From NCBI RefSeq assembly GCF_001280565.1, contig NZ_LGRO01000001.1, positions 558,001 through 622,000 on the forward strand: a stretch of 64,000 nt of DNA. Reading direction: 5' to 3'. Position 1 is the stretch's first letter. Each line of letters begins with the position of its first letter. The notes beneath the pieces were generated by a model. It saw nothing but the letters and a program-made list of their open reading frames with translations. It was not told the DNA's origin and did no database searches. Positions 1 through 64,000 of the stretch are shown here, piece by piece. The DNA comes from Sulfobacillus thermosulfidooxidans (GTDB lineage Bacteria > Bacillota > Sulfobacillia > Sulfobacillales > Sulfobacillaceae). The position numbers and the translations under genes are program-made.

Positions 1-2
1 CG

Positions 3-566
3 CCCGACACTACGGCGATGGTGCAACAAATTCTGCACGCGGTCGCCGCCCGGTTCAGCGACGCCGAGGTGGACGTGGATCAGAGTGTTTTTAACGCCAG
101 CCGCATTAGCAAAATTTATGGCACGACTCCCCGCAAGGGCGATCCCGTGCCCGACCGTCCTTGGTGGCCTGCCCGCTTACTGGCTGTACCGGATCGCCAA
201 CATCCCTTGACCCGTGACCGAGCCTTGCGCGTGTTGGGATGGGTTCAACCCCAGAAACCCCCAGCGCATCGGCTGACCCCGGGAGGCCGGTCGGCATCCC
301 CCCGGTTCGTCACGGTGGACCACGTTATCACCACCTTGGCGGCTTGGGGCATCACCGTGCGATCCGATCCCCAACTCTACGGGGGATGGTGGCGCATCTG
401 GATTGAGTGTCCTTGGGCGTCTGAGCATTCGGGGTTTAGCGGAGTCTCCGAAACCGCCGTCTTTTGGGATCCCGCCACGCACCGGATGGGGTTTCAGTGC
501 CAACACGCGCATTGTGCCCATCGCACCTGGCAAGATGTGAAAAGGAATTTTGGTTCACAACGGTAG
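3..566 (+). CDS. C-terminal part of a primase/primase-polymerase-like protein (5' end outside window)
   Basis: The frame is open from the first bases of the window, so this is the last 187 codons of a longer gene. Two features resemble the C-terminal half of plasmid and phage DNA primases. The first is a stretch with KIYGT, RKGD and RPWW, as in the linker after the archaeo-eukaryotic primase core. The second is a terminal zinc-binding-like segment with ECPW, a histidine, then CQHAHC and RTW. The catalytic core is not in the window. It would make primers for replication of the element and could work with the DUF927 helicase at 55.8-58.5 kb. Family assignment is by motif memory; a helicase-loader or virulence-associated E-type protein is possible. 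Confidence 0.55.
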   Translation, partial: PDTTAMVQQILHAVAARFSDAEVDVDQSVFNASRISKIYGTTPRKGDPVPDRPWWPARLLAVPDRQHPLTRDRALRVLGWVQPQKPPAHRLTPGGRSASPRFVTVDHVITTLAAWGITVRSDPQLYGGWWRIWIECPWASEHSGFSGVSETAVFWDPATHRMGFQCQHAHCAHRTWQDVKRNFGSQR

Positions 567-611
567 ATCGTTGGTGAAGGTAGGTATGATGTAAAGAAAA
601 GGAGTGTGGCA

Positions 612-647
612 ATGACGTTGAAGCAGGTTTATCGGAATGCACCGTAA
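612..647 (+). pseudogene. Truncated start of a host gene, cut by a TnpB-type insertion
   Basis: An ATG with a good ribosome binding site (AAAAGGAG, 9 bases upstream) opens an 11-codon frame that ends in TAA exactly where the left end of an IS605/IS1341-like element begins. It is probably the original N-terminus of the gene whose C-terminal half survives from about 890 to 1278. The middle of the gene is gone. Confidence 0.45.
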
Positions 648-885
648 AAACTCCGTCCTTCAGGGCGGAGATATCAGGCGCTGACCCCGTAGGGGTCAAT
701 CCGGGGTTTCCTGCTAATTACCGTAACGGTTCGTCAAGAAGGGAGGGTGCTCCGTGCGAGAGACGACGGTCTTCACCTATCGTGTTACCCTGTCCCCAAC
801 GGAATGGAACAAAGCGTCTCAAGCTCGTCGAGCCGCTGGCGATCTGTGGACGCGCTTGGAAGAATGTCAACGGCATCCTGAGAGA
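640..885 (+). mobile_element. Remnant of a TnpB-type (IS605/IS1341-like) element: left end plus tnpB start
   Basis: A near-perfect hairpin at 651-670 (CTCCGTCC, TTCA loop, GGGCGGAG) follows the sequence GAATGCACCGTAAAA. The intact lone tnpB element at 34-35 kb has GAGTGCGCCGTAAAA followed by a hairpin at its own left end, so both left ends share a GARTGC/CCGTAAAA boundary. Downstream, from 754, the reading frame encodes about 40 residues that resemble a TnpB N-terminus. The rest of tnpB and the right end are missing. Confidence 0.55.
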
Positions 886-1278
886 TCGTTAGGGTGGGTT
901 GTCCCCTATGTCATTGACCGCTTTTCATATGACCATGAAAAGGGCGAATGGCCGGACAAATATCAACTATCTCAGATGCGCTTTTGGGGGGAAGCATTGT
1001 CACCGCTAGAACCCATACCATACACGTTTTATGTTCATTTCGCATGTTCTCCAGAGTGTCAGGGGCATCGTCTCTCGATCATCGACTGGAAAATTTATCA
1101 ATTCTATCGTCGCGCCAGAACCTCTGAGAAAGTTATCCAAAGACTGAACACCCTCAATTCAAAATGCAATCTATCTTTCTTCGTAGGGACGTCGCTTAAG
1201 GCACATGTGTTTAAAACATACATGGTGATTGGATTGTATTATCCGCCAAAAACACGTAATCTAGTGTTCCCGTTTTAA
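754..1278 (+). CDS. Chimeric ORF: TnpB N-terminus joined to the C-terminal half of an unrelated protein
   Basis: GTG start preceded by AAGGGAGG. Residues 1 to about 42 resemble the beginning of a TnpB nuclease (FTYRVTLSPTEWNKASQARR, then RLEECQRH). Residues about 90-174 instead belong to a family of uncharacterised proteins with a CxxxCxGH motif, an IIDW motif and a late FFVG/LYYPP motif. The join is in frame, so a 174-residue fusion could be made, but the TnpB part lacks all catalytic residues and the second protein lacks its N-terminus. I read it as the scar of an insertion followed by a deletion. The N-terminus at 612-647 is probably the other piece of the same host gene. Whether it is expressed is unknown. 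Confidence 0.5.
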   Translation: MRETTVFTYRVTLSPTEWNKASQARRAAGDLWTRLEECQRHPERSLGWVVPYVIDRFSYDHEKGEWPDKYQLSQMRFWGEALSPLEPIPYTFYVHFACSPECQGHRLSIIDWKIYQFYRRARTSEKVIQRLNTLNSKCNLSFFVGTSLKAHVFKTYMVIGLYYPPKTRNLVFPF

Positions 1279-1784
1279 GCCAAAAGGGATCGTGCTATGT
1301 AAAGGCGCTCGCAAACCTTATTAGGATGGTGGTCATAGGTAAAACCCCCAACGGTCCCAAGGCCAAACACCTTGGTCCAGGATCGTGTCTGGTGATGTGG
1401 GTCAGGGATGTCCCCGCTCTTTTTAGGCATGGAAACACCCCGTTCAATTGCCATGGGTTCGAAGGCCACCACCCCCTTTTGCGTAATCGTTGTCTGGCGC
1501 AATTCCTAAGTTTTGTATCGGATCGCCTTTTATGACGGACCTTCTGACGATGGATGAGTGTTTCGTCGGGAACACCGGACACAGGGTATGGCGGACGGGG
1601 CGGTCTTTCGCCACTGATGCCAGGTTTTCCACCATGCGATCAAATCACCGCGACAGGCCGCTGCCACCAACTGCTCCGAGGGGCAGCGGGGACAGCGTGT
1701 TGCATTTGGACGGGACACCTTGCGTGCCTCCCTTGGCTGTTTTGACCAGGGTATGGCGACAGGGTCTCCGACGTGTCTGGGAAT
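1279..1784. other. About 500 bases without a convincing gene
   Basis: Both strands carry only short frames without good ribosome binding sites. A minus-strand frame at 1530-1718 contains CPRC and CVRC pairs around a Trp-rich segment, which might be the decayed end of a zinc-ribbon transposase or similar protein, but no family can be named. Confidence 0.4.
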
Positions 1785-2510
1785 CTATGGGAATACGCTA
1801 GCGTGCGGAGTTCCCGGGGAGCGGTGTTGAGCTTGCGCTTCGTCCTGTAACAGTTGGGGGACCGTAAGGAAGCGGTACCCGTCACGTTTGAGAGCCGGAA
1901 TAATCTGAGCCACGGTATCCACGGTGGCTTGGGAACCGTTCGGCCCGTCGTGAAAGATGATTATGGCACCGGGATGGATCTGGGTTGCGATCCGATGAAC
2001 CATTTGGGCGGCGCTATACCGATGTTGCCAATCGCGGGGATCGATGCTCCAGCCAATGACGCGATAGCCCATTTGCCCCAGCACCTGCAACGCGATAGGA
2101 TCTGCTGCCCCGCCCGGCAGGCGGTACAACGTGGGATGAGGGACGCCCAAGGATTTCAGGATGTGTGCGTTATACTCGACTTCTTGACGAACCTCCGCCG
2201 CCGTCCGATGACGGAGAATGAGGTGCTGGTGTCCATGACTTTCTATGTCCATCCCTGCTCGCTGTTCATCGCGGACAAGGGCAGGATGACGTAACGCATG
2301 AGAGCCAATGATAAAGAACGTCGCGTGCACGTGATCTTTGTGCAACACGGCCAAGACTTTGGGCGTCCATCGGGGACTCGGACCGTCATCGAAAGTGAGC
2401 GCGACTACCTTATGGGGTGTCATCGCCTGGCGGATAATGGGCGCAACGGCTGCCGAAGTGAGATGGAGCCTGGCGGCAATCCCGGCCGCTGCCCCGAACC
2501 CGATCATCAT
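1785..2510 (-). CDS. Polysaccharide deacetylase (NodB/CE4 family), membrane-anchored or secreted
   Basis: The 241-residue protein has the whole NodB motif series: TFDDGP, the metal-binding SHGHQH (HxxxH), RLPGG, a DW pair and FHDG. These enzymes remove acetyl groups from peptidoglycan or other N-acetylglucosamine polymers outside the cell, using a divalent metal. A hydrophobic N-terminus (MMIGFGAAAGIAARL) fits an export signal or anchor. I start at the ATG 30 bases inside the longest frame because GAAAAAAGGAGG lies 9 bases before it. It is a single gene with no co-directional neighbour. Confidence 0.85.
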   Translation of the reverse strand: MMIGFGAAAGIAARLHLTSAAVAPIIRQAMTPHKVVALTFDDGPSPRWTPKVLAVLHKDHVHATFFIIGSHALRHPALVRDEQRAGMDIESHGHQHLILRHRTAAEVRQEVEYNAHILKSLGVPHPTLYRLPGGAADPIALQVLGQMGYRVIGWSIDPRDWQHRYSAAQMVHRIATQIHPGAIIIFHDGPNGSQATVDTVAQIIPALKRDGYRFLTVPQLLQDEAQAQHRSPGTPHASVFP

Positions 2511-3036
2511 GGCAAGGGATCCTCCTTTTTTCTCTAGCATGCGGATCGACGGGCCGGATTATGCATTCCGATCCCCCGTATGGGCCCCAACATTCAGGAC
2601 CGGTGTTGCACGTGTTCGACATTGAATTTCGACAAAAAAGTCATGCGGGAAAAAGGAGTTCCAGGGGTTTATGCCGAACGTCACTTTTCATCAGCGAAAG
2701 GTGGACCCACGAGTGGGCGAAATAGACAAATGGGCCCCATGCGAGCGTGATGAGAGACCGAGCAATCCATCGCGACAGGCGGCCAGGGATGATACGATGA
2801 CGCCCGATAGGGAGAATAGACCGTAAAGGCGTTTAAGGTATGCTCTAATCGTTAGGGCGGGAACGATATCATGCGGTGAATCGGGTATACGCTCATGAAG
2901 ATGTGCCGATGTACTTGTCGATTATGCCTCTGGTAGATTTGATGGGATGCTGTCCTGTGCGTGGGCGTTCATTTCGCAATACGCGGCGTGGGAAGATGGC
3001 CGCGTTTTTGGTCCACGAAAAGAAATGAGGAAAACT
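2511..3036. other. Divergent intergenic region without a recognised gene
   Basis: The region separates the deacetylase (minus) from the sigma factor (plus) and probably holds both promoters. I see no tRNA, riboswitch or strong hairpin in it. Confidence 0.4.
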
Positions 3037-3714
3037 ATGACGAATCATGTATTCCTAGGACTTCCAGATAGGGTGCAGTCGTCCGATCTTCGCTCCAGAC
3101 GCTCTTATCTCGATGACGCTCCGTGGTTGGACTGGGTGATGCGAGCCCAATCCGGGGACGAGACGGCGTGGGAGCAGATTTTTGATGCGGTTAAGCCGCT
3201 TTTGCGGCTTCTATTGCGGACCTATTATGGCCCGTCATGGGTGCAAGACCGGGACGATTTGTGGCAAATTGCGCGGATTGGGGTGTGGCAAGCGGTAATG
3301 CAGTACGAACCCGAGCGGCATGTGCCGCTAGAAGCATGGCTGCGTTTTGTCATTCGTCGACGACTGGATGACATGGTACGGCAAGCCTATCGCCAGAAAC
3401 GTTCCATGGACGGTCGCCTGCTGCGGTGGGATGCGCCAGATTGGACAGAGGATCGTCGACACCCTGTAGGCTTCGCGGGGAATGCGGCCGATCTCGATCC
3501 CTTACAGGTTCTCGAACGCCATCAAATGCGAACGGATCTTTACGCGGCCCTTCACGATCTCACCCTCTTAGAGTGGCGGGTAGTGTGGGATATTGCGGCA
3601 GGATACTCGTATGAGGACGTCGCGCGACGCTGGGGACGCTCGCGAAAGACGGTCGATAACGCATTGCAGCGTGCTCGGCGTAAATTACGCGAAAAGGGGA
3701 TGACGGCCCGGTAA
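3037..3714 (+). CDS. RNA polymerase sigma-70 family factor
   Basis: A 225-residue protein with a region-2-like segment (DDLWQIARIGVWQAVMQYEP, then an Arg-rich RRRLDDMVR) and a C-terminal region-4 helix-turn-helix (YSYEDVARRWGRSRKTVDN). It lacks the extra domains of primary sigma factors and resembles the alternative, SigH-like group. It would redirect RNA polymerase to a subset of promoters. I chose the ATG at 3037 because a GAGG box precedes it; an in-frame start at 2947 has none. No anti-sigma partner is adjacent. The next gene starts 44 bases downstream and may be co-transcribed. A second, related sigma factor is encoded at 46794-47471. Confidence 0.85.
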   Translation: MTNHVFLGLPDRVQSSDLRSRRSYLDDAPWLDWVMRAQSGDETAWEQIFDAVKPLLRLLLRTYYGPSWVQDRDDLWQIARIGVWQAVMQYEPERHVPLEAWLRFVIRRRLDDMVRQAYRQKRSMDGRLLRWDAPDWTEDRRHPVGFAGNAADLDPLQVLERHQMRTDLYAALHDLTLLEWRVVWDIAAGYSYEDVARRWGRSRKTVDNALQRARRKLREKGMTAR

Positions 3715-3757
3715 TGTCGGGGCCCCACGCACCGGGGATGGAAAGGGGGCAGGAGAC

Positions 3758-4420
3758 ATGGGATCGGCCACGACATGGGCTCTGTTGCTCGCTGCGGGCA
3801 CTGTGGCATTCATCCACGCGGTCTTGCCGGATCATTGGATGCCTATTGCTCTCGTCGCACGAGCACAGCGATGGTCCCGAACGCGGACTCTGCGCATCGC
3901 CCTGGGGACGGGAGTGGGTCATGTGCTAGGCACGGTTGTTTTGGCCGGCTTGGTGTTAGTGGTGGGGTATGGGGTTAAAGGAATTCTGCGTTGGGACGTC
4001 CCGCTTGTCGGGGCGGTGCTGGTTGTTACTGGTGTGGCATTTGGAATTAGGACGCGAGGACATAGCCGACGACATCATACCCATGACCATGACGCACATT
4101 ACGATCAGGCCCCCACACACCAAGCCCACTCGCATTCTTCAAGGCGGAGCGCCTGGCTCATTTCCACCGGAATTGCTGCGTCGCCCGATGTGAGCGTTTT
4201 GCCCGTGTTTGTCGGCGCACTAGCCGTGAATGGTCCTACCGCCGTGGCCGTCGTCGTCGTGTTTGCCTTGGTAACGATTCTCACCATCGCCGGGTTGAGT
4301 CTCATAGCTCTTTGGGGAGGATATCAGGTGGCGGAAGGAACCTGGCTCGAAAACCACGCCCATCAGGTCACCGCGGTAGTCCTCATTGTCTTGGGGTTAG
4401 TGATGGTGATCGGGGGATAA
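3758..4420 (+). CDS. Polytopic membrane protein, nickel/cobalt (RcnA/NiCoT/UreH-like) transporter family
   Basis: A 220-residue integral membrane protein with about six hydrophobic segments. The first contains HAVLPDHW, the HX4DH signature of nickel/cobalt permeases. A cytosolic loop near residues 107-130 is very His-rich (HHTHDHDAHYDQ and following), typical of RcnA-like metal exporters and UreH-like proteins. The likely role is divalent metal (Ni or Co) export or homeostasis. Start ATG preceded by CAGGAGAC. It may be transcribed with the upstream sigma factor. Substrate and direction are inferred. Confidence 0.65.
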   Translation: MGSATTWALLLAAGTVAFIHAVLPDHWMPIALVARAQRWSRTRTLRIALGTGVGHVLGTVVLAGLVLVVGYGVKGILRWDVPLVGAVLVVTGVAFGIRTRGHSRRHHTHDHDAHYDQAPTHQAHSHSSRRSAWLISTGIAASPDVSVLPVFVGALAVNGPTAVAVVVVFALVTILTIAGLSLIALWGGYQVAEGTWLENHAHQVTAVVLIVLGLVMVIGG

Positions 4421-4599
4421 TCGACTGACAGACCGTCCTCACACCCACGGCAAACAATGGGGTGCTTTAGCCTAAGATTCTGAGATTGTCATTAAACCCT
4501 GCCAAGAAGGATAGATAGGATTATGGTACATTACCATTTCTTTTATGCCTGGGGCATTCTGGAATAAGAGTCTTTATGCATGGTGACAGACACGGCGAC

Positions 4600-4926
4600 G
4601 AGCTGTCCATGATCAGCGAGCAGCCAAAGATGGTTGCGGTGGGTAGTTAGCGGGAACCGAGACCCCTACACGAAAATCAAGGACCGTTGCGGTTGCGTGA
4701 GCGGTTGACAATGGATGTATGCGCCAAAGGGCATTCCTGCCATTACCCATGCATGGGAACCGTTGGCCGCCACCCCGACCGGATTTTTTATGGGGCAATT
4801 ATTCGGGAGCACGCCAGATGGGGTAAAAATCCGGAGTACGCGGTTATTGTCTGCGCCCTGCGGATTGGGGTATAAAACGCCATTGGCCACTCAGACCCAT
4901 GGACCGTTCACAAGGACGACACCTGG
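4600..4926 (-). pseudogene. Decayed coding sequence, minus strand
   Basis: A minus-strand frame at 4666-4890 reads like a genuine protein fragment (NNRVLRIFTPSGVLPNN and more), but it has no ribosome binding site, is preceded in frame by a stop, and its continuation lies in another frame. It may be the former C-terminal part of the frameshifted gene immediately upstream (4927-5416). Family not recognised. Confidence 0.3.
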
Positions 4927-5416
4927 TTAGTTTCCTAGATGCCCCGTTAGGGGACCTGTGACGATTTGTTCAAGAACTTTTCCTGTTTCGGCCCTCACGA
5001 TGAACAAACTATCACTATAGGGAGAGGACGCTGAATTCGACCATTGATTCGGGATACCTGACACGGCCACTAACCACAGATATTGGGTTCCAATGAGGGG
5101 AACCAGCGAATTCGCACGAATGAAACGGGTACTGGTCACCCGAATGGGCATCGTTCGCGCGTCAGCCGGATACACATGATCAATATAGGTCATGACCGAC
5201 GTAATCGCGCTGGTTTGTGAGGTGGCCACCTTGAGTCCGCTTGACACGGGCAACAGGCTTTGCGGCCAAATCCGTAGGGACATACGTATTCAGATTAATT
5301 GGGAGGGGTGCCGCTGTTGCTGTAGGGGCAATGCTCAATTTCCATACCCCAAACCATCCAGCTCCTACAAGGACAATGCCTCCGCTTGCCATCCCCCACA
5401 AACGCCTTTGAGTCAT
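4927..5416 (-). pseudogene. Frameshifted gene for a membrane-anchored extracytoplasmic protein
   Basis: Translation from an ATG at 5416 (GGGGAG upstream) gives an N-terminal membrane segment (RLWGMASGGIVLVGAGWFG) and about 50 further residues. The sensible protein then continues in a second frame (SSGLKVATSQTSAITSVMTY and on to 4927). The two frames overlap between about 5180 and 5283, so a one-base change near 5240-5270 has broken the gene, unless it is a sequencing error. The product would be an anchored exported protein of about 160 residues of unknown function. Confidence 0.5.
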
Positions 5417-5525
5417 AGATTCGCTCCCCGATTTCTGCACTCCCAGACTTGAACGGTATTGATCAAGGAATAGTCAACATTTCGATATTGACCATCCTGT
5501 TGGATCTCCAAAATATTACGATAAT

Positions 5526-5864
5526 TTAGTGTGTTTCGCGTGAAACCTTGCGTTCGATTAACAGCCACGACGACAATCGTAAAATGGGAATAATTAAGGC
5601 TAAGACAAGCCAAATAGGAGCGAACGATGAGAACACGAAACCAGCAAGGCCTAATGGAGTCATGATCGCGATAAGCCATATCATGGCATCACTGTTGAGC
5701 GGTGCGCCCGCGGGATTGCCACCTTGTGCTCGTTCCCCGTAACAGCGAGAATGGTAGGGCACAATGAGGCCCGGCCATTGCAAAATGGTAACGAGGTCAT
5801 TTTTTGAGACAATCTCATCCCCGCAGCGGGAGCAAAAAATGATATTCTTCGATTGCTCTTCCAA
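5526..5864 (-). CDS. Small zinc-ribbon membrane protein
   Basis: About 112 residues. The N-terminal part has FCSRCGDE and a later SRCYGE, which look like a zinc-binding ribbon. The C-terminal half has two membrane helices (DAMIWLIAIMTPLGLAGFVF and IWLVLALIIPILRL). AAGGAG lies 9 bases before a TTG at 5864, the start chosen; a GTG at 5870 is too close to that box, and the longer frame would overlap the upstream gene. It follows the secreted-protein gene 5893-6879 with 28 bases between them and may be in its operon. Function unknown. Confidence 0.55.
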   Translation of the reverse strand: MEEQSKNIIFCSRCGDEIVSKNDLVTILQWPGLIVPYHSRCYGERAQGGNPAGAPLNSDAMIWLIAIMTPLGLAGFVFSSFAPIWLVLALIIPILRLSSWLLIERKVSRETH

Positions 5865-5892
5865 TCTCACTGTCTCCTTAACGGTTTTCTTT

Positions 5893-6879
5893 CTAACTAT
5901 TGTACCAGGGCACGTACGTATAAATGCCACGCTGAAAATTTGACTCGGCTTCTTGATCCATCAATGAAGAATTGTTCCAAAGATAAGAAAAATCTGTATG
6001 GATAGGTCCATATGCCGGCGGCAACCAATTATATGTGGTACCCGTGGTATAGCTTGATCCGTCAGGGACATACGAGATGGTCGCATGCTTAAACCATTGC
6101 CGATCGCCCGTTGTGAGACACAATACCCAGCTTGCTCCATTCCATACATAAACATTCTTATAGCCATAACGGTAGGTATGCCAGAGTTCGGAAGACATCG
6201 GAACATAGCTATTCAACGATATCCCTAGGAGATTGGCTACATCCAGAACGATATTACCCACTGTCGAAAGAAAATACGTGGCAATATCGTCGGCGATTGT
6301 ATACGCAATAGTCAAATCGGAGGCATATTTTGTGCCCCCATCATCTATATGCATGGTCGAACTGGGTTGATATGTGGTAGTGACATTGATGGCGCCAACA
6401 GGAATGTTAATTTCATTGGACTTAATAACTATTGAGGATGACGATGGGTGCTGCGCTTCCCACTGGCGGGTCAATTGCTGTTGGAATTGGGGCGTCTGAG
6501 ATTCTTGCTTAAGTTGAACAATGTACGCATTTTGCCGTGCGATAGTGGCCGCTGTCGGAGCCGTTCCCGTTACCGAATCGAATTGGGCATGATGCAGATG
6601 ATTATATTGAGCGATCCATTTTTGTTCTTGCGTCACAATTTGTGTCGAAGTGAGTCCTCCAGACCGGGGAGCAGGGTCTGGTGATGACGAGACGACATTA
6701 TAAGGAGAGGTTAGCCCTTGGTTAATGGATAAACTGCGTTCACTGTTAACGATAACTTTTCCTTCAGCAAAGGGCATCGGGCCTGTGTTAGTAGTGGTGC
6801 CAACACGCCCAGGAGAGAAGGGGCTTAATATACAAGTTCCTGCCAGTATCCCCATTGTTTTGACGATCAAAGAATTCAC
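5893..6879 (-). CDS. Secreted protein of unknown function
   Basis: A 328-residue protein with an N-terminal signal-like segment (VNSLIVKTMGILAGTCIL) followed by low-complexity Ser/Thr/Pro-rich sequence, a Gln-rich helical stretch at about 90-150, and a Tyr/Trp-rich C-terminal half (KNVYVWNGASWVLCLTTGDR). GTG start chosen because AAAGGTGG lies just upstream. The composition suggests a surface or extracellular protein. No enzyme motif is visible. Transcribed divergently from the HTH-TPR regulator at 7219 across a 340-base gap with palindromes, so that regulator might control it. Confidence 0.6.
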   Translation of the reverse strand: MNSLIVKTMGILAGTCILSPFSPGRVGTTTNTGPMPFAEGKVIVNSERSLSINQGLTSPYNVVSSSPDPAPRSGGLTSTQIVTQEQKWIAQYNHLHHAQFDSVTGTAPTAATIARQNAYIVQLKQESQTPQFQQQLTRQWEAQHPSSSSIVIKSNEINIPVGAINVTTTYQPSSTMHIDDGGTKYASDLTIAYTIADDIATYFLSTVGNIVLDVANLLGISLNSYVPMSSELWHTYRYGYKNVYVWNGASWVLCLTTGDRQWFKHATISYVPDGSSYTTGTTYNWLPPAYGPIHTDFSYLWNNSSLMDQEAESNFQRGIYTYVPWYNS

Positions 6880-7218
6880 GATCTTTCCACCTTTCAAACT
6901 TTAGGATATTTGGTAATCGCACGGTGAACTCGATAGGTGCTAGTTCTTACTATGAAAGCTGGGAAGCCGCAGGGCAAAAGGTAACGATGTGACTCATTAT
7001 CACGCCTGTTCCAGTGGATTAAAAACCATCTCATGTGGCACATGAGGGAGATATGCGATTTTGTCTAGAGTGACAGAGTGAGGGCTCTGGCTGGCAATTG
7101 AATGAAAGGACGATCTTTCTGAGGGAATTTTTTGAAAGTCGCCAGCATTCTGCACGATAAATCGGTATGCTAGTGACAACATGTCACGTCAGTTTTCGTC
7201 ATGTGAGGAAGGATTCCT
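6880..7218. promoter_or_regulatory. Divergent control region with two perfect inverted repeats
   Basis: This 340-base region separates a secreted-protein gene (minus) from the HTH-TPR regulator (plus). At 7030-7046 lies CTCATGT-GGC-ACATGAG. At 7173-7187 lies GTGACA-ACA-TGTCAC, directly after a TATGCT that could be a -10 box and 31 bases before the regulator start. The second palindrome is well placed for autoregulation. Both are seen directly; their use as operators is inferred. Confidence 0.5.
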
Positions 7219-8412
7219 ATGGGATTTGGTCAAATCTTACGCACGTTGCGGGAAGAGCGGCATTTGACCCAACACGATTTAGTGGCACCGGGATTGTCCC
7301 GCACCTTAATCAGTCATTATGAACACGAACGCCGCTTACCGTCATTTGAACATGTCCAGTACTTGGCTCAACGTTTACAGGTGGCGACGGATGTGTTTTT
7401 TGGGGGCCACGGTATGGATACGGCGCATGCGCAATTTTTGCACTGTTTGAAGGCCGGAGAACAAGCAGAAAGACGGGAACACTGGGCAGACGCACAATCA
7501 TGGTGGGATCACGCCTTGTGGATTGCGACGACCTTTCACTTTGTGACGTGGATTCCATTGATTCACTGGCACCAAGTACAAACGGCCTGGGCGCAACAGC
7601 AGTGGAAGGCCGTGGTGCAATGGGGCGTGCCGCTCCTTGTTCATGGCCAATCGGACTTGTCCCGTGAAGATGCTTACCGGTTATTTGCGATTTTGGGTCA
7701 TGCGCATCGAGAGTTGGATCAATTGTCGACCGCCGAGCTCTTCTATCAGTTGGCCCAAACCCGATCGGGGATCCAAACCGAACAGGGATTAAAGATGATG
7801 ATTAACCGGGCATCATGTCGATGGCTTCTCGGCGACTGTCGCGAAGCGGCCCGGTTATTTGACGGGGTGCGGCATGAAGCCGCGGATCATCATTGGGCGA
7901 GTTTAGAAGCCTGGGCACAGATTGGTTGGACTACAGCGCAATTGAGTCAGGATCGGCCGACGGACTGTCTGGAGGCGTTGGATCGAGCCGCCCATCTGGC
8001 GGACGCATTGGCCGATCTCGCATTACAGCAAGCGGTTCAGCAGAATCGTTTAGTGATCGCACGCATGAGAGGCCAATGGAATGACGTTGATCACATATTT
8101 TCCGAATTAAGGACGTTGCGTTCTCCCCTCCCGCTGTCCTGGATTACGGAACGGTTGTATTGGTGTGGAGCCACGGGAGCCTGGGAGGAAGGGCAGGAGT
8201 GGGTGCGCAAAGCCGAGCAGTGTGCTGGCCTCGGACAAGAGGTTCGCGATTTTTGGCGAGCCACCGCGGTATTTTTTCAAGCATGGGGATCCCCACGGCG
8301 AAGTGCCTTAGCGCAACGCCTGGCCACTCTCCAGAATATGACGTTGGCTGAAAGCCTGGCCATTTTTCGATGGGAAGAAGAGGAGGGAGCAAGCAATGAC
8401 ATGGCGCATTAG
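7219..8412 (+). CDS. HTH-TPR transcriptional regulator, RRNPP (Rgg/PlcR/PrgX-like) type
   Basis: 397 residues. An N-terminal XRE-family helix-turn-helix (about 5-60; LRTLREERHLTQHDL, then RTLISHYEHERRLPS) is followed by about 330 residues of helical TPR-like repeats rich in Trp, Ala, Leu and Gln. This is the architecture of RRNPP regulators, which bind re-imported secreted peptides in Firmicutes and their plasmids. Start ATG has GAGGAAGG in front. The 3' end overlaps a 31-codon gene for an exported-peptide-like product (8396-8491), the usual gene order of such cassettes. A palindrome at 7173-7187 could be its own operator. Confidence 0.75.
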   Translation: MGFGQILRTLREERHLTQHDLVAPGLSRTLISHYEHERRLPSFEHVQYLAQRLQVATDVFFGGHGMDTAHAQFLHCLKAGEQAERREHWADAQSWWDHALWIATTFHFVTWIPLIHWHQVQTAWAQQQWKAVVQWGVPLLVHGQSDLSREDAYRLFAILGHAHRELDQLSTAELFYQLAQTRSGIQTEQGLKMMINRASCRWLLGDCREAARLFDGVRHEAADHHWASLEAWAQIGWTTAQLSQDRPTDCLEALDRAAHLADALADLALQQAVQQNRLVIARMRGQWNDVDHIFSELRTLRSPLPLSWITERLYWCGATGAWEEGQEWVRKAEQCAGLGQEVRDFWRATAVFFQAWGSPRRSALAQRLATLQNMTLAESLAIFRWEEEEGASNDMAH

Positions 8413-8491
8413 GCATCGCATTCTCGGGATTCTTATTGGACTTTTGCTGATTGGCCCGTTGTCGGGGGCAATTCCGCCCCCTATGCATTAA
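8396..8491 (+). CDS. 31-residue pro-peptide candidate, putative signalling peptide of the upstream regulator
   Basis: A tiny gene overlapping the last 17 bases of the regulator in another frame. The ribosome binding site GAGGAGGG is excellent. The product starts with a basic segment (MTWRIRHR), continues with a hydrophobic export helix (ILGILIGLLLIG) and ends with PLSGAIPPPMH, which looks like the releasable part. Size, basic-hydrophobic-polar layout and coupling to an HTH-TPR regulator match PapR, Phr and Rgg-associated pheromone genes. The proline-rich C-terminus is unlike known pheromones that I recall. Prediction from sequence only. Confidence 0.6.
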   Translation: MTWRIRHRILGILIGLLLIGPLSGAIPPPMH

Positions 8492-8709
8492 CGCACCGTT
8501 CCTCCGTTATCGGTCACCCCGAGATGATGCTCTTTTATCGTCCCGAATCGCGGAGGCGTGGTGAGGATTGGCAGGGCAGACAGCAGAGGGAATGGCTCCG
8601 AAGTTGCGAACGAGGCACCCAAAATAGGAGGGGGAACGTCCCATAGGGGACCAGGGCTTGACGGGGTGTATTGCAGGGGTTTTGCAGTCTCATTGCCCCT
8701 GGACGGTCA

Positions 8710-9144
8710 CTAATGTGGGGTCATTATCCAGGCCCACGCCCCCAAGGACAGAAGCCACAAGGGGATACCGAGTGGCAGATTGCGAGTCGGGCGATGGGTC
8801 ATCCACAACCCCATCGCCACGACACTCATGATCCCGTAGCTGGCCGCGATAATCAGCAAGGTTAGTCCCCCACCAAACACGGCTCCAAATGCGGCGAAGG
8901 TGGCCGCGTCCCCCAACCCCAGACCGCCCAATGCCCACAACCCCACGCCCGCGGCCCCAAAGGCGAGGGCGGCGATCCCATGCCCCCACCAGGAGCCTAA
9001 TCCACCCAGGCCGAAATCTGCGAGAATCCCGATCAGCATCGCGGCGCCGGTGCGATGAAAGGGGAGTAAGCGGTATCGAGCATCAGAAATGGCCTGAGTG
9101 ATGGCGAAGAGTCCCCAGAGGCCCGTGGCAACCCATTCCCACAC
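8710..9144 (-). CDS. Prepilin-peptidase-like membrane aspartic protease (A24 family, short form)
   Basis: A 144-residue polytopic membrane protein with the two aspartates of the A24 family: DARYRLLPFHRT after the first helix and GLGLGDAATF (the GxGD motif) in the middle. It lacks the N-terminal methyltransferase domain of full-length PilD and is the size of TadV/CpaA-type enzymes. It would trim leader peptides of pilin-like proteins at the membrane. No pilin or secretion ATPase gene is visible nearby. A GTG at 9144 with AAAGGCGG upstream is the chosen start. Confidence 0.65.
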   Translation of the reverse strand: MWEWVATGLWGLFAITQAISDARYRLLPFHRTGAAMLIGILADFGLGGLGSWWGHGIAALAFGAAGVGLWALGGLGLGDAATFAAFGAVFGGGLTLLIIAASYGIMSVVAMGLWMTHRPTRNLPLGIPLWLLSLGAWAWIMTPH

Positions 9145-9552
9145 GTAGGTCACCCGCCTTTCGTTGTTTGAGGTTAGCAAAACACAGTTCTTTTGAACTT
9201 TTTTACCCGCGAATCCCTGTGCTCCCGTCATTTTGCTACGTGAGTTCGTCAACGCTTTCGATGCAGAGGACTGTGGGGCGGGACCCATAATATTGGGGAT
9301 GGCTCAGAAATCGCACGAGGGTTGTCATACCCTGGGATGACGCAGCACGCAGTAAGTTCTGTGGCAGAATCGGATCCTGTCTTGACTCCGTAGATTTTCG
9401 CATGATCGGCATCTCCTTTCTAACACGGGGGGTTCGACTCTCCGCAACGCCAACAATTCGCCCGGAGTACGGAATTCCCCGGACCCTGCGGAACCCCAGG
9501 ACATCGGAGCGAAACCGGACTTCTCGCCACGGGATGGGAGTGGGGAGAAATC
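9145..9552. other. Divergent intergenic region, about 400 bases, no gene seen
   Basis: No frame here has a ribosome binding site. It carries the upstream region of the prepilin-peptidase-like gene and leads into the palindromic promoter at 9553. Confidence 0.4.
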
Positions 9553-9588
9553 TTGATCAGATCTGATCAATTGTGATATAATTCCACC
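9553..9588 (+). promoter_or_regulatory. Promoter overlapped by an 18-nt perfect palindrome; probable leaderless start
   Basis: Bases 9553-9570 read TTGATCAGATCTGATCAA, a perfect palindrome. Its first six bases, TTGATC, serve as a -35-like box. After an 18-base spacer comes TATAAT at 9577-9582. A transcript would start about 7 bases later, at the ATG at 9589, and there is no Shine-Dalgarno sequence before that ATG. The gene is therefore probably translated from a leaderless mRNA and repressed or activated by a dimer at the palindrome, most simply by its own MerR-type product. Confidence 0.6.
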
Positions 9589-10092
9589 ATGAAATCATCA
9601 CAATGGCTTACAATTGGACAAGCGGCGCAACGACTCGGAGTGAGTCCCCAAACGTTGCGCCGGTGGGAACGGCAAGGCAAAATTCACGCCGTGCGATCTC
9701 CCACCAATCGTCGCCTTTATGCGATGCCCGAAGTGCAACGTCTTTTGTCTCCCGTGTCTTCCGCCCGATGCGTCATTTATGCCCGAGTGACTCCCGCACC
9801 CACCGAACCCGATCTGGCGGAGCAACTCATCCGGTGCATTGACTACGCGGGGCAACACGGATATGATGTGATCCGTGTGTTTCAAGAACAGGGAAATGGG
9901 GACGATGACAACCGTCCGGTGCTCCACGAGGTCTTGTGCGGAGCCCAAGCGCACGAATTTCAGATCGTGTTGGTGTCCTCGCCCGACCGGTTAGCGTTGC
10001 ACGGATATGGGTATTTAGAACGGTTGTTCGAGGCGTATGGTGTGCGAGTCGTGTGGCCGACACCGTCCGATGCGGACCGTCCTCGGTTATGA
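9589..10092 (+). CDS. MerR-HTH/serine-recombinase-like protein with altered active site (domesticated IS607 TnpA?)
   Basis: 167 residues. Residues 1-55 are a MerR-type helix-turn-helix (TIGQAAQRLGVSPQTLRRWE). From about 63 a resolvase fold begins as in IS607 transposases, but the catalytic serine is missing: YARVTPAPTEPDLAEQ stands where YARVSS is usual, and PDRLALHGYGYLERL has lost an arginine of DRLAR. The protein stops right after the core, without the C-terminal helix. No tnpB follows; instead three small coupled genes do. VIRVFQEQ is shared with the truncated TnpA at 30.7-31.2 kb. I infer a DNA-binding regulator derived from a transposase, not an active recombinase. Confidence 0.65.
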   Translation: MKSSQWLTIGQAAQRLGVSPQTLRRWERQGKIHAVRSPTNRRLYAMPEVQRLLSPVSSARCVIYARVTPAPTEPDLAEQLIRCIDYAGQHGYDVIRVFQEQGNGDDDNRPVLHEVLCGAQAHEFQIVLVSSPDRLALHGYGYLERLFEAYGVRVVWPTPSDADRPRL

Positions 10093-10115
10093 CCCGCAAA
10101 AAGGAGGCCCATGAC

Positions 10116-10478
10116 ATGGATCCATCGTATGAATCGATTTATCAAAAACTCTGGATTGCTCACATGCTCCACGAAGCCTCGTGGGATGGGACAAAATACC
10201 GGGTGTATTTAGGTGATTGTGTCCTGGCTGTGTTGAGCCCTGAAGACCGCGAACATCCTGCGTGGTTTCAGTATAATACGTTGCAGGGGCGCAGTCCCCT
10301 GTTTGTGGACTTTCTGCGGACTCAACTCGGCATTACGGACGATAATGCGATCACGTTATTGCAAACGTGGTGGGATCGCTGGGCGACTGAGCGTGTGCAA
10401 CGATTTTTGGCCAGTCGCATCGAAAACCACAAAATCGTGGCATGGCCTTTACCCTTACCCGCAGGAGGTCCGTCATGA
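10116..10478 (+). CDS. Small protein of unknown function, first of three coupled genes
   Basis: 120 residues, Trp-rich, soluble, no recognised motif. AAAAAGGAGG lies 7 bases before the ATG. It begins 23 bases after the MerR/recombinase-like gene and its stop overlaps the next start (ATGA), so the genes form one operon. Segments such as HPAWFQYNTLQGRSP followed by WWDRW recall the many small Trp-rich proteins of this element. It could be part of a toxin-antitoxin or conflict module, but nothing in the sequence proves it. Confidence 0.6.
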   Translation: MDPSYESIYQKLWIAHMLHEASWDGTKYRVYLGDCVLAVLSPEDREHPAWFQYNTLQGRSPLFVDFLRTQLGITDDNAITLLQTWWDRWATERVQRFLASRIENHKIVAWPLPLPAGGPS

Positions 10479-10786
10479 ACGTCACTCTGGATCAATCCAT
10501 CGCGAAAAAGCTCCTAGCCGTTGATCTGTGTACGACGTGGAGCCCCACCGAGCGTATCCAATGGTGGTCCGATCACCTCACCGTTGAGGAACGGCAACAT
10601 CCATTGGCCCAATGGATCCTGCAAGCCCAAAACCAGTTCGAGTGGGATGAGCACATTGGGGGATTTTTGAGTGCGTTTTGGCACTTGCCGCCCCATCCAT
10701 GGGGATCCCGTGACACCTCTCCGGAAGCCCAGGCCTATCGGCGCGAAGCCTTGCAGATTGTGGGGGAGGACATCCCGTGTCCCTAG
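10475..10786 (+). CDS. Small protein of unknown function, second of three coupled genes
   Basis: 103 residues. The ATG overlaps the preceding stop and GGAGG lies just before it, inside the previous gene, which indicates translational coupling. The N-terminal half contains WSPTERIQWWSDHLTVEERQ with HPLAQWI following, similar in style to the first gene (EDREHPAWFQY), so the two may be distant paralogues. No catalytic motif or membrane segment is visible. Confidence 0.6.
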   Translation: MNVTLDQSIAKKLLAVDLCTTWSPTERIQWWSDHLTVEERQHPLAQWILQAQNQFEWDEHIGGFLSAFWHLPPHPWGSRDTSPEAQAYRREALQIVGEDIPCP

Positions 10787-11139
10787 ATGCCGAGTGGGAT
10801 CGGGCGATGCGTCTGTGCGCGGACATTGCCGCCCATCCCTTACACCCGTCGCTCGATTGCACGGAAGTCGTGGAAGTGTTTTTGCGGGCGGTGCCGTCGG
10901 GACACATGGCGTATCTGCATGCCCAGGGAACCCATCCCCAGTTTTTTGAGGTCTGGGAACGCGGTCATTGGCGACCCTTTGTGTATCACGCGGTTTTTAT
11001 TTTGCGCGGATGGGTATTTGATCCGTATTGGTCGGCCCATCCCATCGCGCAAGCCCAATACTTTGCGGCCCTGCAAGAACATAATGCGCACATTCCACTC
11101 CAATGGGATACGACGTTACCCCCCGGATATGTCCAATAG
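10777..11139 (+). CDS. Third coupled gene; possible Cys-His-Asp (papain/transglutaminase-like) enzyme
   Basis: 120 residues, GTG start overlapping the previous gene by 10 bases, with a GGGGGAGG box. A cysteine at the beginning of a helix (LDCTEVVEVFL), a histidine on a predicted strand (FVYHAVFIL) and an aspartate a few residues later (GWVFDPYW) are in the order and spacing of the catalytic triad of small papain-fold or transglutaminase-like proteins, including protein-glutaminase toxins. This is pattern reading only; overall similarity to a named family is not evident. The two upstream genes could be partners or immunity proteins. Confidence 0.4.
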   Translation: MSLDAEWDRAMRLCADIAAHPLHPSLDCTEVVEVFLRAVPSGHMAYLHAQGTHPQFFEVWERGHWRPFVYHAVFILRGWVFDPYWSAHPIAQAQYFAALQEHNAHIPLQWDTTLPPGYVQ

Positions 11140-11176
11140 GCCAGGACAACGATCCCTGGCCCAACGAGACAGACCC

Positions 11177-11554
11177 TCACACGACCACGCGCCGTTTGCG
11201 GCGCCGACCGGTCTGATCGGGAGGACCCCATTGCGCTTGAACAATGCCCGCCTGTTCCAGGCGTTCCAACCACCGCCAGGCTTGCCCCCGACCCACGCCA
11301 AACCGTCGAGCCAGCAAATCCGAGGTCACGGGGGTGCCCGGAGGCCACCGACGAACCGTGTGAAGCACCATGGTCCATTCGGGACTTCCCGGCCCGGAGA
11401 CCGAGCGGGGAGCGGGCGTCACCGGGGGCGGCATCCGGTGGGGAAATTCCCCTGGCTGCACGGGTTCGGGGGATGGGGGGGCATCTGATCGCGGGAGATC
11501 AGGCCCTCGCCACAGGCGTTGCCAAAACACGTACCATTCAGGTTTTGTCGCCAT
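11177..11554 (-). CDS. Winged-helix DNA-binding protein (FtsK-gamma/MarR-like C-terminus)
   Basis: 125 residues. The first 70 are Pro-rich and probably disordered. The C-terminal half (TSDLLARRFGVGRGQAWRWL, then ERLEQAGIV) is a winged helix similar to the gamma domain of FtsK and to other small DNA-binding modules, ending in a basic tail (RRRKRRVVV). ATG at 11554 with GGGGGTGG in front. It converges with the plus-strand operon ending at 11139; a short GGCCAGG/CCTGGCC inverted repeat at 11139-11161 lies between. Probably a regulator. Confidence 0.55.
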   Translation of the reverse strand: MATKPEWYVFWQRLWRGPDLPRSDAPPSPEPVQPGEFPHRMPPPVTPAPRSVSGPGSPEWTMVLHTVRRWPPGTPVTSDLLARRFGVGRGQAWRWLERLEQAGIVQAQWGPPDQTGRRRKRRVVV

Positions 11555-11574
11555 GGTTCCACCCCCATCTGTCC

Positions 11575-11799
11575 TTAAAAGCCCGAAAACCGCCACGAGC
11601 GGATCACGGTCGTCCCTGCCATGACGCGAAATTCGACCCAGTCCTCGGAGTCATCCCACGTTGATCCCCAGATTTCGAGGGCATCGCCCCCGTTGCAATC
11701 GGCCAGGGTTCCCCCAGGGCCAAAGGGCGGGTCTTGCGTGACGGCGTATCGCCACGCGGGGTCTTCCGTGATGCGGCGTAACTGCACCAGGGCCACCAC
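11575..11799 (-). CDS. Small protein of unknown function
   Basis: About 74 residues from a GTG at 11799 (GAGAGGGG just upstream; a second GTG follows immediately). Contains LADCNGGDALEIWGSTWDD and a basic Trp-containing end (SWRFSGF). Close spacing to the EAL gene upstream and the winged-helix gene downstream suggests one transcript. No family recognised. Confidence 0.45.
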   Translation of the reverse strand: MVALVQLRRITEDPAWRYAVTQDPPFGPGGTLADCNGGDALEIWGSTWDDSEDWVEFRVMAGTTVIRSWRFSGF

Positions 11800-11824
11800 C
11801 CCCTCTCTGTATCCTATCCGTATT

Positions 11825-12505
11825 TTACCATGCAATGGTGCGATAGGGGCGGGGGGGTGCAATCCCAAATCCTTGCACGAAGGGGATGCGAGCCACGCGG
11901 GCCGCTTCCGCTTCCTCGGGCGTTTCCACCCCTTCGGCCACCCAGGAGACGGGAGCCGCAAATGCAAAGTGCTGGATCCATCGGATCCACGCCGCGAATT
12001 CCGGTTGTCCCAATTGTCGGGTGATCACGCGATCCAATTTGACCCATCGAACCGGCCACGTCACTAACCGGGTGGTGGATTCCACACTATCACCCCAATC
12101 ATCGAGCGCGATGGAGGCTTCTTGTGCTAGGGCGGTGACCACTGGGGACAACCAGCCTGGCTGTTCGAGCAGTTCCCAAACCACCGGAGCCAAGGCATGA
12201 CTCCAAAATCGGGGCGAGTTCTGATCATCGGATGGATCCCACCGGGACGCAATACCACGCGGATGCAAATTGATGAACCATATCCCCGATGGGGCTTCGG
12301 GTTCGTGTCGCCAGTCGTGGAGGGTGCTGAGAATGTGGCGTTCCACTTCGGCAATCTGGTCGTGCTGATCCGCCCATTGCCAGAGGCTGGCGGCGGATTC
12401 GGTGTGTTCCCAGCGGGTCAACCACTCGTGGCCAATCACTCGGCCACTCACGGTTTCACAAATCGGTTGGATCCAGAGGGTAATACGGGGGACGGTGAGC
12501 ATCAT
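11825..12505 (-). CDS. EAL-domain protein, probable cyclic-di-GMP phosphodiesterase
   Basis: 226 residues, almost exactly one EAL domain. Metal- and substrate-binding positions can be followed: EWLTR in place of EALxR, FINLHP, WELLE, LDDWG (DDFG-like), VKLD, AEGVE and VQGF. EAL enzymes linearise cyclic di-GMP in the cytosol, usually promoting motility over biofilm. The main catalytic residues seem present, so activity is plausible. There is no sensory domain. AAAGGAG precedes the double ATG. A GGDEF cyclase is encoded at 39965-41422, so the element carries both ends of this signalling pathway. Confidence 0.8.
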   Translation of the reverse strand: MMLTVPRITLWIQPICETVSGRVIGHEWLTRWEHTESAASLWQWADQHDQIAEVERHILSTLHDWRHEPEAPSGIWFINLHPRGIASRWDPSDDQNSPRFWSHALAPVVWELLEQPGWLSPVVTALAQEASIALDDWGDSVESTTRLVTWPVRWVKLDRVITRQLGQPEFAAWIRWIQHFAFAAPVSWVAEGVETPEEAEAARVARIPFVQGFGIAPPRPYRTIAW

Positions 12506-12638
12506 AGCGATCTCCTTTGTCCACTCTGTTATTTATTCTCGATGCCCGATCCCGTTCACACGGAGCATTCGGGGGCATCCACGGACTTGTGGGATAGGTC
12601 TCCGATGAGCGATGGATAACCCGTTGCAATACAAGAAC

Positions 12639-12669
12639 GCCCCAAGATTCCGGTGGGAATTCCTGGGGC
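12639..12669 (-). terminator. Inverted repeat downstream of the Ser/Gly-rich secreted protein
   Basis: GCCCCAAGATTCC and GGAATTCCTGGGGC form an imperfect stem just after the stop at 12684. The T-tract on the minus strand is weak. Confidence 0.4.
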
Positions 12670-12683
12670 ACCTTGAACAGGTC

Positions 12684-13844
12684 TTAGCCTTTTTGTCCTA
12701 CCGTCGGATTGGGCGAAAACTGCACCACGGGATAAGGGCAATCGTTCGGGTCGTAGGCTTCTTGATAGACGGACCCATCGGGTTGGGACGATTGCACGCA
12801 GGATTGATTCGCTCCGGTGCCCGTGCATGTCGTGGTGACGAGCGTTTGCGGGGCGACATCAATCGCCCACCCAGGACCCGGCAATAACGTGTTCGGTGGC
12901 GCATTGCCTGCCGTCACCCACTGATCGTTTTGCGGAGGTTGAATGGATTGCCCGTTGTACGTCGTTTCTTCAGGGTTCGGCATGCACGCGGCAAACGTAA
13001 AAGTGCCGACCACCGTTTGGGTGCTCGTTGTGACCACCGGCGGTGGAGTGTAGGGCGGGGGCGTATACGTTGGTGCGCTGGTGCCAGTCGTCGGCACAGA
13101 CGATGTGCTGGTTCCGGTCGTGGAGACCGGATTCGCCACACACGGCACGGTGCTTTGGCTTTCGATGGCGTTGGTTTGCACGTTATGCGTATATTCGGTT
13201 TGATAGCCATTGACGCACGCCGAGAAGGTCCATTGGGGGTAAATGCCCGGATTATCGCTCCCGGTGCCCTGACAGACCCCATCGCCGTCAATTTGGGCTT
13301 CACCTGGAGGGCATCCCTGCCCAGCGGGGAGACAGACAGATTGCCCGTTCACAAAGGCGTTGAGTCCTCCGGTTTGCGCTGCACAAGCGTTGTAGGTATA
13401 TTGCCCCCCGCCTATCGACTGAAATCCTGGAGTACTTGACCCAATGGTTTGGGTCAACGGATCGGAATAACCATTGGAGTATAAGCTGTTGCCCGTGACG
13501 ATGGCCCCGGATGGCAAACTGGTTCCCGTCGCATTCCCCAATCCTCCTGATGTTCCTGACGAGGTCGTTCCCGTATAGGTCCATCCTCCAACGGATACTC
13601 CTGACAGGGACGCCGTGGGGATGGTAACGCCTCCAATCGTAAAACCCGTTAAATCTCCTGCACTCCAACCCCCGCTCCAGCCGCCGGTGCTCCCCCCGCT
13701 ACTGGAGGTCGTGGGGGTACTCCATCCTCCCGATGACCAGCCCCCTCCTGACCAACTCCACGCATATACCGGAGATGGAAGCGCGCCCGCCAGAATTGTC
13801 AAACCCAGAATGCCGAGCGCGCTCCATCGCCACCGTTGAATCAT
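12684..13844 (-). CDS. Secreted Ser/Gly/Trp-rich protein with Pro-rich linker
   Basis: 386 residues. A signal peptide (LGILGLTILAGALPSPVYA) is followed by Ser/Gly/Trp repeats of the kind SGGWS (30-65), a Gly/Thr-rich stretch, a region with several cysteines (CLPAGQGCPPGEAQ), a Pro/Thr linker (YTPPPYTPPPVV) and a C-terminal domain with more cysteines. The last 70 residues (LLPGPGWAID, PDGSVYQEAYDPNDCPYPV) resemble the C-terminus of the secreted protein at 26746-27765, so the two are paralogues in that domain. Disulfides and an extracellular place are likely. AAAGGGG precedes the ATG. Role unknown. Confidence 0.6.
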   Translation of the reverse strand: MIQRWRWSALGILGLTILAGALPSPVYAWSWSGGGWSSGGWSTPTTSSSGGSTGGWSGGWSAGDLTGFTIGGVTIPTASLSGVSVGGWTYTGTTSSGTSGGLGNATGTSLPSGAIVTGNSLYSNGYSDPLTQTIGSSTPGFQSIGGGQYTYNACAAQTGGLNAFVNGQSVCLPAGQGCPPGEAQIDGDGVCQGTGSDNPGIYPQWTFSACVNGYQTEYTHNVQTNAIESQSTVPCVANPVSTTGTSTSSVPTTGTSAPTYTPPPYTPPPVVTTSTQTVVGTFTFAACMPNPEETTYNGQSIQPPQNDQWVTAGNAPPNTLLPGPGWAIDVAPQTLVTTTCTGTGANQSCVQSSQPDGSVYQEAYDPNDCPYPVVQFSPNPTVGQKG

Positions 13845-13912
13845 GGACTATCACCCCTTTCGAGCGTTGTTACGCAATTGGACAGCAATCTGATGACGGG
13901 AATACACCAAAA

Positions 13913-14785
13913 TTAGGACAATGGGGTTGAGGGCAACGAAGAACCAGGGTTAAGATGCAGTCCCTCCAATATCCAGTGCCACTGGTGAGGTGTTCGCACC
14001 AATCCCAAGACGATCCATCCGGAGCGCACCGTGGTAGTGTCACCATGATGTCGGGCTTGTAAAATCACGTTCGCTACGAACGGCACCCGGGTTAACGTAA
14101 TAACGTGAATGGTTGAGGTGCTTAGTGTAGATGGGGGACGAAACACTCCCCATCGCACGGCAGGTCGTCCAGCGGGATGAATGGTGCCTAACCCAATGTC
14201 GAGTTGCGTAACCCAGATATGGTGGGGAATTCGGGCAGCCCATACCGCATAACGATGATCCACCCACGCGGTAAAGTGCGATGCTTCGCCGGGACCGGTC
14301 TGACTAATGATAGCCCCCGGATCGGGCCCCAATGCGATAGCGAGATCCTTGACCGCCGTATTCCATGCCGCATTCCATACAGATACAGGCAGCCGAGGAG
14401 CTACCGTTACGGGGATGTGCACAATAGCGGCATCCCACTGATGCATCGTCGAGGGCAATCCCAAAGCGGTGACATGAGGATCAGGTGTGGTCGGGGGCCA
14501 GCCTGCTAAGGAGGGAGAGATGATCCCTTGGGATGCCGCATGCAATCCAAGAAGATGTCGGCGGATGACCACCCATTGATGTTGCCAGACCCTCGCGTTT
14601 TGCACCTGTAGGGCCTTCCATGCAGTCGCGGATGTGATTACCACCGGAACAGAAGACGGCGAGGTTCCCCCGTGTGTCGGGCGAATCACCCGGGGCGCGA
14701 TTGAACCTGAGGACGCGACTTTCCATCCGATGCCCAGACCGATGCCCATCAATCCGACTCCGAGCAGAATTTGCCACCATCGCAC
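13913..14785 (-). CDS. Membrane-anchored extracytoplasmic protein of unknown function
   Basis: About 290 residues with one N-terminal membrane segment (ILLGVGLMGIGLGIGWKVA) followed by a Ser/Pro stretch and a soluble domain with many beta strands. AAAGGAG lies 11 bases before the GTG chosen at 14785. Located between two secreted-protein genes, in the same direction, and probably part of the same surface-associated set. No motif recognised. Confidence 0.55.
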   Translation of the reverse strand: MRWWQILLGVGLMGIGLGIGWKVASSGSIAPRVIRPTHGGTSPSSVPVVITSATAWKALQVQNARVWQHQWVVIRRHLLGLHAASQGIISPSLAGWPPTTPDPHVTALGLPSTMHQWDAAIVHIPVTVAPRLPVSVWNAAWNTAVKDLAIALGPDPGAIISQTGPGEASHFTAWVDHRYAVWAARIPHHIWVTQLDIGLGTIHPAGRPAVRWGVFRPPSTLSTSTIHVITLTRVPFVANVILQARHHGDTTTVRSGWIVLGLVRTPHQWHWILEGLHLNPGSSLPSTPLS

Positions 14786-14820
14786 AGAATCATTCACTCC
14801 TTTGCCTTGTGGCCTCAAAA

Positions 14821-14865
14821 AAGAGCCGCTGCATCCCCTGTGATGGGAAAAATGCAGCGGCTCTT
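14821..14865 (-). terminator. Intrinsic terminator after the triple-tyrosine-like protein gene
   Basis: A perfect 14-base stem (AAGAGCCGCTGCAT and its complement) with a 17-base loop, followed on the minus strand by six T residues, 16 bases after the stop at 14881. Confidence 0.8.
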
Positions 14866-14880
14866 ACGAGCAAACCGAGC

Positions 14881-16818
14881 TTAATAGACAAATTGATCGA
14901 CAGTCCACGCCACTCCATTGGGGCCTCCCACGAAGGGAACCTGTTGCAGGGTGATCGCTCCAGGGATGGTGGGGAATGTACTCGGGGCTTGGATCTTGCC
15001 ATTGACATATTGTGCCCCTTGACTGCTCACTTGAAATGGCACCGTGATAGTCCACAATCCCTGGGCGTTTTGTTGCGCACTCACATGGGCTGTGACGGTT
15101 TGCGATAAGTGCGAGACGGTGGTGGGGATGGTCACAGATGGCTGAATCGCTATGGCGTCGCTGTAGCGCCACGTGCCAAAAGGCGTCGCGTGTTGGTCTG
15201 CAATCAATGCCACCAAATCCGCCTGACTCACAGCAGGGGGTAATTGCCATGCCGCTTTGAGAGGATTATTGAGGTACGTCTGAAGATCCTGTTGAGCGAC
15301 GGCAACAACTTGATTAACAATAGTAGAGGAGAGCGACGAATTCGCTTGCGTAATCGTGGATGTTCCACTCACCGACGATGCCGGAAGTCCCAGATGTCCG
15401 AAGACCTCCCGAGCGGATTGGGCAGACGTGATATAGCGCATTCCATCTGTCCAAACTTCTTCAGTGGCATATTGTCCTCCATAGGGCTTTAAGACCAGAT
15501 ATTGCAAAGGACCTTGATGCATCGAACTCACCGGGTATCCGCGTGGTACGAATCCCTGCAAATCAGCGCGAGTCCGATCCCAACTCGATGTCGTAACAAT
15601 TTGTTGTCCCCCCAACACCATAGGACCCGTATAGTCCGTCAGGAGTTGAGTCGACGTGGTAATGTTCGGGGATAAGGGGGCTGTCCACACAACGGTTGCC
15701 GCTATGGCCCACTCCGACCCTGGGGGTGCCAACCACGTCGCTTGATCCGTGCCGAGCGTGGCAGGTAACAAAGCCCATGGCGCGGTCGGACTGGCTTTGA
15801 CCCAGAACAGCACAGATTTTTGGGGATAGGATGTTCCGAGGCTAGACGTCGAGACCGCGGCCGACATCTCATTGCTGTTCAGGTTTTCGGTTAACGGATT
15901 AGCTTTGATGATCACCGGGACATTCGCTTGCATGGGGTTGGTGGGGCTGATTTCCTGCCCATTCTGCGACACACTATAAATATTCACATAGGGTGCGGGT
16001 GGCAAAGCATTTACTTCCGGCTGAGGTGCTACGGACGCCACGGAAGATGGCAATTGCGACAGAGGCACGGGACTACCCGTCGTTTGTGCCACGGCTTGTC
16101 CGGTGAGGGTCGAACTCCAAACCGCGAACGTTGCGTTATTCGGTGCACTGGGATCTTTAGCGTAGACAACGACCCGGTACAGACCTGATTGCGTTGGGGT
16201 CAACGTAAAGGTATTTTGCGTGGAATAATTCGTGCCCACCCAATGTCCACTCGGAGTTTCATACCAAAATTGATAGACTGGATTAAGCAGATTCTGGGCA
16301 TGAGCCGTAAATGTAATGGAATGTTGAGTTACGACATCCGCATTGACTGGGGCACTCAACGGTTGCGGAGTTTTGGTTGGTAATGGCGTAAACGGCCCCT
16401 GGAGCGTCACCGTGCTGGCGACATTGGCAATAAATTGTTGATACTGCGCCTGCGCCCAGTCTCCGGCGGCAATTTGATTGGCGTCCAAGGCATACACCAC
16501 GACGGGATAGGACCCGGCCGGGGCATCGGCAATGGTAAAGGTATTGTTGGGGGAATAGTTCTGCACCATTTTCCATCCGGACGGAAACTCTTCCCACCAT
16601 TGATATTCCACCGTGCCTCCGTTGCCATTGGCGGTGGCGGTGTAGGTTAACGTGGTGCCGGGTTTTTGCGGACCATTCGGACCATGCGCCACCAAATTCG
16701 AGACCGCCGGAGGGCGTCCTGCCCCCGTAATGCTCACCAGTAATCCGGTGCTGGCGAGGGTTAAGAGGACACGTCGTCCGGTGTGAGCTATGCGATGCCA
16801 TTGTGTTTTCTGAACCAT
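14881..16818 (-). CDS. Large secreted protein with two triple-tyrosine-like repeats
   Basis: 645 residues. A basic N-terminus and hydrophobic segment (LLTLASTGLLVSITGAG) form a signal peptide. Two tandem beta domains at about 40-130 and 150-235 share a pattern: VEYQWWEEFPSGW...NYSPNNTFTI...YPVVVYA and PVYQFWYETPSGHW...NYSTQNTFTL...YRVVVYAKD. Such modules are common in surface proteins of Firmicutes. The remaining 400 residues are Ser/Thr/Ala-rich with no catalytic motif. AAAAGGAGG precedes the ATG; a strong terminator follows. Likely extracellular, perhaps adhesive or polymer-binding. Confidence 0.65.
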   Translation of the reverse strand: MVQKTQWHRIAHTGRRVLLTLASTGLLVSITGAGRPPAVSNLVAHGPNGPQKPGTTLTYTATANGNGGTVEYQWWEEFPSGWKMVQNYSPNNTFTIADAPAGSYPVVVYALDANQIAAGDWAQAQYQQFIANVASTVTLQGPFTPLPTKTPQPLSAPVNADVVTQHSITFTAHAQNLLNPVYQFWYETPSGHWVGTNYSTQNTFTLTPTQSGLYRVVVYAKDPSAPNNATFAVWSSTLTGQAVAQTTGSPVPLSQLPSSVASVAPQPEVNALPPAPYVNIYSVSQNGQEISPTNPMQANVPVIIKANPLTENLNSNEMSAAVSTSSLGTSYPQKSVLFWVKASPTAPWALLPATLGTDQATWLAPPGSEWAIAATVVWTAPLSPNITTSTQLLTDYTGPMVLGGQQIVTTSSWDRTRADLQGFVPRGYPVSSMHQGPLQYLVLKPYGGQYATEEVWTDGMRYITSAQSAREVFGHLGLPASSVSGTSTITQANSSLSSTIVNQVVAVAQQDLQTYLNNPLKAAWQLPPAVSQADLVALIADQHATPFGTWRYSDAIAIQPSVTIPTTVSHLSQTVTAHVSAQQNAQGLWTITVPFQVSSQGAQYVNGKIQAPSTFPTIPGAITLQQVPFVGGPNGVAWTVDQFVY

Positions 16819-16895
16819 ATCCTGCCTCCTTTTGTTGAGAAAAACTGTGCCTAAATTCGCGATACCGGGAAAAAATTCCTGCTTATCGCCACGCC

Positions 16896-18257
16896 CTACG
16901 AGGATGCGGGGGGTAACCCATTGGCCGCCAGGGGCACGCTCGCCACAACGCTCGTGTGCGGGCTCGGCACCACCAGAATCAGATGATGCCCCACGAGAAT
17001 GGGAGAATCAATGCCAAATTGTACGGACGATCCCCACGATTTCTGCCCTTGAATGGTGCCCGTTTGGGCATTGAGCACCCACAGGGTCTGTCCGGTCGGC
17101 ACGTAACAATGCCCGTGCCACACCAACACGCCCGCCCGGATCGGGGTGCCGGGTTGAAACTCCCACATCACGCGGCCCGTGGCTGGATTCAGAGCATACA
17201 GAGTATCTGTGACCGGCGAGGTGAGGTAGAGGTGCCCATCTGCCGCCGTGTAATTTCCGGTTTCGGTATGAATCGGGCGGCGTCCTTGTCCCAACGCGAT
17301 CTGTCGGAGCACCCGCCCCGTGCGGGTGTTGATTTCCAAGGCGGTGACTGTGACCCGGGCTCCAATGGGCACGGACGGCTGAGAGAGGGGAGTCGTCAGG
17401 GTGCTCAGCCACGCCACCTGGCCTTGAATCAAGGGATTGGTATCGGTGATGCCCCCGGTCCAGACCGGATTGGCTGTCACCCACTGGATATGACCCGAGG
17501 GCACAGCAATCCCCCAAATGCTAGCCGGGGCCATGGCGGGCACGATGGCGATCCCTGATGCCGTCACGGGGGTCGCACTCATGGAGTCAAATCCGGCAAT
17601 CCACTGATGCACCATCGATTGCCCCGTGGTGGCATTCCACCCATCGAAATAGCGATGCCCCGTGCCCACATACACCGCTCCATGATAATACGTCAGGGTT
17701 GGCATGACCGCCCCCTGGGTCGTGTGGTGCCAGAGGATGTGGCCCGTGCGAGCGTTAAAGGCCGCCACCCCGGACGCCCCGCTGCCCCGCACCTCAAACG
17801 CATTGCCCACGCTATGGGGGGAGACATCGCTCATCGTGCCATTGCCCCACCCCAGATAGACCACGGTGCCTGCCGAATTCAGAATCGGGGTCGCCATGAG
17901 TTGGTTCGGAGCGTGCCATCGCCACTCGATGTGCCCGGTCTGCGCATTAAGCGCATATAGCCAGCCTCGGTGCGTTGTCATGGTATCGACGAAAATTTGC
18001 TGCGTGGCGGGATCGTAGGCCGCCTCAAACACCCCACGCCCCGCCACGGACGTGTGCCAGGTGCCCACAGTGCCAGGCACTATCGGATTGTGGGCCGCGT
18101 TACCCCCGTATTGCGCAAAGACCCCTGGGGGCTGAGCGGGCGTTGTCAGCACGGTGCCGAGCCATCCTAATCCCAACAACCCCCCGGCCAGGAGACCCAC
18201 TTTAGCGATGCGGGGAGGAATGGGGGACCGCGACGCGGGATGCCCAGGGGAGATCAT
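16896..18257 (-). CDS. PQQ/WD-type beta-propeller protein, membrane-anchored or exported
   Basis: 453 residues. A hydrophobic N-terminal segment (KVGLLAGGLLGLGWLG) is followed by repeated blades of the PQQ-dependent dehydrogenase type: LYALNAQTGHIEWRW, VAAFNARTGHILWHH, LYALNPATGRVMWEF, LWVLNAQTG. Such proteins form a 7-8-bladed propeller outside the membrane, like BamB or quinoprotein dehydrogenases. No quinone-binding cysteine pair or metal site is obvious, so I infer a scaffold or binding role. Its ATG overlaps the stop of the upstream small gene (ATGA), indicating coupling. Confidence 0.75.
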   Translation of the reverse strand: MISPGHPASRSPIPPRIAKVGLLAGGLLGLGWLGTVLTTPAQPPGVFAQYGGNAAHNPIVPGTVGTWHTSVAGRGVFEAAYDPATQQIFVDTMTTHRGWLYALNAQTGHIEWRWHAPNQLMATPILNSAGTVVYLGWGNGTMSDVSPHSVGNAFEVRGSGASGVAAFNARTGHILWHHTTQGAVMPTLTYYHGAVYVGTGHRYFDGWNATTGQSMVHQWIAGFDSMSATPVTASGIAIVPAMAPASIWGIAVPSGHIQWVTANPVWTGGITDTNPLIQGQVAWLSTLTTPLSQPSVPIGARVTVTALEINTRTGRVLRQIALGQGRRPIHTETGNYTAADGHLYLTSPVTDTLYALNPATGRVMWEFQPGTPIRAGVLVWHGHCYVPTGQTLWVLNAQTGTIQGQKSWGSSVQFGIDSPILVGHHLILVVPSPHTSVVASVPLAANGLPPASS

Positions 18258-18517
18258 TCCCGTGGCCTCCCGGCATCCGGAGCGAGCCTCCGAAGCCGCC
18301 GCTGATCCTCCGGGGTCAGGCCCGGCCAGACGGCTTGATCCCACCACCCGCACGCCATGCCCCGTAACACTCCACACGGGGCATCCGTCAGGAGACATCG
18401 TACCGAGTCGGGGGTATCCCCACTTCCAACGGCGTTCGCACAGACCGCCCGAACCCCGATAATGACCGCGCGATCCATCGGGGATGGAACCACAAGCGGT
18501 GTCGGTCCTTTGACCAT
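18254..18517 (-). CDS. Small Cys-containing protein coupled to the beta-propeller gene
   Basis: 87 residues with an excellent ribosome binding site (AAAGGAG, 9 bases before ATG). Sequence includes AVIIGVRAVCANAVGSGDTP, CLLTDAPCGVLRGMACGWW and a basic C-terminus with TPEDQRRLRRLAPDAGRP. The stop overlaps the start of the propeller gene. Four cysteines could bind metal or form disulfides. Family not recognised. Confidence 0.55.
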   Translation of the reverse strand: MVKGPTPLVVPSPMDRAVIIGVRAVCANAVGSGDTPDSVRCLLTDAPCGVLRGMACGWWDQAVWPGLTPEDQRRLRRLAPDAGRPRE

Positions 18518-18561
18518 ACCTTGTCACTCCTTTGCCTTACCATTGCTCATTGCTGGCGGAA

Positions 18562-18819
18562 TTAGGGACGTGCCCGGTCAGGGCCAACCAGGACGACTTG
18601 GGAGAGAGTGTGGCGGAATCCCTCATGCCCCGCCACCCACAAAGCCCATCCGATTAACACGAGGATGCCCACCCCAAGTAAGAGGGGCCACCCGTATTCG
18701 CCCCCCCATCGTAGCCACGGATGCCACCGTTTGCGGCGAATCGCCGCCCGCAAGCGTGACCAGGGGATCACCCGGGGTCGCGAAGACCGCCGCGAAGAAG
18801 ATGACGGCACTAGACCCAT
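18562..18819 (-). CDS. Small single-pass membrane protein
   Basis: 85 residues: a basic Ser/Arg-rich N-terminus (SSSSRRSSRPRVIPWSRL), one membrane helix (WPLLLGVGILVLIGWALWV) and a short outside tail. GAAAGGCGGGG precedes the ATG at 18819. It heads the small-protein/propeller pair, 44 bases upstream, and could be in the same transcript. Confidence 0.5.
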   Translation of the reverse strand: MGLVPSSSSRRSSRPRVIPWSRLRAAIRRKRWHPWLRWGGEYGWPLLLGVGILVLIGWALWVAGHEGFRHTLSQVVLVGPDRARP

Positions 18820-18852
18820 AACACACCCCGCCTTTCGTGTAGGACACAAAAA

Positions 18853-18880
18853 CCCCCGTTCTTCCGAGGAAGAACGGGGG
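18853..18880 (-). terminator. Intrinsic terminator
   Basis: CCCCCGTTCTTCC and GGAAGAACGGGGG form a perfect 13-base stem with a tiny loop. The minus strand continues with TTTTTG. It would stop transcripts coming from the IsrB element or the DUF2442 gene. Confidence 0.8.
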
Positions 18881-18917
18881 AGAGGATACCCCAATGGGGG
18901 AGCCATCGGGCTGCGTG

Positions 18918-19006
18918 TTAGGAAGAGGGAGAGCGGGGCAGGGCGGCATGCGTGTTGTCCGTCCAAAACAAATGACGCACTTCAACAAGGAACACGCGGC
19001 ACGGAA
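18918..19006 (-). pseudogene. 3' fragment of the DUF2442 gene cut by the IsrB element
   Basis: Immediately after the right end of the IsrB element the minus strand reads on as ATTCCGTGCC and encodes IPCRVFLVEVRHLFW and a short tail. Joined to the 5' fragment (ending LDED, at 20299-20524) it restores LDEDI, the conserved C-terminal motif of DUF2442 proteins, also seen in the intact copy at 41817-42101 (IDEDIS). Confidence 0.5.
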
Positions 19007-19015
19007 TCCCTCGGC

Positions 19016-20059
19016 TTAAGCCGTAGGGAGGAGCGTTGCACTTGTCTTCCAGGAAAACCCACCAGACCGGGCGAGTAACCGCACAGTGTAGGGACGAAAC
19101 TGGCCGATTCGTCGGCCGTCCGCGTCCTGTACTCCGATCTTTGGTGTGGTTTCGGTAGGCAAACCGCACACCCAGCCGCGTTTCGTCTGTGCTTTCATGC
19201 GGATTTCCACCCAATCGCCCTTACGGAAGAACGTTTTGTTCGTCGTACCCCCAAACCGGGGCCGAATCCCACCTTTTTGGGGATTCTGCCGATGCAGGCT
19301 CCGGCGTGCAAATGCGTGTCGCCGCCAGACCTGGAAGGGCGGGTCGCCTAGTGGACAGTCCAGTCTGTTCATCGCCAGGGCACAAGCATCCACGGCCTGG
19401 GACTCGAAGACCTGTGGGCGATGTGGCCCAGTGATTTTTCGGAGGCCGAATTTCTCCCGCAGGGTCGCCGTTTCCTCGGCCCGCACCAATTCTAGCGGCG
19501 CGAAGACGGAAAACGCCTTGTATGTTGCCCGCTTTCCGATTTCTGCTGTGCTAAACCACCGTGCTGCCTGCCCGATTCGAGGATCGTGGCGCACGTCTTC
19601 GCACACGATTCGGCTGATCGGGTAGATCCGGCACAGCTCACGCACAGCTTTAATCCGAGTCTCTACCTTTGCCCGCTGGCTTGGGGCGAGCCAGTACCCG
19701 TTTCGCCGCCGATTATTGAACCGCTTGGGTCTGCGTGGTGTCTTCCGATACCGGCGTCCTCGACGGAGGTTATGGCGCGTGTTCATCTTCTTGTGGACGT
19801 CCTTGGGCAGCTCGACCTGTCCGCAGAGATTGATGCCCTCCTTCGAGGCCACTGCCAGACCCTCGTGCAGACCGCCGGGGTCCACTCCCAACACTATCGG
19901 CTGGGCTTCCATTCCCACCGGGCGAGTCATCTGGATGTAGAACACGCCCAACTTGTTCCGGCGTGGGATCGCAACTCCATCCCGAAGCATCATGCGGGCC
20001 TTTCGGGGTGTGGTCGGCATCAGGGGCTGCCCGTCTATTCCAACAACTGGAACTCTCAT
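19016..20059 (-). CDS. isrB: IsrB: RNA-guided RuvC nuclease/nickase (IscB family without HNH)
   Basis: 347 residues. An N-terminal PLMP-type domain (VPVVGIDGQPLMPTTP) is followed by RuvC-I with its aspartate (VLGVDPGG), an Arg-rich bridge helix (RRGRRYRKTPRRPKRF), RuvC-II with the glutamate (RIVCEDVRHD) and RuvC-III (ESQAVDACALAM). Only about 75 residues separate RuvC-II and RuvC-III, and no HNH motif lies between them, which distinguishes IsrB from IscB. IsrB proteins use an omega-RNA to nick DNA and are relatives of the Cas9 ancestor. ATG with AAAGGAGG upstream. C-terminus ends LLPTA. The catalytic residues look intact. Confidence 0.85.
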   Translation of the reverse strand: MRVPVVGIDGQPLMPTTPRKARMMLRDGVAIPRRNKLGVFYIQMTRPVGMEAQPIVLGVDPGGLHEGLAVASKEGINLCGQVELPKDVHKKMNTRHNLRRGRRYRKTPRRPKRFNNRRRNGYWLAPSQRAKVETRIKAVRELCRIYPISRIVCEDVRHDPRIGQAARWFSTAEIGKRATYKAFSVFAPLELVRAEETATLREKFGLRKITGPHRPQVFESQAVDACALAMNRLDCPLGDPPFQVWRRHAFARRSLHRQNPQKGGIRPRFGGTTNKTFFRKGDWVEIRMKAQTKRGWVCGLPTETTPKIGVQDADGRRIGQFRPYTVRLLARSGGFSWKTSATLLPTA

Positions 20060-20298
20060 TACCGATACACGGCCTCCTTTCGGAGTGATGGTCGCCTCGG
20101 GGTTGCCCCGACCGCTTAGGCCCTTGGAGGGACCGTGGCATTCAGCGGTTCTGCCGCAGGGGTCCAGGCTGGCGAAACACCTGGACGTGCTTGTAGCGGT
20201 CGGGAGCCACTGCGCGGGAGAACCCGTGCCCCCTAGTCATGAAGTCACCCTTGCCTCCACCAGGACAAGCCCCCGCCTTCAGGCGCGGGGTTCATGAC
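20060..20298 (-). ncRNA. Candidate omega-RNA of the IsrB element
   Basis: The region between the left end and the isrB start is rich in stems and shares blocks with the region upstream of the second isrB (51551-51777): the left-end hairpin with GGCGGGGGCTTG, GCGGCAGAACCG then TGAATGCCACGG, and CTCCGAAAGGAGG just before the gene. In IscB/IsrB systems the guide lies 5' of this scaffold. Here that would be DUF2442 sequence at about 20299-20315. Confidence 0.6.
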
Positions 20299-20524
20299 TA
20301 TCTTCATCTAACACCGGCCAATGCACGACCCAGCCATCGCCCGTGATGGTCCACTGTTGCCGATCTTCGGCAGACGCCTGGGCAAGTCGGGGGAACCACG
20401 CCACGGGGACTCGCAGTTCCCTCCCGTCCTGACACTGCACCACCAACCATGGGCCCTCGAATTGAATAGTCCGAGCCCGAGCATCATACGGAATCGTGCG
20501 GAAATCGTTTGTCGGATGACCCAT
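20299..20524 (-). pseudogene. DUF2442 gene, 5' part, truncated by the IsrB element
   Basis: From ATG at 20524 the frame encodes a DUF2442 domain: DGRELRVPVAWFPRLAQASA, then WTITGDGWVVHWPVLDED, where the IsrB left end begins. It reads 6 codons into the element before a stop at 20279. DUF2442 proteins are small, often next to DUF4160 partners in toxin-antitoxin-like pairs; here the upstream neighbour is a different small gene (20527-20790). The missing C-terminus is found beyond the element at 18918-19006. A full-length relative is encoded at 41817-42101. Confidence 0.7.
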
Positions 20525-20526
20525 TG

Positions 20527-20790
20527 CTAAAAGCGACGGACATCCGCAGGAGGCTCGCCTTCGGCCCACGGATACTCCCCCGTGGCAATCCGATCCTCCA
20601 TATCATCGAGCACTTCCGCTTCGGAGGCATTATCTTGGGCGGTATCACCCACATTCCAAAATGCCGCCTCATAGCCACTATCGGTATAGGCATGCACTCC
20701 GTGCCCCCCGTACCACGCTAACGTTAAACCCCGGAGGGCATCCCGTCGCACAATGCGGGCCCCACGTAATTCCTCGGCCAAAGTCGCCAT
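20527..20790 (-). CDS. Small acidic protein of unknown function
   Basis: 87 residues. AAAGGGTGAG precedes the ATG. The sequence begins ATLAEELRGARIVRRDALRG and continues with aromatic residues (WYGGHGVHAYTDSGYEAAFW) and an acidic tail. It ends two bases before the DUF2442 start, so the pair was an operon before the insertion. It is a possible antitoxin or partner of the DUF2442 protein, by position only. Confidence 0.55.
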   Translation of the reverse strand: MATLAEELRGARIVRRDALRGLTLAWYGGHGVHAYTDSGYEAAFWNVGDTAQDNASEAEVLDDMEDRIATGEYPWAEGEPPADVRRF

Positions 20791-20841
20791 GATCGCTCAC
20801 CCTTTCTGACAGGAATCATCCCGTCATGCAATTTCATAAAA

Positions 20842-20866
20842 AAGCCCCACCCATGCGGGCCGGGCT
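20842..20866 (-). terminator. Intrinsic terminator
   Basis: AGCCCGGCCC/GGGTGGGGCT stem followed by six T on the minus strand, 32 bases after the stop of the 59-residue gene. Confidence 0.7.
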
Positions 20867-20897
20867 TGGTAAACGTCTAACGAGTCGAAGATGGCAC

Positions 20898-21077
20898 TTA
20901 AACCTCATCTAACGTATCCCAGACAATCTCCAAACTGTCGTCCAGATACGGATCGGCAATCTCGGGGATTGGGACGGTTTCTTGCAGGAGACGCCGTTCG
21001 GCCTCGTCGAGTGACGCCGCTTCGATTTCCACATATCCTCCCACCCGGCACGTGACAAAAACCTGATAAGTTGGCAT
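20898..21077 (-). CDS. Small acidic protein of unknown function
   Basis: 59 residues from an ATG at 21077 (AAAAGGATGGGG upstream). The pattern VTCRVGGYVEIEAASLDEAE resembles small beta-alpha proteins that adapt to growth-regulating or DpnD/PcfM-type families, but the match is not firm. It has its own terminator. Confidence 0.5.
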   Translation of the reverse strand: MPTYQVFVTCRVGGYVEIEAASLDEAERRLLQETVPIPEIADPYLDDSLEIVWDTLDEV

Positions 21078-21122
21078 GGCTCCCCATCCTTTTCGTGTTG
21101 ATTGGGTCAACCCAGAACTTCT

Positions 21123-21980
21123 TTATTGTTCCTTCGTTTTGGCCCGGGCAAAAGAATGGGCCAAAACGGGAGTTGCATCGTCAGGGGGCACGTGGAGCAG
21201 GGAGACCCCAATCAATGCCCCACTAAACAGCAACCCTTGCGCCAAAATCCAGACATAAATCAGCAGAATCCCCAGAATCAGCATGTGATAGAGGACAACC
21301 CCCACAGCGATCCCTCCCAGTCCATCGAGGATCTCGAAAGGATAGCCCCATCGTGCAATCAGGGCGGCCCGAGAGGGCCACGGCTGGCGCGAAGGCGGGG
21401 TGTTGCCACTCGGAAAGACATAGGCCGGCGCAATGCCTTCCATGAGCACGAAGGGAAAGACCAAGGCCAAGCCGACAAGATATGCGAGAATCAGCAAGAG
21501 AATCCCCCCGGGAATCTCCAGAGGAAGAACGTGGTCCATCCCAGACAAAAACAGCGTCTGGAGCCTTTGAAAAGATTCAGAATGCGATACGATCACGCCG
21601 CTGACGATCGTGCCAAAGAGCAACGGCAGCAGAAAAAGGACGGCGGCACTGTTCATGAGGCCTTTAGCCACGGAACGGCTCCAAGGCGAATCACACAGCA
21701 ATAGCCGGCGATAAAAAACGCGAAGCGGATTGCGCGGAACCGGAGGGGGCCAGACCAGGTCTTTAACATGCGCTGCCATCGTGTGAAGGGTGGCGGAAAG
21801 CACGAGAAATCCCGCCGCGATCCCATAAAAAATCACCCCATGGGGCAATGAGGCATGCTGAATCACATGCCAACCGATCCCGATCAGGAGACTGGGCCCG
21901 ATGCCCCACAGGGGCACTGCATAGAATCCGGGTGTCCGAAGCAAGCGCGCCATTGTCGTGCGCCACAGAGACCCAAACAT
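21123..21980 (-). CDS. Polytopic membrane protein of unknown function
   Basis: 285 residues with six or seven membrane helices, for example GVIFYGIAAGFLVLSATLHT, AAVLFLLPLLFGTIVSGVIV and GILLLILAYLVGLALVFPFV. Glycerophospho- or permease-like motifs are absent. GGGGGG lies 5 bases before the ATG chosen. It follows the 396-residue gene at 22039-23229 with 58 bases between and could be co-transcribed. Confidence 0.6.
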   Translation of the reverse strand: MFGSLWRTTMARLLRTPGFYAVPLWGIGPSLLIGIGWHVIQHASLPHGVIFYGIAAGFLVLSATLHTMAAHVKDLVWPPPVPRNPLRVFYRRLLLCDSPWSRSVAKGLMNSAAVLFLLPLLFGTIVSGVIVSHSESFQRLQTLFLSGMDHVLPLEIPGGILLLILAYLVGLALVFPFVLMEGIAPAYVFPSGNTPPSRQPWPSRAALIARWGYPFEILDGLGGIAVGVVLYHMLILGILLIYVWILAQGLLFSGALIGVSLLHVPPDDATPVLAHSFARAKTKEQ

Positions 21981-22038
21981 TTTGACGCCCCCCATTTTAT
22001 CGTGGTTGACCCTCCCCGCGCCTCAAGGCAGGAGAGAG

Positions 22039-23229
22039 TTAATGCGCACTATCCTGCAAACAGTCAGAGATCGGCGGAGTGGCCCATACGGTAGTCCACG
22101 GATCGGATTCTGACTGCCACAGACCGCGTGGGTCGTATGACCACGAAAACCAGTCACGCAGTAATCGATATGTTGGAGGCTGATCCTGGAACACGTGTTG
22201 ACCGTACTCGTCAGTCAAGACGATCTGTTGTTGAGCTGTCAGGGTGAGATCTTCATAGACGACCCGAGTACCTGGAGGAACCAAGGGCCACTGAAACTCG
22301 GATAGTCTGTGGGGGTGCCCGCCATGAAAGACCACAACGCCCGATTTAGCTTCGGGCAAGCGCAGGAACCCGCGCCCCCGCCAATTGTTCCAAAGCCACA
22401 CCGTATGCGGAGCCTGGCTGACTTGCGACAGGAGTTCCCAGGGCGTCTCGGAATCATGCACCATAAGAACGGACGTTCCTTGGCGAACCAGGTGATTCGC
22501 CAGCGATTGCAATACGACCGACCACGTTTCCCGGTGCCCGGTCGCAAAAATCCACCGACCAGGACGTTGAATGCGGCTTCCTACGGACCGCACGAGATCA
22601 TCAAAAGCCCCGACGGGGTTTCCTGGCGAATCGTTCTCGGCAAACTCTATCGGCAATATGCCCTGAGTCGGTGATGCCCACCAATAATACGAAGCAGTCT
22701 GTTTACGCCAGATAAGAGGGCTCGGCCAACGTTTGCCCTGCACCCTTATTGATTGGGTTAAATCGCTGCGCCACACCATGTCCTCGCCATGCATTCGGCG
22801 TTGATCATCAACCCACGTCCACCGCACACCGATCTGCTGGTCATTCCGCTCCGTAATGACCACCTCAACAACCGCGACGGAGCCCTGACCAATCCAGGGA
22901 ATGTGATTAGGGGTCACTTGAGTCCCCGCGATGATACCTCTCCGACAGGGTACGGTTCGGTCTTGCAGCAGGCTATGAGCTAATTCGTGCCACTGATCGA
23001 CCAATACCAACCATGATGCATCCCACGGAATTTCGGGAGGCCATGACGATACGGCCAGCCCCCCCTCGTTCAACCAAGCCCACGGTTGTCCTTGTTCGGT
23101 TGCACGGTGTGCGACATGGTTTAAGAGTGTAATCATCAGGGGATCGGGGGCTTTGAGGGCAACCCAGTGATCCATTGTTGCTAGCCACTGCATCAGGAGG
23201 ACTTTCAGAGAACGTGTTGAATTCCTCAT
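22039..23229 (-). CDS. Trp-rich protein of unknown function with an ATPase-like C-terminal half
   Basis: 396 residues, cytosolic. ATG at 23229 with GAAAGGT upstream. The C-terminal half has a strand-loop-helix IFATGHRETWSVVLQSLANH, a second strand SVLMVHDSE, then TVWLWNNWRGRGFLR, VVVFHGG and VVYEDLTLTAQQQIV, the order of strands in a RecA- or helicase-like fold, but a canonical Walker A is missing. The N-terminal half is Trp-rich. It may be a degenerate ATPase. The divergent gene at 23265 starts only 35 bases away, so promoters overlap. Confidence 0.45.
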   Translation of the reverse strand: MRNSTRSLKVLLMQWLATMDHWVALKAPDPLMITLLNHVAHRATEQGQPWAWLNEGGLAVSSWPPEIPWDASWLVLVDQWHELAHSLLQDRTVPCRRGIIAGTQVTPNHIPWIGQGSVAVVEVVITERNDQQIGVRWTWVDDQRRMHGEDMVWRSDLTQSIRVQGKRWPSPLIWRKQTASYYWWASPTQGILPIEFAENDSPGNPVGAFDDLVRSVGSRIQRPGRWIFATGHRETWSVVLQSLANHLVRQGTSVLMVHDSETPWELLSQVSQAPHTVWLWNNWRGRGFLRLPEAKSGVVVFHGGHPHRLSEFQWPLVPPGTRVVYEDLTLTAQQQIVLTDEYGQHVFQDQPPTYRLLRDWFSWSYDPRGLWQSESDPWTTVWATPPISDCLQDSAH

Positions 23230-23264
23230 AGATCCCAGACCTTTCTGGAAAGGAATGATGGAAC

Positions 23265-23768
23265 GTGACCCAGTTGTCAAAAACTATGGTGCTCAATCTG
23301 ATTGATCAACAACTGGCGCAAATATCGCCGACCGCTACCCGCGTAGAAATCAGTATGGCTATAGGCACACTGCTTGCCGATTTTCGCACAATGTTGCCAT
23401 CGCCATATAGCGAGAGTGCCACCCCGCCACCCACACAAACTCGCGCTCTGGCGATCCCTGTTCTCAAGGAAACTCCGGTAGAGCATGTCGTGGGGGATGC
23501 ATGGCTCTTTCATCGACAAGATACCTGGCCATCCACTGTACAGCACTGGCAACGGGTTGCCGTTTTGTTGCTTAACAATCGCCAACAAATAGCCCAGGCT
23601 GATCAAGCGAAGCAGGTTGTTCGCCAAAAACCCATAACCGGAACCTTCCTGAAAAACGGTTCGATATGGATCGATGATGGACTGCGACGGGTCTATGCTC
23701 TGTGGTTATTAGGAAGCACTACGATTCCCATTTGGATCGTCGATGAAGAAGCAGATGCACACAATTAG
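23265..23768 (+). CDS. ParB/sulfiredoxin-like fold protein (weak)
   Basis: 167 residues, GTG start with AAAGGAATG upstream. The C-terminal half, with QKPITGTFLKNGSIWIDDG and LRRVYALWLLGSTTIPIW, resembles the ParB N-terminal nuclease/CTPase-like fold, in which a DGHHR motif is usual (here DDGLRR). The N-terminal 60 residues are helical and Pro/Thr-rich. It could be a DNA-binding partition-like or anti-restriction protein. No ParA gene lies next to it. Confidence 0.35.
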   Translation: MTQLSKTMVLNLIDQQLAQISPTATRVEISMAIGTLLADFRTMLPSPYSESATPPPTQTRALAIPVLKETPVEHVVGDAWLFHRQDTWPSTVQHWQRVAVLLLNNRQQIAQADQAKQVVRQKPITGTFLKNGSIWIDDGLRRVYALWLLGSTTIPIWIVDEEADAHN

Positions 23769-23903
23769 TGAGAGGGTCGCGGCGCCGCCGTTCGGCGTGT
23801 CTGTACCGGCCCTTGAACAACAACACGAAAAGTTCCTCTCATAATCGCGATAACTGAACCTCTCTAGGACTAAAGTCCGGAGTTTGCACCACCGGATTTT
23901 TCG

Positions 23904-24203
23904 TCAAAAAAGATGAGTCGAAGATGGGACACCAATGCCTTGCGTGACTTGGTGCCAGTCCATCGGGCAGGGGAGCGGGGGGATTTCATGATGAGCAACC
24001 CACCGTCGCCGCCAATTCAAAATCATCGCCCCCGTTAGGATCTCGGGCTCCGTCAGGGATACCATCCATTCGACATCGGGATCGCCCGCCGGATTGCCGA
24101 TGCTATAGCTGGCAGGAGGCGGATCCCCTCCAAAGCCTACATAGAGCACATCCGCTTGGGCATCATACGCAACGGAGACTGCCGAACCATCAATTTTTAA
24201 CAT
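23904..24203 (-). CDS. DUF2283-like small protein
   Basis: 99 residues. The N-terminus VSVAYDAQADVLYVGFGGDP is the signature of DUF2283. The C-terminal half is an extension with Trp and Pro residues. GAGGGGGGGG precedes the ATG. DUF2283 proteins often sit in toxin-antitoxin-like gene pairs; the neighbouring gene in the same direction is a 69-residue protein 77 bases upstream. Confidence 0.6.
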   Translation of the reverse strand: MLKIDGSAVSVAYDAQADVLYVGFGGDPPPASYSIGNPAGDPDVEWMVSLTEPEILTGAMILNWRRRWVAHHEIPPLPCPMDWHQVTQGIGVPSSTHLF

Positions 24204-24280
24204 ATAAACCCCCCCTCTACGCCATGAGGAATGTAGAGTTTTTATTGTAGCGTCGCGAAGAAACCCAAGATAAACATTCG

Positions 24281-24490
24281 CTACGCGAGGGATTGCGGGG
24301 GTTCCAACGAGATGAGGCGTTTTAACGTCTCCAGGACGGCAGGCGGATGCACGATAACGATCCAGGTGCCATCGGGTTCCATGATGACCGTGGGAATGCG
24401 TTCCGTGTCATCATACGGGTGAACAGTGGTCTCTAATGCTTCCGCAATGAGCTGCTCTCGGGATCGGTTCATGGACAACATCTTCGCCAA
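24281..24490 (-). CDS. Small protein of unknown function
   Basis: 69 residues: SREQLIAEALETTVHPYDDT, then a beta pair (PTVIMEPDGTWIVIVHPP) and a helix. The start is uncertain among three nearby ATG codons (24490, 24481, 24472). It begins 4 bases after the thioredoxin-like gene, so probably the same transcript. Confidence 0.45.
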   Translation of the reverse strand: MAKMLSMNRSREQLIAEALETTVHPYDDTERIPTVIMEPDGTWIVIVHPPAVLETLKRLISLEPPQSLA

Positions 24491-24494
24491 TTGG

Positions 24495-25205
24495 TTAGGA
24501 CAATGCGTGACCCATGGTTTCCGCCAAGGCCGTGCGAGCTTGGGGCAGCGTGATGGCCCCCGGCGGAGCCACCGTCACCGTGCCCGAGGCCGACACAAAC
24601 GCAATCGACGGGAATGCGGCCACGTGCCACGCCTGTTGCACGGCGGTGGGGGCGACATACACATGAATGGCCGGGGAGCCGAGCAAGCCATACGTGTGGA
24701 CGTATTGGCGCATGGTGGCTTCCATTCCGCTCACGCTCAATGCTCCGCCGACACCATCCGCCCCGTGAAAAGGCGGCGAAACCGGGCCGGGATTCGCAAT
24801 GCCGCCTTGGGGCGACACATCCACGACATCAATAACGACCCCATGAGTCTTCGCGATCGTGGGCCAGACCCATTTGTCTTCATAGCCACAAAACAAACAC
24901 CAACTGGCCATCGCCATGACCACGGTGGCTTTCGTGCCTTGAGCCAGGTGCGTGGGATGCCCCGATAAGGTGTCTACCGTCGTCTGCTGAAATGGAAACA
25001 TCGTCCCGGCGACAAACGGATTGGACACGGGAGACGGGGTGGACGGTTGCGATCCCGAGCGCGCGGTTCCGGATGCACTCCTGCTCGGGGGGACATGCGT
25101 GGTCAACACGCCTAAGCCCCATCCGCCCAGAAATAAGCTCCCCGCTACCACCATGAGGAGTCCTCCCAAGAGCTTGCGAGAGATCGTCACAGAAGAAGAT
25201 GGCAT
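24495..25205 (-). CDS. Membrane-anchored thioredoxin-like protein (DsbE/ResA type)
   Basis: 236 residues. Basic start and membrane helix (RKLLGGLLMVVAGSLFLGGW), Ser/Pro linker, then a thioredoxin fold with the redox pair WCLFCGYE and a late cis-proline-like AAFPSIAF. It would face outside and reduce or form disulfides, perhaps in the cysteine-rich secreted proteins of this element (12684-13844, 26746-27765). GAAAGGAG precedes the ATG chosen. Confidence 0.75.
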   Translation of the reverse strand: MPSSSVTISRKLLGGLLMVVAGSLFLGGWGLGVLTTHVPPSRSASGTARSGSQPSTPSPVSNPFVAGTMFPFQQTTVDTLSGHPTHLAQGTKATVVMAMASWCLFCGYEDKWVWPTIAKTHGVVIDVVDVSPQGGIANPGPVSPPFHGADGVGGALSVSGMEATMRQYVHTYGLLGSPAIHVYVAPTAVQQAWHVAAFPSIAFVSASGTVTVAPPGAITLPQARTALAETMGHALS

Positions 25206-25337
25206 ATGCGCGCTCCTTTCATGCGATAGCCATGTCACGCAAACAAATAATCCCTATTGCAGAGCTGCTGCAAAGGGATGTAGGCATAGGTTTAAAGGCT
25301 ACGAAGAATTTTTTATCACGATCTTGCTGTCTGACTG

Positions 25338-26225
25338 TTAGGAGGAGAGCCACGACCCTAATACATGAGAAACCCGGGCACCTTCATAAATGCGATGCTT
25401 TAACACAAAATACTTAGTCCACAATCTCCAAATTAACTGCCATTGTACATCTTCTGTGGACAGTATTAATACGGGAAGTCCAGCATTTTTAGCATCTAAT
25501 GCCCCAAATGTAGCTGAATGGTCTTTAGGTAAATCAACTAACTGGTCTTTAAGTGTTTGCTTTAAGCTGTCTACGTCTTCTATTTTTCTGTCGGGGTTAC
25601 ACTTTAATGCTTCCTCTAAAATTGTTTCCGTTCGGCCCAGTGCTGCCAGTGCTTGTTGAACCATAAGTGCATTGACATTGCTCAACAAGGATGTGTACAA
25701 AGGGAAGGTTTCTGGTGCCTCTTTTATTTTCTGGGCAGCGGTCTCCACCGCCGCAATGATGTTTTTTGCTGCAATGAATTGATTGGAGTCTGGACTGATC
25801 TGCAATTGAGGATCAACTGGTCCCAAGTCACTAGTCGGTCCCATGACAATTTTATGTGCACCTAACGCTAACAGTGTGGCTGCGCTTTTGGCTTGATCAG
25901 GAACGAGAATGTATAGCTCTTTACATCGAGATTGGAGTGATCTTGCCATGCGCACGGCAGACTCTCCATCTCCACCTGGGGAGGAAATGATGACATGGAT
26001 ATCCTGACGGGGATCAGCATCGTAAATTAAATCTTCGAGATACGTGATTCCCCATGGCCCGATAATGTCTACCATAACTAATAATCTGCACGCGAATCGC
26101 TCTTCGTATTCGCGAATTAAGGCTTGCCGATCATAACGACTGGCATTTTCAGCATGAAATAGAGGACTTTGAGGCGGCAAGTCAATATTGTGAGCATTTA
26201 TTTTTTGTGATGAAGATTCAGCCAT
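25338..26225 (-). CDS. SDH-family (ClpP/SppA-fold) serine protease
   Basis: 295 residues. The core has ISSPGGDGESAVRMARSL and PDQAKSAATLLALGAHKIVM followed by DLGPVDPQ, the arrangement of the serine dehydrogenase proteinase family. The serine of KSAATL is the probable nucleophile; a Lys later in the fold would be its partner. A helical C-terminal part (about 160-250) and a terminal beta region follow. No signal peptide. GGGAGGG precedes the ATG, inside the preceding small gene, so the two are coupled. Substrate unknown. GC is lower than in surrounding genes. Confidence 0.75.
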   Translation of the reverse strand: MAESSSQKINAHNIDLPPQSPLFHAENASRYDRQALIREYEERFACRLLVMVDIIGPWGITYLEDLIYDADPRQDIHVIISSPGGDGESAVRMARSLQSRCKELYILVPDQAKSAATLLALGAHKIVMGPTSDLGPVDPQLQISPDSNQFIAAKNIIAAVETAAQKIKEAPETFPLYTSLLSNVNALMVQQALAALGRTETILEEALKCNPDRKIEDVDSLKQTLKDQLVDLPKDHSATFGALDAKNAGLPVLILSTEDVQWQLIWRLWTKYFVLKHRIYEGARVSHVLGSWLSS

Positions 26226-26431
26226 AGAGATGGGTTTCCCTCCCATAATTCGTGGGTCGGCTTTTCTTTCCGCAATTTTTGCCCCATTTCCCGAGCCGCT
26301 TTAGCAAGCTGAACTTGTGAGACGATAGTGGAATCTTCGCTTTGTGTCAAACGAATAAATGTCTCAACCAGATCTTCGGGAGATTGAGTGCCATTCTTGT
26401 CGTGGGGATGTTTCTCTTTTGACTCTGCCAC
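26198..26431 (-). CDS. Small helical partner of the SDH-type protease
   Basis: 77 residues from a GTG with GAGGAGG upstream. It is charged and helical (SPEDLVETFIRLTQSEDSTI, then QLAKAAREMGQKLRKE) and overlaps the protease gene by 28 bases. It is probably its regulator, adaptor or substrate. Confidence 0.55.
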   Translation of the reverse strand: MAESKEKHPHDKNGTQSPEDLVETFIRLTQSEDSTIVSQVQLAKAAREMGQKLRKEKPTHELWEGNPSLWLNLHHKK

Positions 26432-26745
26432 AATGATTCCTCCTCTAGTTAGGTCCACTGATAAAACGTGTCTTTTTCAATGGTGGTGATTTGGGAGTAT
26501 GGATATTGCCTGTATTTGTCTGATCGCGCCGATCCCTGTATATTTAATATATCGCAATTCACTTCGTAAAATATGCTGCGCATTTAAGATTTCGAATTTT
26601 TTCGTTTTGAAAGTGAAACTCACAGGGCGATTCATCTACAGTGTGGTTAGCTAAGTTACTCCCATCCTTTCGGGATCGTAATATTTAAGAACATTCAAAT
26701 TCCGTGAGATAATAAATCATGGCGTGATGCGATATAACGATGGTG
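26432..26745. other. AT-rich intergenic region without a gene
   Basis: About 310 bases, clearly more AT-rich than the neighbours, probably with the promoter of the protease pair. No hairpin or coding frame of note. Confidence 0.4.
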
Positions 26746-27765
26746 TTATCCATTGGACCCAAAATCCGGGACAGGCACCGGACAACTATTGATGTTGTAA
26801 CTCTCGTTAGCCACCCAATAGGGGGCTCCATCATCGACTGTTTGGGTTGACGTGCTCAAGACTTGGCCCGTTTGCGGATTGATCGTTTCGTAGGTGTTGA
26901 TGGTTTCGTTTTGCCATTCTTGCGACACCACGCCCCACATCGGCCCAGGCAACACTTGGCCGGTGGCGTTCTCGTTTTGCATGGCATCCCACAACGCCGG
27001 GGCACTGGTCAATTGGCCGGAAAACACCGCACCCGGAGCCATTTGCGGCTCGGACCCCATGGCCACCGTATTCGGTTGGGGCGGGGTAATCGCCGTGCCC
27101 GCCGTCTCGCCCGGGGCCAGCACAAAATGGGCCGCAGGTTCGACACTCGTCAACGCCGGACGCGGTTCACATCCGTTAAAGTACATCGGTGTCACGGGCA
27201 CCGCCGTGTTTTGCGAATTCACCAACTTCGTCACGGGGGAGGGAGTGTTGTTCCCCGGAGGATTGCCGCCTCCATTAGAAGGAGGACTGCCACCTCCATT
27301 AGAGGGAGGATTGGATGATGGACAATATCCAAATGGCCCTGTGGCTCCCGGGGCTTCAAAGGCAAAATGCCCCCGAGTCGTATAATTAGAGTCTTTGACA
27401 AACTCACAACCCGACGAGGTGATGCTGACCACGGTCCATCCTAAATGTCTGGGTCCCCGAGGAAAGATCGGATCGGGTAGCTCTAAAGCCCCTCCTCCGG
27501 TAGATGAGCCAGGGGGTGACGAGGGCTCGCAGTAATGAAAAAATGGTTGAAGATACAAATTGGAACCACACTCACCGCCGTGATTACCCGGCCCTGTAAT
27601 AGTGGTGACATGCCCGGCGTGATTCCCCGGAAAAAAGATCGGCTCAGGCGTGGGTACAAAGTGCGGTTGTCTGAAGTTCGCCGCCCAAGTGGGCACCACC
27701 CCTCCGATGCTCCCGACAACAGCGATCAGAACCCCCGTCACCGCCTGTCGCGACCATTTTGCCAT
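26746..27765 (-). CDS. Secreted Pro/Gly-rich protein, paralogue of 12684-13844 in its C-terminus
   Basis: 339 residues. Signal peptide (AVTGVLIAVVGSIGGVVPTW), a region with cysteines, a repeat linker (SNGGGSPP, SNGGGNPP), then a C-terminal domain containing VLPGPMWGVVSQEW and YWVANESYNINSCPVPVPD. That end aligns with LLPGPGWAID and YQEAYDPNDCPYPV of the secreted protein at 12684-13844. AAGGAGGG precedes the ATG at 27765. Extracellular; function unknown. Confidence 0.6.
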   Translation of the reverse strand: MAKWSRQAVTGVLIAVVGSIGGVVPTWAANFRQPHFVPTPEPIFFPGNHAGHVTTITGPGNHGGECGSNLYLQPFFHYCEPSSPPGSSTGGGALELPDPIFPRGPRHLGWTVVSITSSGCEFVKDSNYTTRGHFAFEAPGATGPFGYCPSSNPPSNGGGSPPSNGGGNPPGNNTPSPVTKLVNSQNTAVPVTPMYFNGCEPRPALTSVEPAAHFVLAPGETAGTAITPPQPNTVAMGSEPQMAPGAVFSGQLTSAPALWDAMQNENATGQVLPGPMWGVVSQEWQNETINTYETINPQTGQVLSTSTQTVDDGAPYWVANESYNINSCPVPVPDFGSNG

Positions 27766-27878
27766 GATGTTTCCCTCCTTGGATAACCCGAGATCGGGTC
27801 GCGAAAACAAAAAGAATACTCTCCTCGATTTTCGATTCCGAAAGGAGGAGAGCTTGTTAGCCAGGCGCACGGCATTGA

Positions 27879-28883
27879 TTAGGCTTTGTCACGGGTTGCC
27901 GGCACGGTATACTCCCATGCATAGTGGGGCGTGCCAAATTGTTCGCTAAAGACCACCCACTGACCCGGATGCGTGTGCCCTGGCACATAGGCCATCGTCA
28001 TTTGCGTAATGGGAACACTCACGTTGTCAATCAGCAATACCGTTTTCCCCGCAGCGGAATATTTTTGAGAGAACACCGCGTGCAGCGTCATGGCATTTTC
28101 CAACGTCATGAGGGTGGGAGATGGAAATCCTTTTGGCAAGGCGGCTCCTTCGGCTCCCCAATCTGGTTCTTGTACTATAGGCGTTGTAAGGAGATGGGTG
28201 GGTGGCGCAGCCATCGTAACCCATGCGGTGTAGACATAGGTGCGATTGGCCCCGAATCCGTGGGGGCCGTAATCGGTTTGTAATCCCTGAGCAACCTGCT
28301 GACTTTCCGTTTGTCCATTTAACGTTGAAGGGCCCAGCATCGCCAAAAACGCCGCCGCTGGATCGTTGCTTTCGGATAGCATGACTCCTCGGGCTGCGGC
28401 CACCACACCGGCTTGGAACACCGAAGCGGAAAGATTCGGAAATTCCCCGGCCCGGTGTAACACGGAATAAGTACCCGCCACAAAGCGGGAGACCCCTTGA
28501 ATCGTGCCCGAAGTCGGAAAGGACAAATGAATTCCTGCCGCTGCCGGTGTGGGAGGGATCGGAGGCCCTCCATAGCGATGCAAGAGAGGCCCGTTGAGGG
28601 CCGGGAGTGTAAAGGTTCCGGCGAGAAATCCCGTGGTGGCAACCCCGGGAATGCTCCCCCGATTTTGCCGTAAAAATTGTGCCATGGCATATTGATTGTA
28701 CTGATCCAAATATTGCACCGGATGCGTGGTGGCTAACGAAGGCGCAGGGAGCGATATGGAGATTCTTGGAGCGGTGGATTTGTTCGATGGCGAAGAACCG
28801 GGATGCTTTGCGGAAACGTGTCCACACCCCGTCAGCCCGATCATTAAGCTACTCATCAAAGCCAGTTTTCGCATGGTGGTCAT
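27879..28883 (-). CDS. Lipoprotein of unknown function
   Basis: 334 residues with a lipoprotein signal (KLALMSSLMIGLTGCGH; the Cys is lipidated). The mature part begins with a Ser/Lys-rich linker and has a helical segment (QYLDQYNQYAMAQFLRQNRG) and a mixed C-terminal domain. AAAGGAGAG stands 14 bases before the first of two ATG codons, so the exact start is uncertain. Same direction as, and 113 bases upstream of, the secreted paralogue; probably one surface-protein set. Confidence 0.6.
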   Translation of the reverse strand: MTTMRKLALMSSLMIGLTGCGHVSAKHPGSSPSNKSTAPRISISLPAPSLATTHPVQYLDQYNQYAMAQFLRQNRGSIPGVATTGFLAGTFTLPALNGPLLHRYGGPPIPPTPAAAGIHLSFPTSGTIQGVSRFVAGTYSVLHRAGEFPNLSASVFQAGVVAAARGVMLSESNDPAAAFLAMLGPSTLNGQTESQQVAQGLQTDYGPHGFGANRTYVYTAWVTMAAPPTHLLTTPIVQEPDWGAEGAALPKGFPSPTLMTLENAMTLHAVFSQKYSAAGKTVLLIDNVSVPITQMTMAYVPGHTHPGQWVVFSEQFGTPHYAWEYTVPATRDKA

Positions 28884-29255
28884 GGTTATCGTGGTCTCTC
28901 CTTTATACATGGCGTGTTTATCGCACGTGCCCTCCGCAGGGGGTTCGCAAAAAAATGGCTAACAATTCGTCTACATCCCCGTAGTTTTCTGCATCAAGTT
29001 CCAATAAAAAGTACCGGTGGTGTCAGCAGTTGCCCGAAAACATAAACAAACATAGACAACAGCCATTCGTCTGACCTTTTTCTCACACTTTCGTGTGGAG
29101 AGGAGTTTGGGTGTATCCTCTTTTCGGCGTGTGGTTGATCCCCTTATCTGACAAGCAGCACCCGTCTGATCAACCTCAGAAACGCCCCCCACCACTGGGG
29201 GACTACCGAGTCGTCACTGGCGACACGATAGACCTGCGCCGTATTAGGCCTGGGC
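28884..29255. other. Gap holding a 20-base repeat and the 3' RNA region of the IS607-type element
   Basis: No protein gene is supported. 29017-29036 is a 20-base sequence repeated exactly at 59294-59313. 29110-29255 is the structured region behind tnpB. Confidence 0.5.
29017..29036 (+). repeat. 20-base repeat, copy 1
   Basis: GTGGTGTCAGCAGTTGCCCG occurs here and, in the same orientation, at 59294-59313. It may be the end of an insertion sequence of which no other part remains. Confidence 0.6.
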
Positions 29256-29330
29256 CTACGCAGGTTTTGGTTCATCCTTCTTTCTCGAAGGATACGTAAA
29301 GGTTCCGCTCCACTTGCGGTACAAGTTTAT
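29110..29330 (-). ncRNA. Candidate guide-RNA (reRNA/omega-RNA) region at the 3' end of the IS607-type tnpB
   Basis: TnpB RNAs derive from the 3' end of the gene and the right end. Here the minus strand after the stop folds readily: AGTCCCCCAGTGGTGGGG, and GGTTGATC pairing with GATCAACC about 30 bases later (around 29133-29176). The exact right end and guide are not determined. Confidence 0.4.
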
Positions 29331-30764
29331 AATCCCGACAAAATCGGCATCGGCTCGATAGACGTGATCCGGATTCGAACACGTAAACGTGTGCCGTTGG
29401 CGGGAACCCACCTGCCGATAGTTAGCGGGGCAATGCGGGCACATTTGCGACGTATAGGCGGGATTGCGCTCCACCGTCAGGATCCCCTCGCGAAACGCGA
29501 GGTCCCGCACCCACTGCACGATCTGGCCGCGCAGCCAGTAAGCCCGCTTGTGGTTCTTTCGCCCAGACCGGCTCATCTTTTCTTGCGGTGCCCGGTACTT
29601 CCGCAGATACTCGAACACGATTACCTGGGCTCCGTGTTGACACGCGAAATCGACGATCCGGCGGGCAACCTGCCGCGCAGCATTCTCGTCGAGATGCCGG
29701 ACTTTCTGCCAAAGGTGCACGTTGTCGTGGACATTCTTGGGCAACCTGCCGCTCTGTGCCCGTTTTTTGCTGATCGCATTGAGCAGAAGATGGCGCTTAT
29801 GGTTTAGTGCGCTCCCATGGATAAACTGGGTGGCGAGCAATTGGTCGAGCCGAAAGGCTCCCATCACGGCTAACCGATTGACCCCCAGATCCACGGTGAC
29901 GACAGGCAGACCCGGATTCTTCTGGAGTTGTTCCTTGGCCTTTTTGGGCGTCTGCACGTATTTCTCCAGCGGCACGTGCAAGGCAAAGCGCAGATTGCCG
30001 GGATATCGTTTGTCTCGTTGGGCATAAAGCGACAGCGACCGTGCGACCCAAACCTTGGGACGCAGCGCAGCGCGCTCTTCATCCGTCCAGGGCTCGTTCG
30101 GGGCTTTTCTTGCCTTGATCTGTGCCGTCTCTGTACGGATCCGCTGGCTTTCGGCTTGAGCGGCCCGGAGCGCTTCGGAGTCGCGCAGGGGCAATGTGAT
30201 CGGCAAGGGCACTTTCTGCCACTCACCTTCGTACCACAACTTGACGGCGATAAACGTCTGTTGCACGGTGGCTTGCGGCAACAAGTCAAAGTCGGGATAA
30301 TCCACCATGTCCGCATAGAAGGTGACGGGCTCGTTCGGTTCACCGAGCCGTGGCTCCCGACCTTTCTTCCCGTTTTGTTCCCACTGATTGAGCAGAACGA
30401 ACCAGCCTTTGACTTTGCCCGCCGCGTGATTGATCGCCGCCCGGCGCAATCCCGTGGGCATGCCTTTCGCTTGGGGGATGGCTTCTAGGGGCATCAACGG
30501 GTGAGGATGCGCTGGGGTGGACAGGGTATGCCGTTCCGCAAGAGTGAGTAATTCTTGGTTTGTCCAGTGCCGCTCCGCTGGTTCGCCGTTTTTCTTGGTG
30601 TACGATACGTGTTCCTTAAACACGCCCCGGTGTGCCACAAAGAAGTCCATGTAAAATGCGATTACGCGGTTGTATAAGACTTGCGTTTCGACAATGGCAT
30701 TTCGCTTGATGGCATGGACTTCCTTATGGACACCCAGTTTGATGGTCTTCGTGACCATCGCCAT
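29256..30764 (-). CDS. tnpB: TnpB RNA-guided nuclease, long form, IS607-type element
   Basis: 502 residues, longer than the usual 370-430. The RuvC parts are present: VVTVDLGVNRLA (Asp), VIVFEYLRKY (Glu), a zinc ribbon MCPHC ... FTCSNPDH, and ADADFVGIIN (last Asp). The N-terminal 260 residues hold the recognition lobe. AAGGTGAG precedes the ATG at 30764. The start lies inside the 3' end of the truncated tnpA (30724-31167), the normal IS607 order. TnpB cuts DNA next to a short motif under guidance of an RNA from the element's right end. Nuclease residues look intact. Confidence 0.85.
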   Translation of the reverse strand: MAMVTKTIKLGVHKEVHAIKRNAIVETQVLYNRVIAFYMDFFVAHRGVFKEHVSYTKKNGEPAERHWTNQELLTLAERHTLSTPAHPHPLMPLEAIPQAKGMPTGLRRAAINHAAGKVKGWFVLLNQWEQNGKKGREPRLGEPNEPVTFYADMVDYPDFDLLPQATVQQTFIAVKLWYEGEWQKVPLPITLPLRDSEALRAAQAESQRIRTETAQIKARKAPNEPWTDEERAALRPKVWVARSLSLYAQRDKRYPGNLRFALHVPLEKYVQTPKKAKEQLQKNPGLPVVTVDLGVNRLAVMGAFRLDQLLATQFIHGSALNHKRHLLLNAISKKRAQSGRLPKNVHDNVHLWQKVRHLDENAARQVARRIVDFACQHGAQVIVFEYLRKYRAPQEKMSRSGRKNHKRAYWLRGQIVQWVRDLAFREGILTVERNPAYTSQMCPHCPANYRQVGSRQRHTFTCSNPDHVYRADADFVGIINLYRKWSGTFTYPSRKKDEPKPA

Positions 30765-31167
30765 GTGGCTCACCTTCTTTCATCGCATTCACGAGGTGTT
30801 TGGTTTTCTGCCGAAATTCCTGCGAACGCTTGCCATATAACCGTGCCGAAAACACGGTAATGATCGTGAGCAGATCTTCTGTTAATTCTTCTTGCGATGT
30901 TTTCGATTCCTGAACGTGCGTGGACTCAATGGTGACGCCGTGGCTGTTCAAATATCGTTCCAGATAGCGATAGCCAAAACGTGCCAAACGATCCGGGTAT
31001 TCAATCAGCAATCGTTGGAATTCCCGTTGTTCGGCCATGATCAAGAGATAATGCAACTCTTTGCGGTTTTCGTTAATCCCTGATGCTTGCTCTTGAAACA
31101 CCCGCACCACGTCCTCAAAGACAAACCGAATATCCTGTGCCATCGTGAAATAGAGCGAAGTCATCAA
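30724..31167 (-). pseudogene. tnpA: IS607-type serine transposase TnpA, N-terminally truncated
   Basis: The frame keeps the second half of the catalytic domain (VVRVFQEQASGINENRKEL, YPDRLARFGYRYLERYL) and the C-terminal part (LLTIITVFSARLYGKRSQEF), but has lost the MerR-type DNA-binding domain and the segment with the catalytic serine. Directly upstream (31180-31240) lies the right end of an IsrB element, so an insertion and deletion have removed the start. It cannot transpose by itself. Confidence 0.7.
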
Positions 31168-31524
31168 CCGGCTAGCACATGGAGTCTCCTGGCTTCAGCC
31201 GTAGGGAGGAACGGCGCAATGTCTCTTTTTTAGGTGTAAAGCGCGCACCCTGCACCACGCAATGACCATGGGGTCTATACCCTGGCATACGAACAACATC
31301 CGACGGGCGTCAGCGAGACCCTCGTGGTGCCAGATGCAGTTGCTGGACGCTGGTTTGCACAAGTTGCTGTGCCTCGTGCATGGTCATGTTGCACCTTCCT
31401 TCTGAGGGGCTCGGAGCCTTGGCCGCGCAAAAAGCAAAAATAGGGGCATCAAGCCCCGGTCCGAATGTTCGAGCTTTTAGGCCAAACTCCAACCGCTCAA
31501 TCCAATGGTATCCTGCTATTCATG
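31168..31524. other. Junction region of insertion remnants, no firm gene
   Basis: It contains an IsrB right-end remnant (31180-31240) and a 25-codon frame at 31310-31387 (minus, AGAAGGAAGG before ATG; MTMHEAQQLVQTSVQQLHL), perhaps the truncated beginning of a lost gene. Confidence 0.4.
31180..31240 (-). mobile_element. Right-end remnant of a third IsrB element
   Basis: The minus strand reads GTTCCTCCCTACGGCTGAAG followed by CCAGGAGACTCC. The element at 19-20.3 kb ends GCTCCTCCCTACGGCTTAAG followed by CCGAGGGATTCC, and its gene's last codons (LLPTA) lie in this hairpin. Here the same frame gives FLPTA. The rest of the element is absent. Confidence 0.5.
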
Positions 31525-32646
31525 CTATTGGCTGGGTTCAAGTACTACTACATCACGAAGTCTCTTCAATGTATAGTGTTTTTTCTCGAGCACAAGATCT
31601 CCTACACATTGCACTAATAAGCGATCATCATGAGCTTTTGTGAAGAGGGAATAATTCTCTGCGCACACATGATCAACTGTTACTGTTACTGGATGATTAT
31701 CAACGAACGCCCAAATCGATACTCGACCCATCTCGTCTTTTGGATCTCTGGATAACTTTGTAACTAACCCGATGAGATTAAAGTCTTCTACAATAGCATG
31801 ATCCAGTAAAAACTCCCCGATCTTACGTATCGCCGGAGCCAATTTTCGCTCAAAGACTACCGGTTGACCGGAATTACGGGGGCTAATAGGAGACCATGAT
31901 ACCTGGGCCTCAATATATTGAGCGCCTTCATCCAATACGTCAGCAATAGCTTTGCATAAATTAAAACTGATTCCTTTCGATATACTCTCATCAAGCTGTG
32001 GTAAAGTTTCTGATTTAAAAACCTCTTCGGATACATTTTTCAATTGGGTCAAAGCCTGATCCAACATAATTAATACGCGACGGCCAAACGCTTCTGTTTT
32101 ATAAAAAAAGTCCATTTTTTCTGGGGAGGGAACGACTGGTGACTTCACTGAAACAACGTAACTTCCATGCTCTGGAATAGCCAATTGTATTTTGCGCAAA
32201 TAGTCCTCAACTATTTCTGGTCGACTTCCTGAATGGTACCTTCTAGGTGAAACTGCCGATAAGGCAACAGCAATTAACATGGACTTGACGCTTTCAAATA
32301 GTTGAACACCTGCTGTTAGAGGTATACGTCCCGTTTGTATATCATCATTAACCCAGCGAATACGATAGGAATCTACCGAGACATCCTGTAGACTTTCTAA
32401 AACTTCGACGAACGAACGGTGCTCAATTTTACGTAAAACTTCCACCACCTCGGCCATTCTCAATATGTAGTCTGCGACAGTTTGATCGAGTGGAAGTAAA
32501 ATTTCCTCATCACGTTGTGCATGAGTCCATAATTCACCGCGATCAAAGGTTTGAGAACGTGTCCATCCCTTAATCTTCAAGTAGCGCTGAATCTGCTCGG
32601 GTTTTATAGCAACCAATATCTCTTTTAATGTTGTTTGATCCATCAT
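31525..32646 (-). CDS. Large protein of unknown function, partner of the DUF4365 protein
   Basis: 373 residues, no signal or membrane segment. A helical N-terminus (KPEQIQRYLKIKGWTRSQTF), a middle part with SPRRYHSGSRPEIVEDYLRK, and a C-terminal beta domain (NLIGLVTKLSRDPKDEMGRV, then SIWAFVDNHPVTVTV and LVQCVGDLVLEKKHYTLK) that may bind nucleic acid or ligand. The start overlaps the DUF4365 stop by 4 bases, so they are coupled. Both genes are distinctly AT-richer than the surroundings and are bordered by transposon debris, suggesting recent arrival as a cassette. Possibly defence. Confidence 0.5.
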   Translation of the reverse strand: MMDQTTLKEILVAIKPEQIQRYLKIKGWTRSQTFDRGELWTHAQRDEEILLPLDQTVADYILRMAEVVEVLRKIEHRSFVEVLESLQDVSVDSYRIRWVNDDIQTGRIPLTAGVQLFESVKSMLIAVALSAVSPRRYHSGSRPEIVEDYLRKIQLAIPEHGSYVVSVKSPVVPSPEKMDFFYKTEAFGRRVLIMLDQALTQLKNVSEEVFKSETLPQLDESISKGISFNLCKAIADVLDEGAQYIEAQVSWSPISPRNSGQPVVFERKLAPAIRKIGEFLLDHAIVEDFNLIGLVTKLSRDPKDEMGRVSIWAFVDNHPVTVTVDHVCAENYSLFTKAHDDRLLVQCVGDLVLEKKHYTLKRLRDVVVLEPSQ

Positions 32647-33140
32647 AATCTTCTCCCAACCTCAACCCTACTTATCAGCTCATTTAATGTATCCGGATCT
32701 AAGACCTGTTCTCGCGGTATTTTTACAGTTATTGACTCTTGGTTTCGATCAGGCATTCCGTGTAATGAACACCAATAAGCCATGCACCCGAGAATAGTAG
32801 TTTCTTCCTTTCGCGAAATCGTTATCCAATCAGTGATTTCTTGTGGCATTGTTACAACCACTAGCAATCGAGGAACCATTACGTTTGTTATGCGAAGATC
32901 ATCATAATTTTTTCGAGGCAACCGGAATCGAAAATTGTCATTACCATTATCTCGGCTGGTACTCTTTATTTGTAGGTCGACACGTGGCCGACTACCCGAA
33001 CGCGAATAAATAGTCAAGTCAACACTGTCATCATCAACAGAGGGTCTTGCAAGAGCAAATCCTGCTGTTGAACAAATAATTTTGACATACGCGAAGGAAA
33101 GTTGTTCCATCCGTTGATTAATTTCCATTAACTTTGTCAT
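32643..33140 (-). CDS. DUF4365 protein, PD-(D/E)xK-nuclease-like
   Basis: 165 residues. The pattern VDLTIYSRSGSRPRVDLQIK, KNYDDLR, PRLLVVVTMP and MAYWCSLHGMPDR is that of DUF4365 domains, which have a restriction-nuclease-like core: the aspartate of VDL, the QIK lysine and a preceding acidic residue would be active-site positions. DUF4365 proteins occur in defence islands. ATG at 33140 has GGGTGA 9 bases upstream; a GTG at 33152 is an alternative. Coupled to the 373-residue gene. Confidence 0.65.
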   Translation of the reverse strand: MTKLMEINQRMEQLSFAYVKIICSTAGFALARPSVDDDSVDLTIYSRSGSRPRVDLQIKSTSRDNGNDNFRFRLPRKNYDDLRITNVMVPRLLVVVTMPQEITDWITISRKEETTILGCMAYWCSLHGMPDRNQESITVKIPREQVLDPDTLNELISRVEVGRRL

Positions 33141-33197
33141 GTTTTCTTTCACCCAAAATACTATTTGGGTGGAGGTTCGCCATTTTCACAAAGATTT

Positions 33198-33640
33198 CCT
33201 TCTAATAAAACCACCGTTCAACGCATTTTTTCGGGGTGCGTTCATTTCACACCTCCTTTCCAGACCAAACCGCCGCACTAAATCCCGCAAAAAGTCGCGC
33301 CAGACTTCAAAACTTTCGGCTTGACCCCCGCTCAAACTCCGCAAGACTTTCTGCCCATTTGGAACAACACCCCACGCGGCTCAAACGGTTTCATCGGGGG
33401 ATCCGGAGCAGCGCATCGATCTGTACACGGCATCGAGAAATAAATAGAGAATCGGAATATCCGCAAGCGATCGGCATTGAAAAGCTTCGGACTCAGACCA
33501 CAAGGCATCGGTGACTTCACTGATCACGGTGTGACTCCATAAGCGCTCTCCTGTTGACGTGGTCAAAGCCGCCTCGATGCCGCGAGTGGACAAACCCCCG
33601 GCAGTCCATCTCCCTAGCCAGGCGGTCCACGGTTGGGGTT
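33198..33640 (-). pseudogene. IS256/Mutator-family transposase fragment with internal stop
   Basis: The minus strand encodes LSTRGIEAALTTSTGERLWS, ALWSESEAFQCRSLADIPIL and YLFLDAVYRSM, a typical Mutator transposase core around the first catalytic Asp. An in-frame TGA at 33381-33383 interrupts it, after which AAWGVVPNGQKVLRSLSGGQ continues in the same frame. The N-terminus and the last catalytic residues are lost. Confidence 0.65.
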
Positions 33641-33712
33641 TCCGTTAACCCCTCTTGGATGGCGGAATGAAAGGGTTCCGGAGTATTGAGGACAGGACAC
33701 GAGGGCGCATGC

Positions 33713-33929
33713 TTACTCCTCGGGAATCAGGCGAATGATTAGATGCGCAACATGAGGTTGGGGCCATGCAATAGCTTGGATTTGCACCTGGCACGTGCGT
33801 CCGGTTCCCGTTTCGGTCCATTCGCGGAGCACCATAATATCTCCCACCCGGAGCCGCTGGGAATCGGGGCACCAGAGGTCACAAGTAATTTGCCCCGCAC
33901 GAATGGCCTCCCAGTGCGGGGGGTAAGTG
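33713..33929 (-). pseudogene. 3' part of a DUF3850/ASCH-like gene cut by the lone tnpB element
   Basis: After the right end of the tnpB element the minus strand reads TYPPHWEAIRAGQITCDLWC, RLRVGDIMVLREWTETG and a Pro-ended tail, ending in TAA at 33713. This fits DUF3850 (PUA/ASCH-fold, probable RNA-binding). The N-terminal residues are at 35193-35220, on the other side of the element. Joining the two flanks keeps the frame (MRMREEIIEC-TYPPHWEAI). Confidence 0.55.
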
Positions 33930-34150
33930 ACGACTCCCCACGCCTAAAGGCGGGGGCTTCTCGGTTCATTTCGGCGGCGTATGCTCCGACCGATCCCCGA
34001 AGGCTCCGTCCGAGCCTGACCAATTGATTTAGACGACCAACGCCCGCTTGAGGATGTTTTGTGCGGCGTTTATGTCTCTGTCTTGAACATACCCACAATG
34101 TTCGCATCGGTGCACACGGTCAGACAGTTTCTTTGGGACGATTTCACCGC
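33930..34150 (-). ncRNA. Candidate reRNA (omega-RNA) of the lone tnpB element
   Basis: By the rule for IS605-type TnpB, the RNA covers the end of the gene and the right end. The minus strand after the stop has GCTCGGACGGAGC, GATCGGTCGGAGC and the terminal palindrome, with the guide following as ACTTACCCCCCGCACTGG, i.e. the interrupted host gene. Confidence 0.5.
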
Positions 34151-35111
34151 AATTTGAGCACAGTTGACTCGTGTTCTTTGGATCAACGAGTACGACACGA
34201 CGACCAGCTTCTTCCGCTTTGTACGTGGTGTACTGCACAAGTTGATTCCACGACGCATCCACGATGCTTTTAGCCAGGTGATGATTCTTCACCATTCCCT
34301 GCACGTTCAGGTTTTCAAAGGCCATGAGTCCATACCCGTTGACCAGTCTTCGCGAGACTTTGTGTGCATAGTCCCTGCGTTGATTCGCAATATGCTCATG
34401 CACTTTAGCGAGTTCACGAATCGCTTTACGACGTCGAGAAGACCCTTTCTTCTTGCGCGATACGGATCGTTGTTTTTTTCGTAGTTTTCGTTCGGATTCA
34501 CGCAGAAACCTCGGATGTTCGTAAAACTCCCCGTCGGACGTAATCGCAAGGTGTTTAACACCCAGATCGATGCCGACGGTTTTATGGGACTCTGGCAAGA
34601 TATTCGGTTCCACTTCACACGATAGGCAAGCGTAATACTTCCCGTTTTTCACAACGACCGTACACATTTTAATTTTTCCTTGCGGCTGACGATGCAGTTT
34701 GATTTTGACTTCGCCAATTTTTGAAAGGACTAACCTGTTACCGTTGATCGAATAGCCGCCTTGTGGATACGTAAACGAATTGTATCGACTGACCGATTTG
34801 AAACGTGGATAGCCAGGTTTCTCCCCAGTCTTCACACGCCGAAAAAAGGCTTGAAATGCTTTGTCCAGTCGCTTTACCACATCCTGCAATACCTGCGAAT
34901 GAACCTGTTTTAACGCAGGAATGTATTTTTTACGCTCAGTTAACGTGTTCGCCTGATTGTAGTAATTCAACGTGGTTTTGTCAGTGTTATAAGCAACCCG
35001 TCGTTCGTCAAGAAGACGATTGTAAAGCAGGCGACAGCGTTCTAGGGTGAATTGAATTTTCGCCTCTTGTTCTTTCGTAGGGTAGAGCCTATACTTGTAC
35101 GTTTTCCGCAT
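34029..35111 (-). CDS. tnpB: TnpB RNA-guided nuclease (IS1341-like)
   Basis: 360 residues, typical length. N-terminal TYKYRLYPTKEQEAKI, RuvC-I VGIDLGVKHLA, a long basic helix (RKLRKKQRSVSRKKKGSSRR), RuvC-II LMAFENLNV, zinc ribbon LCSNCGEI ... CEHCGYVQDRDINAA with the last catalytic Asp. All catalytic positions are present, so an active nuclease is plausible. ATG preceded by GTGAGGTGGG. No transposase in the element. TnpB keeps the element in place by cutting empty sites. Confidence 0.9.
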   Translation of the reverse strand: MRKTYKYRLYPTKEQEAKIQFTLERCRLLYNRLLDERRVAYNTDKTTLNYYNQANTLTERKKYIPALKQVHSQVLQDVVKRLDKAFQAFFRRVKTGEKPGYPRFKSVSRYNSFTYPQGGYSINGNRLVLSKIGEVKIKLHRQPQGKIKMCTVVVKNGKYYACLSCEVEPNILPESHKTVGIDLGVKHLAITSDGEFYEHPRFLRESERKLRKKQRSVSRKKKGSSRRRKAIRELAKVHEHIANQRRDYAHKVSRRLVNGYGLMAFENLNVQGMVKNHHLAKSIVDASWNQLVQYTTYKAEEAGRRVVLVDPKNTSQLCSNCGEIVPKKLSDRVHRCEHCGYVQDRDINAAQNILKRALVV

Positions 35112-35192
35112 GATCCCACCTCACTTTCTTATTCTCAGTTTGTTGTCTAGCGCCTTATATCCCCATGGCTAAAGCCAGGGGTTTTACGGCGC

Positions 35193-35220
35193 ACTCGATA
35201 ATTTCTTCGCGCATCCGCAT
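35193..35220 (-). pseudogene. 5' end of the interrupted DUF3850/ASCH-like gene
   Basis: ATG at 35220 with GAGAGGGCGG directly before it starts MRMREEIIE, at which point the tnpB left end follows. The rest is at 33713-33929. Confidence 0.5.
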
Positions 35221-35273
35221 CCGCCCTCTCTTCCTGGAATCCCATCGGTCCCTGTCTTAGACGGGAAGCGGCG

Positions 35274-35486
35274 TTAATCAAACATTTGCACCCGGGTGAT
35301 AATCACCTCATCTTCGAGATCCGCAATCATCGCAATGGCCCCAATCACTTCGACCTCATGCTCGCGAATCCACCTTCGCCACGCATCGGGATCGTCCGTC
35401 TCGGGGCACCCTTCATACAAATGCCGGAAATCCTCCGGGGCAAAATCAAAGGCCCCGTCCACCTGATAGGCGACATTGATGGTCAT
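35274..35486 (-). CDS. Small acidic protein of unknown function
   Basis: 70 residues: a beta start (TINVAYQVDGAFDF), then APEDFRHLYEGCPETDDPDA and WRRWIREHEVEVIGAIA. GAAAGGATGATG precedes the ATG chosen. 46 bases downstream of ssb in the same direction. Confidence 0.5.
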   Translation of the reverse strand: MTINVAYQVDGAFDFAPEDFRHLYEGCPETDDPDAWRRWIREHEVEVIGAIAMIADLEDEVIITRVQMFD

Positions 35487-35532
35487 GATCATCATCCTTT
35501 CGTGGCACGACCATTAAATCATGGCCATACTA

Positions 35533-35967
35533 TTAAAATGGCAAATCGTCCGGCACCATGGAATCCGCATCGCCGGGGGGCGTCAAATCTCCCGAGGGGT
35601 TTTCTGCCGGGGGAAGATCGGGCGAGGAGTCACTGGCTCCTGCATCGTCCCGCCGCCCATCGAGAAATTGCACGCTATCCGCAATGACCTCGGTGATCCA
35701 TCGCCGGCTCCCGTCTTTAGCCGTATAGGATCGCACCTGGAGGCGTCCCGTCACCGCCACTAACCGCCCTTTGCGCAAATAATTGCCGACGTGCTCCGCG
35801 AGCTTGCGCCAGGTGACAACCGGAATGAAATCCGCATCGTATTGACCTTGCGCGTTTTTATAGGGGCGGGGGACTGCGACCGTAAACGAGGTCGTAGGGG
35901 TGCCCTGAAACGTATATCGCAACGCGGGATCTTGGGTGAGCCGCCCAATGAGTTCGACTTGATTCAT
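35533..35967 (-). CDS. ssb: Single-stranded DNA-binding protein
   Basis: 144 residues. OB-fold with the usual features: MNQVELIGRLTQDPALRYT, VTWRKLAEHVGNYLRKG, VTGRLQVRSYTAKDG. A disordered Asp/Ser/Pro-rich linker leads to the acidic tip MVPDDLPF, which in SSB binds partner proteins such as helicases and primases. AGGAGG precedes the ATG. A plasmid-borne copy, it would protect single strands during replication or transfer. The DUF927 helicase at 55.8-58.5 kb ends with nearly the same tip. Confidence 0.95.
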   Translation of the reverse strand: MNQVELIGRLTQDPALRYTFQGTPTTSFTVAVPRPYKNAQGQYDADFIPVVTWRKLAEHVGNYLRKGRLVAVTGRLQVRSYTAKDGSRRWITEVIADSVQFLDGRRDDAGASDSSPDLPPAENPSGDLTPPGDADSMVPDDLPF

Positions 35968-35990
35968 GTGTGAACCTCCTGCAATTCGGG

Positions 35991-36509
35991 TTAATGCCCC
36001 GCGAACGGGGCGAGATCACGGATTTGCCGGACAATCTGGTTGGCGATCTCGGGCGGGGGAGCTTGGTCTGTGCGGAAGATGGCATCCACGGGCCACGGCA
36101 ACACACGTTCTCCCCGGTCATACGCCAGACAGTTCTGCGCCACCTCATAAGGCGATTCATCGAACGGCCAAGGCCCCCGATGATCATCCCGAGCAGGGCG
36201 GGATCGCCATCGGGCTTGGAGCGTCGCAGGATTCGCCGTGAGCCAAACACGCATCACATAGCGAGGCGGAGACAGGGTCCACACCACTTGTTCACGCCAG
36301 TTATAGCCCGTGGAGACCCAAATCCCCACGTGGGGAGGGGTGAGTTCAGGGGCATCCCATGCCCGCCACACCCGTTGCGCCCAGTCCCAAGCCACATCTT
36401 CGTCATCCGCTACAGATCGGAGCGTCTCAATCTCGACCACCGGCCACTCCGTGAGCGCATGCACCGCGAAGGCGGTGGTCGTTTTGCCCACTGCGAAATT
36501 CCCGCACAC
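35991..36509 (-). CDS. P-loop NTPase (kinase-like)
   Basis: 172 residues. The first residues already are the Walker A motif (CGNFAVGKTTTA), then VEIETLRSVADDEDVAWDWA and a later RARDD-type region. It resembles small AAA or adenylate-kinase-like ATPases of phages. The open frame begins with a GTG right before the P-loop, so the first beta strand (VCVLHV in the same frame) would be untranslated unless an upstream start exists; a one-base change in the ATGGTGATGGTG stretch could have removed it. Located just upstream of ssb. Confidence 0.55.
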   Translation of the reverse strand: MCGNFAVGKTTTAFAVHALTEWPVVEIETLRSVADDEDVAWDWAQRVWRAWDAPELTPPHVGIWVSTGYNWREQVVWTLSPPRYVMRVWLTANPATLQARWRSRPARDDHRGPWPFDESPYEVAQNCLAYDRGERVLPWPVDAIFRTDQAPPPEIANQIVRQIRDLAPFAGH

Positions 36510-36543
36510 ATGAAGAACACACCATCACCATGACCTTTCGGAT

Positions 36544-36936
36544 CTAGAGAGCGGAAGGCCGGGGCAGTACCGCATCGGGCATGGTCATCCACAAGACCAA
36601 AAAGTCATCAGGGATGCGTCGCCACATATCACGGGGAGTCCGGATATACCAACTGTCGCCCCATCCATCCTGCTCCCAGTACGACACATCCCAAATCCAT
36701 CGAGCAACCACCCGGCCCGTCAGATCCCGATACCAGAGATGCACGAGCGCATCGTGATGCCACGTAGTCCGTTGCACCCGCTCGGCAAAATCGTGCCCGG
36801 GATCGCCCGCTAAGGAATAGGCCCACCCCGGCTGAGGTCCGGCAGGATCGGACAATCCCAAGGGACACCGCGTGGCCCGTTGGGTAATAAGGTGTATTTC
36901 ATCTAAAAAGTGATCAAAAGCCTCAACAATCGTCAT
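36544..36936 (-). CDS. Trp-rich small protein of unknown function
   Basis: 130 residues (TIVEAFDHFLDEIHLITQRA, later WYRDLTGRVVARWIWDVSYW). GGGGAG precedes the ATG. It overlaps the upstream gene by 14 bases. No family recognised. Confidence 0.5.
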   Translation of the reverse strand: MTIVEAFDHFLDEIHLITQRATRCPLGLSDPAGPQPGWAYSLAGDPGHDFAERVQRTTWHHDALVHLWYRDLTGRVVARWIWDVSYWEQDGWGDSWYIRTPRDMWRRIPDDFLVLWMTMPDAVLPRPSAL

Positions 36937-37237
36937 CCGCAAGCTCCCCGTTCCAGCGACAGACCATTTGAACCGCATCAATGCACCCATTGGCCTCATC
37001 CCAGTCCTCCGGGCGAGAGGCCGCGGCCCGCCGGGCCAATCCCGCGTCTAAGCGGGCATCACAGGCCGCATTCCACGCATCGGCACCCGTCGTTGACCGG
37101 GCCATCTCCCGCAAGACCTCTATCTCCTGCCGAAATCCCCGGAGAAAGGCGGCCTGGGCCTCGGGAGTGGGGTGATACCGCTCCGCCCGTTGTGGGGCCA
37201 CCGTGGTGATGAGCCAATCCCACATCGTCACGTTCAT
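36923..37237 (-). CDS. Small helical protein of unknown function
   Basis: 104 residues, mostly helical (TPEAQAAFLRGFRQEIEVLR, then ADAWNAACDARLDAGLARRA). AGGAGGAA precedes the ATG at 37237. Coupled by overlap with the downstream gene. Confidence 0.5.
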   Translation of the reverse strand: MNVTMWDWLITTVAPQRAERYHPTPEAQAAFLRGFRQEIEVLREMARSTTGADAWNAACDARLDAGLARRAAASRPEDWDEANGCIDAVQMVCRWNGELADDDC

Positions 37238-37248
37238 TCGCGTTCCTC

Positions 37249-37512
37249 CTAGCAATGCTCAGAATCCCCGAGGGCTCCGGACCCCCGCGTGGCGTGATGC
37301 CAACACCGCATGAGCCGATGGGCGGCATCGACTTGCTGCGTGGTGACGAGATAACGCAGAGCGTGGTGAAGCAGATCCTCGTGGTGGTGGTGCACTAAGT
37401 CCGTGACCAATTCCTGCAACAACGGTGCGTTCTGGGAGGATTGCGCCCAGTGGATGGCTTGCTGAACCAGGCGGTCGGTTCGGGATGGGGGAGAAAGGGA
37501 AACAGGGTTCAT
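37249..37512 (-). CDS. Small His-rich helical protein of unknown function
   Basis: 87 residues with VQQAIHWAQSSQNAPLLQEL and a His-rich turn (LVHHHHEDLLHHALRYL). AAAGGAG precedes the ATG. The histidines could bind metal. 11 bases upstream of the next gene. Confidence 0.5.
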   Translation of the reverse strand: MNPVSLSPPSRTDRLVQQAIHWAQSSQNAPLLQELVTDLVHHHHEDLLHHALRYLVTTQQVDAAHRLMRCWHHATRGSGALGDSEHC

Positions 37513-37545
37513 CGCGGGTCTCCTTTCGTGGACAGAAACGAACGA

Positions 37546-37785
37546 TCAGGAGTGCGGGGGCGATGCCAACCGCACATAGCCCGTTTCGCCACAACATGCG
37601 GCACACCGTTGCCCATCGACCAAGGGGGCGGTGGCCCCGCACGTGGCGCAATACCGAGGGGCGGGAGGAGGCAAGGGCACGCGCCGATGGTTAAATCGGA
37701 CGCAAGATTCACAGAGAGGATCACTCACCCCCCGGCCTCCATCGGATAAGGACCGACCGCATTGAATGCAAAACTGGTGAGACAT
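37546..37785 (-). CDS. Double zinc-ribbon protein
   Basis: 79 residues with four CxxC-type pairs: FCIQCGRS, LCESCVRF, YCATCGAT, RCAACCGE. They form two zinc ribbons. Probably a DNA- or protein-binding accessory factor. GAGGTGA precedes the ATG. First gene of the run 35.3-37.8 kb, with a repeat-type hairpin just upstream. Confidence 0.6.
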   Translation of the reverse strand: MSHQFCIQCGRSLSDGGRGVSDPLCESCVRFNHRRVPLPPPAPRYCATCGATAPLVDGQRCAACCGETGYVRLASPPHS

Positions 37786-37952
37786 CTCTCATCACCTCTT
37801 CGGTATGCGTTTCTCCGAGGAAGGCGGTCATTGCCATCCCCCGGATTTGCCAGACCTCTTCGAGGACGAACACCGCCTCCGATGCAGCGAAAAGACGGGA
37901 AAGGATTGGGGAAATACCACAAAAAAACCGCCATCCTCATCACGTTCGGGAA

Positions 37953-37984
37953 GGGATGCCGGTTTTTGCGGGTTTTGCGCACTC
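37953..37984 (+). repeat. Conserved hairpin-tail repeat, copy A
   Basis: GGGATGCCGGTTTTTGCGGG followed by TTTTGCGCACTC. Related copies lie at 54411-54442, 58590-58620 and, inverted, 58968-58999. Here the upstream arm is an imperfect AAAACCGCCATCC. The surrounding 37786-38098 region has no gene. Confidence 0.6.
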
Positions 37985-38098
37985 ATTCGGGTTTCGTGCT
38001 CCGCACCATTTCAATTATCCGTAGTATAGATCCCGCCTCTGCACGCTGTCAAGGGTATGATTTACGCATAAAGCCACGACTTTAAGGTCTGGGTTGGT

Positions 38099-39022
38099 TC
38101 AGGTGTCAATGTGTGTTTGGATGTACGCTCTCACCGCGTTCGTGAAGAATTGCTCAATGTCGTGCCAAGACCAGTCCCGAAACAATAACGGTTCGGGTTC
38201 GTTGACGGCATCCTGAAAGTATGTCAAACTGCGCAAGAGGTGACCCGTACTCAACCCCGGTGCTCTCTGAGTGGTAATCTTGATCCAATCCGCTAATGAC
38301 CAACCCGCCTCATGGAGTGCATAGAGATCGACAAAATCCTTGCGGGCCGCCCGTCCCGACACGGCGTTACATTTCAATGCCACAAGAGATGGAATCGAAG
38401 CCAGCTGGCATCCTTCAAAGGTGTCGCCCTCATCTAACTGAATCCCTCTTTGCCACAAAAACGAGACTTTGACTCCTTGCCATGCCACGTGAAGACTCCC
38501 AACCGTCTGTTCGTAAATGTAAACACTCGGATCCCGCCGAATAATTTCGGCACGAATGGCCTCCATGTCTGGGGGGATGGGGGTCATAAAATCTAAATCT
38601 TCTGATTGCCGATGCCCGAGATACAAGGCCAATGCGGTGCCCCCTGCTAACATAAAGTGCGGCAACGAAGCGAAAAAAGGTCCTTCCTGGTGCAAAAGAT
38701 TCGCGGCTCCAGGAGCTAAAACTTCGGGTCTTAACACACGAGGCACCTCCCAATAATCTCGCCAAAATTGTCGTACAGAATCAGGTAAAGCGCGTGAACG
38801 ATGAAGCACACGATGGACGCGATCCGATCCATACAGCACAAACATATCGTGCCAGTCTTGAATAGATCCGAATTGCAACACGCGCGCAATAATCCAATCC
38901 GCATGGGATTGCCAGTCTATCGCACTCCGCGCAACATCCCAAAACATGGCGGAATGCGATAATCGACGTTGAAGCACTCGTTTTCGATGCCAGGGCATAA
39001 CGTTTGATGACAATTTCACCAC
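38099..39022 (-). CDS. Fusion of a DUF6922-like domain and an AbiEii-type nucleotidyltransferase toxin
   Basis: 307 residues. Residues about 25-95 (FWDVARSAIDWQSHADWIIA, QDWHDMFVLYGSDRV, RALPDSVRQFWRDYWEV) match the small protein normally encoded just before AbiEii toxins. Residues about 115-300 are the toxin: PHFMLAGGTALALYLGHRQS, EDLDFMTP and ARKDFVDLYAL. AbiEii enzymes transfer nucleotides, often onto tRNA, and arrest growth. In most genomes the two parts are separate overlapping genes; here they are one frame without a linker stop. GATGGAGG precedes the GTG. Confidence 0.7.
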   Translation of the reverse strand: MVKLSSNVMPWHRKRVLQRRLSHSAMFWDVARSAIDWQSHADWIIARVLQFGSIQDWHDMFVLYGSDRVHRVLHRSRALPDSVRQFWRDYWEVPRVLRPEVLAPGAANLLHQEGPFFASLPHFMLAGGTALALYLGHRQSEDLDFMTPIPPDMEAIRAEIIRRDPSVYIYEQTVGSLHVAWQGVKVSFLWQRGIQLDEGDTFEGCQLASIPSLVALKCNAVSGRAARKDFVDLYALHEAGWSLADWIKITTQRAPGLSTGHLLRSLTYFQDAVNEPEPLLFRDWSWHDIEQFFTNAVRAYIQTHIDT

Positions 39023-39103
39023 GATGCCTCCATCTCCCGCCTCAAGTCATCGGGAACTTTTCCCTTATTATATCCCGGTACGAGGTGTTCTGAATCGCGA
39101 TGG

Positions 39104-39631
39104 TCAATGAATAACAAACACCGGACTGGTTTCCGTGACAATTTGTGCGTGGGGGCCAAAGAATTGCACAATAATCCGGACCCGGGCCCCTTGCAGAGCC
39201 ATCGGAATGGCCAACGTATAGGCCCCTTGCGCATTGGTGCCCCAATATTCCGTGGGATACGAGGATGGGGCATAGTTAAAATTCCAAAGCGTGATACTCC
39301 ATAACGACCACGAATCCGCCGGCCAGCTCATGGTGAGGGTGCTCCCGGGTTCCGCAGATGCCAAGCCGCCAAACTGCACGGGCACGGGAGTCCGATCCTC
39401 GGCCGGAGACGTGGGGCGAAGGGCTTCGGCCCATCCGGAACCTCCTCCATCCTCCGTGGGGGACGGATGGGACCGGGCACTGGCAGGCGATGCCGAATGC
39501 GCCTTCGAGGAGGAAGCCGATACCATCGGAGCGACCACCGGAGTGGAAGGGGGAGCAGACTCTCGGCCACATCCCGCCAGAGCCAAGCATCCCAGACCCA
39601 TCAGTATGCCAACCCGTTGCCATTGACGCAT
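39104..39631 (-). CDS. Lipoprotein with a beta-sandwich C-terminal domain
   Basis: 175 residues with a lipobox (GLGCLALAGCGRE). A Ser/Pro/Glu-rich linker of 50 residues leads to a beta-rich domain (TLTMSWPADSWSLWSITLWN, then GARVRIIVQFFGPHAQIV). AAAGGAG precedes the ATG. Role unknown; stands between the AbiEii fusion and a small gene. Confidence 0.6.
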   Translation of the reverse strand: MRQWQRVGILMGLGCLALAGCGRESAPPSTPVVAPMVSASSSKAHSASPASARSHPSPTEDGGGSGWAEALRPTSPAEDRTPVPVQFGGLASAEPGSTLTMSWPADSWSLWSITLWNFNYAPSSYPTEYWGTNAQGAYTLAIPMALQGARVRIIVQFFGPHAQIVTETSPVFVIH

Positions 39632-39653
39632 ATCACATGCTCCTTTCGTGGGG

Positions 39654-39944
39654 TTATGCCGTCACCAAACAGGGCACCCCAAATAGCTCCGTAATCCGTT
39701 GCGCTCCAGCCACCACAGCGGCTTGGGGGGTGGATGCCCCCGTACCCGAAAAGGGAGTGTCCTCTAAGGCCCACCACCACGTGGACCCCCGTTGCGCCAC
39801 CCGCAGAGTCACGGTGGTGCCATCCGGGGTAATGGGAATCTGGGCATAGACGGCCTCCGTGGTCGTCACGAGCGTGGGGGCAATCCTCCCCCACGCCGTT
39901 TCAATCGCCTGGGGCCATGATCCTAACGAGAAAGATGATGCCAT
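39654..39944 (-). CDS. Small protein of unknown function, paralogue of 46511-46804
   Basis: 96 residues. The C-terminal half (RGSTWWWALEDTPFSGTGAS, then TPQAAVVAGAQRI) aligns with RQGSVWAWVWRHTPYQGVGY and TPKAAMYAACAVA of the protein at 46511-46804. AAGGAGG precedes the ATG at 39944. Immediately downstream of the diguanylate cyclase. Confidence 0.55.
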   Translation of the reverse strand: MASSFSLGSWPQAIETAWGRIAPTLVTTTEAVYAQIPITPDGTTVTLRVAQRGSTWWWALEDTPFSGTGASTPQAAVVAGAQRITELFGVPCLVTA

Positions 39945-39964
39945 GATGATGTCCTCCTTGACAA

Positions 39965-41422
39965 TTAGCCATGGGTATGCGGATGCACACTGACATCGCC
40001 CGTCCACGGAGCCGAGAGCTCGGAATTCCCCATCGGGTCCGTGGCGGGAAATCGGGAGCCTCCGGTCACGGGATGCGGTTCGGAGTCTTGCGATCCTTGC
40101 CACCACGCCTGATGCCGTCCATGCGCTTTGGCTTGATAGAGACCCTGATCCGCGTGTTTCACGGCATGGGTCAAATCCCACGGATGGTGGGTGACACTAT
40201 ACGCTCCCATCGATGCCGTGACCGCCAAGATTTGCCCGCTCTCCAATCGCACGGGTTGGGAGATCGCGCGCCGAATGGTTTCGACACGCCCCGGGGCCGC
40301 GGCATCGGGCATTTGCGGCAACACCAAGACAAATTCTTCGCCCCCCCACCGGCCCACCATGTCGGGCCAGGGGGCTCGATCTGTCCGACAGGCTTGCCGA
40401 GCGCGTTCCGCCACGACCTTGAGCACATGATCCCCGACATCATGCCCCCAAGTATCATTGACGTGCTTAAAGTGATCGATATCCAATAACGCGATGACGG
40501 CGGGTAATCCCTCCGTGGTCACTTGGGCCGCGTACTCTTCCAAGGATCGACGATTGGGTAGCCCCGTCAGGGGGTCTGTGCGGGCCGCTTCGCGCTCCCG
40601 CTGTAACCAATATTCTTGTTCCAGCAACCGCCGCTGTTGCGTCAGCTGGGAAGCCATCCGATGCACAATCACCATAATCAGGGCCAACGCTCCCCACGAC
40701 CAGACGGGCCACGCCCCAATCAACAAGAGCGCAAGAATGCTTTCGACCACACTGACGGGGATGGAATCCCACCAAATGGTGCTACGCCACAGTCGCTCCG
40801 CGTCCCGCTGAGGTAACAGCGGGCTGAGCAGAAAAACCCCCAAATAGTTATTCGCCGTGATCACGGCGATCACAGCCCCCGCCATGCGACCGGCTTGGTG
40901 CATCCACGTCGGATCTCCCGGGGGCATAAGCCCGCGCCACCACCAGAGCCATCCCAAAAACAACACGGCGGCGGTGGCGTTTTGCACGTAGGGCACCCAC
41001 GATTGCCCCATGCGTTGCAAATGCTGAGGGGTGTCATTCACTAAGACCGCCCACCATCGCACAAGAGGGTGCGTGGGATGCCGCTGGGCCACACGAGGAC
41101 CGGCCCAGCGATACAGGATCGTGGCTGCCCCGTGCCCGAGAGCCACCCAGGTGGCCACGCCCATCCCCCATCGCACCCAAATGAGGATGTACAATGCCGG
41201 GACAAAATTATGCACAGACCGCTCCCGGGTAAACGAGAACGAGGGCACCGCCAAATATTGCCACCACACCGTGAAGAGCACTAACACGCAGATGGTTCCC
41301 CATGGTACCACATTGCGCATCTGCCACGCAGGAGCCGCGAGATGTACCACACCCCATCCTACAATGGCATAGGCAACCCCCGTCCCCAACACCCGCAGGA
41401 CACCGAGTACATTTCCACTCAT
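39965..41422 (-). CDS. Membrane diguanylate cyclase (GGDEF)
   Basis: 485 residues. About seven membrane helices in the first 280 residues form a sensor region, followed by a short coiled coil and a GGDEF domain (TDPLTGLPNRRSLEEY, IALLDIDHFKHVNDTWGHDV, RWGGEEFVLVLPQ). The active-site motif is GGEEF, so it should make cyclic di-GMP. The inhibitory RxxD motif is replaced by PWPD, so product inhibition through that site is lacking. A GAAAGGG box precedes the ATG at 41422. The EAL enzyme at 11825-12505 would be its counterpart. Confidence 0.85.
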   Translation of the reverse strand: MSGNVLGVLRVLGTGVAYAIVGWGVVHLAAPAWQMRNVVPWGTICVLVLFTVWWQYLAVPSFSFTRERSVHNFVPALYILIWVRWGMGVATWVALGHGAATILYRWAGPRVAQRHPTHPLVRWWAVLVNDTPQHLQRMGQSWVPYVQNATAAVLFLGWLWWWRGLMPPGDPTWMHQAGRMAGAVIAVITANNYLGVFLLSPLLPQRDAERLWRSTIWWDSIPVSVVESILALLLIGAWPVWSWGALALIMVIVHRMASQLTQQRRLLEQEYWLQREREAARTDPLTGLPNRRSLEEYAAQVTTEGLPAVIALLDIDHFKHVNDTWGHDVGDHVLKVVAERARQACRTDRAPWPDMVGRWGGEEFVLVLPQMPDAAAPGRVETIRRAISQPVRLESGQILAVTASMGAYSVTHHPWDLTHAVKHADQGLYQAKAHGRHQAWWQGSQDSEPHPVTGGSRFPATDPMGNSELSAPWTGDVSVHPHTHG

Positions 41423-41578
41423 CGGCTTAAACCCTTTCTGAATCACACCATCTTGACATGGTTACCCCAATACCTGAACCAGGATCAGCGAAGCCCTTGG
41501 CCGTTCAGCCGGGCATCGTGTCCGAAGGGATTCGAGATCGAAGGGCCACCATCAAATCTCCGGTTTTCTCTCCCGCCT

Positions 41579-41801
41579 CTATTTACTTTGCTCCTTTTCT
41601 ACAACGGGAATCCGCCCGGGCTTCGGGTCCGGGACGCCCCACCACCATATGGGGCCATCGGTGGCGGGAACAATCCATTGCCCGGTGTCCGTTCCCATGG
41701 CGACAAGGGGGAGGGATCACCTCAACCGTTTCCCGGTGAAGCGGCAGATCATCGGGTTCCCACGGCTCATCATTGAGCCACTGGGCGGGGAGCGTTCCCA
41801 T
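41579..41801 (-). pseudogene. Frameshifted small gene after the DUF2442 copy
   Basis: The first half reads QWLNDEPWEPDDLPLHRETV and VIPP in one frame; the second half, DTGQWIVPATDGPIWWWGVP to EKEQSK, in the next. The switch falls in a run of C near 41705-41715. The product would be about 73 residues of unknown function. It starts 15 bases behind the DUF2442 gene. Confidence 0.4.
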
Positions 41802-41816
41802 GGGGCATGCACCCCG

Positions 41817-42101
41817 CTATGACAGATGCATAGGTTGATGATGAGCTGGGCCATCCAGTGCGACCCAGGAACAAACGCCACACAATAATTGCGGGACCGA
41901 TATATCTTCGTCAATTTCCGGCCATTGCAAAAATTGCCCACCACCCCAAATCTGACAGTTTTGTCGTTGAGTGGCTGATGCTGCGGCAAGTCGGGGGAAG
42001 CGATGAAGGGGAAATCGCAGTTCCCCGTGATTCGATAAGTGAATACACAATTGTTGAGTGCTTTCGTCAATCTCCACAGCAATGGCGACGGGTCGATGCA
42101 T
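41817..42101 (-). CDS. DUF2442 protein
   Basis: 94 residues from the ATG at 42101 (AAAGAGGTG upstream). It has the DUF2442 pattern: IHLSNHGELRFPLHRFPRLA, then QIWGGGQFLQWPEIDEDISV. DUF2442 proteins are small and often belong to toxin-antitoxin-like pairs. Full-length relative of the copy interrupted by the IsrB element at 20.3 kb. The next gene (41579-41801) may be its partner but is frameshifted. Confidence 0.7.
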   Translation of the reverse strand: MHRPVAIAVEIDESTQQLCIHLSNHGELRFPLHRFPRLAAASATQRQNCQIWGGGQFLQWPEIDEDISVPQLLCGVCSWVALDGPAHHQPMHLS

Positions 42102-42192
42102 AACAGCACACCTCTTTACTTGTGCATCGTTTTTTGTTCCCATTTTACGCGTTTTTCGTAACTCCGATGCATTGCGATGTCGGGAACCCTGT

Positions 42193-42552
42193 TTACCCCC
42201 GAAGCGATCCCCCGTTTGGATCGCGGATCTCGGCGAGCTTCCGTGTCATCTGCCACCAGTCTACACAGGCCTGGGCTAACGTGGGAGGATCTTGCGCGCT
42301 CCACGCCTGCACCATCCGATGATGCGCCACACGCCACGCCCGGAAAGTCTCCCACTCGGATCGTTCCACGAACTGCCACCACGCGGCGGATCGGTGGGCG
42401 AGCGTGGCATCGACCCGGTGCTCGGTTTGCTGGATACAGGCCATCGCGACATCCGGGTCCCACGGTCCGGCTTGCCAGGGAGCCCGAACCCATTGGCGAG
42501 CTTGTTCCACGCAACGGGAGGTCGATAACGAAGATGCTGATGGGTTAATCAT
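42193..42552 (-). CDS. Trp-rich small protein of unknown function
   Basis: 119 residues (AWWQFVERSEWETFRAWRVA, later VDWWQMTRKLAEIRDPNGG). ATG at 42552 overlaps the upstream gene by 8 bases. No motif recognised. Confidence 0.5.
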   Translation of the reverse strand: MINPSASSLSTSRCVEQARQWVRAPWQAGPWDPDVAMACIQQTEHRVDATLAHRSAAWWQFVERSEWETFRAWRVAHHRMVQAWSAQDPPTLAQACVDWWQMTRKLAEIRDPNGGSLRG

Positions 42553-42859
42553 GATCTCTCTCGACAAACTGGTGAGGATGGTGACCGAGCGCGGGATCGG
42601 GCCAAAATGCGTGCCACAACGCATCCCGCACGGCCACGGGCGAGGCCTGCGGATCGTCCACGTGGAAGCGATACGCATATTCGTCGGTGTCATAGACGTA
42701 TTGACACGGATCGGTGCGGTGTCGATACAGGGATACCACATCATCCATCTCGGGGCGACAAGATGTGCCCAAGCCCCATTCTCCAACGCAGACGTAGTCG
42801 TCTAAGTGCCACGGATCCCGATAGCTTTCACTCATCTCAATCGGGTCGAGAATCTGCAT
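42545..42859 (-). CDS. Small acidic protein of unknown function
   Basis: 104 residues rich in Asp, Tyr and His (WHLDDYVCVGEWGLGTSCRP, YVYDTDEYAYRFHVDDPQ). AAGGAGA precedes the ATG. First gene of a coupled pair. Confidence 0.5.
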   Translation of the reverse strand: MQILDPIEMSESYRDPWHLDDYVCVGEWGLGTSCRPEMDDVVSLYRHRTDPCQYVYDTDEYAYRFHVDDPQASPVAVRDALWHAFWPDPALGHHPHQFVERDHD

Positions 42860-43078
42860 ACGAGGTCTCCTTTCTTACGAACACATTTACGGGTTGTCCT
42901 GCCATGTCTTGGCATCGCGGATCTTTCCGGTGCACGCCAAACATACCGAACCCCATTCGCGAGACTTTGATGACGCCGCGAGGATATTAGTCGGTAATCG
43001 TAAGAGTTTTGACACCGAAGCGGTTAAACGGGATTGAGGGAGCGTTAATCGGTCGGAGAGAATATTGTGATAGCAGAT

Positions 43079-43768
43079 TTACTCCGATTCGGAGTGAGGG
43101 TGTTGCAAGGCCGTATGGCGGGGCGCGCGCCCCATATTTTTGTGATGGACGGCGTGAAACTTTTGGGAGATTTCTTCAGGAGTCCAGCCACAATGCACGG
43201 CAGTGCCCAACCACAGGTATAAGAGGTCCGTCAGTTCTTCGGTGAGGTGCTCCCAATCGGCTTGGGTAAACCCCGTGTGATCGGCGCCCCGAGGAGCTTT
43301 CGTCACCACTGAGGCGATTTCGCCCAATTCTTCTTGCATGAGGGCCAAACGGAGCAACAATTCGTCCCGGGTTCCCGTAGCAACCGGAAATCCATGCCGG
43401 GCGTGAAACGTCTGCACGGCATTGTAGGCATCGGATATCGTCATGGGGGAAGATGCTGACACTAAAGCAAAACGCACCATCAGATGGTCGTAAGCTATGG
43501 GAAACGTGTGATGGCATGCAGGACAGATAACGGCCTGGTCGATTTCAGGAGCAGGATAGGGAAAGAGGTAAGAGCAACACGGGCAGCGGATGTCAAAGTG
43601 TTGGGTCACGAGTCCGTGGTCCGAGAGAGCGACCAGTGTGTCAAACACGTCTTGCGGGTCAGCCTGCACAGCCCGGGCTATCACGCTCGGTGTCAGGAAA
43701 CAGGGCGGATCAACGTTGGAAATGTCGCGGAGAAAGGTGAGAAGGTGCTGAGCGAGAGGATTGTTCAT
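43079..43768 (-). CDS. Fusion protein: winged helix, zinc ribbon and MazG-like pyrophosphohydrolase
   Basis: 229 residues. The N-terminus (TPSVIARAVQADPQDVFDTL, then VALSDHGLVTQHF) looks like a winged helix. A zinc ribbon follows (CPCCSYLF ... CPACHHTF). The C-terminal half has the MazG helix motif (LMQEELGEIASVV and EELTDLLYLWLGTAV) whose glutamates and aspartate bind magnesium. MazG-type enzymes hydrolyse NTPs or alarmone-like nucleotides. The fusion is unusual and suggests a nucleotide-linked regulator. The start has no strong ribosome binding site. Confidence 0.65.
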   Translation of the reverse strand: MNNPLAQHLLTFLRDISNVDPPCFLTPSVIARAVQADPQDVFDTLVALSDHGLVTQHFDIRCPCCSYLFPYPAPEIDQAVICPACHHTFPIAYDHLMVRFALVSASSPMTISDAYNAVQTFHARHGFPVATGTRDELLLRLALMQEELGEIASVVTKAPRGADHTGFTQADWEHLTEELTDLLYLWLGTAVHCGWTPEEISQKFHAVHHKNMGRAPRHTALQHPHSESE

Positions 43769-43823
43769 GCGTTTAACCCGTCCTTTTTTCCCAAATGGTA
43801 TGGTTATTGCCTTTTATCTTTTA

Positions 43824-44246
43824 TCATGAGTCCAAGGCAAAGTCCGCGCCGTATCCGCAGACCGCCTGACAGAGGTTCCTTGCGGCATCCCAGTCCGAGG
43901 ACGTACCATCCGAATGCACGTGCACCTCGGGAATGTGGTGTTTAATCGCCACGAGCATGGCCGTCACCGCCAGATCATATGGGCGATGCCCGGTTTTACA
44001 ACAACTAAACGGGTCGGGCGATTCTCGGTCGAACCGAAACGTTTCATCGTGTTCACCGGCCTCTCGATTGCCATTAAATGCCAGCTCATCGGGAGTACAC
44101 GTCAGCGAGCCCGTTCCATCCCATCCTGCCACGGCAATGCCTTGCGCCACGCACGCCGCAAGAATGCGTTGGGCGTCCGTGATCATGTGCCCATAGGCCA
44201 CTGGATCAATCGATGGCGGGCGATCCCAATAATGGGTGTATCCCAA
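43824..44246 (-). CDS. GYTHYW-family protein of unknown function
   Basis: 140 residues. It starts with LGYTHYWDRPP, the hallmark of a widespread uncharacterised family in phages and plasmids, followed by AQRILAACVAQGIAVAGWDG and FNGNREAGEHDETF. AGGAGGTGA stands 6 bases before a TTG at 44246, the chosen start. Several cysteines near CCKTGHRPYD. Confidence 0.6.
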   Translation of the reverse strand: MGYTHYWDRPPSIDPVAYGHMITDAQRILAACVAQGIAVAGWDGTGSLTCTPDELAFNGNREAGEHDETFRFDRESPDPFSCCKTGHRPYDLAVTAMLVAIKHHIPEVHVHSDGTSSDWDAARNLCQAVCGYGADFALDS

Positions 44247-44349
44247 ACAAATCACCTCCTGGTGTGAAATTAGCAAAACGCTTCATACGATGGGAGAGGG
44301 GCATTGAGGGATACCGGCCCATGCATTACATCACCGTAATCCGCTCCAT

Positions 44350-44928
44350 TCATTCGCCCGAAACGTCATGGGATTTACTGTTTAGGATTAATCCCTGGCA
44401 ATCAATCCACCCTTGACCCCATCGGGCGGATGCCCGATCCTGGGCCGCGGTGTCAATGGCCACGCGCAGATACAAGATGCGCCGTTCCAGTCGGAGCCAA
44501 TCCCGCACGGGGCGCGATGGCCATCGCACCAACGTGCGCCAAAAATCGGGAAGCCAGATGTCTATGAGATACGATTCGAGGGCCCATGTCGCGAGATTGG
44601 CATACGGACTCCAATCCAATCCGCCCCAAAACCACAAGGCTTCGCGGATGGCCACCTGCACATCCGGAGGAGATGCATCGTAGTGCGTCAAGTACTGCTC
44701 CCACACGTCGGGGGCACTGCACAACAACCACGGGCCCTCCCACACTTCCGCACGGGGGGCGTGGTGACAGGCTTGGTGCAATTGTTCCCATGTCGCGCGC
44801 GTCCCAGGTAGAGGCTGATGCCACAGATCGTCTCCCGTGACTTTCGCAATCTCTTGTCCCATCACTTGTCGCAGGGCAACGAGCGACCATCGAATGGGAA
44901 TCGTGGAATGCAATGGGGAGGCACGCAT
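44350..44928 (-). CDS. Trp-rich protein of unknown function
   Basis: 192 residues (WEQLHQACHHAPRAEVWEGP, ALWFWGGLDWSPYANLATWA, WRTLVRWPSRPVRDWLRLER). CGGGAGG precedes the ATG at 44928. It resembles in style other Trp-rich proteins of this run (42193, 45098, 46152), which may form a diverged family. Confidence 0.5.
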   Translation of the reverse strand: MRASPLHSTIPIRWSLVALRQVMGQEIAKVTGDDLWHQPLPGTRATWEQLHQACHHAPRAEVWEGPWLLCSAPDVWEQYLTHYDASPPDVQVAIREALWFWGGLDWSPYANLATWALESYLIDIWLPDFWRTLVRWPSRPVRDWLRLERRILYLRVAIDTAAQDRASARWGQGWIDCQGLILNSKSHDVSGE

Positions 44929-45097
44929 TTTCTTCCTCCCGATCCTCTCGCAATACAAATACGCTCTGACCCCAACCCTAAGATGATGAATGGGCATCTC
45001 CTATCGTTGGCGTTTCCACGGATCTTGAACCACAAAACGGGTCACGCATGGTATCTCTCCCGTTTATTTCGTCTAGTTTGTTTTCAGTAGGAAATCC

Positions 45098-45646
45098 TCA
45101 CAAACTCCGAACGGAGCGAGATCCCCACATTCCCTGGCGCACCAGCTGGCGGGTGGCGACAATCCGCTCGGCAGGGGTCAGTGCAAACGGGGTCCACGCC
45201 GGATATGGAGGAGCGTCACTCTCTCCATCCGGAGACCACGCGCTCAATGCGGATGCGACAAACGATCCCTGAATCCGATGGCTCGGGCGGGCTAAAGCTC
45301 GCCACAACCGAATCGCATACGCGACATCCTCTCCATCATATAACACAATGCCCGGACAAAACGGGGCAGAGGGCGGGATGTGCCAGAGCGAAGCCAGAGA
45401 TGGGGCATCAATGGCCCATCCAAGAATCAAGCGGGATCCCCGCCACCATCGGGATAACCCCCGAATATGCACCGTCATCACATGTTCCAACGGAGTCGTA
45501 GTAATATCCGCCCGATGATCCCAGGGGCCTTGCACCACGATATGAGCCGGAACGCCCGGGGCATGTGGGTCAGCCATTGCCCGCGCCAGCGTCATCCACG
45601 CCCCCCAGAGATCGGGCACCCAGAGCACTCCGTACCATTTACTCAA
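45098..45646 (-). CDS. Protein of unknown function, coupled to a zinc-finger gene
   Basis: 182 residues. TTG start overlapping the end of the zinc-finger gene by 8 bases, with AAGGTGG 6 bases before. Contains a beta core (HIVVQGPWDHRADITTTPLE, FCPGIVLYDGEDVAYAIRLW) and a C-terminal helix (TPAERIVATRQLVRQG). Possibly a partner of the upstream DNA-binding protein. Confidence 0.5.
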   Translation of the reverse strand: MSKWYGVLWVPDLWGAWMTLARAMADPHAPGVPAHIVVQGPWDHRADITTTPLEHVMTVHIRGLSRWWRGSRLILGWAIDAPSLASLWHIPPSAPFCPGIVLYDGEDVAYAIRLWRALARPSHRIQGSFVASALSAWSPDGESDAPPYPAWTPFALTPAERIVATRQLVRQGMWGSRSVRSL

Positions 45647-45959
45647 AGCGCACCACCTTCCGAATCCCTAACTGGCGCATCCAGTGCATTAAGGCTTGGC
45701 GATGGACTCCGCACAATGCCGCCACGGTAGTGGCCGAGCGGTGATTCAGTTGGTCAATTAACCACGCTCGCAACGCGGCATCATCCGCTAACCCATAAGT
45801 CGTTTTGACCAGGGACTGTTTGGCCTCGGAGGATGCGCGCCGGGCACACGCCAGAGAACAATATCGTTGCCAGCGTCCGTGATGGCGGGCCGGGCGAAAC
45901 GGGGTCTGACACCGGGCACACCGGGTTGGGACCGCATCGGTGATGAGGTGATATGTCAC
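45639..45959 (-). CDS. Zinc-finger/HTH DNA-binding protein
   Basis: 106 residues. An N-terminal zinc site (TRCARCQTPFRPARHHG ... YCSLACARRA) resembles that of HNH-like or phage regulator proteins. A C-terminal helix-turn-helix follows (TTVAALCGVHRQALMHWMRQ). GTG with AAAGGAG upstream. Likely a small regulator of the run. Confidence 0.6.
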   Translation of the reverse strand: MTYHLITDAVPTRCARCQTPFRPARHHGRWQRYCSLACARRASSEAKQSLVKTTYGLADDAALRAWLIDQLNHRSATTVAALCGVHRQALMHWMRQLGIRKVVRFE

Positions 45960-46151
45960 AGGCCATTCTCCTTTAGTCTAGTCGCACGAAATGCCGAAGA
46001 TGGTGGTCGATTAGGGATTCCACCGCCACCAAAACCACTGCGACAATCCCACGAGGGCAAAATATACCACGTTCAGTCCGAACAAGACGGGGGCGTGTCG
46101 GTTTGGATCTTAAGATGGTGCCCCCAGACCGTTCCCAATCCCCAGGGGTTC

Positions 46152-46511
46152 TCACGATCCGGGGGGGCCTGCACTCCGAGTCGCATCCAGGTGTCCCAAC
46201 CAATCCGCCAGGGCTTGAGTCACCCACGCATCATCCCAAGGGCCATCTCCCCACGTATCCCACCACGCATCCCGATGAACCGGAGACATACGGGACAGGG
46301 TTCGAGTGATCGTGCCCCATAGCACGATGGCTCGGTGCAACGTGGGGCCATCCCACTGGGATGAGGGGGAGCCCTGTCCGAGACGCAATCCCCACGCCCG
46401 CAACCGGGGAGGATTGGGCCATCCCACATCTTGCAAGGCCGACACCACCCGGCGCAAAGTCTGGCGCATAGCGGGCACATCCCACGCCAAGGGGTTGCTG
46501 GCGGGAGGCAT
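46152..46511 (-). CDS. Trp-rich small protein of unknown function
   Basis: 119 residues (DVPAMRQTLRRVVSALQDVG, LHRAIVLWGTITRTLSRM, DAWWDTWGDGPWDDAWVTQA). The ATG shares one base with the stop of the upstream gene (TGATG), so the two are coupled. Confidence 0.5.
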   Translation of the reverse strand: MPPASNPLAWDVPAMRQTLRRVVSALQDVGWPNPPRLRAWGLRLGQGSPSSQWDGPTLHRAIVLWGTITRTLSRMSPVHRDAWWDTWGDGPWDDAWVTQALADWLGHLDATRSAGPPGS

Positions 46512-46804
46512 CACGACTGCGCCCCCGCCACGGCACACCGCCAATCCCACGTTTGGGCCGCCACCGCACAGGCGGCATACATCGCCGCCTTGGGAGTGGG
46601 ATAGCCCACCCCTTGATACGGAGTGTGTCGCCAGACCCACGCCCAGACGGATCCCTGTCGGCCTATCCATAAGGTCCGGCTGACTCCTTCTCGGGGGAAG
46701 GGCACCTCACGGTATTCCACCGCATCCGGCCCTAATGTGGTCGGAGCTACAACCCCCACCCCCGTGTGAATGACCCAGGGCCACGACATGCTGTCATCGG
46801 TCAC
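46511..46804 (-). CDS. Small protein, paralogue of 39654-39944
   Basis: 97 residues. GTG start overlapping the sigma gene by 11 bases. The part RQGSVWAWVWRHTPYQGVGY then TPKAAMYAACAVA matches the protein encoded behind the GGDEF gene. Unknown function. Confidence 0.5.
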   Translation of the reverse strand: MTDDSMSWPWVIHTGVGVVAPTTLGPDAVEYREVPFPREGVSRTLWIGRQGSVWAWVWRHTPYQGVGYPTPKAAMYAACAVAAQTWDWRCAVAGAQS

Positions 46805-47471
46805 AAGCGATCACACTCCGTTCGATCTGCCGCACCTTGCGTCGAACGCGTTGCCAGGCGTTGTCGATTTGGCGATTCGAACAATGATACCGGGACTGGA
46901 TTGTGGCATAAGAATCTCCGGCGACTCGGTGCCACAGGACAATCCATTCCCAAGGCGTCAGGCGGGCTTGCCATGCCGCCAACCGCGCTGTCCGGGTTTC
47001 TCGAGCGCAGAGAGCGTCCAAGGGATCTTGCGTGGGATCGGCCACCCGGTCTTCCCACACAGGACTATCGGGATCCGACCCCACGGGGGCGGCTAAGGAA
47101 ATGGCAGTATTCAAGGGCAGATGTTTATAGCGCGTGGCTCCTCGTAGCGCGGAATGGCAATGCGTTCGCACCACCCATTTGGCCCATGTTCCAAAAAAGA
47201 TGCCCCGCCCCGGCTGAAACGTTTGGACCGCTTTCCACCACCCGATGCGCACCTCTTGCACCCAGTCATCCTCTTCCCATTCCTGGGCATAATACGCACG
47301 GGCTATGGGTAAGACCCAGGGGGAGGAGAGAGTCCACAAAAACTCAAGACTGGATTCGTTCCTTTGAGCCCGGCGCACCACTGCATGGATCCGCCACCAC
47401 CGCCACGGAATGACCCGAACCCGCTGGGGTCCACGATGCATGCGCGCGGTGATGGCGGTAAAGGGTTTCAC
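46794..47471 (-). CDS. RNA polymerase sigma-70 family factor (second copy)
   Basis: 225 residues. Region 2: EEDDWVQEVRIGWWKAVQTF, then GTWAKWVVRTHCHSAL. Region 4 helix-turn-helix: TPWEWIVLWHRVAGDSYATI and CSNRQIDNAWQRVRRKVRQI. Organisation and length equal those of the sigma factor at 3037-3714, and both have a DDWVQE/DDLWQI pattern and a DNA(L/W)QR(A/V)R end, so they are paralogues. GTG start overlaps the stop of the membrane-protein gene. Confidence 0.85.
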   Translation of the reverse strand: MKPFTAITARMHRGPQRVRVIPWRWWRIHAVVRRAQRNESSLEFLWTLSSPWVLPIARAYYAQEWEEDDWVQEVRIGWWKAVQTFQPGRGIFFGTWAKWVVRTHCHSALRGATRYKHLPLNTAISLAAPVGSDPDSPVWEDRVADPTQDPLDALCARETRTARLAAWQARLTPWEWIVLWHRVAGDSYATIQSRYHCSNRQIDNAWQRVRRKVRQIERSVIACDR

Positions 47472-47920
47472 CGACTGCGGGGCAGGGATGCTCCTCCAAT
47501 GAGTCCTCCCAATGCCCCTAAGAAGCCTCCCACGAACGGAGCAATAAACCAGTGCACAATACTAAACGTCGTAATCAGCCCGGCGCCCGTGGCTCCCGCC
47601 AATCCGGTAGCGTTGCCCATGGATTGAAACAGCACGGTCACGATGCCCAAAAAAATCGTGTTCAGAATGGCTCCGATCAAATCCACCAAGGCTCCCACCA
47701 GCACCCCGATTCCCACGGCATATCCGACCGGGCTTTCTCGGGACGTGAGAGCCGAAGCATTCCACCGACTCCAGAGAATCGGCATGCTAATCAACACGAT
47801 CCACCCCACTAATCCGTTAATCAGAGGCACCCGTTCCGCGATAAAATATAACACGATCCCCAACCCGACAATGGCGGCAAAGGGATGGGTATTTTTCCAC
47901 CCCATCACGCGATCAGACAT
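47468..47920 (-). CDS. Small polytopic membrane protein
   Basis: 150 residues, four membrane helices (FAAIVGLGIVLYFIAERV, GLVGWIVLISMPILW, YAVGIGVLVGALVDLIGAIL, PFVGGFLGALGGLIGGA). AAGGAGGAA precedes the ATG. It is directly upstream of, and coupled to, the sigma factor, so an anti-sigma or sensor role is conceivable; no such motif is seen. Confidence 0.55.
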   Translation of the reverse strand: MSDRVMGWKNTHPFAAIVGLGIVLYFIAERVPLINGLVGWIVLISMPILWSRWNASALTSRESPVGYAVGIGVLVGALVDLIGAILNTIFLGIVTVLFQSMGNATGLAGATGAGLITTFSIVHWFIAPFVGGFLGALGGLIGGASLPRSR

Positions 47921-47956
47921 AATAGTGTTCCTCCTTGTGTGTTTTTTGGACTCCGT

Positions 47957-48280
47957 TCACCGCACCCACGGGCCGGGAATGACGGTGCCTCCCATGGCAG
48001 GCCGTGGGGGTTCCACATCCGGGGCCATGACCCCATCCACCACTTCCGGATGGCCTGTTGCCGTGGCCAGATCCCGCAGGGTTTGCACAATTTGTGCATC
48101 GTTCCAGCTTTCCCAATCGGGGGGGAGCCGTCCGGCTAATTCCGCTTTGCGCACAGCCCGCCGAAACGCGGCGGATTGTTCCCGGTCCCACGCCGCCGTT
48201 TGCGCCAGGACATCCCACACCCCCGACACGCACACTCCTAAGCCGCTTGCCAAAAACAACACATCGCTCCAATTCACCAT
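47957..48280 (-). CDS. Small protein with N-terminal hydrophobic helix
   Basis: 107 residues. The first 25 (WSDVLFLASGLGVCVSGVWD) can be a membrane anchor. The middle is charged and helical (REQSAAFRRAVRKAELAGRL). AGGAGGGG precedes the ATG; the start overlaps the end of the upstream gene. Confidence 0.5.
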   Translation of the reverse strand: MVNWSDVLFLASGLGVCVSGVWDVLAQTAAWDREQSAAFRRAVRKAELAGRLPPDWESWNDAQIVQTLRDLATATGHPEVVDGVMAPDVEPPRPAMGGTVIPGPWVR

Positions 48281-48693
48281 AACCCCTCCTGTTCTCGGGA
48301 GCGCGCCACGGTAATCGTGCTCAACCGCGACCGGGCCGTTTGAATGTCGTGATCACAGGTAGCCGGAGTGACCACGCTGACGTGACCCGCCCAGAGATCC
48401 ACCCAACTAATAAAGGTGCGCCAAATCACCTCGTTGGCACTATTGACCGCCCCCACGACCATGCCGGTGGGCCCCACCGATACGATGCGCCCCCGCCATT
48501 GCGTAGGGCCGTGCCGAGGATGTCCCGCACGCCATGTGATGGGGGCCTCGCGATCTTGCCAGGGGGCCAACACCCGACGAAAATACCGATTAATGCGATC
48601 TATCGTGACGCGAGGAGTGACTCCCTGCCATTGCCGACCTTGCACAATGGCGGCATCGTGTTGGGCGTCATCCCAAGCGGCTCGCAACGTCAT
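48274..48693 (-). CDS. Protein of unknown function
   Basis: 139 residues. AGGAGGCG precedes the ATG at 48693. It contains TPRVTIDRINRYFRRVLAPW, a Trp-rich middle and an SH3-like strand set (WRGRIVSVGPTGMVVGAVNS). Overlaps the next gene by 7 bases. Confidence 0.5.
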   Translation of the reverse strand: MTLRAAWDDAQHDAAIVQGRQWQGVTPRVTIDRINRYFRRVLAPWQDREAPITWRAGHPRHGPTQWRGRIVSVGPTGMVVGAVNSANEVIWRTFISWVDLWAGHVSVVTPATCDHDIQTARSRLSTITVARSREQEGLW

Positions 48694-48745
48694 GCCACAC
48701 GCCTCCTGTCTGGAGAATGGATGGGGGAGAACCCCCACACAAAAC

Positions 48746-48775
48746 CCCTGGGCGCCGCATCGGGTGCCCAGGGGC
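48746..48775 (-). terminator. Intrinsic terminator after the DUF4406 gene
   Basis: CCCCTGGGCGCC and GGTGCCCAGGGG form a near-perfect stem; the minus strand continues with TTTTGTG. Confidence 0.65.
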
Positions 48776-48800
48776 ATCTCTTCGAGGATTCCGGGGGGTC

Positions 48801-49121
48801 TTAAGACCGTTCCGACCCGTGCGTCATCCACTGATTAAGGCTCGCCACAGGCAACCCCAGGGCTTCGGCCACCATCACTTCCACGCGCGATCCTCGGGAA
48901 GTCCGCCATCCCGGAAGCAAAGCCACGCCCTCAGCGTGCTCCACCAGTTGCACCAGATCATGCCGCAAATAATCCGCGTATTCCCAACCGGGGGGCGTGC
49001 CACTCTCAGCGGGGTTGATGACCACATATCCCCGAGTACGCAACTGCGATGCCATGGCATGAAACGCCGGATAATTAAAATCTGGCAGCCCCGACATGGG
49101 ACCGGAGAGATACAAGATCAT
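48801..49121 (-). CDS. DUF4406 protein (nucleoside deoxyribosyltransferase-like)
   Basis: 106 residues. The start ILYLSGPMSGLPDFNYPAFH and VVINPAE, then a late SRVEVMVAEALGLPV, define DUF4406, related to nucleoside 2-deoxyribosyltransferases. In phages such proteins probably act on nucleotides or bases of DNA. The ATG overlaps the stop of the C5 methyltransferase fragment (ATGA), with GGGAGG before it. Confidence 0.75.
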   Translation of the reverse strand: MILYLSGPMSGLPDFNYPAFHAMASQLRTRGYVVINPAESGTPPGWEYADYLRHDLVQLVEHAEGVALLPGWRTSRGSRVEVMVAEALGLPVASLNQWMTHGSERS

Positions 49122-49267
49122 GGGTGATCCTCCCATTCATGCCGCAACGCATCAACCGCTACCATCCGCCGGGCAATCCACGCCACCACGGGCACCGTAA
49201 TCGCGTTGCCTACCAAGCGATACCGCACCCCATCGAAGCGCTCAAGAACGTGGGCGTCAACTTTCGT
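49118..49267 (-). pseudogene. C-terminal fragment of a C5-cytosine DNA methyltransferase
   Basis: Directly after the HNH gene's stop, in the same frame, the strand encodes ERFDGVRYRLVGNAITVPVV and AWIARRM, the motif IX-X end of C5 methyltransferases (GNAV-P). The rest of that enzyme is not found upstream, so only about 49 codons survive. Confidence 0.6.
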
Positions 49268-49924
49268 CTATCCAAACTCATGCACGATTTGTGAGACACG
49301 AGACTTGGAGATACCATATTTTTTAGCAAGTTGGTAAATACTTCCTTGACCATGCTTGTAGTCATTGGCAATTTGTTGGGCAGTCTCAATGCCGATTTTT
49401 GCACGAGGATGGTGATTATAATCGGGGTAGAGACCGTCCCGTTTCGCATCGTGGCTATTTTGCTGTGGAGTAGCCAAATAGAGATTACTCAGGCGATTGT
49501 CAAGCTTGTTGTTATTGCGGTGGCAAATTACAAAGCCCTCTGGCGGCGACCCATTAGCGGATATCCAAATGAGCCGATGATGCCGTATGGGATGAGTTTC
49601 TCCATTCAGATGAAATTTAGAACTTCGATAACCATTAATTATGGTACCTTTTGCTTGGCTCGGCTCAGATAGTCGCGGTCCGCCCGGGCCACGATGGATG
49701 AACACATTGCCCGTTTCGGGATCAACTGTTACCCATCCAGCCGCTAATAATGCCAGAGCCATTTCATCGGTCGTCATTTCACTGATTCTCCATTGCACAT
49801 ACTGCGAGCCCGAAGGCGTTTGCACTTTATAAACACCAGCCGCTTTATGGCCATAATTTTTACAGGGTTGCGCCTCTTGAACGAGTTGCTCTAATGCATC
49901 CATGCTGCGAAACTGCAATGCCAT
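49268..49924 (-). CDS. HNH homing endonuclease with C-terminal HTH
   Basis: 218 residues. The HNH_3-type core is GFVICHRNNNKLDNRLSNLY followed by LATPQQNSHDAKRDG. The C-terminal part (AQQIANDYKHGQGSIYQLAK, KYGISKSRVSQIV) is a helix-turn-helix as in modular homing endonucleases. The N-terminal 90 residues are of another type and may derive from the invaded gene. It abuts the C5 methyltransferase remnant, so the methyltransferase gene was probably its target. Lower GC than its neighbours fits recent arrival. No strong ribosome binding site. Confidence 0.75.
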   Translation of the reverse strand: MALQFRSMDALEQLVQEAQPCKNYGHKAAGVYKVQTPSGSQYVQWRISEMTTDEMALALLAAGWVTVDPETGNVFIHRGPGGPRLSEPSQAKGTIINGYRSSKFHLNGETHPIRHHRLIWISANGSPPEGFVICHRNNNKLDNRLSNLYLATPQQNSHDAKRDGLYPDYNHHPRAKIGIETAQQIANDYKHGQGSIYQLAKKYGISKSRVSQIVHEFG

Positions 49925-49929
49925 TGTTG

Positions 49930-50482
49930 TTTCGCACCCTTGCTATATAAGTGCAGAACATCTGTCTCGTGGTCGTGGTCACGGATTCCCCGCATGCTGG
50001 GAACTCCGCCAGAGTTTCGATTTTCCGCTCCATCGCGACCAACAACGTCCGAGCCTCGTGAAGAGTCGGGGCCAATTTGGCTGTCAGGGCATAGTGCAGG
50101 AAACGATTCGTCCCCGTGCATGACCACGCTTTCACGTGGCCTTTCAGGCCGGAGATTTCCCCCGAGGTCGGTGATAATCAGGGCAGCGAAAACCCGAATG
50201 TCCTCTCCGTTACCGGACCCAGGGGCGCGTCTGCACAATCGCATCGTGGCGAGCTTGCAACCACTCCACACTGGGAAACATGCCATGGCCCTCGCGATAG
50301 AGCACCTGCTCGAATTGGATCGCGTCAGGGGCCGTGGCCGGAAATACCATCGTTTCCGCCGTATCCCTCAGTCCGATGCGATCAACATCGGCGATGGTGC
50401 TCACGACGACCTGATCCTCCGCAAGAAACGTTTGGCGTCGAAAAACATGAGACATACTCATCCATTTCGGCACGGCGGACAC
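49930..50482 (-). pseudogene. Decayed coding region between the IsrB and HNH insertions
   Basis: A frame at 50210-50482 reads like protein (FRRQTFLAEDQVVVSTIADV, then MVFPATAPDAIQFEQVLY). Downstream another frame (HYALTAKLAPTLHEARTLLV, AMERKIETLAEFPACGESV) takes over until the HNH gene. The two could be pieces of one frameshifted gene. No family recognised. Confidence 0.35.
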
Positions 50483-50530
50483 CCCTGACTTCCGTTATGG
50501 GGAGGAGCCGTGCCTTCGCTCCTTTCGTTT

Positions 50531-51550
50531 TCAAATAACTCGCTTGGTAAACCAGGTCTGTACGAATAGCGGTTGGCATCCTTCTACTTTGGCATTTTGC
50601 TTCACTCGCTTGTTGGCAAAGTCGAACGTATGCAGACTCAGCTTCCCTTTCGTTGTCCCGCCTGTCCGATACAACTTCCCCTGATACCACACCACCGTGT
50701 TCTTCTGAAATCCCAGTGCCCGACTGCCGCCATACAGCTTGCGCACGCCGCCTTTTTCCGGCTCGAACCGATGCAGTTGCCGCCGGGGCACTTCCGGCCT
50801 CCGCCATACGGTGAAGCCGGGGACATGCAAGTCCTCCGTCCTGGCTTCCATCCAGGCCAGTGCCACTCCGTCCACAGCCTGGGAGGTGAAGATGTGCTCA
50901 CCTTTCTTCTTTGTCTTTGTCAGCCCTAACAGGTGTCGGGTTTGCGCCGTATCGTTCGCTTCGTACAACACGAGGTTCGCACGTTCCCGCAACCAATCGT
51001 AGAAGGGCCGCTTGTTCTCCATTGTCCAGGTGAAATATTTCCGTCCTGTAATGCCTTTCAGATCGTTTCCGTCGATCCGCATGTCTTCCACGACCACAGT
51101 CCTGACGGGGTAGATCGCCAACAAGACTTTGAGGAACGTCTTACGCATATCAACCTTCGCTTGGATCGACGGCGGCAACCAACCCGCCGGGCGTTTGCGG
51201 TTATTGAACCGTTTCGGGCGTCTCCTTGTTTTGCGAAACCGTCTGGCACGCCGCATGTTCTTTCGTTGCTCCAGCTTTTTTGAAATCTTGTTCTTTACTT
51301 CCAGCATCCCCGTGGTTTGAATCTGTTGGTGACTCACCACCGCAAATCCATCGTAGTATGCGCCGGGATCGTAACCCAGCGTCAAAGCCTGTGTCTGCTT
51401 GCTCGTTGGTGTCGTCAATTGGATGTAGAAGATCCCTGTTTTCGTCCACTTTCGCACGGCTGCGCCTGCCTTTAGCAACTTCCTTGCCTTCGACGGTGAA
51501 CAAGGCATGAGGGGTGTCCCGTCTTGATGAACAACAGGTATTTTTTGCAC
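50531..51550 (-). CDS. isrB: IsrB: RNA-guided RuvC nuclease/nickase, second copy
   Basis: 339 residues. GTG at 51550 with AAAGGAGG upstream. PLMP-type start (VQKIPVVHQDGTPLMPCSP), RuvC-I TLGYDPGA, bridge helix RRARRFRKTRRRPKRFNNR, RuvC-II TVVVEDMRID, RuvC-III TSQAVDGVALAWM; no HNH between the last two. It shares RRPKRFNNR and the GWLPPS region with the first IsrB. The C-terminus differs: the sequence KARLLPITE, matching the usual LLPTA end, lies in another frame just beyond the stop, so a late frameshift may have altered the last residues. Confidence 0.8.
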   Translation of the reverse strand: MQKIPVVHQDGTPLMPCSPSKARKLLKAGAAVRKWTKTGIFYIQLTTPTSKQTQALTLGYDPGAYYDGFAVVSHQQIQTTGMLEVKNKISKKLEQRKNMRRARRFRKTRRRPKRFNNRKRPAGWLPPSIQAKVDMRKTFLKVLLAIYPVRTVVVEDMRIDGNDLKGITGRKYFTWTMENKRPFYDWLRERANLVLYEANDTAQTRHLLGLTKTKKKGEHIFTSQAVDGVALAWMEARTEDLHVPGFTVWRRPEVPRRQLHRFEPEKGGVRKLYGGSRALGFQKNTVVWYQGKLYRTGGTTKGKLSLHTFDFANKRVKQNAKVEGCQPLFVQTWFTKRVI

Positions 51551-51777
51551 GGTATTCGTGCCTCCTTTCGGAGTTTCGTGTCCTTCGACCTTGCATAACC
51601 GGCTTAGGAGGGGAATTTCTCCCCACCGTGGCATTCAACGATTCTGCCGCATTTCCCCAAACTAGGACTGGCATTCGGGAGGTGCTTCGTAGCCCGTTAC
51701 GCGCATCCGGTCTAGTGCATAGATTTCACTCAGGCTCGTCAACCCAAGCCCCCGCCTTTAGGTGTGGGGTCTATGAC
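51551..51777 (-). ncRNA. Candidate omega-RNA of the second IsrB element
   Basis: Shares with the first copy the left-end hairpin ending GGCGGGGGCTTG, the block GCGGCAGAATCG then TTGAATGCCACGG, and CTCCGAAAGGAGG next to the gene. The flank that would serve as guide is methyltransferase DNA around 51778-51795. Confidence 0.55.
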
Positions 51778-52245
51778 TGCGCAAAATCCATCCCGCATCC
51801 TGCAATGCCCAGGCCAGCCGGGCGGGAATCAACAGCAAGTTTTTGGGCGGGCGATCCGCCATCCCCCCGGTTCCGTATCCGGCCCGCTGAGCTACGGGGC
51901 CATGAATCCGGCTCCGCACGCCCCGTTCGGCATCACGGGGCACCCGCGTCTTATCCCCTCGGGAATAGGTATCCCCGATATTAATCCAGGCGTGCCATCG
52001 GGTCGCAAAACCCGAGCCACCGCATCAAACACGCTGACTAAATGGGCAATATATTCTGCGGGAGTCGCTTCGTTCCCGATTTCCTGCTCTTTGGCGGGGT
52101 CATTGGGGGGGAGATACGACCGCAATTGCCAATAGGGGGGACTCGTGACCACACAATGCACCGATGCCGGAGGCAGGGTGGCCAACTGGCGCCGCACATC
52201 CCCAATCAACACCGTCACGCTTGCTACCGTGTTACTCTCCATCAA
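51778..52245 (-). pseudogene. N4/N6 DNA methyltransferase, frameshifted and cut by IsrB
   Basis: The first frame has ASVHCVVTSPPYWQLRSY (motif IV, SPPY), ATPAEYIAHLVSVFDAVARV and LRPDG. After a one-base shift near 51995 the second frame continues WINIGDTYSRGD ... RPPKNLLLIPARLAWALQDA and GWILRS, the usual order in this family, up to the IsrB left end. The segment that follows in intact enzymes is absent. The gene is therefore dead. Its start overlaps the end of dam by 14 bases. Confidence 0.75.
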
Positions 52246-53143
52246 CCCCCACCTCCGCTAGGGACACATCCGCGTTCCACCACGTTAATTGCCGGGGGGC
52301 TTGGTCCCATGCACGAGGAGACCACCAAATATGCTCAACCCGGGTATCCACGGACGTGTTGAGATGCCCTCCCGCCAGGCCCGTTCTCTGCGTGCGGCCT
52401 TTGACGTTCACCCACAACCGCACCGATTCCACGTGCCATCCCGCGGCGCGGAGGCGGTCGGTCGCCGGGTGGGGGTAGTGGGTGAGGCACACCATTGCGG
52501 GAGTTTGGAGAGCCCACGTAATCAGATCGTTCCAGTCGGCATCCGTCCACGGGGGGCCTCCGTAGGCGTTCTCCGCATCCGAGGATGCCGTGCGATAGGG
52601 GGGGTCGCAAAAGACACACGTGCTGGGGGCTTCATACCGTTGCACGATGGTGCGCCAATCCCCCGATTCCAGAATGACCCCGGTCAGTCGCTGGGCCGCG
52701 GGCATCATCCGGTGTAAAAAGCGGGTTTGGCGTTGCACTACGCCCTGGGGTGTGAGTTTGCCCCCCCATGCGGTGGCATCGGGCTTGCCGTTAAATCCCT
52801 GGAGCATGCGAATCAAAAATCGAGCGGCCTGTTCGACCACGTCATCGGGATTGGGGGCATCCTGCGCCCGGTTCCACTCGATGCGGCTCACCGGCGTCCA
52901 CCGGATGCGCCGGTACAGCCGACGACTGAGCTGGGCGTCTTGGAGACATCGATACACGGCCACCAGATCCGCGTTGACATCGTTCAGCACTTCCACAAGG
53001 CTACGATCTTTAGCCAACAACACGGCAGCAGTGCCTGCAAACGGTTCGACATACGTGCGATGGGGAGGCAGACGGGAGGCAATCACGGGGGCCAACCGTA
53101 CCTTGCTCCCTTGCCAGGGCCACAACACTGGAATGGCGGTCAT
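52232..53143 (-). CDS. dam: DNA adenine methylase (D12 class, Dam-like)
   Basis: 303 residues. It has VLWPWQGSK (substrate-loop like), VEPFAGTAAVLLAKD (motif I), CDPPYRTAS (catalytic motif IV) and VCLTHYPHP. It would methylate N6 of adenine in a short DNA site. The ATG overlaps the stop of the upstream gene (ATGA). There is no cognate endonuclease beside it, so it is an orphan methylase that may protect the element or time its replication. Confidence 0.85.
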   Translation of the reverse strand: MTAIPVLWPWQGSKVRLAPVIASRLPPHRTYVEPFAGTAAVLLAKDRSLVEVLNDVNADLVAVYRCLQDAQLSRRLYRRIRWTPVSRIEWNRAQDAPNPDDVVEQAARFLIRMLQGFNGKPDATAWGGKLTPQGVVQRQTRFLHRMMPAAQRLTGVILESGDWRTIVQRYEAPSTCVFCDPPYRTASSDAENAYGGPPWTDADWNDLITWALQTPAMVCLTHYPHPATDRLRAAGWHVESVRLWVNVKGRTQRTGLAGGHLNTSVDTRVEHIWWSPRAWDQAPRQLTWWNADVSLAEVGVDGE

Positions 53144-53445
53144 GGGGCATCGCCCTCCGATGGCGTGTCGTGGGCATAATCCCGCAAAGCCTCGACCATC
53201 GCGTGCAGGGTCAGGTGGGTCAGGGTCTCCATGACGGTTTCCAGCGATGTGTTCGGATTTTCGGTTTGCAACGCCGTCAGCCAGGCGAGAAATAACAGGT
53301 GTAACACATCGCGGGGCGCCGCGTTCATCACCACGCGATCCGGTTCCTCGGACGCGGGCATCGTGATCACACAATAGGTGGAGGCATTCGCCACATCCGG
53401 GTGGGCCACCACCACATCAAACACCGTGCGGGTTGGAGTAGACAT
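53140..53445 (-). CDS. Small protein, tandem paralogue of 53499-53846
   Basis: 101 residues. TVFDVVVAHPDVANASTYCV and RDVLHLLFLAWLTAL match TVFDWVAMYPAMADATQFGL and VRILRAFLATIM of the next gene upstream. GCGAGGTG precedes the ATG. Coupled to dam. Function unknown. Confidence 0.6.
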   Translation of the reverse strand: MSTPTRTVFDVVVAHPDVANASTYCVITMPASEEPDRVVMNAAPRDVLHLLFLAWLTALQTENPNTSLETVMETLTHLTLHAMVEALRDYAHDTPSEGDAP

Positions 53446-53498
53446 TGCATTTCACCTCGCAATCAACCGTGTTAGCCAATAGGCCGTGGGGCCAATCC

Positions 53499-53846
53499 CT
53501 ACGATTCGGAATCAGGGCGGGGATGCCATTCCGACACCGTGGCTTGCGTGTACATTAAGGCTTGGTCGAGGGCATCCACGCAGAGCGCAGTCATTTCCCC
53601 GACCAGTTCTCCCACGGGTAGGGTGGGATGATGTTCGACCCGATCCATCATGATCGTGGCTAAAAACGCCCGTAAAATCCGCACGGGGTCCCCCATGATC
53701 AGGGCATACCCTTGGGCATCGTCATCGGGGGACATCGTGATCAGCCCAAACTGCGTGGCATCGGCCATTGCAGGATACATCGCGACCCAATCAAACACCG
53801 TGGGCAGTCCGGCTGGCGATGAGGGGGGCATTGAAGAAGATGACAT
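53499..53846 (-). CDS. Small protein, tandem paralogue of 53140-53445
   Basis: 115 residues with AAGAGG before the ATG at 53846. It shares the TVFD(V/W)V start and the following helix pattern with its neighbour, indicating a tandem duplication. Acidic Met/Leu-rich C-terminus. No motif recognised. Confidence 0.6.
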   Translation of the reverse strand: MSSSSMPPSSPAGLPTVFDWVAMYPAMADATQFGLITMSPDDDAQGYALIMGDPVRILRAFLATIMMDRVEHHPTLPVGELVGEMTALCVDALDQALMYTQATVSEWHPRPDSES

Positions 53847-53956
53847 CACGTTGGCCTCTTTTCTCGTAAAATTGCTGATCTCCGTGTTGGGCACCTCATC
53901 ACGAGGGACCGGAATGAACCCGTGTGGTGCATTCCGTGGCGGGCAGGAGACCGCGT

Positions 53957-54301
53957 TTATTGCGCCAGGGCCACGTAATCTTGTAGTGTGGTCATCGCGG
54001 CATGAATATCGCGAGCGTGGGGATCGGATGCCAGGGTTGCTAAGCGGTCGTACCACCATTGGGGTTTCCAGACGGAAACAACGATCATGCGTTCCTGATC
54101 CTTCGCGGTGACGAGCACCCAGTACCGATGACGCCATCGCAAGAGCCACCCCGTATAGCGGTCATACCGTCCGACCCACCACACGGTGCCGCGATGCGGT
54201 AAATGGCCTCCCACGCGCATGCGCCATCGGGCTTGGGCGTGATAAGACCAGACGGGGTTCATGGCAGACCAAGACGTGGTAAACGTGTGCTGCAGACGCA
54301 T
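53957..54301 (-). CDS. Small basic Trp-rich protein (DUF4258-like, weak)
   Basis: 114 residues. The centre (SYHAQARWRMRVGGHLPHRG, then RYWVLVTAKDQERMIVVSVW) resembles RelE-like DUF4258 proteins, where a His/Arg helix precedes a beta sheet ending in VISVY. It could be a toxin-like fold. AAGGAGG precedes the ATG. First gene of its run, next to the repeat hairpin at 54.4 kb. Confidence 0.4.
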   Translation of the reverse strand: MRLQHTFTTSWSAMNPVWSYHAQARWRMRVGGHLPHRGTVWWVGRYDRYTGWLLRWRHRYWVLVTAKDQERMIVVSVWKPQWWYDRLATLASDPHARDIHAAMTTLQDYVALAQ

Positions 54302-54380
54302 CCTTTTTGCACCTCCTTGGGGTATGGGGACTCGGATGCGAGTCCCTCTGCTCCTCGGAGGGAATGGATGAGACAGAAAA

Positions 54381-54442
54381 ATCCCACCTTCTCGAAAACT
54401 TTGAGAAGGTGGGATGCCGGTTTTTTGCGGTTTTGTGCACTC
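54381..54442 (+). repeat. Conserved hairpin-tail repeat, copy B
   Basis: A perfect 13-base stem (ATCCCACCTTCTC and GAGAAGGTGGGAT) leads into GGGATGCCGGTTTTTTGCGG and TTTTGTGCACTC, the tail also found at 37953, 58590 and 58968. Confidence 0.7.
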
Positions 54443-54548
54443 GTTCGATGGCTATGCGAACCCGATATCTATTGTTAAGGCATTATAGGCAGACCGTGCG
54501 CATCGTGTCAAGTCCCGGGCGCAATTTTTTGTGACGCATGGGGGCGAG

Positions 54549-54941
54549 TTACCGGGGTGAGGAGGGAGGGACATCGCGAGATTTGCGGGGATCGGAGCGG
54601 GGCGGGGCTTCGAAACCTTGACACCGGCGGACAAGCGCATCCCATTCGGCCCGCGACAGGACGACCGGAGCCTGATCATCGGGACGATCCAGCCACACAT
54701 AGCTGGACATCCGATGCCACGATGTCGGCCCCACAATGGTCAGCCATCCCTCGCGCTCTAATTGGCGCAATCCGCGCTGGACGACAATCCGGCTCAAATG
54801 CGTGGCCCGCCGAATGTCATCGACCGTCACCCGCACGAGCGAGGAGTGGCGGGGGCGTCCGACGATTTGCCGGAAAAACGTGCGCAAACGAGTTAACGCG
54901 GCCTCGGACACCGTATCCGCAGTGCAGATCCGTGTGGACAT
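54549..54941 (-). CDS. Winged-helix transcriptional regulator
   Basis: 130 residues. AAAGGAGG precedes the ATG at 54941. Residues 20-85 form a winged helix (DDIRRATHLSRIVVQRGLRQ, LEREGWLTIVG). A Pro-rich C-terminus follows. It lies between the replication region and the small-gene run and may control one of them. Confidence 0.65.
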   Translation of the reverse strand: MSTRICTADTVSEAALTRLRTFFRQIVGRPRHSSLVRVTVDDIRRATHLSRIVVQRGLRQLEREGWLTIVGPTSWHRMSSYVWLDRPDDQAPVVLSRAEWDALVRRCQGFEAPPRSDPRKSRDVPPSSPR

Positions 54942-55244
54942 AGGACATCCTCCTTTCGCATGATCATCCGGGGGTTCCCAACGAACCCGCGTTGTGCCGG
55001 AATCCGGCGTTCTCCGGGGCGTTGGTTCGGAGACACGGGGCAGAACACAGGGCGACCCCATTTTTCACCGTAGACGGGTTCTCAGGGCGTCTGACGGGGG
55101 GTTTTTATCCAACCACCACCAAATAATCCAGGGGTTCAACCTCTCGAACCATCCAACCCTGTTCCCGGTCTCCAGCCGGGGTGCTTGTCCCACGCACGCT
55201 ATCGCATGGCCTTCGATCTCATCGGGGCGTGATCCCGCACGGGA
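54942..55244. other. Intergenic region without a gene
   Basis: About 300 bases upstream of the winged-helix gene. No convincing frame or hairpin was seen; it leads into the repeat cluster. Confidence 0.4.
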
Positions 55245-55760
55245 ACGGTCTCGGAACTAATGCCCCACACTGTCCAAAACTGCCCCACAAGGCGCGATTC
55301 CCGAAACCCTTGCCACACAACGGTTTCGGGGGCAACGCCCCACTGCCCCACGTTCCCACGCATTTTTATCTTTATATAGGGGAGGGGGGGGGGTTTTTTT
55401 TTTTTTTTTTGCACGTGAATATTTTTTACCCCCTCCCCTCCCCCCCCTCTATATAGCGATTTAGTGGGGCGTTATGGGGCATGTGGGGCATCCCTTGTCC
55501 TGTGAGGCTTTGCGGTTTTTTTGCGAGTGGGGCAGACCGATTTTTAGTGGGGCAGGCGTGGGGCATTTCCCTTTTTCTATAAACGTTATATTAAGTAATG
55601 CTTACAACGTCAAAATAAAAATTGATAGGTAGAAAAAACCAAACAAGGAAAGAGATGGTTTTGCCCCACTTGCCCCACTTGCCCCACGGCATTTTTTGTC
55701 TTTTGGGTTAAGGGGAGGGGGTTAAAAAAATTTGTTGGTTCCCAACGCTTGGCTCGTGAC
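55245..55760. repeat. Iteron-like cluster of TGCCCCAC repeats: candidate replication origin
   Basis: TGCCCCAC or a one-base variant occurs at 55261, 55281, 55336 and 55344, then inverted (GTGGGGCA or variant) at 55464, 55474, 55483, 55527, 55547 and 55558, then three times directly at 55662, 55671 and 55680 with an exact 9-base period. Between the last two groups lies an AT-rich stretch (55567-55645). In the middle, a G-rich arm (55373-55392), an 18-T run and a complementary C-rich arm (55429-55455) form a large inverted repeat. No gene fits here. The layout is that of a plasmid origin with iterons and an unwinding element, next to the DUF927 helicase. Confidence 0.6.
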
Positions 55761-55788
55761 TCTAGGGGAGTGATGGGAAACCCACGTC

Positions 55789-58458
55789 CTAAAATGGCAG
55801 ATCCTCATCCGGCAACGGGGGCAGGTCATCCGAGGGGGATTCGAGCATCGCAGAAGTCGGTGCAACGAGATCTTCGTCCTCTCCAAACGCCACCTGCATT
55901 CCTCTATCGCTTAGCACATAAAACACACGCTTGCGTTGTCCGGCATCGGGACCTTCAAGGATCGTAACTTTCGGTAAACGATGGATTCCCTCAGTTTGCA
56001 ACCATCCTTGCGCATACCACCCGTCAATAATGGCGGGGGGCCAGTAGTCCCATTGCATGAGCAATTGCTCTAGTACGTGGGTATAGATGCACGGAGAAGC
56101 GGGATGTCCATGTCGCGAGGAGGTGAGCTTCCATTGTCCAGCCCATTGCAATGGGGGGTGATCGGTGTCTGTGCGATGCCCCATAAATTCTTCTGCGTGG
56201 GACTGAATCCAACTGCCCAGTTGTCGCAGAGCTTTATGCAATCCCAAGGGGTCATTGGCTTGTTCTTCAAAGCGATTCCACAACTCTTGCCAACCTTCTC
56301 CCTGAGTCACCATGCCCCATGTCCATGCCCGTTCTCCGCCCAGTTGGGCTTGATCGAGCAAATCCGCCGTCACCTCCAGCAAGGCTCGATATTCCATTAA
56401 CCGCGCGGTGCCTCGGGTATGATGCCGCCCGAGATCCGCCAAGCGCATTTGGTAAGCGTGGGCCCACGTGGACCACTGATCGCGATGCTGCAAGAGCCAC
56501 GCGATAAAGGCGGATCCCGCGTGCCCGTAATGTGCCCGGATGGTGCGTTTGATGTCTTGGACGAGCTCGGCCTGATCCTCATCCCCCCATGGGGCCTGGG
56601 TGACGGACAGCGTGCGGGTTTTAATCCCTCCATCCGTGGTGAAGGATGTAATAGGCTGTTCACCACTACTCAGCAAAATGGTGCGCCAGTGTCCCGTAGC
56701 GCGAGATCCTCCCGCCTTGGCTCCCCGCATTTTTCCAATCCCACTGACAATCCCATAGAGGATTTCCGTAACTTTGCGGGGGTTTCCTTGAACGGTTTTA
56801 GTGTCATCCAGAATCACGGGAAGTCCACTAATGAGCTGGCTTAACATTTCCACCCCCACGTTGGTGGAAGCCCAGGAAAACATGGCCGCGGGGCCGTTCT
56901 TGAGATCCGGTTGTCCCCATACGCTGGCTGCAATTTCCAACGTAGTGGTTTTCCCACTACTGGTGATGCCCCCGTAGTCTAAGACAAAGTTGGGTGCGCC
57001 AATGAGGTGTAATAACGGGGTGGCGAGACTGGACAACACCGCAATCATGACAGCGGGAAAGGCCACAACGTCATCGAGCATGGCCCACCAGGACGCCGCA
57101 TCGCCTTGAGCATGGAAGCCTTGGGCTTTTTGCTGATCTCCAGCGGAATCCGCCAAAAATTCCACGACTTGCAAGGTGCCGGTGGCGTCATAGTACTGAT
57201 CAACCCCCACAGCAAATCCTCGCTGATGGCTTTGCCACCCCAATCGTGACGTGGCAAACACTCGGGGATAGTGATCTGCATTGGCTCGATGAAACGCATC
57301 TAAAAACGCAATGATGGCTTTAGCGTTGTTGGAATTTACCGGAGCCCCATAATCGGCTAACGTCACAATTTGTTGTGCATGACTAATTACCCCGTGGCTG
57401 ACAATACGGCGTTTCCAGACCCTCTCAGAGTGCGGAGATAACCAGCCAAGGTCGGCGTACTCCTGATCCGTATCCAGGTTTGTCAAGTGGCGTAAAATGA
57501 CCAATGGCCACTGAGCAACCAGACGTTCAACGGGTTCCCCATCCAGCGACCAGGTGATTTGAAACAATCCCTGACGAGTCACGCGATACCCCTCGGGAAC
57601 GACCAACCCGTCAAATGCGGGGGGTAAATCCGGATCCCACGAAACCTCCATCGCCTCCATCGGATGATCTACACCGTCCCCAGGCGTGGAAGCCGAATCC
57701 GATGGACTGACAATCTGCAATCCCCGCTCTTGGGCTTTGCGTCGCGATGCCGATGACGGGTTCAGGCGGGCAATGCTTTTCAGCCAGTCCGTCCAATCGG
57801 TTTTCAGCCATCGGCCATTGGTGAGGCTCCGCCCTAAGCGTTCAATGCCATCGCGGTAGTCCGCCCACGCCAGGCCTAACGCGCGCAGGACCAGGGGGTG
57901 TCGCAGATAGTCGGGGCCTCCCGTGGTGCAGATGTGGGTAATCAGATCCGCCAGCTGCTCCCACGATGACACTTGATGGTGTTCGAGATCCCACGCGAGT
58001 TGCATCAAGGCCAGCTCGACTTCGGCTTGCTGCCAATCGGCCCGCAGTTGGTCTTGGGCCTCCCGAAATTCAACGCGCCACAATTTCCACGGCACGGCCT
58101 TGGTCAAAATGGGGCGCACCAGATCCCACGTTTTGGGGTGATGATAGGCCAATACCGCGAGACGCCGGAGCGTATCCGGGGCTAACAACTCCTCGGGGAG
58201 GGCATGGGCTTTCACCCGGTCGTGCATGCGTTGGGCCAAGTCCGAAACCCAGGCAACGGGGTCGGTGTCCTGTGACCAGTCCGCCGCGTCCGGGGGCGTG
58301 GGGACTGCGGTGGGGCGGGGGTCATCATCCAGGGAATCGGAAAAGGCTGGAGGCCCCTGGGGTTCGTCCAAAGGTTCCCGCCCCGGTGGATTGCCGGGGA
58401 ATGTGGTGTCCCGGGCTTGTGTCGCCTGTTCCGGGGGTGTATGATCATAAGGGTTCAT
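55789..58458 (-). CDS. DUF927 replicative helicase-like ATPase with SSB-like C-terminal tip
   Basis: 889 residues. The N-terminal 300 are acidic, then helical and Trp-rich. From about 330 to 620 a DUF927 domain includes Walker A (LDYGGITSSGKTTTLEIAAS), a Walker B-like strand (GLPVILDDTK) and a sensor region (GHWRTILLSSGEQP). The C-terminal 200 residues may be winged-helix. The last residues are PLPDEDLPF, almost the SSB tip. AAAGGAGG precedes the ATG at 58458. DUF927 proteins replace or accompany D5/DnaB-like helicases in phage and plasmid replication. The iteron-like region follows directly. Confidence 0.75.
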   Translation of the reverse strand: MNPYDHTPPEQATQARDTTFPGNPPGREPLDEPQGPPAFSDSLDDDPRPTAVPTPPDAADWSQDTDPVAWVSDLAQRMHDRVKAHALPEELLAPDTLRRLAVLAYHHPKTWDLVRPILTKAVPWKLWRVEFREAQDQLRADWQQAEVELALMQLAWDLEHHQVSSWEQLADLITHICTTGGPDYLRHPLVLRALGLAWADYRDGIERLGRSLTNGRWLKTDWTDWLKSIARLNPSSASRRKAQERGLQIVSPSDSASTPGDGVDHPMEAMEVSWDPDLPPAFDGLVVPEGYRVTRQGLFQITWSLDGEPVERLVAQWPLVILRHLTNLDTDQEYADLGWLSPHSERVWKRRIVSHGVISHAQQIVTLADYGAPVNSNNAKAIIAFLDAFHRANADHYPRVFATSRLGWQSHQRGFAVGVDQYYDATGTLQVVEFLADSAGDQQKAQGFHAQGDAASWWAMLDDVVAFPAVMIAVLSSLATPLLHLIGAPNFVLDYGGITSSGKTTTLEIAASVWGQPDLKNGPAAMFSWASTNVGVEMLSQLISGLPVILDDTKTVQGNPRKVTEILYGIVSGIGKMRGAKAGGSRATGHWRTILLSSGEQPITSFTTDGGIKTRTLSVTQAPWGDEDQAELVQDIKRTIRAHYGHAGSAFIAWLLQHRDQWSTWAHAYQMRLADLGRHHTRGTARLMEYRALLEVTADLLDQAQLGGERAWTWGMVTQGEGWQELWNRFEEQANDPLGLHKALRQLGSWIQSHAEEFMGHRTDTDHPPLQWAGQWKLTSSRHGHPASPCIYTHVLEQLLMQWDYWPPAIIDGWYAQGWLQTEGIHRLPKVTILEGPDAGQRKRVFYVLSDRGMQVAFGEDEDLVAPTSAMLESPSDDLPPLPDEDLPF

Positions 58459-58571
58459 GTTTTGACCTCCTTTGGTGATGAAATGGTCACGCAGGGCTGT
58501 GGTGGAGGACGGGCCGCCACGCACACGAAAAACCCCCTCAATGATGGTGTCATCATTGAGGGGGTTTGGTT

Positions 58572-58620
58572 ATATCCCGTCCAACAGGATGGGATGCCGG
58601 TTTTTTGCGGTTTTGCGCAG
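58572..58620 (+). repeat. Conserved hairpin-tail repeat, copy C
   Basis: ATCCCGTCC/GGATGGGAT stem followed by GGGATGCCGGTTTTTTGCGG and TTTTGCGCAGTC. Confidence 0.65.
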
Positions 58621-58967
58621 TCGGGGCAGAGTCCAACCCCGATTCGTGTAGAAGGTAGTGCGTATTATAACGCATCTCGCGAGCGGTGTCGAGGGGGGGC
58701 AAAGGCCCATCGAATTTCCCGCCCGTCCTGGGGAGCGATGCGATGGCTTTTCGTGATGGGGCCTTTCGGGGCCGATCCCCGTCTAGGCTCCGTCTCTGCC
58801 CGGTCAAGCCCATCAAGACGCGGGAGAGACCGATGAGCATGACCGGGCAGTGCCCTGTCTGCGTCTAGTATCTTGCGGGTTTTTATAAAAAAATGGGAAA
58901 AGAGCCTTGTCGACGGGGGGTGTATCAAGTACAATGATTTCAACGTTTTCGACCCGCACCCCCGAGA

Positions 58968-59030
58968 GGGTGCGCAAAACCCGCAAAAACCGGCATCCCT
59001 GTTTCGTAGGGCAGGGATGCCGGTTTTTTG
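58968..59030 (-). repeat. Conserved hairpin-tail repeat, copy D (inverted)
   Basis: CAAAAACCGGCATCCCTG (58984-59001) and CAGGGATGCCGGTTTTTTG (59012-59030) form a perfect stem. Beyond it the minus strand carries the tail GCGGGTTTTGCGCAC seen in copies A-C. Confidence 0.7.
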
Positions 59031-59293
59031 TGCCATCGGTGCCTGGGCCTGTTTATCGCCCCGAATCGAAGGACTCCATGCGGAGCGTCCCCCCGTTTCC
59101 TCGATTTCTGAAACCCTGTGGCATGGCGAGGGCCGTGCTGGGGTTTCGAGCGGGGATTCTCGTTGTGCCGGGGTGGATTCGTTTGGTGGGCTATCACCGT
59201 GTTCGATGCAGCAAGACATCGCTGCGCTGGAGATGTGAGGAGGGGTTGATGGTGGATGCAGATGTGCGCCGTTTTCTCGCCATCTTAAATATT

Positions 59294-59313
59294 GTGGTGT
59301 CAGCAGTTGCCCG
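59294..59313 (+). repeat. 20-base repeat, copy 2
   Basis: Identical to 29017-29036. Confidence 0.6.
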
Positions 59314-59509
59314 TCCTCGATGGCGCGGTGACGTGTGCCAAACTGAGGATCGCGAGTTACTACCAACACCATACCCTGTGGGCGCTCTTCGATGTCGCAT
59401 TCACGAGTGGGTTTATGAGCTCTTGGCGTCAGATCGGCAAAACGATGACGGAGGCGAAATCCTCCGAATAATCCGCCCCCGATGAAGCAACGAGAACAGG
59501 AGCGCACGC

Positions 59510-59737
59510 ATGATTGCCATCACTGGAGTCTCCGATGCCGAATGGCGGGCATTGTGCGATCATCACGAGGTAACCCTCACCCCAGCGGTATTGGGCGTGC
59601 AGGTGCATGACCGAATGTTGGTGTTGCCCCGACACGAGGAAGCGGTGATGCTCGTGGAAATTGTGGCCATCACTCCAACGAGCACAGTCATTCAGTCCCG
59701 AGGCCCCGCGCAATCGTGGGGCGAGGCGACGTGGTAG
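59510..59737 (+). CDS. Small protein of unknown function
   Basis: 75 residues (ITGVSDAEWRALCDHHEVTL, VHDRMLVLPRHEEAVMLVEI). ACAGGAGCG precedes the ATG. First gene of the plus-strand run; a gene with a good GGAGG starts 20 bases later. Confidence 0.5.
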   Translation: MIAITGVSDAEWRALCDHHEVTLTPAVLGVQVHDRMLVLPRHEEAVMLVEIVAITPTSTVIQSRGPAQSWGEATW

Positions 59738-59756
59738 GAAGATAAGGAGGAATGCC

Positions 59757-60233
59757 GTGAATATTCGCACACACATCCAATCCTGCCTGATTCAATGGGC
59801 TCTGTCGAATCTCGATCCGGAGGAATTGCAGGCCGTGATCGGGCACGCTCTCTGTGTGTGGGATGCCCGTGATCCGGAAGAGGCCACGGCATTCCGGTTT
59901 CGGTTGGGATGGCGGGGGCGGGATGACCATGGACGCGAATGGACGTGGGGGCCGTGGCTTCCCGATGAGGCGGTTCGGATTGTGGAGTGGGTGCCTCCCA
60001 CGCCCCGTGATGTGCATTGGCGGGTGTCCTCCTTCTCCGTGGAGCGGTTCTATGCGGATGTGTTGCCCCTGTTCTCGGTGTGGCCTGTGTTCACGGATGC
60101 CGAGGGCCATCCTCTCTCGCGGGGATGGCGACATCGGGGGGATGCCGAGTGGATGGATCGCCTGATGCGATGGCTGATGGATGGGCCTGCGATGGCGTCT
60201 GAGGGTGTGCCTACTCCCTGCCCGAATGCGTGA
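59757..60233 (+). CDS. Protein of unknown function
   Basis: 158 residues from a GTG with AAGGAGG upstream. Sequence includes LIQWALSNLDPEELQAVIGH, RLGWRGRDDHGREWTWGPWL and VERFYADVLPLFSVWPVFTD. Soluble; no motif recognised. Confidence 0.5.
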   Translation: MNIRTHIQSCLIQWALSNLDPEELQAVIGHALCVWDARDPEEATAFRFRLGWRGRDDHGREWTWGPWLPDEAVRIVEWVPPTPRDVHWRVSSFSVERFYADVLPLFSVWPVFTDAEGHPLSRGWRHRGDAEWMDRLMRWLMDGPAMASEGVPTPCPNA

Positions 60234-60264
60234 TGGGGAGATGATCCGATGAGGAGGGATGGCC

Positions 60265-60840
60265 ATGTCTAAGCACGATCCGGTGCGCCCCGTGCCCGGG
60301 ATGGTCACGGGGATCACTTATCGGCGCGAAACGCCCGCAGGCACTCTGCGGGTGATCATCAACACCCATGCCGGGCAACCGACCGAAGTGTTTCTCTTGT
60401 TGGGGCGGGCGGGATCCGAAGTGCAATCCTTTCTGGAAGCCTTGGGCCGGGTGATTAGTTTGTACTTGCGGTCATCCGAAGCCTTGACCCCCCGGGATTG
60501 CTTGGAGCTTGTGGCGGCCCAACTCCAAGGCATTGGAGGGGCGCAACAAATGGGATGGGGACCGCATCGGGTATTAAGTGTCGTGGATGCGGTGGGGCAA
60601 TTGATGGCCCAGCACTTAGCCGAATCATCGGAGGATGGGGGAGAGACGGCGGAGCTACCGGCAAAGCCCCCTGAAGGATCGGGGGCCTCACCCGAAGCCC
60701 CTGATCCCCCTGTGGCTCCCGCCCCTATCCCCCCCACCCCGCGTCGGGCGGGAGATTTATGCCCGCAATGCGGGGCGGCATCCTTGGTGTACGAGGAAGG
60801 ATGCCAGCACTGTCAGGCGTGTGGGTATTCGAAGTGTTAA
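60265..60840 (+). CDS. Stand-alone NrdJ C-terminal (TSCPD plus zinc finger) protein
   Basis: 191 residues. MVTGITYRRETPAGTLRVII, TEVFLLLGRAGSEVQSFLEA and LGRVISLYLRS correspond to the TSCPD domain at the end of B12-dependent ribonucleotide reductase. A Pro-rich linker leads to CPQCGAASLVYEEGCQHC and QACGYSKC, the zinc-finger end of the same enzyme. The catalytic barrel is absent, and the Cys-Gly pair normally at the start of the domain is replaced (PAG). It may bind or regulate a host reductase, or act in DNA binding. GAGGAGGG precedes the ATG chosen. Confidence 0.7.
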   Translation: MSKHDPVRPVPGMVTGITYRRETPAGTLRVIINTHAGQPTEVFLLLGRAGSEVQSFLEALGRVISLYLRSSEALTPRDCLELVAAQLQGIGGAQQMGWGPHRVLSVVDAVGQLMAQHLAESSEDGGETAELPAKPPEGSGASPEAPDPPVAPAPIPPTPRRAGDLCPQCGAASLVYEEGCQHCQACGYSKC

Positions 60841-61023
60841 GAGACCAGGGGAATACGGAAAAAGCAGGCCATTCCTCCAAAGATGAATTGCACCGTCATC
60901 GGATCGCGTTCCGGGCACCCCTTCCTGTTGAGGGATTTACCCCGGGAACCGCGTTGTCCAAAAAGCGGTGACACAGCCAGCGGCATGGTCACCGGGGTGG
61001 CTGGTAAACAGAAGGAGGACGAG

Positions 61024-61335
61024 GTGGCAGACGATAAGAAAGAAACTGTGGAACAACGTCGGATGCAGCGGTTAGAAGCCTTGTGGCAACAACATCCTGG
61101 GCGGTTTTGTTGGGCCGATTTAGCATTACTGGGTGTTTGGGGTCCCCGTATAGAACGTGATCTTAGTGGGCCTCGTTGTTTACACAGTGCAGCGGAGGAT
61201 GGTTTCCGTTGTCGAGAGGAAGCACAACAGCACGAACTGTGTTGGTGCGGAGGCTATGAACGGATTAAGGGGAAACTTTATTGGCATCAAAGTCCGAACG
61301 AGGTAGTGCCTTTCCCGGACTTATCCGAAGAATGA
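61024..61335 (+). CDS. Cys-rich small protein
   Basis: 103 residues from a GTG with AAGGAGG upstream. It has a charged helix (KKETVEQRRMQRLEALWQQH) and then cysteines with His (RFCWADLALLGVWG, RCLHSAAEDGFRCREEAQQH, LCWCGGYERIKGK) that could bind zinc. Unknown. Confidence 0.5.
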   Translation: MADDKKETVEQRRMQRLEALWQQHPGRFCWADLALLGVWGPRIERDLSGPRCLHSAAEDGFRCREEAQQHELCWCGGYERIKGKLYWHQSPNEVVPFPDLSEE

Positions 61336-61409
61336 GGAAAAGCCAATGCTCCATCACTCTCGAAAAATTCCCTAGGGATTGAGAGAACCCCATGACGAGG
61401 AGGATGATC

Positions 61410-61649
61410 ATGAACCGTGCGCTACCCGAGTGCATGGCCGGGGTGATCGTGGCCAAAGACCGCCGACGCCAGGCTCTGGCCGCCCTGCCGTATGAAGAAA
61501 AACTCCGGATTCTCTTGCGTTTGCAACGGATGGCCGATGCCATCCGTCAAACTCGGGGACTCCCTCCCCGGGCCTGGCCACTCGATGACGAGACGTTGTT
61601 GCCCCTTTCTCCCGATCCGAGATCGGAGTCGGGGATTCACAAACCGTGA
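61410..61649 (+). CDS. Small conserved helical protein
   Basis: 79 residues. AGVIVAKDRRRQALAALPYE then EKLRILLRLQRMADAIRQTR is a widespread pattern in uncharacterised small proteins, some next to toxin-like genes. GAGGAGG precedes the ATG chosen. Confidence 0.5.
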   Translation: MNRALPECMAGVIVAKDRRRQALAALPYEEKLRILLRLQRMADAIRQTRGLPPRAWPLDDETLLPLSPDPRSESGIHKP

Positions 61650-61679
61650 GGAATCGTTCTGGTACAAAAGGAGACACAC

Positions 61680-62168
61680 GTGAAATCCATTGTGTTTAAC
61701 GGGCTCAAGGACCTGATAGCCTTCGGGGTTTCTTTGGGTGTTCTGGCGGGCATTCTTTGGAGCGGGGATCGGCTTTTTGTGTGGCAGGATACGGTGAATC
61801 GGGTGCATACCCTGTTATTGGCGGGGTATTGTGCATTGATGGTGGGAGGGCTCCTGATTCTGGGGTTGAGTTACCTGTTCTCTGAATCGCAACAATATTG
61901 GGCGGGATCCAGCGGAGCGTTGGGGGCGATATTCGCCGTGCAACTGATCACCAACCCCCGACTTTTCGGGAATCAGGATGTACGGGGGATGATGATCCAT
62001 CACCCCCTCATCTATACGATCCTCCAAACGGGGGCTGAAATTGGGAGCATTATCACCGTGTTGTTGGTTCTTCCCTTGGTAATTTTTGCGGCAATGCGCC
62101 TGTGGAGCGATGGAAGAGAACTGGTTTATTACGTTCTTTACGCACGGTCTCATCCCCCTCACCTCTGA
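61680..62168 (+). CDS. Four-helix membrane protein of unknown function
   Basis: 162 residues, GTG with AAAAGGAG upstream. Helices around LKDLIAFGVSLGVLAGILWS, TLLLAGYCALMVGGLLILGL, SGALGAIFAVQLIT and IGSIITVLLVLPLVIFAAMR. No motif recognised. Confidence 0.55.
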   Translation: MKSIVFNGLKDLIAFGVSLGVLAGILWSGDRLFVWQDTVNRVHTLLLAGYCALMVGGLLILGLSYLFSESQQYWAGSSGALGAIFAVQLITNPRLFGNQDVRGMMIHHPLIYTILQTGAEIGSIITVLLVLPLVIFAAMRLWSDGRELVYYVLYARSHPPHL

Positions 62169-62338
62169 TGCGCCAGCCATCCGAGGTTCGGTTTTGCGAA
62201 TCGGAAACGGGAAGGCCCACTTCACCAGCGCGGGACATCGGCCTCACGATCCAGGGAAATAGCTCTCGGCCCATGACCCTCGCCACGTTATGGGTCGGGG
62301 GCGTTTGTGGGCCATGCCCACGCGAAAGGAGGCCACCC

Positions 62339-62533
62339 ATGAATCGCCTATGCCAAGAACCTGACTGTTTCCACCGCGCCGTGGATCGGTGTACGTATTG
62401 TGGCAAGCCCCTGTGCTACACGCACGCAATCCGCGTCACGGATTCCTACGAAGGATGGATCACGCTTTGCCGACAGTGCCGGGAGGAAGAAGAACGGGAA
62501 CGGGAGCATCAGTATCATAAACCCCTTGGTTAA
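62339..62533 (+). CDS. Small zinc-binding protein (B-box/AN1-like)
   Basis: 64 residues, GGAGG just upstream. LCQEPDCFHRAVDRCTYCGK, PLCYTHAIRV and LCRQCREEEE arrange Cys and His as in a B-box-type zinc finger. Acidic-basic helical tail. Perhaps a protein-interaction adaptor. Confidence 0.55.
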   Translation: MNRLCQEPDCFHRAVDRCTYCGKPLCYTHAIRVTDSYEGWITLCRQCREEEEREREHQYHKPLG

Positions 62534-62653
62534 CGTGATCGGGCGTTTCTTCAACGTCTATCACGAAGAACGCTCCTCAAAGGTTTTGATGATTTTCATG
62601 CAATGCAGGCGATCTGATGATATTGGATACGCCCCAGCATGGGGGTGAAATTC

Positions 62654-62797
62654 ATGAAGTCTGATGTGCAAGCCATTCGGGATACCCTGCAAACTCTGCG
62701 ATCCGAAATCAGCGCGATAGACCAGGCCATCACCGAGATGTGGGTGGTGCTCCGAACTCTCGAAGCCGCTCTCGACCGGCTGGCCCAGGAGCCATAA
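62654..62797 (+). CDS. 47-residue coiled-coil protein
   Basis: ATG with GGGGGTGAA upstream. The whole product, MKSDVQAIRDTLQTLRSEIS then AIDQAITEMWVVLRTLEAAL, is one amphipathic helix with heptads, so a coiled coil. Function unknown. Confidence 0.45.
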   Translation: MKSDVQAIRDTLQTLRSEISAIDQAITEMWVVLRTLEAALDRLAQEP

Positions 62798-62870
62798 GGC
62801 GGGAAGGGATGGAACTCCGGTTTGTCTCCCCAATGTAGATAGTGGGGAAGGGTCTTGCTGGCATCGATGA

Positions 62871-62910
62871 AAACACCTCACCACGGACTAAGGTGGTGAG
62901 GTGTTTCTTT
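62871..62910 (+). terminator. Intrinsic terminator
   Basis: AAACACCTCACCAC and GTGGTGAGGTGTTT form a perfect 14-base stem with an 8-base loop, followed by CTTT. Confidence 0.75.
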
Positions 62911-63098
62911 GAGGGGAGGAACGAATCGAGAGGTTATTCGGTGCCACTATCCCCTGAGCAACAACGGAAGTCGTGAGCAAACACGAAGTCAGGAATACAA
63001 GGTATTGTCGAGCACAACGAAATTCCAAGTCGAGAAAATTAAGATGTCGAGGGCATCCAACAATTTGGATGTCAAAAACCTAAAGGAGCGATGATGTC

Positions 63099-63422
63099 GT
63101 GGGCAATGCGAATTATGAGGACTATTTTGACAGTCTGTATCAAGTTACTTGCAGAGCCATACAGAACGGGTGGGATACCCTAACGTTTTTAGATGTGGTT
63201 TTCAGTCCAGAAACTCTGGCAGGATTATCGCAAGGCCCCTTGGGAGTGGTGTTGGGAGGAATTGCCCGCATGCGAGATGGAATTATCGCGGATCTCAAAG
63301 GGTTAAAATTAGTGTGGAATAGCGACCTGCGGAACCAGTGGTTCCAATGGTGTGAGAATCACGGATACCTGAAAGATGGCGAAGTCATTTGCCTTTCCCA
63401 AGACAAACCACTTGGCAATTAA
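63099..63422 (+). CDS. Protein of unknown function
   Basis: 107 residues; GTG with AAAGGAG 10 bases upstream. It includes NYEDYFDSLYQVTCRAIQNG, PLGVVLGGIARMRDGIIADL and QWFQWCENHGYL. Soluble, no family recognised. Confidence 0.5.
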   Translation: MGNANYEDYFDSLYQVTCRAIQNGWDTLTFLDVVFSPETLAGLSQGPLGVVLGGIARMRDGIIADLKGLKLVWNSDLRNQWFQWCENHGYLKDGEVICLSQDKPLGN

Positions 63423-63559
63423 GTCCCTGGGGCGGTGATACCCCGCCCCCGGACATGTTGTGAACCCCACACCGACCCAAGCGGGGAGCGTGTCGGGGGA
63501 TCAATCGAGTGTTTGTGTGCCCGGTCATTGTCCATCCCATTGAGAAAGGACCATGCGCC

Positions 63560-63889
63560 ATGTCCCGTAAGCAAAAAGCCCATCTCACCCTGACCCGAAT
63601 GGAAGTGGATGAACTGGTCAGTGCATTACATTTGCGGGCTCTGGATTGGAAAGAGAGCGATGTTACAAAATATGCCGATCTCTTTCGGGCCTTTTTGTCG
63701 TTAGCCGAAAAATCGGCTACGGCGAAATCGCACTTGGATACCAAGCCGGATTGGGTTGATGTGTATTTGGACGATATCTTGTATCCCCTTGATGCTGAAT
63801 CGCTTGAACCCGTTGAGCAGCACTCCATGGGGGCGGAGTGTTCGGATATGGCACCTCACGAACAAGACGTCATCCGCCAAGACCCATAA
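63560..63889 (+). CDS. Small acidic protein of unknown function
   Basis: 109 residues. GAGAAAGGACC precedes the ATG. TLTRMEVDELVSALHLRALD and LFRAFLSLAEKSA form helices, then a Trp/Asp-rich tail. Confidence 0.5.
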   Translation: MSRKQKAHLTLTRMEVDELVSALHLRALDWKESDVTKYADLFRAFLSLAEKSATAKSHLDTKPDWVDVYLDDILYPLDAESLEPVEQHSMGAECSDMAPHEQDVIRQDP

Positions 63890-63918
63890 AGCACATGACA
63901 ACGAGGAGATGTGGAGGA

Positions 63919-64000
63919 ATGGATAACGAAATCAGTCGAGACGTAGCGCAGTCCCGGTGGATTCGATCCCGTCGCACTCGGAAGAGGTCGCAAAAGGAGC
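63919..64000 (+). CDS. Start of a gene running off the window
   Basis: ATG with GTGGAGGA upstream; the first 27 codons are open (DNEISRDVAQSRWIRSRRTR, very basic at the end). Function cannot be told. Confidence 0.45.
   Translation, partial: MDNEISRDVAQSRWIRSRRTRKRSQKE

Follow-up and report, generated by a model that had tools for sequence, protein, structure and literature searches.

At this locus of Sulfobacillus thermosulfidooxidans, the gene of a helix-turn-helix (HTH) regulator runs into a very short, unannotated gene for a basic and hydrophobic peptide, and the gene of a secreted protein diverges from the pair. The window, by which we mean the whole stretch of 64,000 nucleotides that was analysed, is part of a 3.2-Mb contig in a genome of 3.83 Mb. 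Its relevant features are given below.

5526-5930, minus strand: small CxxC membrane protein, start codon uncertain; the next gene behind that of the secreted protein
5893-6879, minus strand: divergent secreted protein, the probable regulated cargo, with a GTG start at 6879 behind AAAGGTGG
7030-7046, no strand: perfect palindrome of 17 bp, CTCATGTGGCACATGAG, between the two divergent genes; candidate operator
7173-7187, no strand: palindrome GTGACA-ACA-TGTCAC, unique in the genome, at chance level; possible autoregulatory operator
7219-8412, plus strand: HTH and TPR-like regulator of 397 aa, with the HTH at residues 3-59 by Pfam and the TPRs by family profile
8380-8387, plus strand: Shine-Dalgarno sequence GAGGAGGG of the micro-ORF, 8 nt before its ATG
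8396-8491, plus strand: propeptide gene of 31 codons with an ATG start and the product MTWRIRHRILGILIGLLLIGPLSGAIPPPMH, the sole such ORF in the window
8468-8485, plus strand: predicted signal core AIPPPM, which aligns with the family core x-Psi-P-P-x-Psi

The original prediction proposed here a quorum-sensing cassette of the RRNPP type, in which a regulator is paired with a small exported peptide, and its description of the small gene was accurate. The micro-ORF overlaps the 3' end of the regulator gene by 17 nt behind the strong ribosome-binding site at 8380-8387, and translation confirmed a product that is basic, then hydrophobic, and ends in PLSGAIPPPMH. Under fixed criteria (ribosome-binding site, basic N-terminus, hydropathy of at least 2.6 and 20-60 aa), it was the only match in 2x64 kb of window sequence, and such a micro-ORF was present at 1 of the 125 long-ORF ends examined. 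The hydrophobic stretch, which follows the basic N-terminus, has a hydropathy of 2.98 over 12 residues; from this composition, we infer that the propeptide may be exported.

The regulator was likewise predicted as an HTH and TPR-like protein of 397 residues, and both halves of that reading are supported, the first by Pfam and the second by family profile. Residues 3-59 match HTH_3 (E 9.8e-6) and HTH_31 (E 3e-6), and the PADLOC matches are confined to the HTH part or reach barely past it. Outside the HTH, the window protein alone matched no Pfam TPR model; its homologues on two Alicyclobacillus plasmids match TPR_12, with E values of 1.9e-8 for plasmid p1 of Alicyclobacillus sp. TC (pTC) and 1.1e-14 for pAACI02 of A. 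acidocaldarius DSM 446. A profile built from 11 family members matches designed TPR proteins with an E value of 3e-27, the best stretch lying at about profile positions 157-264, and its HTH matches the Rgg2-type chain 4yv6 (E 1.6e-5) and ComR 7n1n (E 5.9e-5). The AlphaFold2 single-sequence model of the regulator is all-helical at low confidence (pLDDT 46). It is thus the sequence profiles, rather than the model, that make the presence of TPRs in the regulator family well supported. RapH_N (PF18801) has no match anywhere in the genome, and neither the window protein nor its homologues on pTC and pAACI02 match RNPP_C (PF18768); by these domain tests, the regulator is neither a Rap nor a PlcR-type protein.

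Homologues of the regulator are found in Alicyclobacillaceae genomes and on the two plasmids. The pTC relative is full-length and 30% identical over 357 aa, and pAACI02 carries a further one. An alignment of three members, used as the query against the Bacilli and then against one family, to which the pAACI02 genome belongs, recovered some ten more loci with E values from about 1e-68 to 1e-124. The window regulator is 20-31% identical to the family members, and in its own genus and class the similarity is weaker or at HTH level only. Scans of genome contigs and viral contigs with the window protein and with the three-member alignment gave no relatives; a whole-genome search with the same alignment did recover them. 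In a maximum-likelihood tree, the window and Alicyclobacillaceae regulators split from paralogues of the Sulfobacillus lineage with 100% support. One such paralogue of the genus, C1:2731638, was considered as a family member and rejected, as it lies outside the clade and lacks such a micro-ORF. Since the regulator family occurs in one genome among the 154 searched of its own class and in several genomes of another class, the cassette appears to be shared between this Sulfobacillus genome and the Alicyclobacillaceae through horizontal transfer. The pAACI02 regulator (L030, 4782-5981) has no recognisable HTH and has kept its peptide gene, and may possibly be a Rap-like or titrating receptor.

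The genes around the cassette point to what it may control. Two Alicyclobacillaceae genomes, G689 and G624, carry homologues of the secreted protein (45-52% identical) at the cassette or close to it, and in both a homologue of the CxxC protein (39-41% identical) follows directly behind the secreted-protein gene. The G689 contig starts inside a regulator copy and continues with the peptide gene, the secreted protein (51%) and the CxxC protein (41%), whereas in G624 the two homologues stand near a decayed copy of the cassette. As gene order and strand in G689 are not those of the window, the association has outlasted rearrangement, which suggests that the secreted-protein and CxxC genes are functionally linked to the cassette. 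As their homologues lie directly behind the cassette in an Alicyclobacillaceae genome, these two genes are its likely target. Other copies have different neighbours: Peptidase_A4 acid-protease genes diverge from the cassette in two genomes (L121, 8980-10044; L127, 9735-10991), others face proteins of no known family with export-like N-termini, and radical-SAM genes neighbour yet other copies. Downstream of the cassette in G601, the radical-SAM protein on the minus strand of L120 (5979-7070) resembles YydG peptide epimerases with an E value of 2e-22, below the curated cut-off.

The target had been proposed to be either the element itself or the divergent secreted-protein gene. The second half of this proposal gains from the homologues that adjoin the cassette in another class, and the first is less supported. 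Peptide signalling could still be real and serve mainly the maintenance or transfer of a surrounding mobile element, since the cassette is plasmid-borne in two Alicyclobacillus strains and plasmids are often controlled by RRNPP systems (PMC10075063). IS605-type and RRXRR genes also lie in the window, together with a DUF927 protein, an SSB and a GGDEF protein, so the cassette may belong to a region that is, or once was, mobile. However, in the parts of the gene contexts that were read, nothing immediately next to the cassette was recognised as a gene for transfer or replication, and it is the secreted-protein and CxxC homologues that travel with it instead; we therefore regard control of the element as improbable. 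Two window ORFs (29256-30773 and 34029-35111) have a Cas12f1-like TNB domain, one being a full IS605 OrfB/TnpB and the other longer and divergent.

As for the operator through which the regulator might act, the palindrome GTGACA-ACA-TGTCAC, noted in the original prediction 31 bases before the regulator start, is present as described and unique in the genome, but its 6-bp arms are not above chance on their own (0.7 expected in the 321-bp intergenic region), and we set it aside as evidence. The 7030-7046 palindrome, missed in that prediction, is better: its 8-bp arms were matched in 3% of shuffles, and it too is unique in the genome. On the minus strand a T-run comes after it, so that it may be a weak terminator instead. 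No operator common to the upstream regions of the homologues was seen.

The peptide gene recurs in the homologues. Wherever a regulator copy can be read to its 3' end and its frame is unbroken, in 14 of 14 cases with the window included, an adjacent micro-ORF is present, which overlaps the regulator or starts at most about 45 nt past its end. Where the regulator is broken, in G624, the peptide gene has gone; a second copy of the regulator in G601 is truncated and interrupted. Every one of the 14 peptides has a Pro-Pro core, as follows.

AIPPPM: window peptide
VIPPIM: A. acidocaldarius peptide
VIPPVL: G613, G601, G668 and the second G689 copy
VIPPIL: G668b and G689
VTPPVL: G575
PVPPIQ: G766
PLPPTL: G700
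SIPPHI: G700b
PSPPWL: G646
GSPPFL: TC

The motif [GAS]-x-[IVLTS]-PP-x-[LMIQF] occurs in 13 of these 14 peptides, compared with 3 of the 773 short ORFs called mechanically in the window, the micro-ORF itself being among the three. In nearly all peptides, the residue preceding the core is G, A or S, which could plausibly mark a signal-peptidase site. The window and pTC peptides have no significant pairwise likeness, and the family link of the peptides thus rests on the whole set together with the regulators.

Selection was estimated from close Alicyclobacillaceae copies, since the window protein is at most about 31% identical to its homologues and selection on its own copy is not directly measurable. 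Among those copies, pN/pS is 0.18 across the first 33 codons of the micro-ORF and 0.17 in the regulator (five copies). In six close copies, it falls from 0.28 in the signal part to about 0.04 in the core LKPADGVIPPxL and then rises to 0.79 in the tail. Purifying selection among close copies is thus strong on the core, whereas the residues after it are nearly unconstrained. This pattern indicates that the product matters, and most of all its Pro-Pro stretch. In four peptides, the chain stops two or three residues past Pro-Pro, consistent with a mature signal that ends close to the core. The original prediction was thus borne out on two further points, the retention of the micro-ORF beside the regulator homologues and protein-level selection upon it.

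The same pattern bears on what else the peptide might be. A short, basic and hydrophobic product could be a membrane-acting peptide, similar to a type I toxin or a holin, or an effector of the bacteriocin kind, transcribed together with its repressor; a hydrophobic peptide of 31 aa is typical of type I toxins, and the neighbours encode exported and membrane proteins. Yet the strongest constraint falls on the proline core behind the hydrophobic stretch and not on the hydrophobic part, the peptide is always accompanied by a TPR-type regulator, and an Rfam search of the locus gave no match, for instance to a known antitoxin RNA. This explanation is slightly less probable again than control of the element. 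A translational-coupling or leader peptide that tunes expression, with its amino-acid sequence secondary, would suit the stop/start overlaps of several copies (offsets of -17, -13 and -4), but is very improbable given a core conserved at the amino-acid level and the lack of a same-strand gene immediately downstream in the window.

Other regulator-peptide pairs were observed in the course of these searches. In the genome of the window, a second HTH-TPR regulator (L061, G000:C2:50000-59000, at 4286-5482, plus strand) has a divergent micro-ORF, MKHWQLVTMISLLLLWMATFKPADGYIPAPSPITDVYHMVL (3957-4082, minus strand), which is conserved in a sister species (L095, 1204-1329, minus strand; pN 0.032, pS 0.182) and shares KPADG-x-IP with the peptides of the Alicyclobacillaceae, a likeness that 0 of 5000 shuffles equalled. 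Four HTH-TPR regulators of the same class (L074, L075, L085 and L081, in G502, G088, G501 and G500) have behind them exported-looking peptides in which PVLPPDEY occurs once or twice; they form a further candidate family of the RRNPP type, one with tandem signals. In L083 (G279), an exported-looking peptide of 95 aa with four near-identical copies of ADLMGPEIPEL diverges from an HTH-TPR regulator, and in L073 (G054), an HTH-TPR regulator that matches RNPP_C (E 9.8e-13) lies adjacent to an exported-looking peptide of 64 aa with DPPDYPPG.

Taken together, the conserved micro-ORF, its selected core and the TPR profiles support the reading of the locus as a two-gene peptide-signalling cassette of the RRNPP type, to which we assign a probability of roughly 0.78. 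The pairing of regulator and peptide we infer from gene adjacency only, and direct sensing of the peptide is predicted. In the proposed mechanism, the 31-aa propeptide would be exported via its signal-like N-terminus, as its composition suggests; by analogy with the RRNPP family, it would then be cut around ...PLSG(A) to yield a signal of 6-7 residues, AIPPPM or IPPPMH, which would return into the cell through an oligopeptide permease, bind in the groove of the regulator's TPR domain and change its DNA binding. The bound regulator would switch transcription of 5893-6879 and 5526-5930, and possibly of its own operon too. More tentatively, and at somewhat less than even odds, the cassette may represent an RRNPP subfamily of its own, whose pheromone is centred on a diproline (x-Psi-Pro-Pro-x-Psi) and which moves partly on plasmids between unrelated acidophilic Bacillota while its secreted cargo changes. 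As close copies barely differ in the core and the scaffold recurs across classes, the signal of one species may be heard, fully or in part, by different species in one acid habitat.

If the main reading is true, peptide quorum sensing would extend to the Sulfobacillus lineage, with a Pro-Pro-centred pheromone code sufficiently conserved to be tested with a few synthetic hexapeptides. In bioleaching consortia, Sulfobacillus occurs together with other acidophiles, and a cross-genus signal would therefore bear on the coordination of such communities. The peptide genes are unannotated in both plasmid records examined (pTC p1 and pAACI02), which indicates that such systems lie hidden in existing genomes.

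The five-criterion RRNPP signature of PMC10075063 consists of a propeptide of 10-100 aa, its export (a Sec tag by SignalP, or SHP-like), a receptor of 250-500 aa with TPRs, and adjacent genes (-60 to 400 bp). The cassette agrees with four of the five computable points; for the fifth, export, the composition of the peptide is suggestive. The propeptide has 31 aa here and 31-46 aa over the family, the receptor has 397 aa with TPRs seen through TPR_12 in its homologues and the family profile rather than in the window protein alone, and the genes overlap by 17 nt in the window and are adjacent in 14 of 14 intact copies, the window among them; the size, spacing and ribosome-binding site of the micro-ORF also fit the published signature. 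The RRNPP_detector survey in the same paper lists, for the Alicyclobacillaceae, 10 biosynthetic clusters next to candidate RRNPP systems, and these candidates may include members of the present family; its main text names neither a Pro-Pro core nor Sulfobacillus. Our literature search found no paper naming RRNPP for the Sulfobacillus lineage.

Among the known systems, NprR-NprX of the Bacillus cereus group is similar in its HTH and TPR receptor of about 400 aa and in the short exported propeptide encoded immediately downstream. NprR controls secreted proteases, and Peptidase_A4 genes face two of the cassettes here. The NprX core, in contrast, is SKPDIVG and not x-Psi-PP-x-Psi, and NprR chains are absent from the best 60 PDB matches of the family profile. 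PlcR-PapR shares an HTH and TPR regulator, an adjacent exported peptide and exoprotein targets, and the control of secreted proteins by NprR and PlcR resembles the target pattern of the cassette. PlcR, however, is a shorter protein, with 293 residues in its PDB chain, and PapR7, ADLPFEF (PMC6568020), has no Pro-Pro core. Rgg-SHP and ComR-XIP are alike in their very short propeptides and in the HTH, which matches Rgg2-type and ComR chains, whereas the Pro-Pro core is absent from their peptides, and canonical TPRs are what the C-terminal domain of the present family matches. Export of the Rgg and ComR peptides is by PptAB. In Rap-Phr and AimR-AimP, receptor and propeptide genes are also adjacent and often lie on plasmids or phages, and the pAACI02 copy resembles Rap in having lost a recognisable HTH, but their peptide codes differ and the genome lacks the RapH_N domain. 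Finally, the usual RRNPP signal is the C-terminal end of the propeptide, whereas here the residues after the core are nearly unconstrained in close copies. We regard the cassette as very probably a signalling system of the known RRNPP type with a new peptide code.
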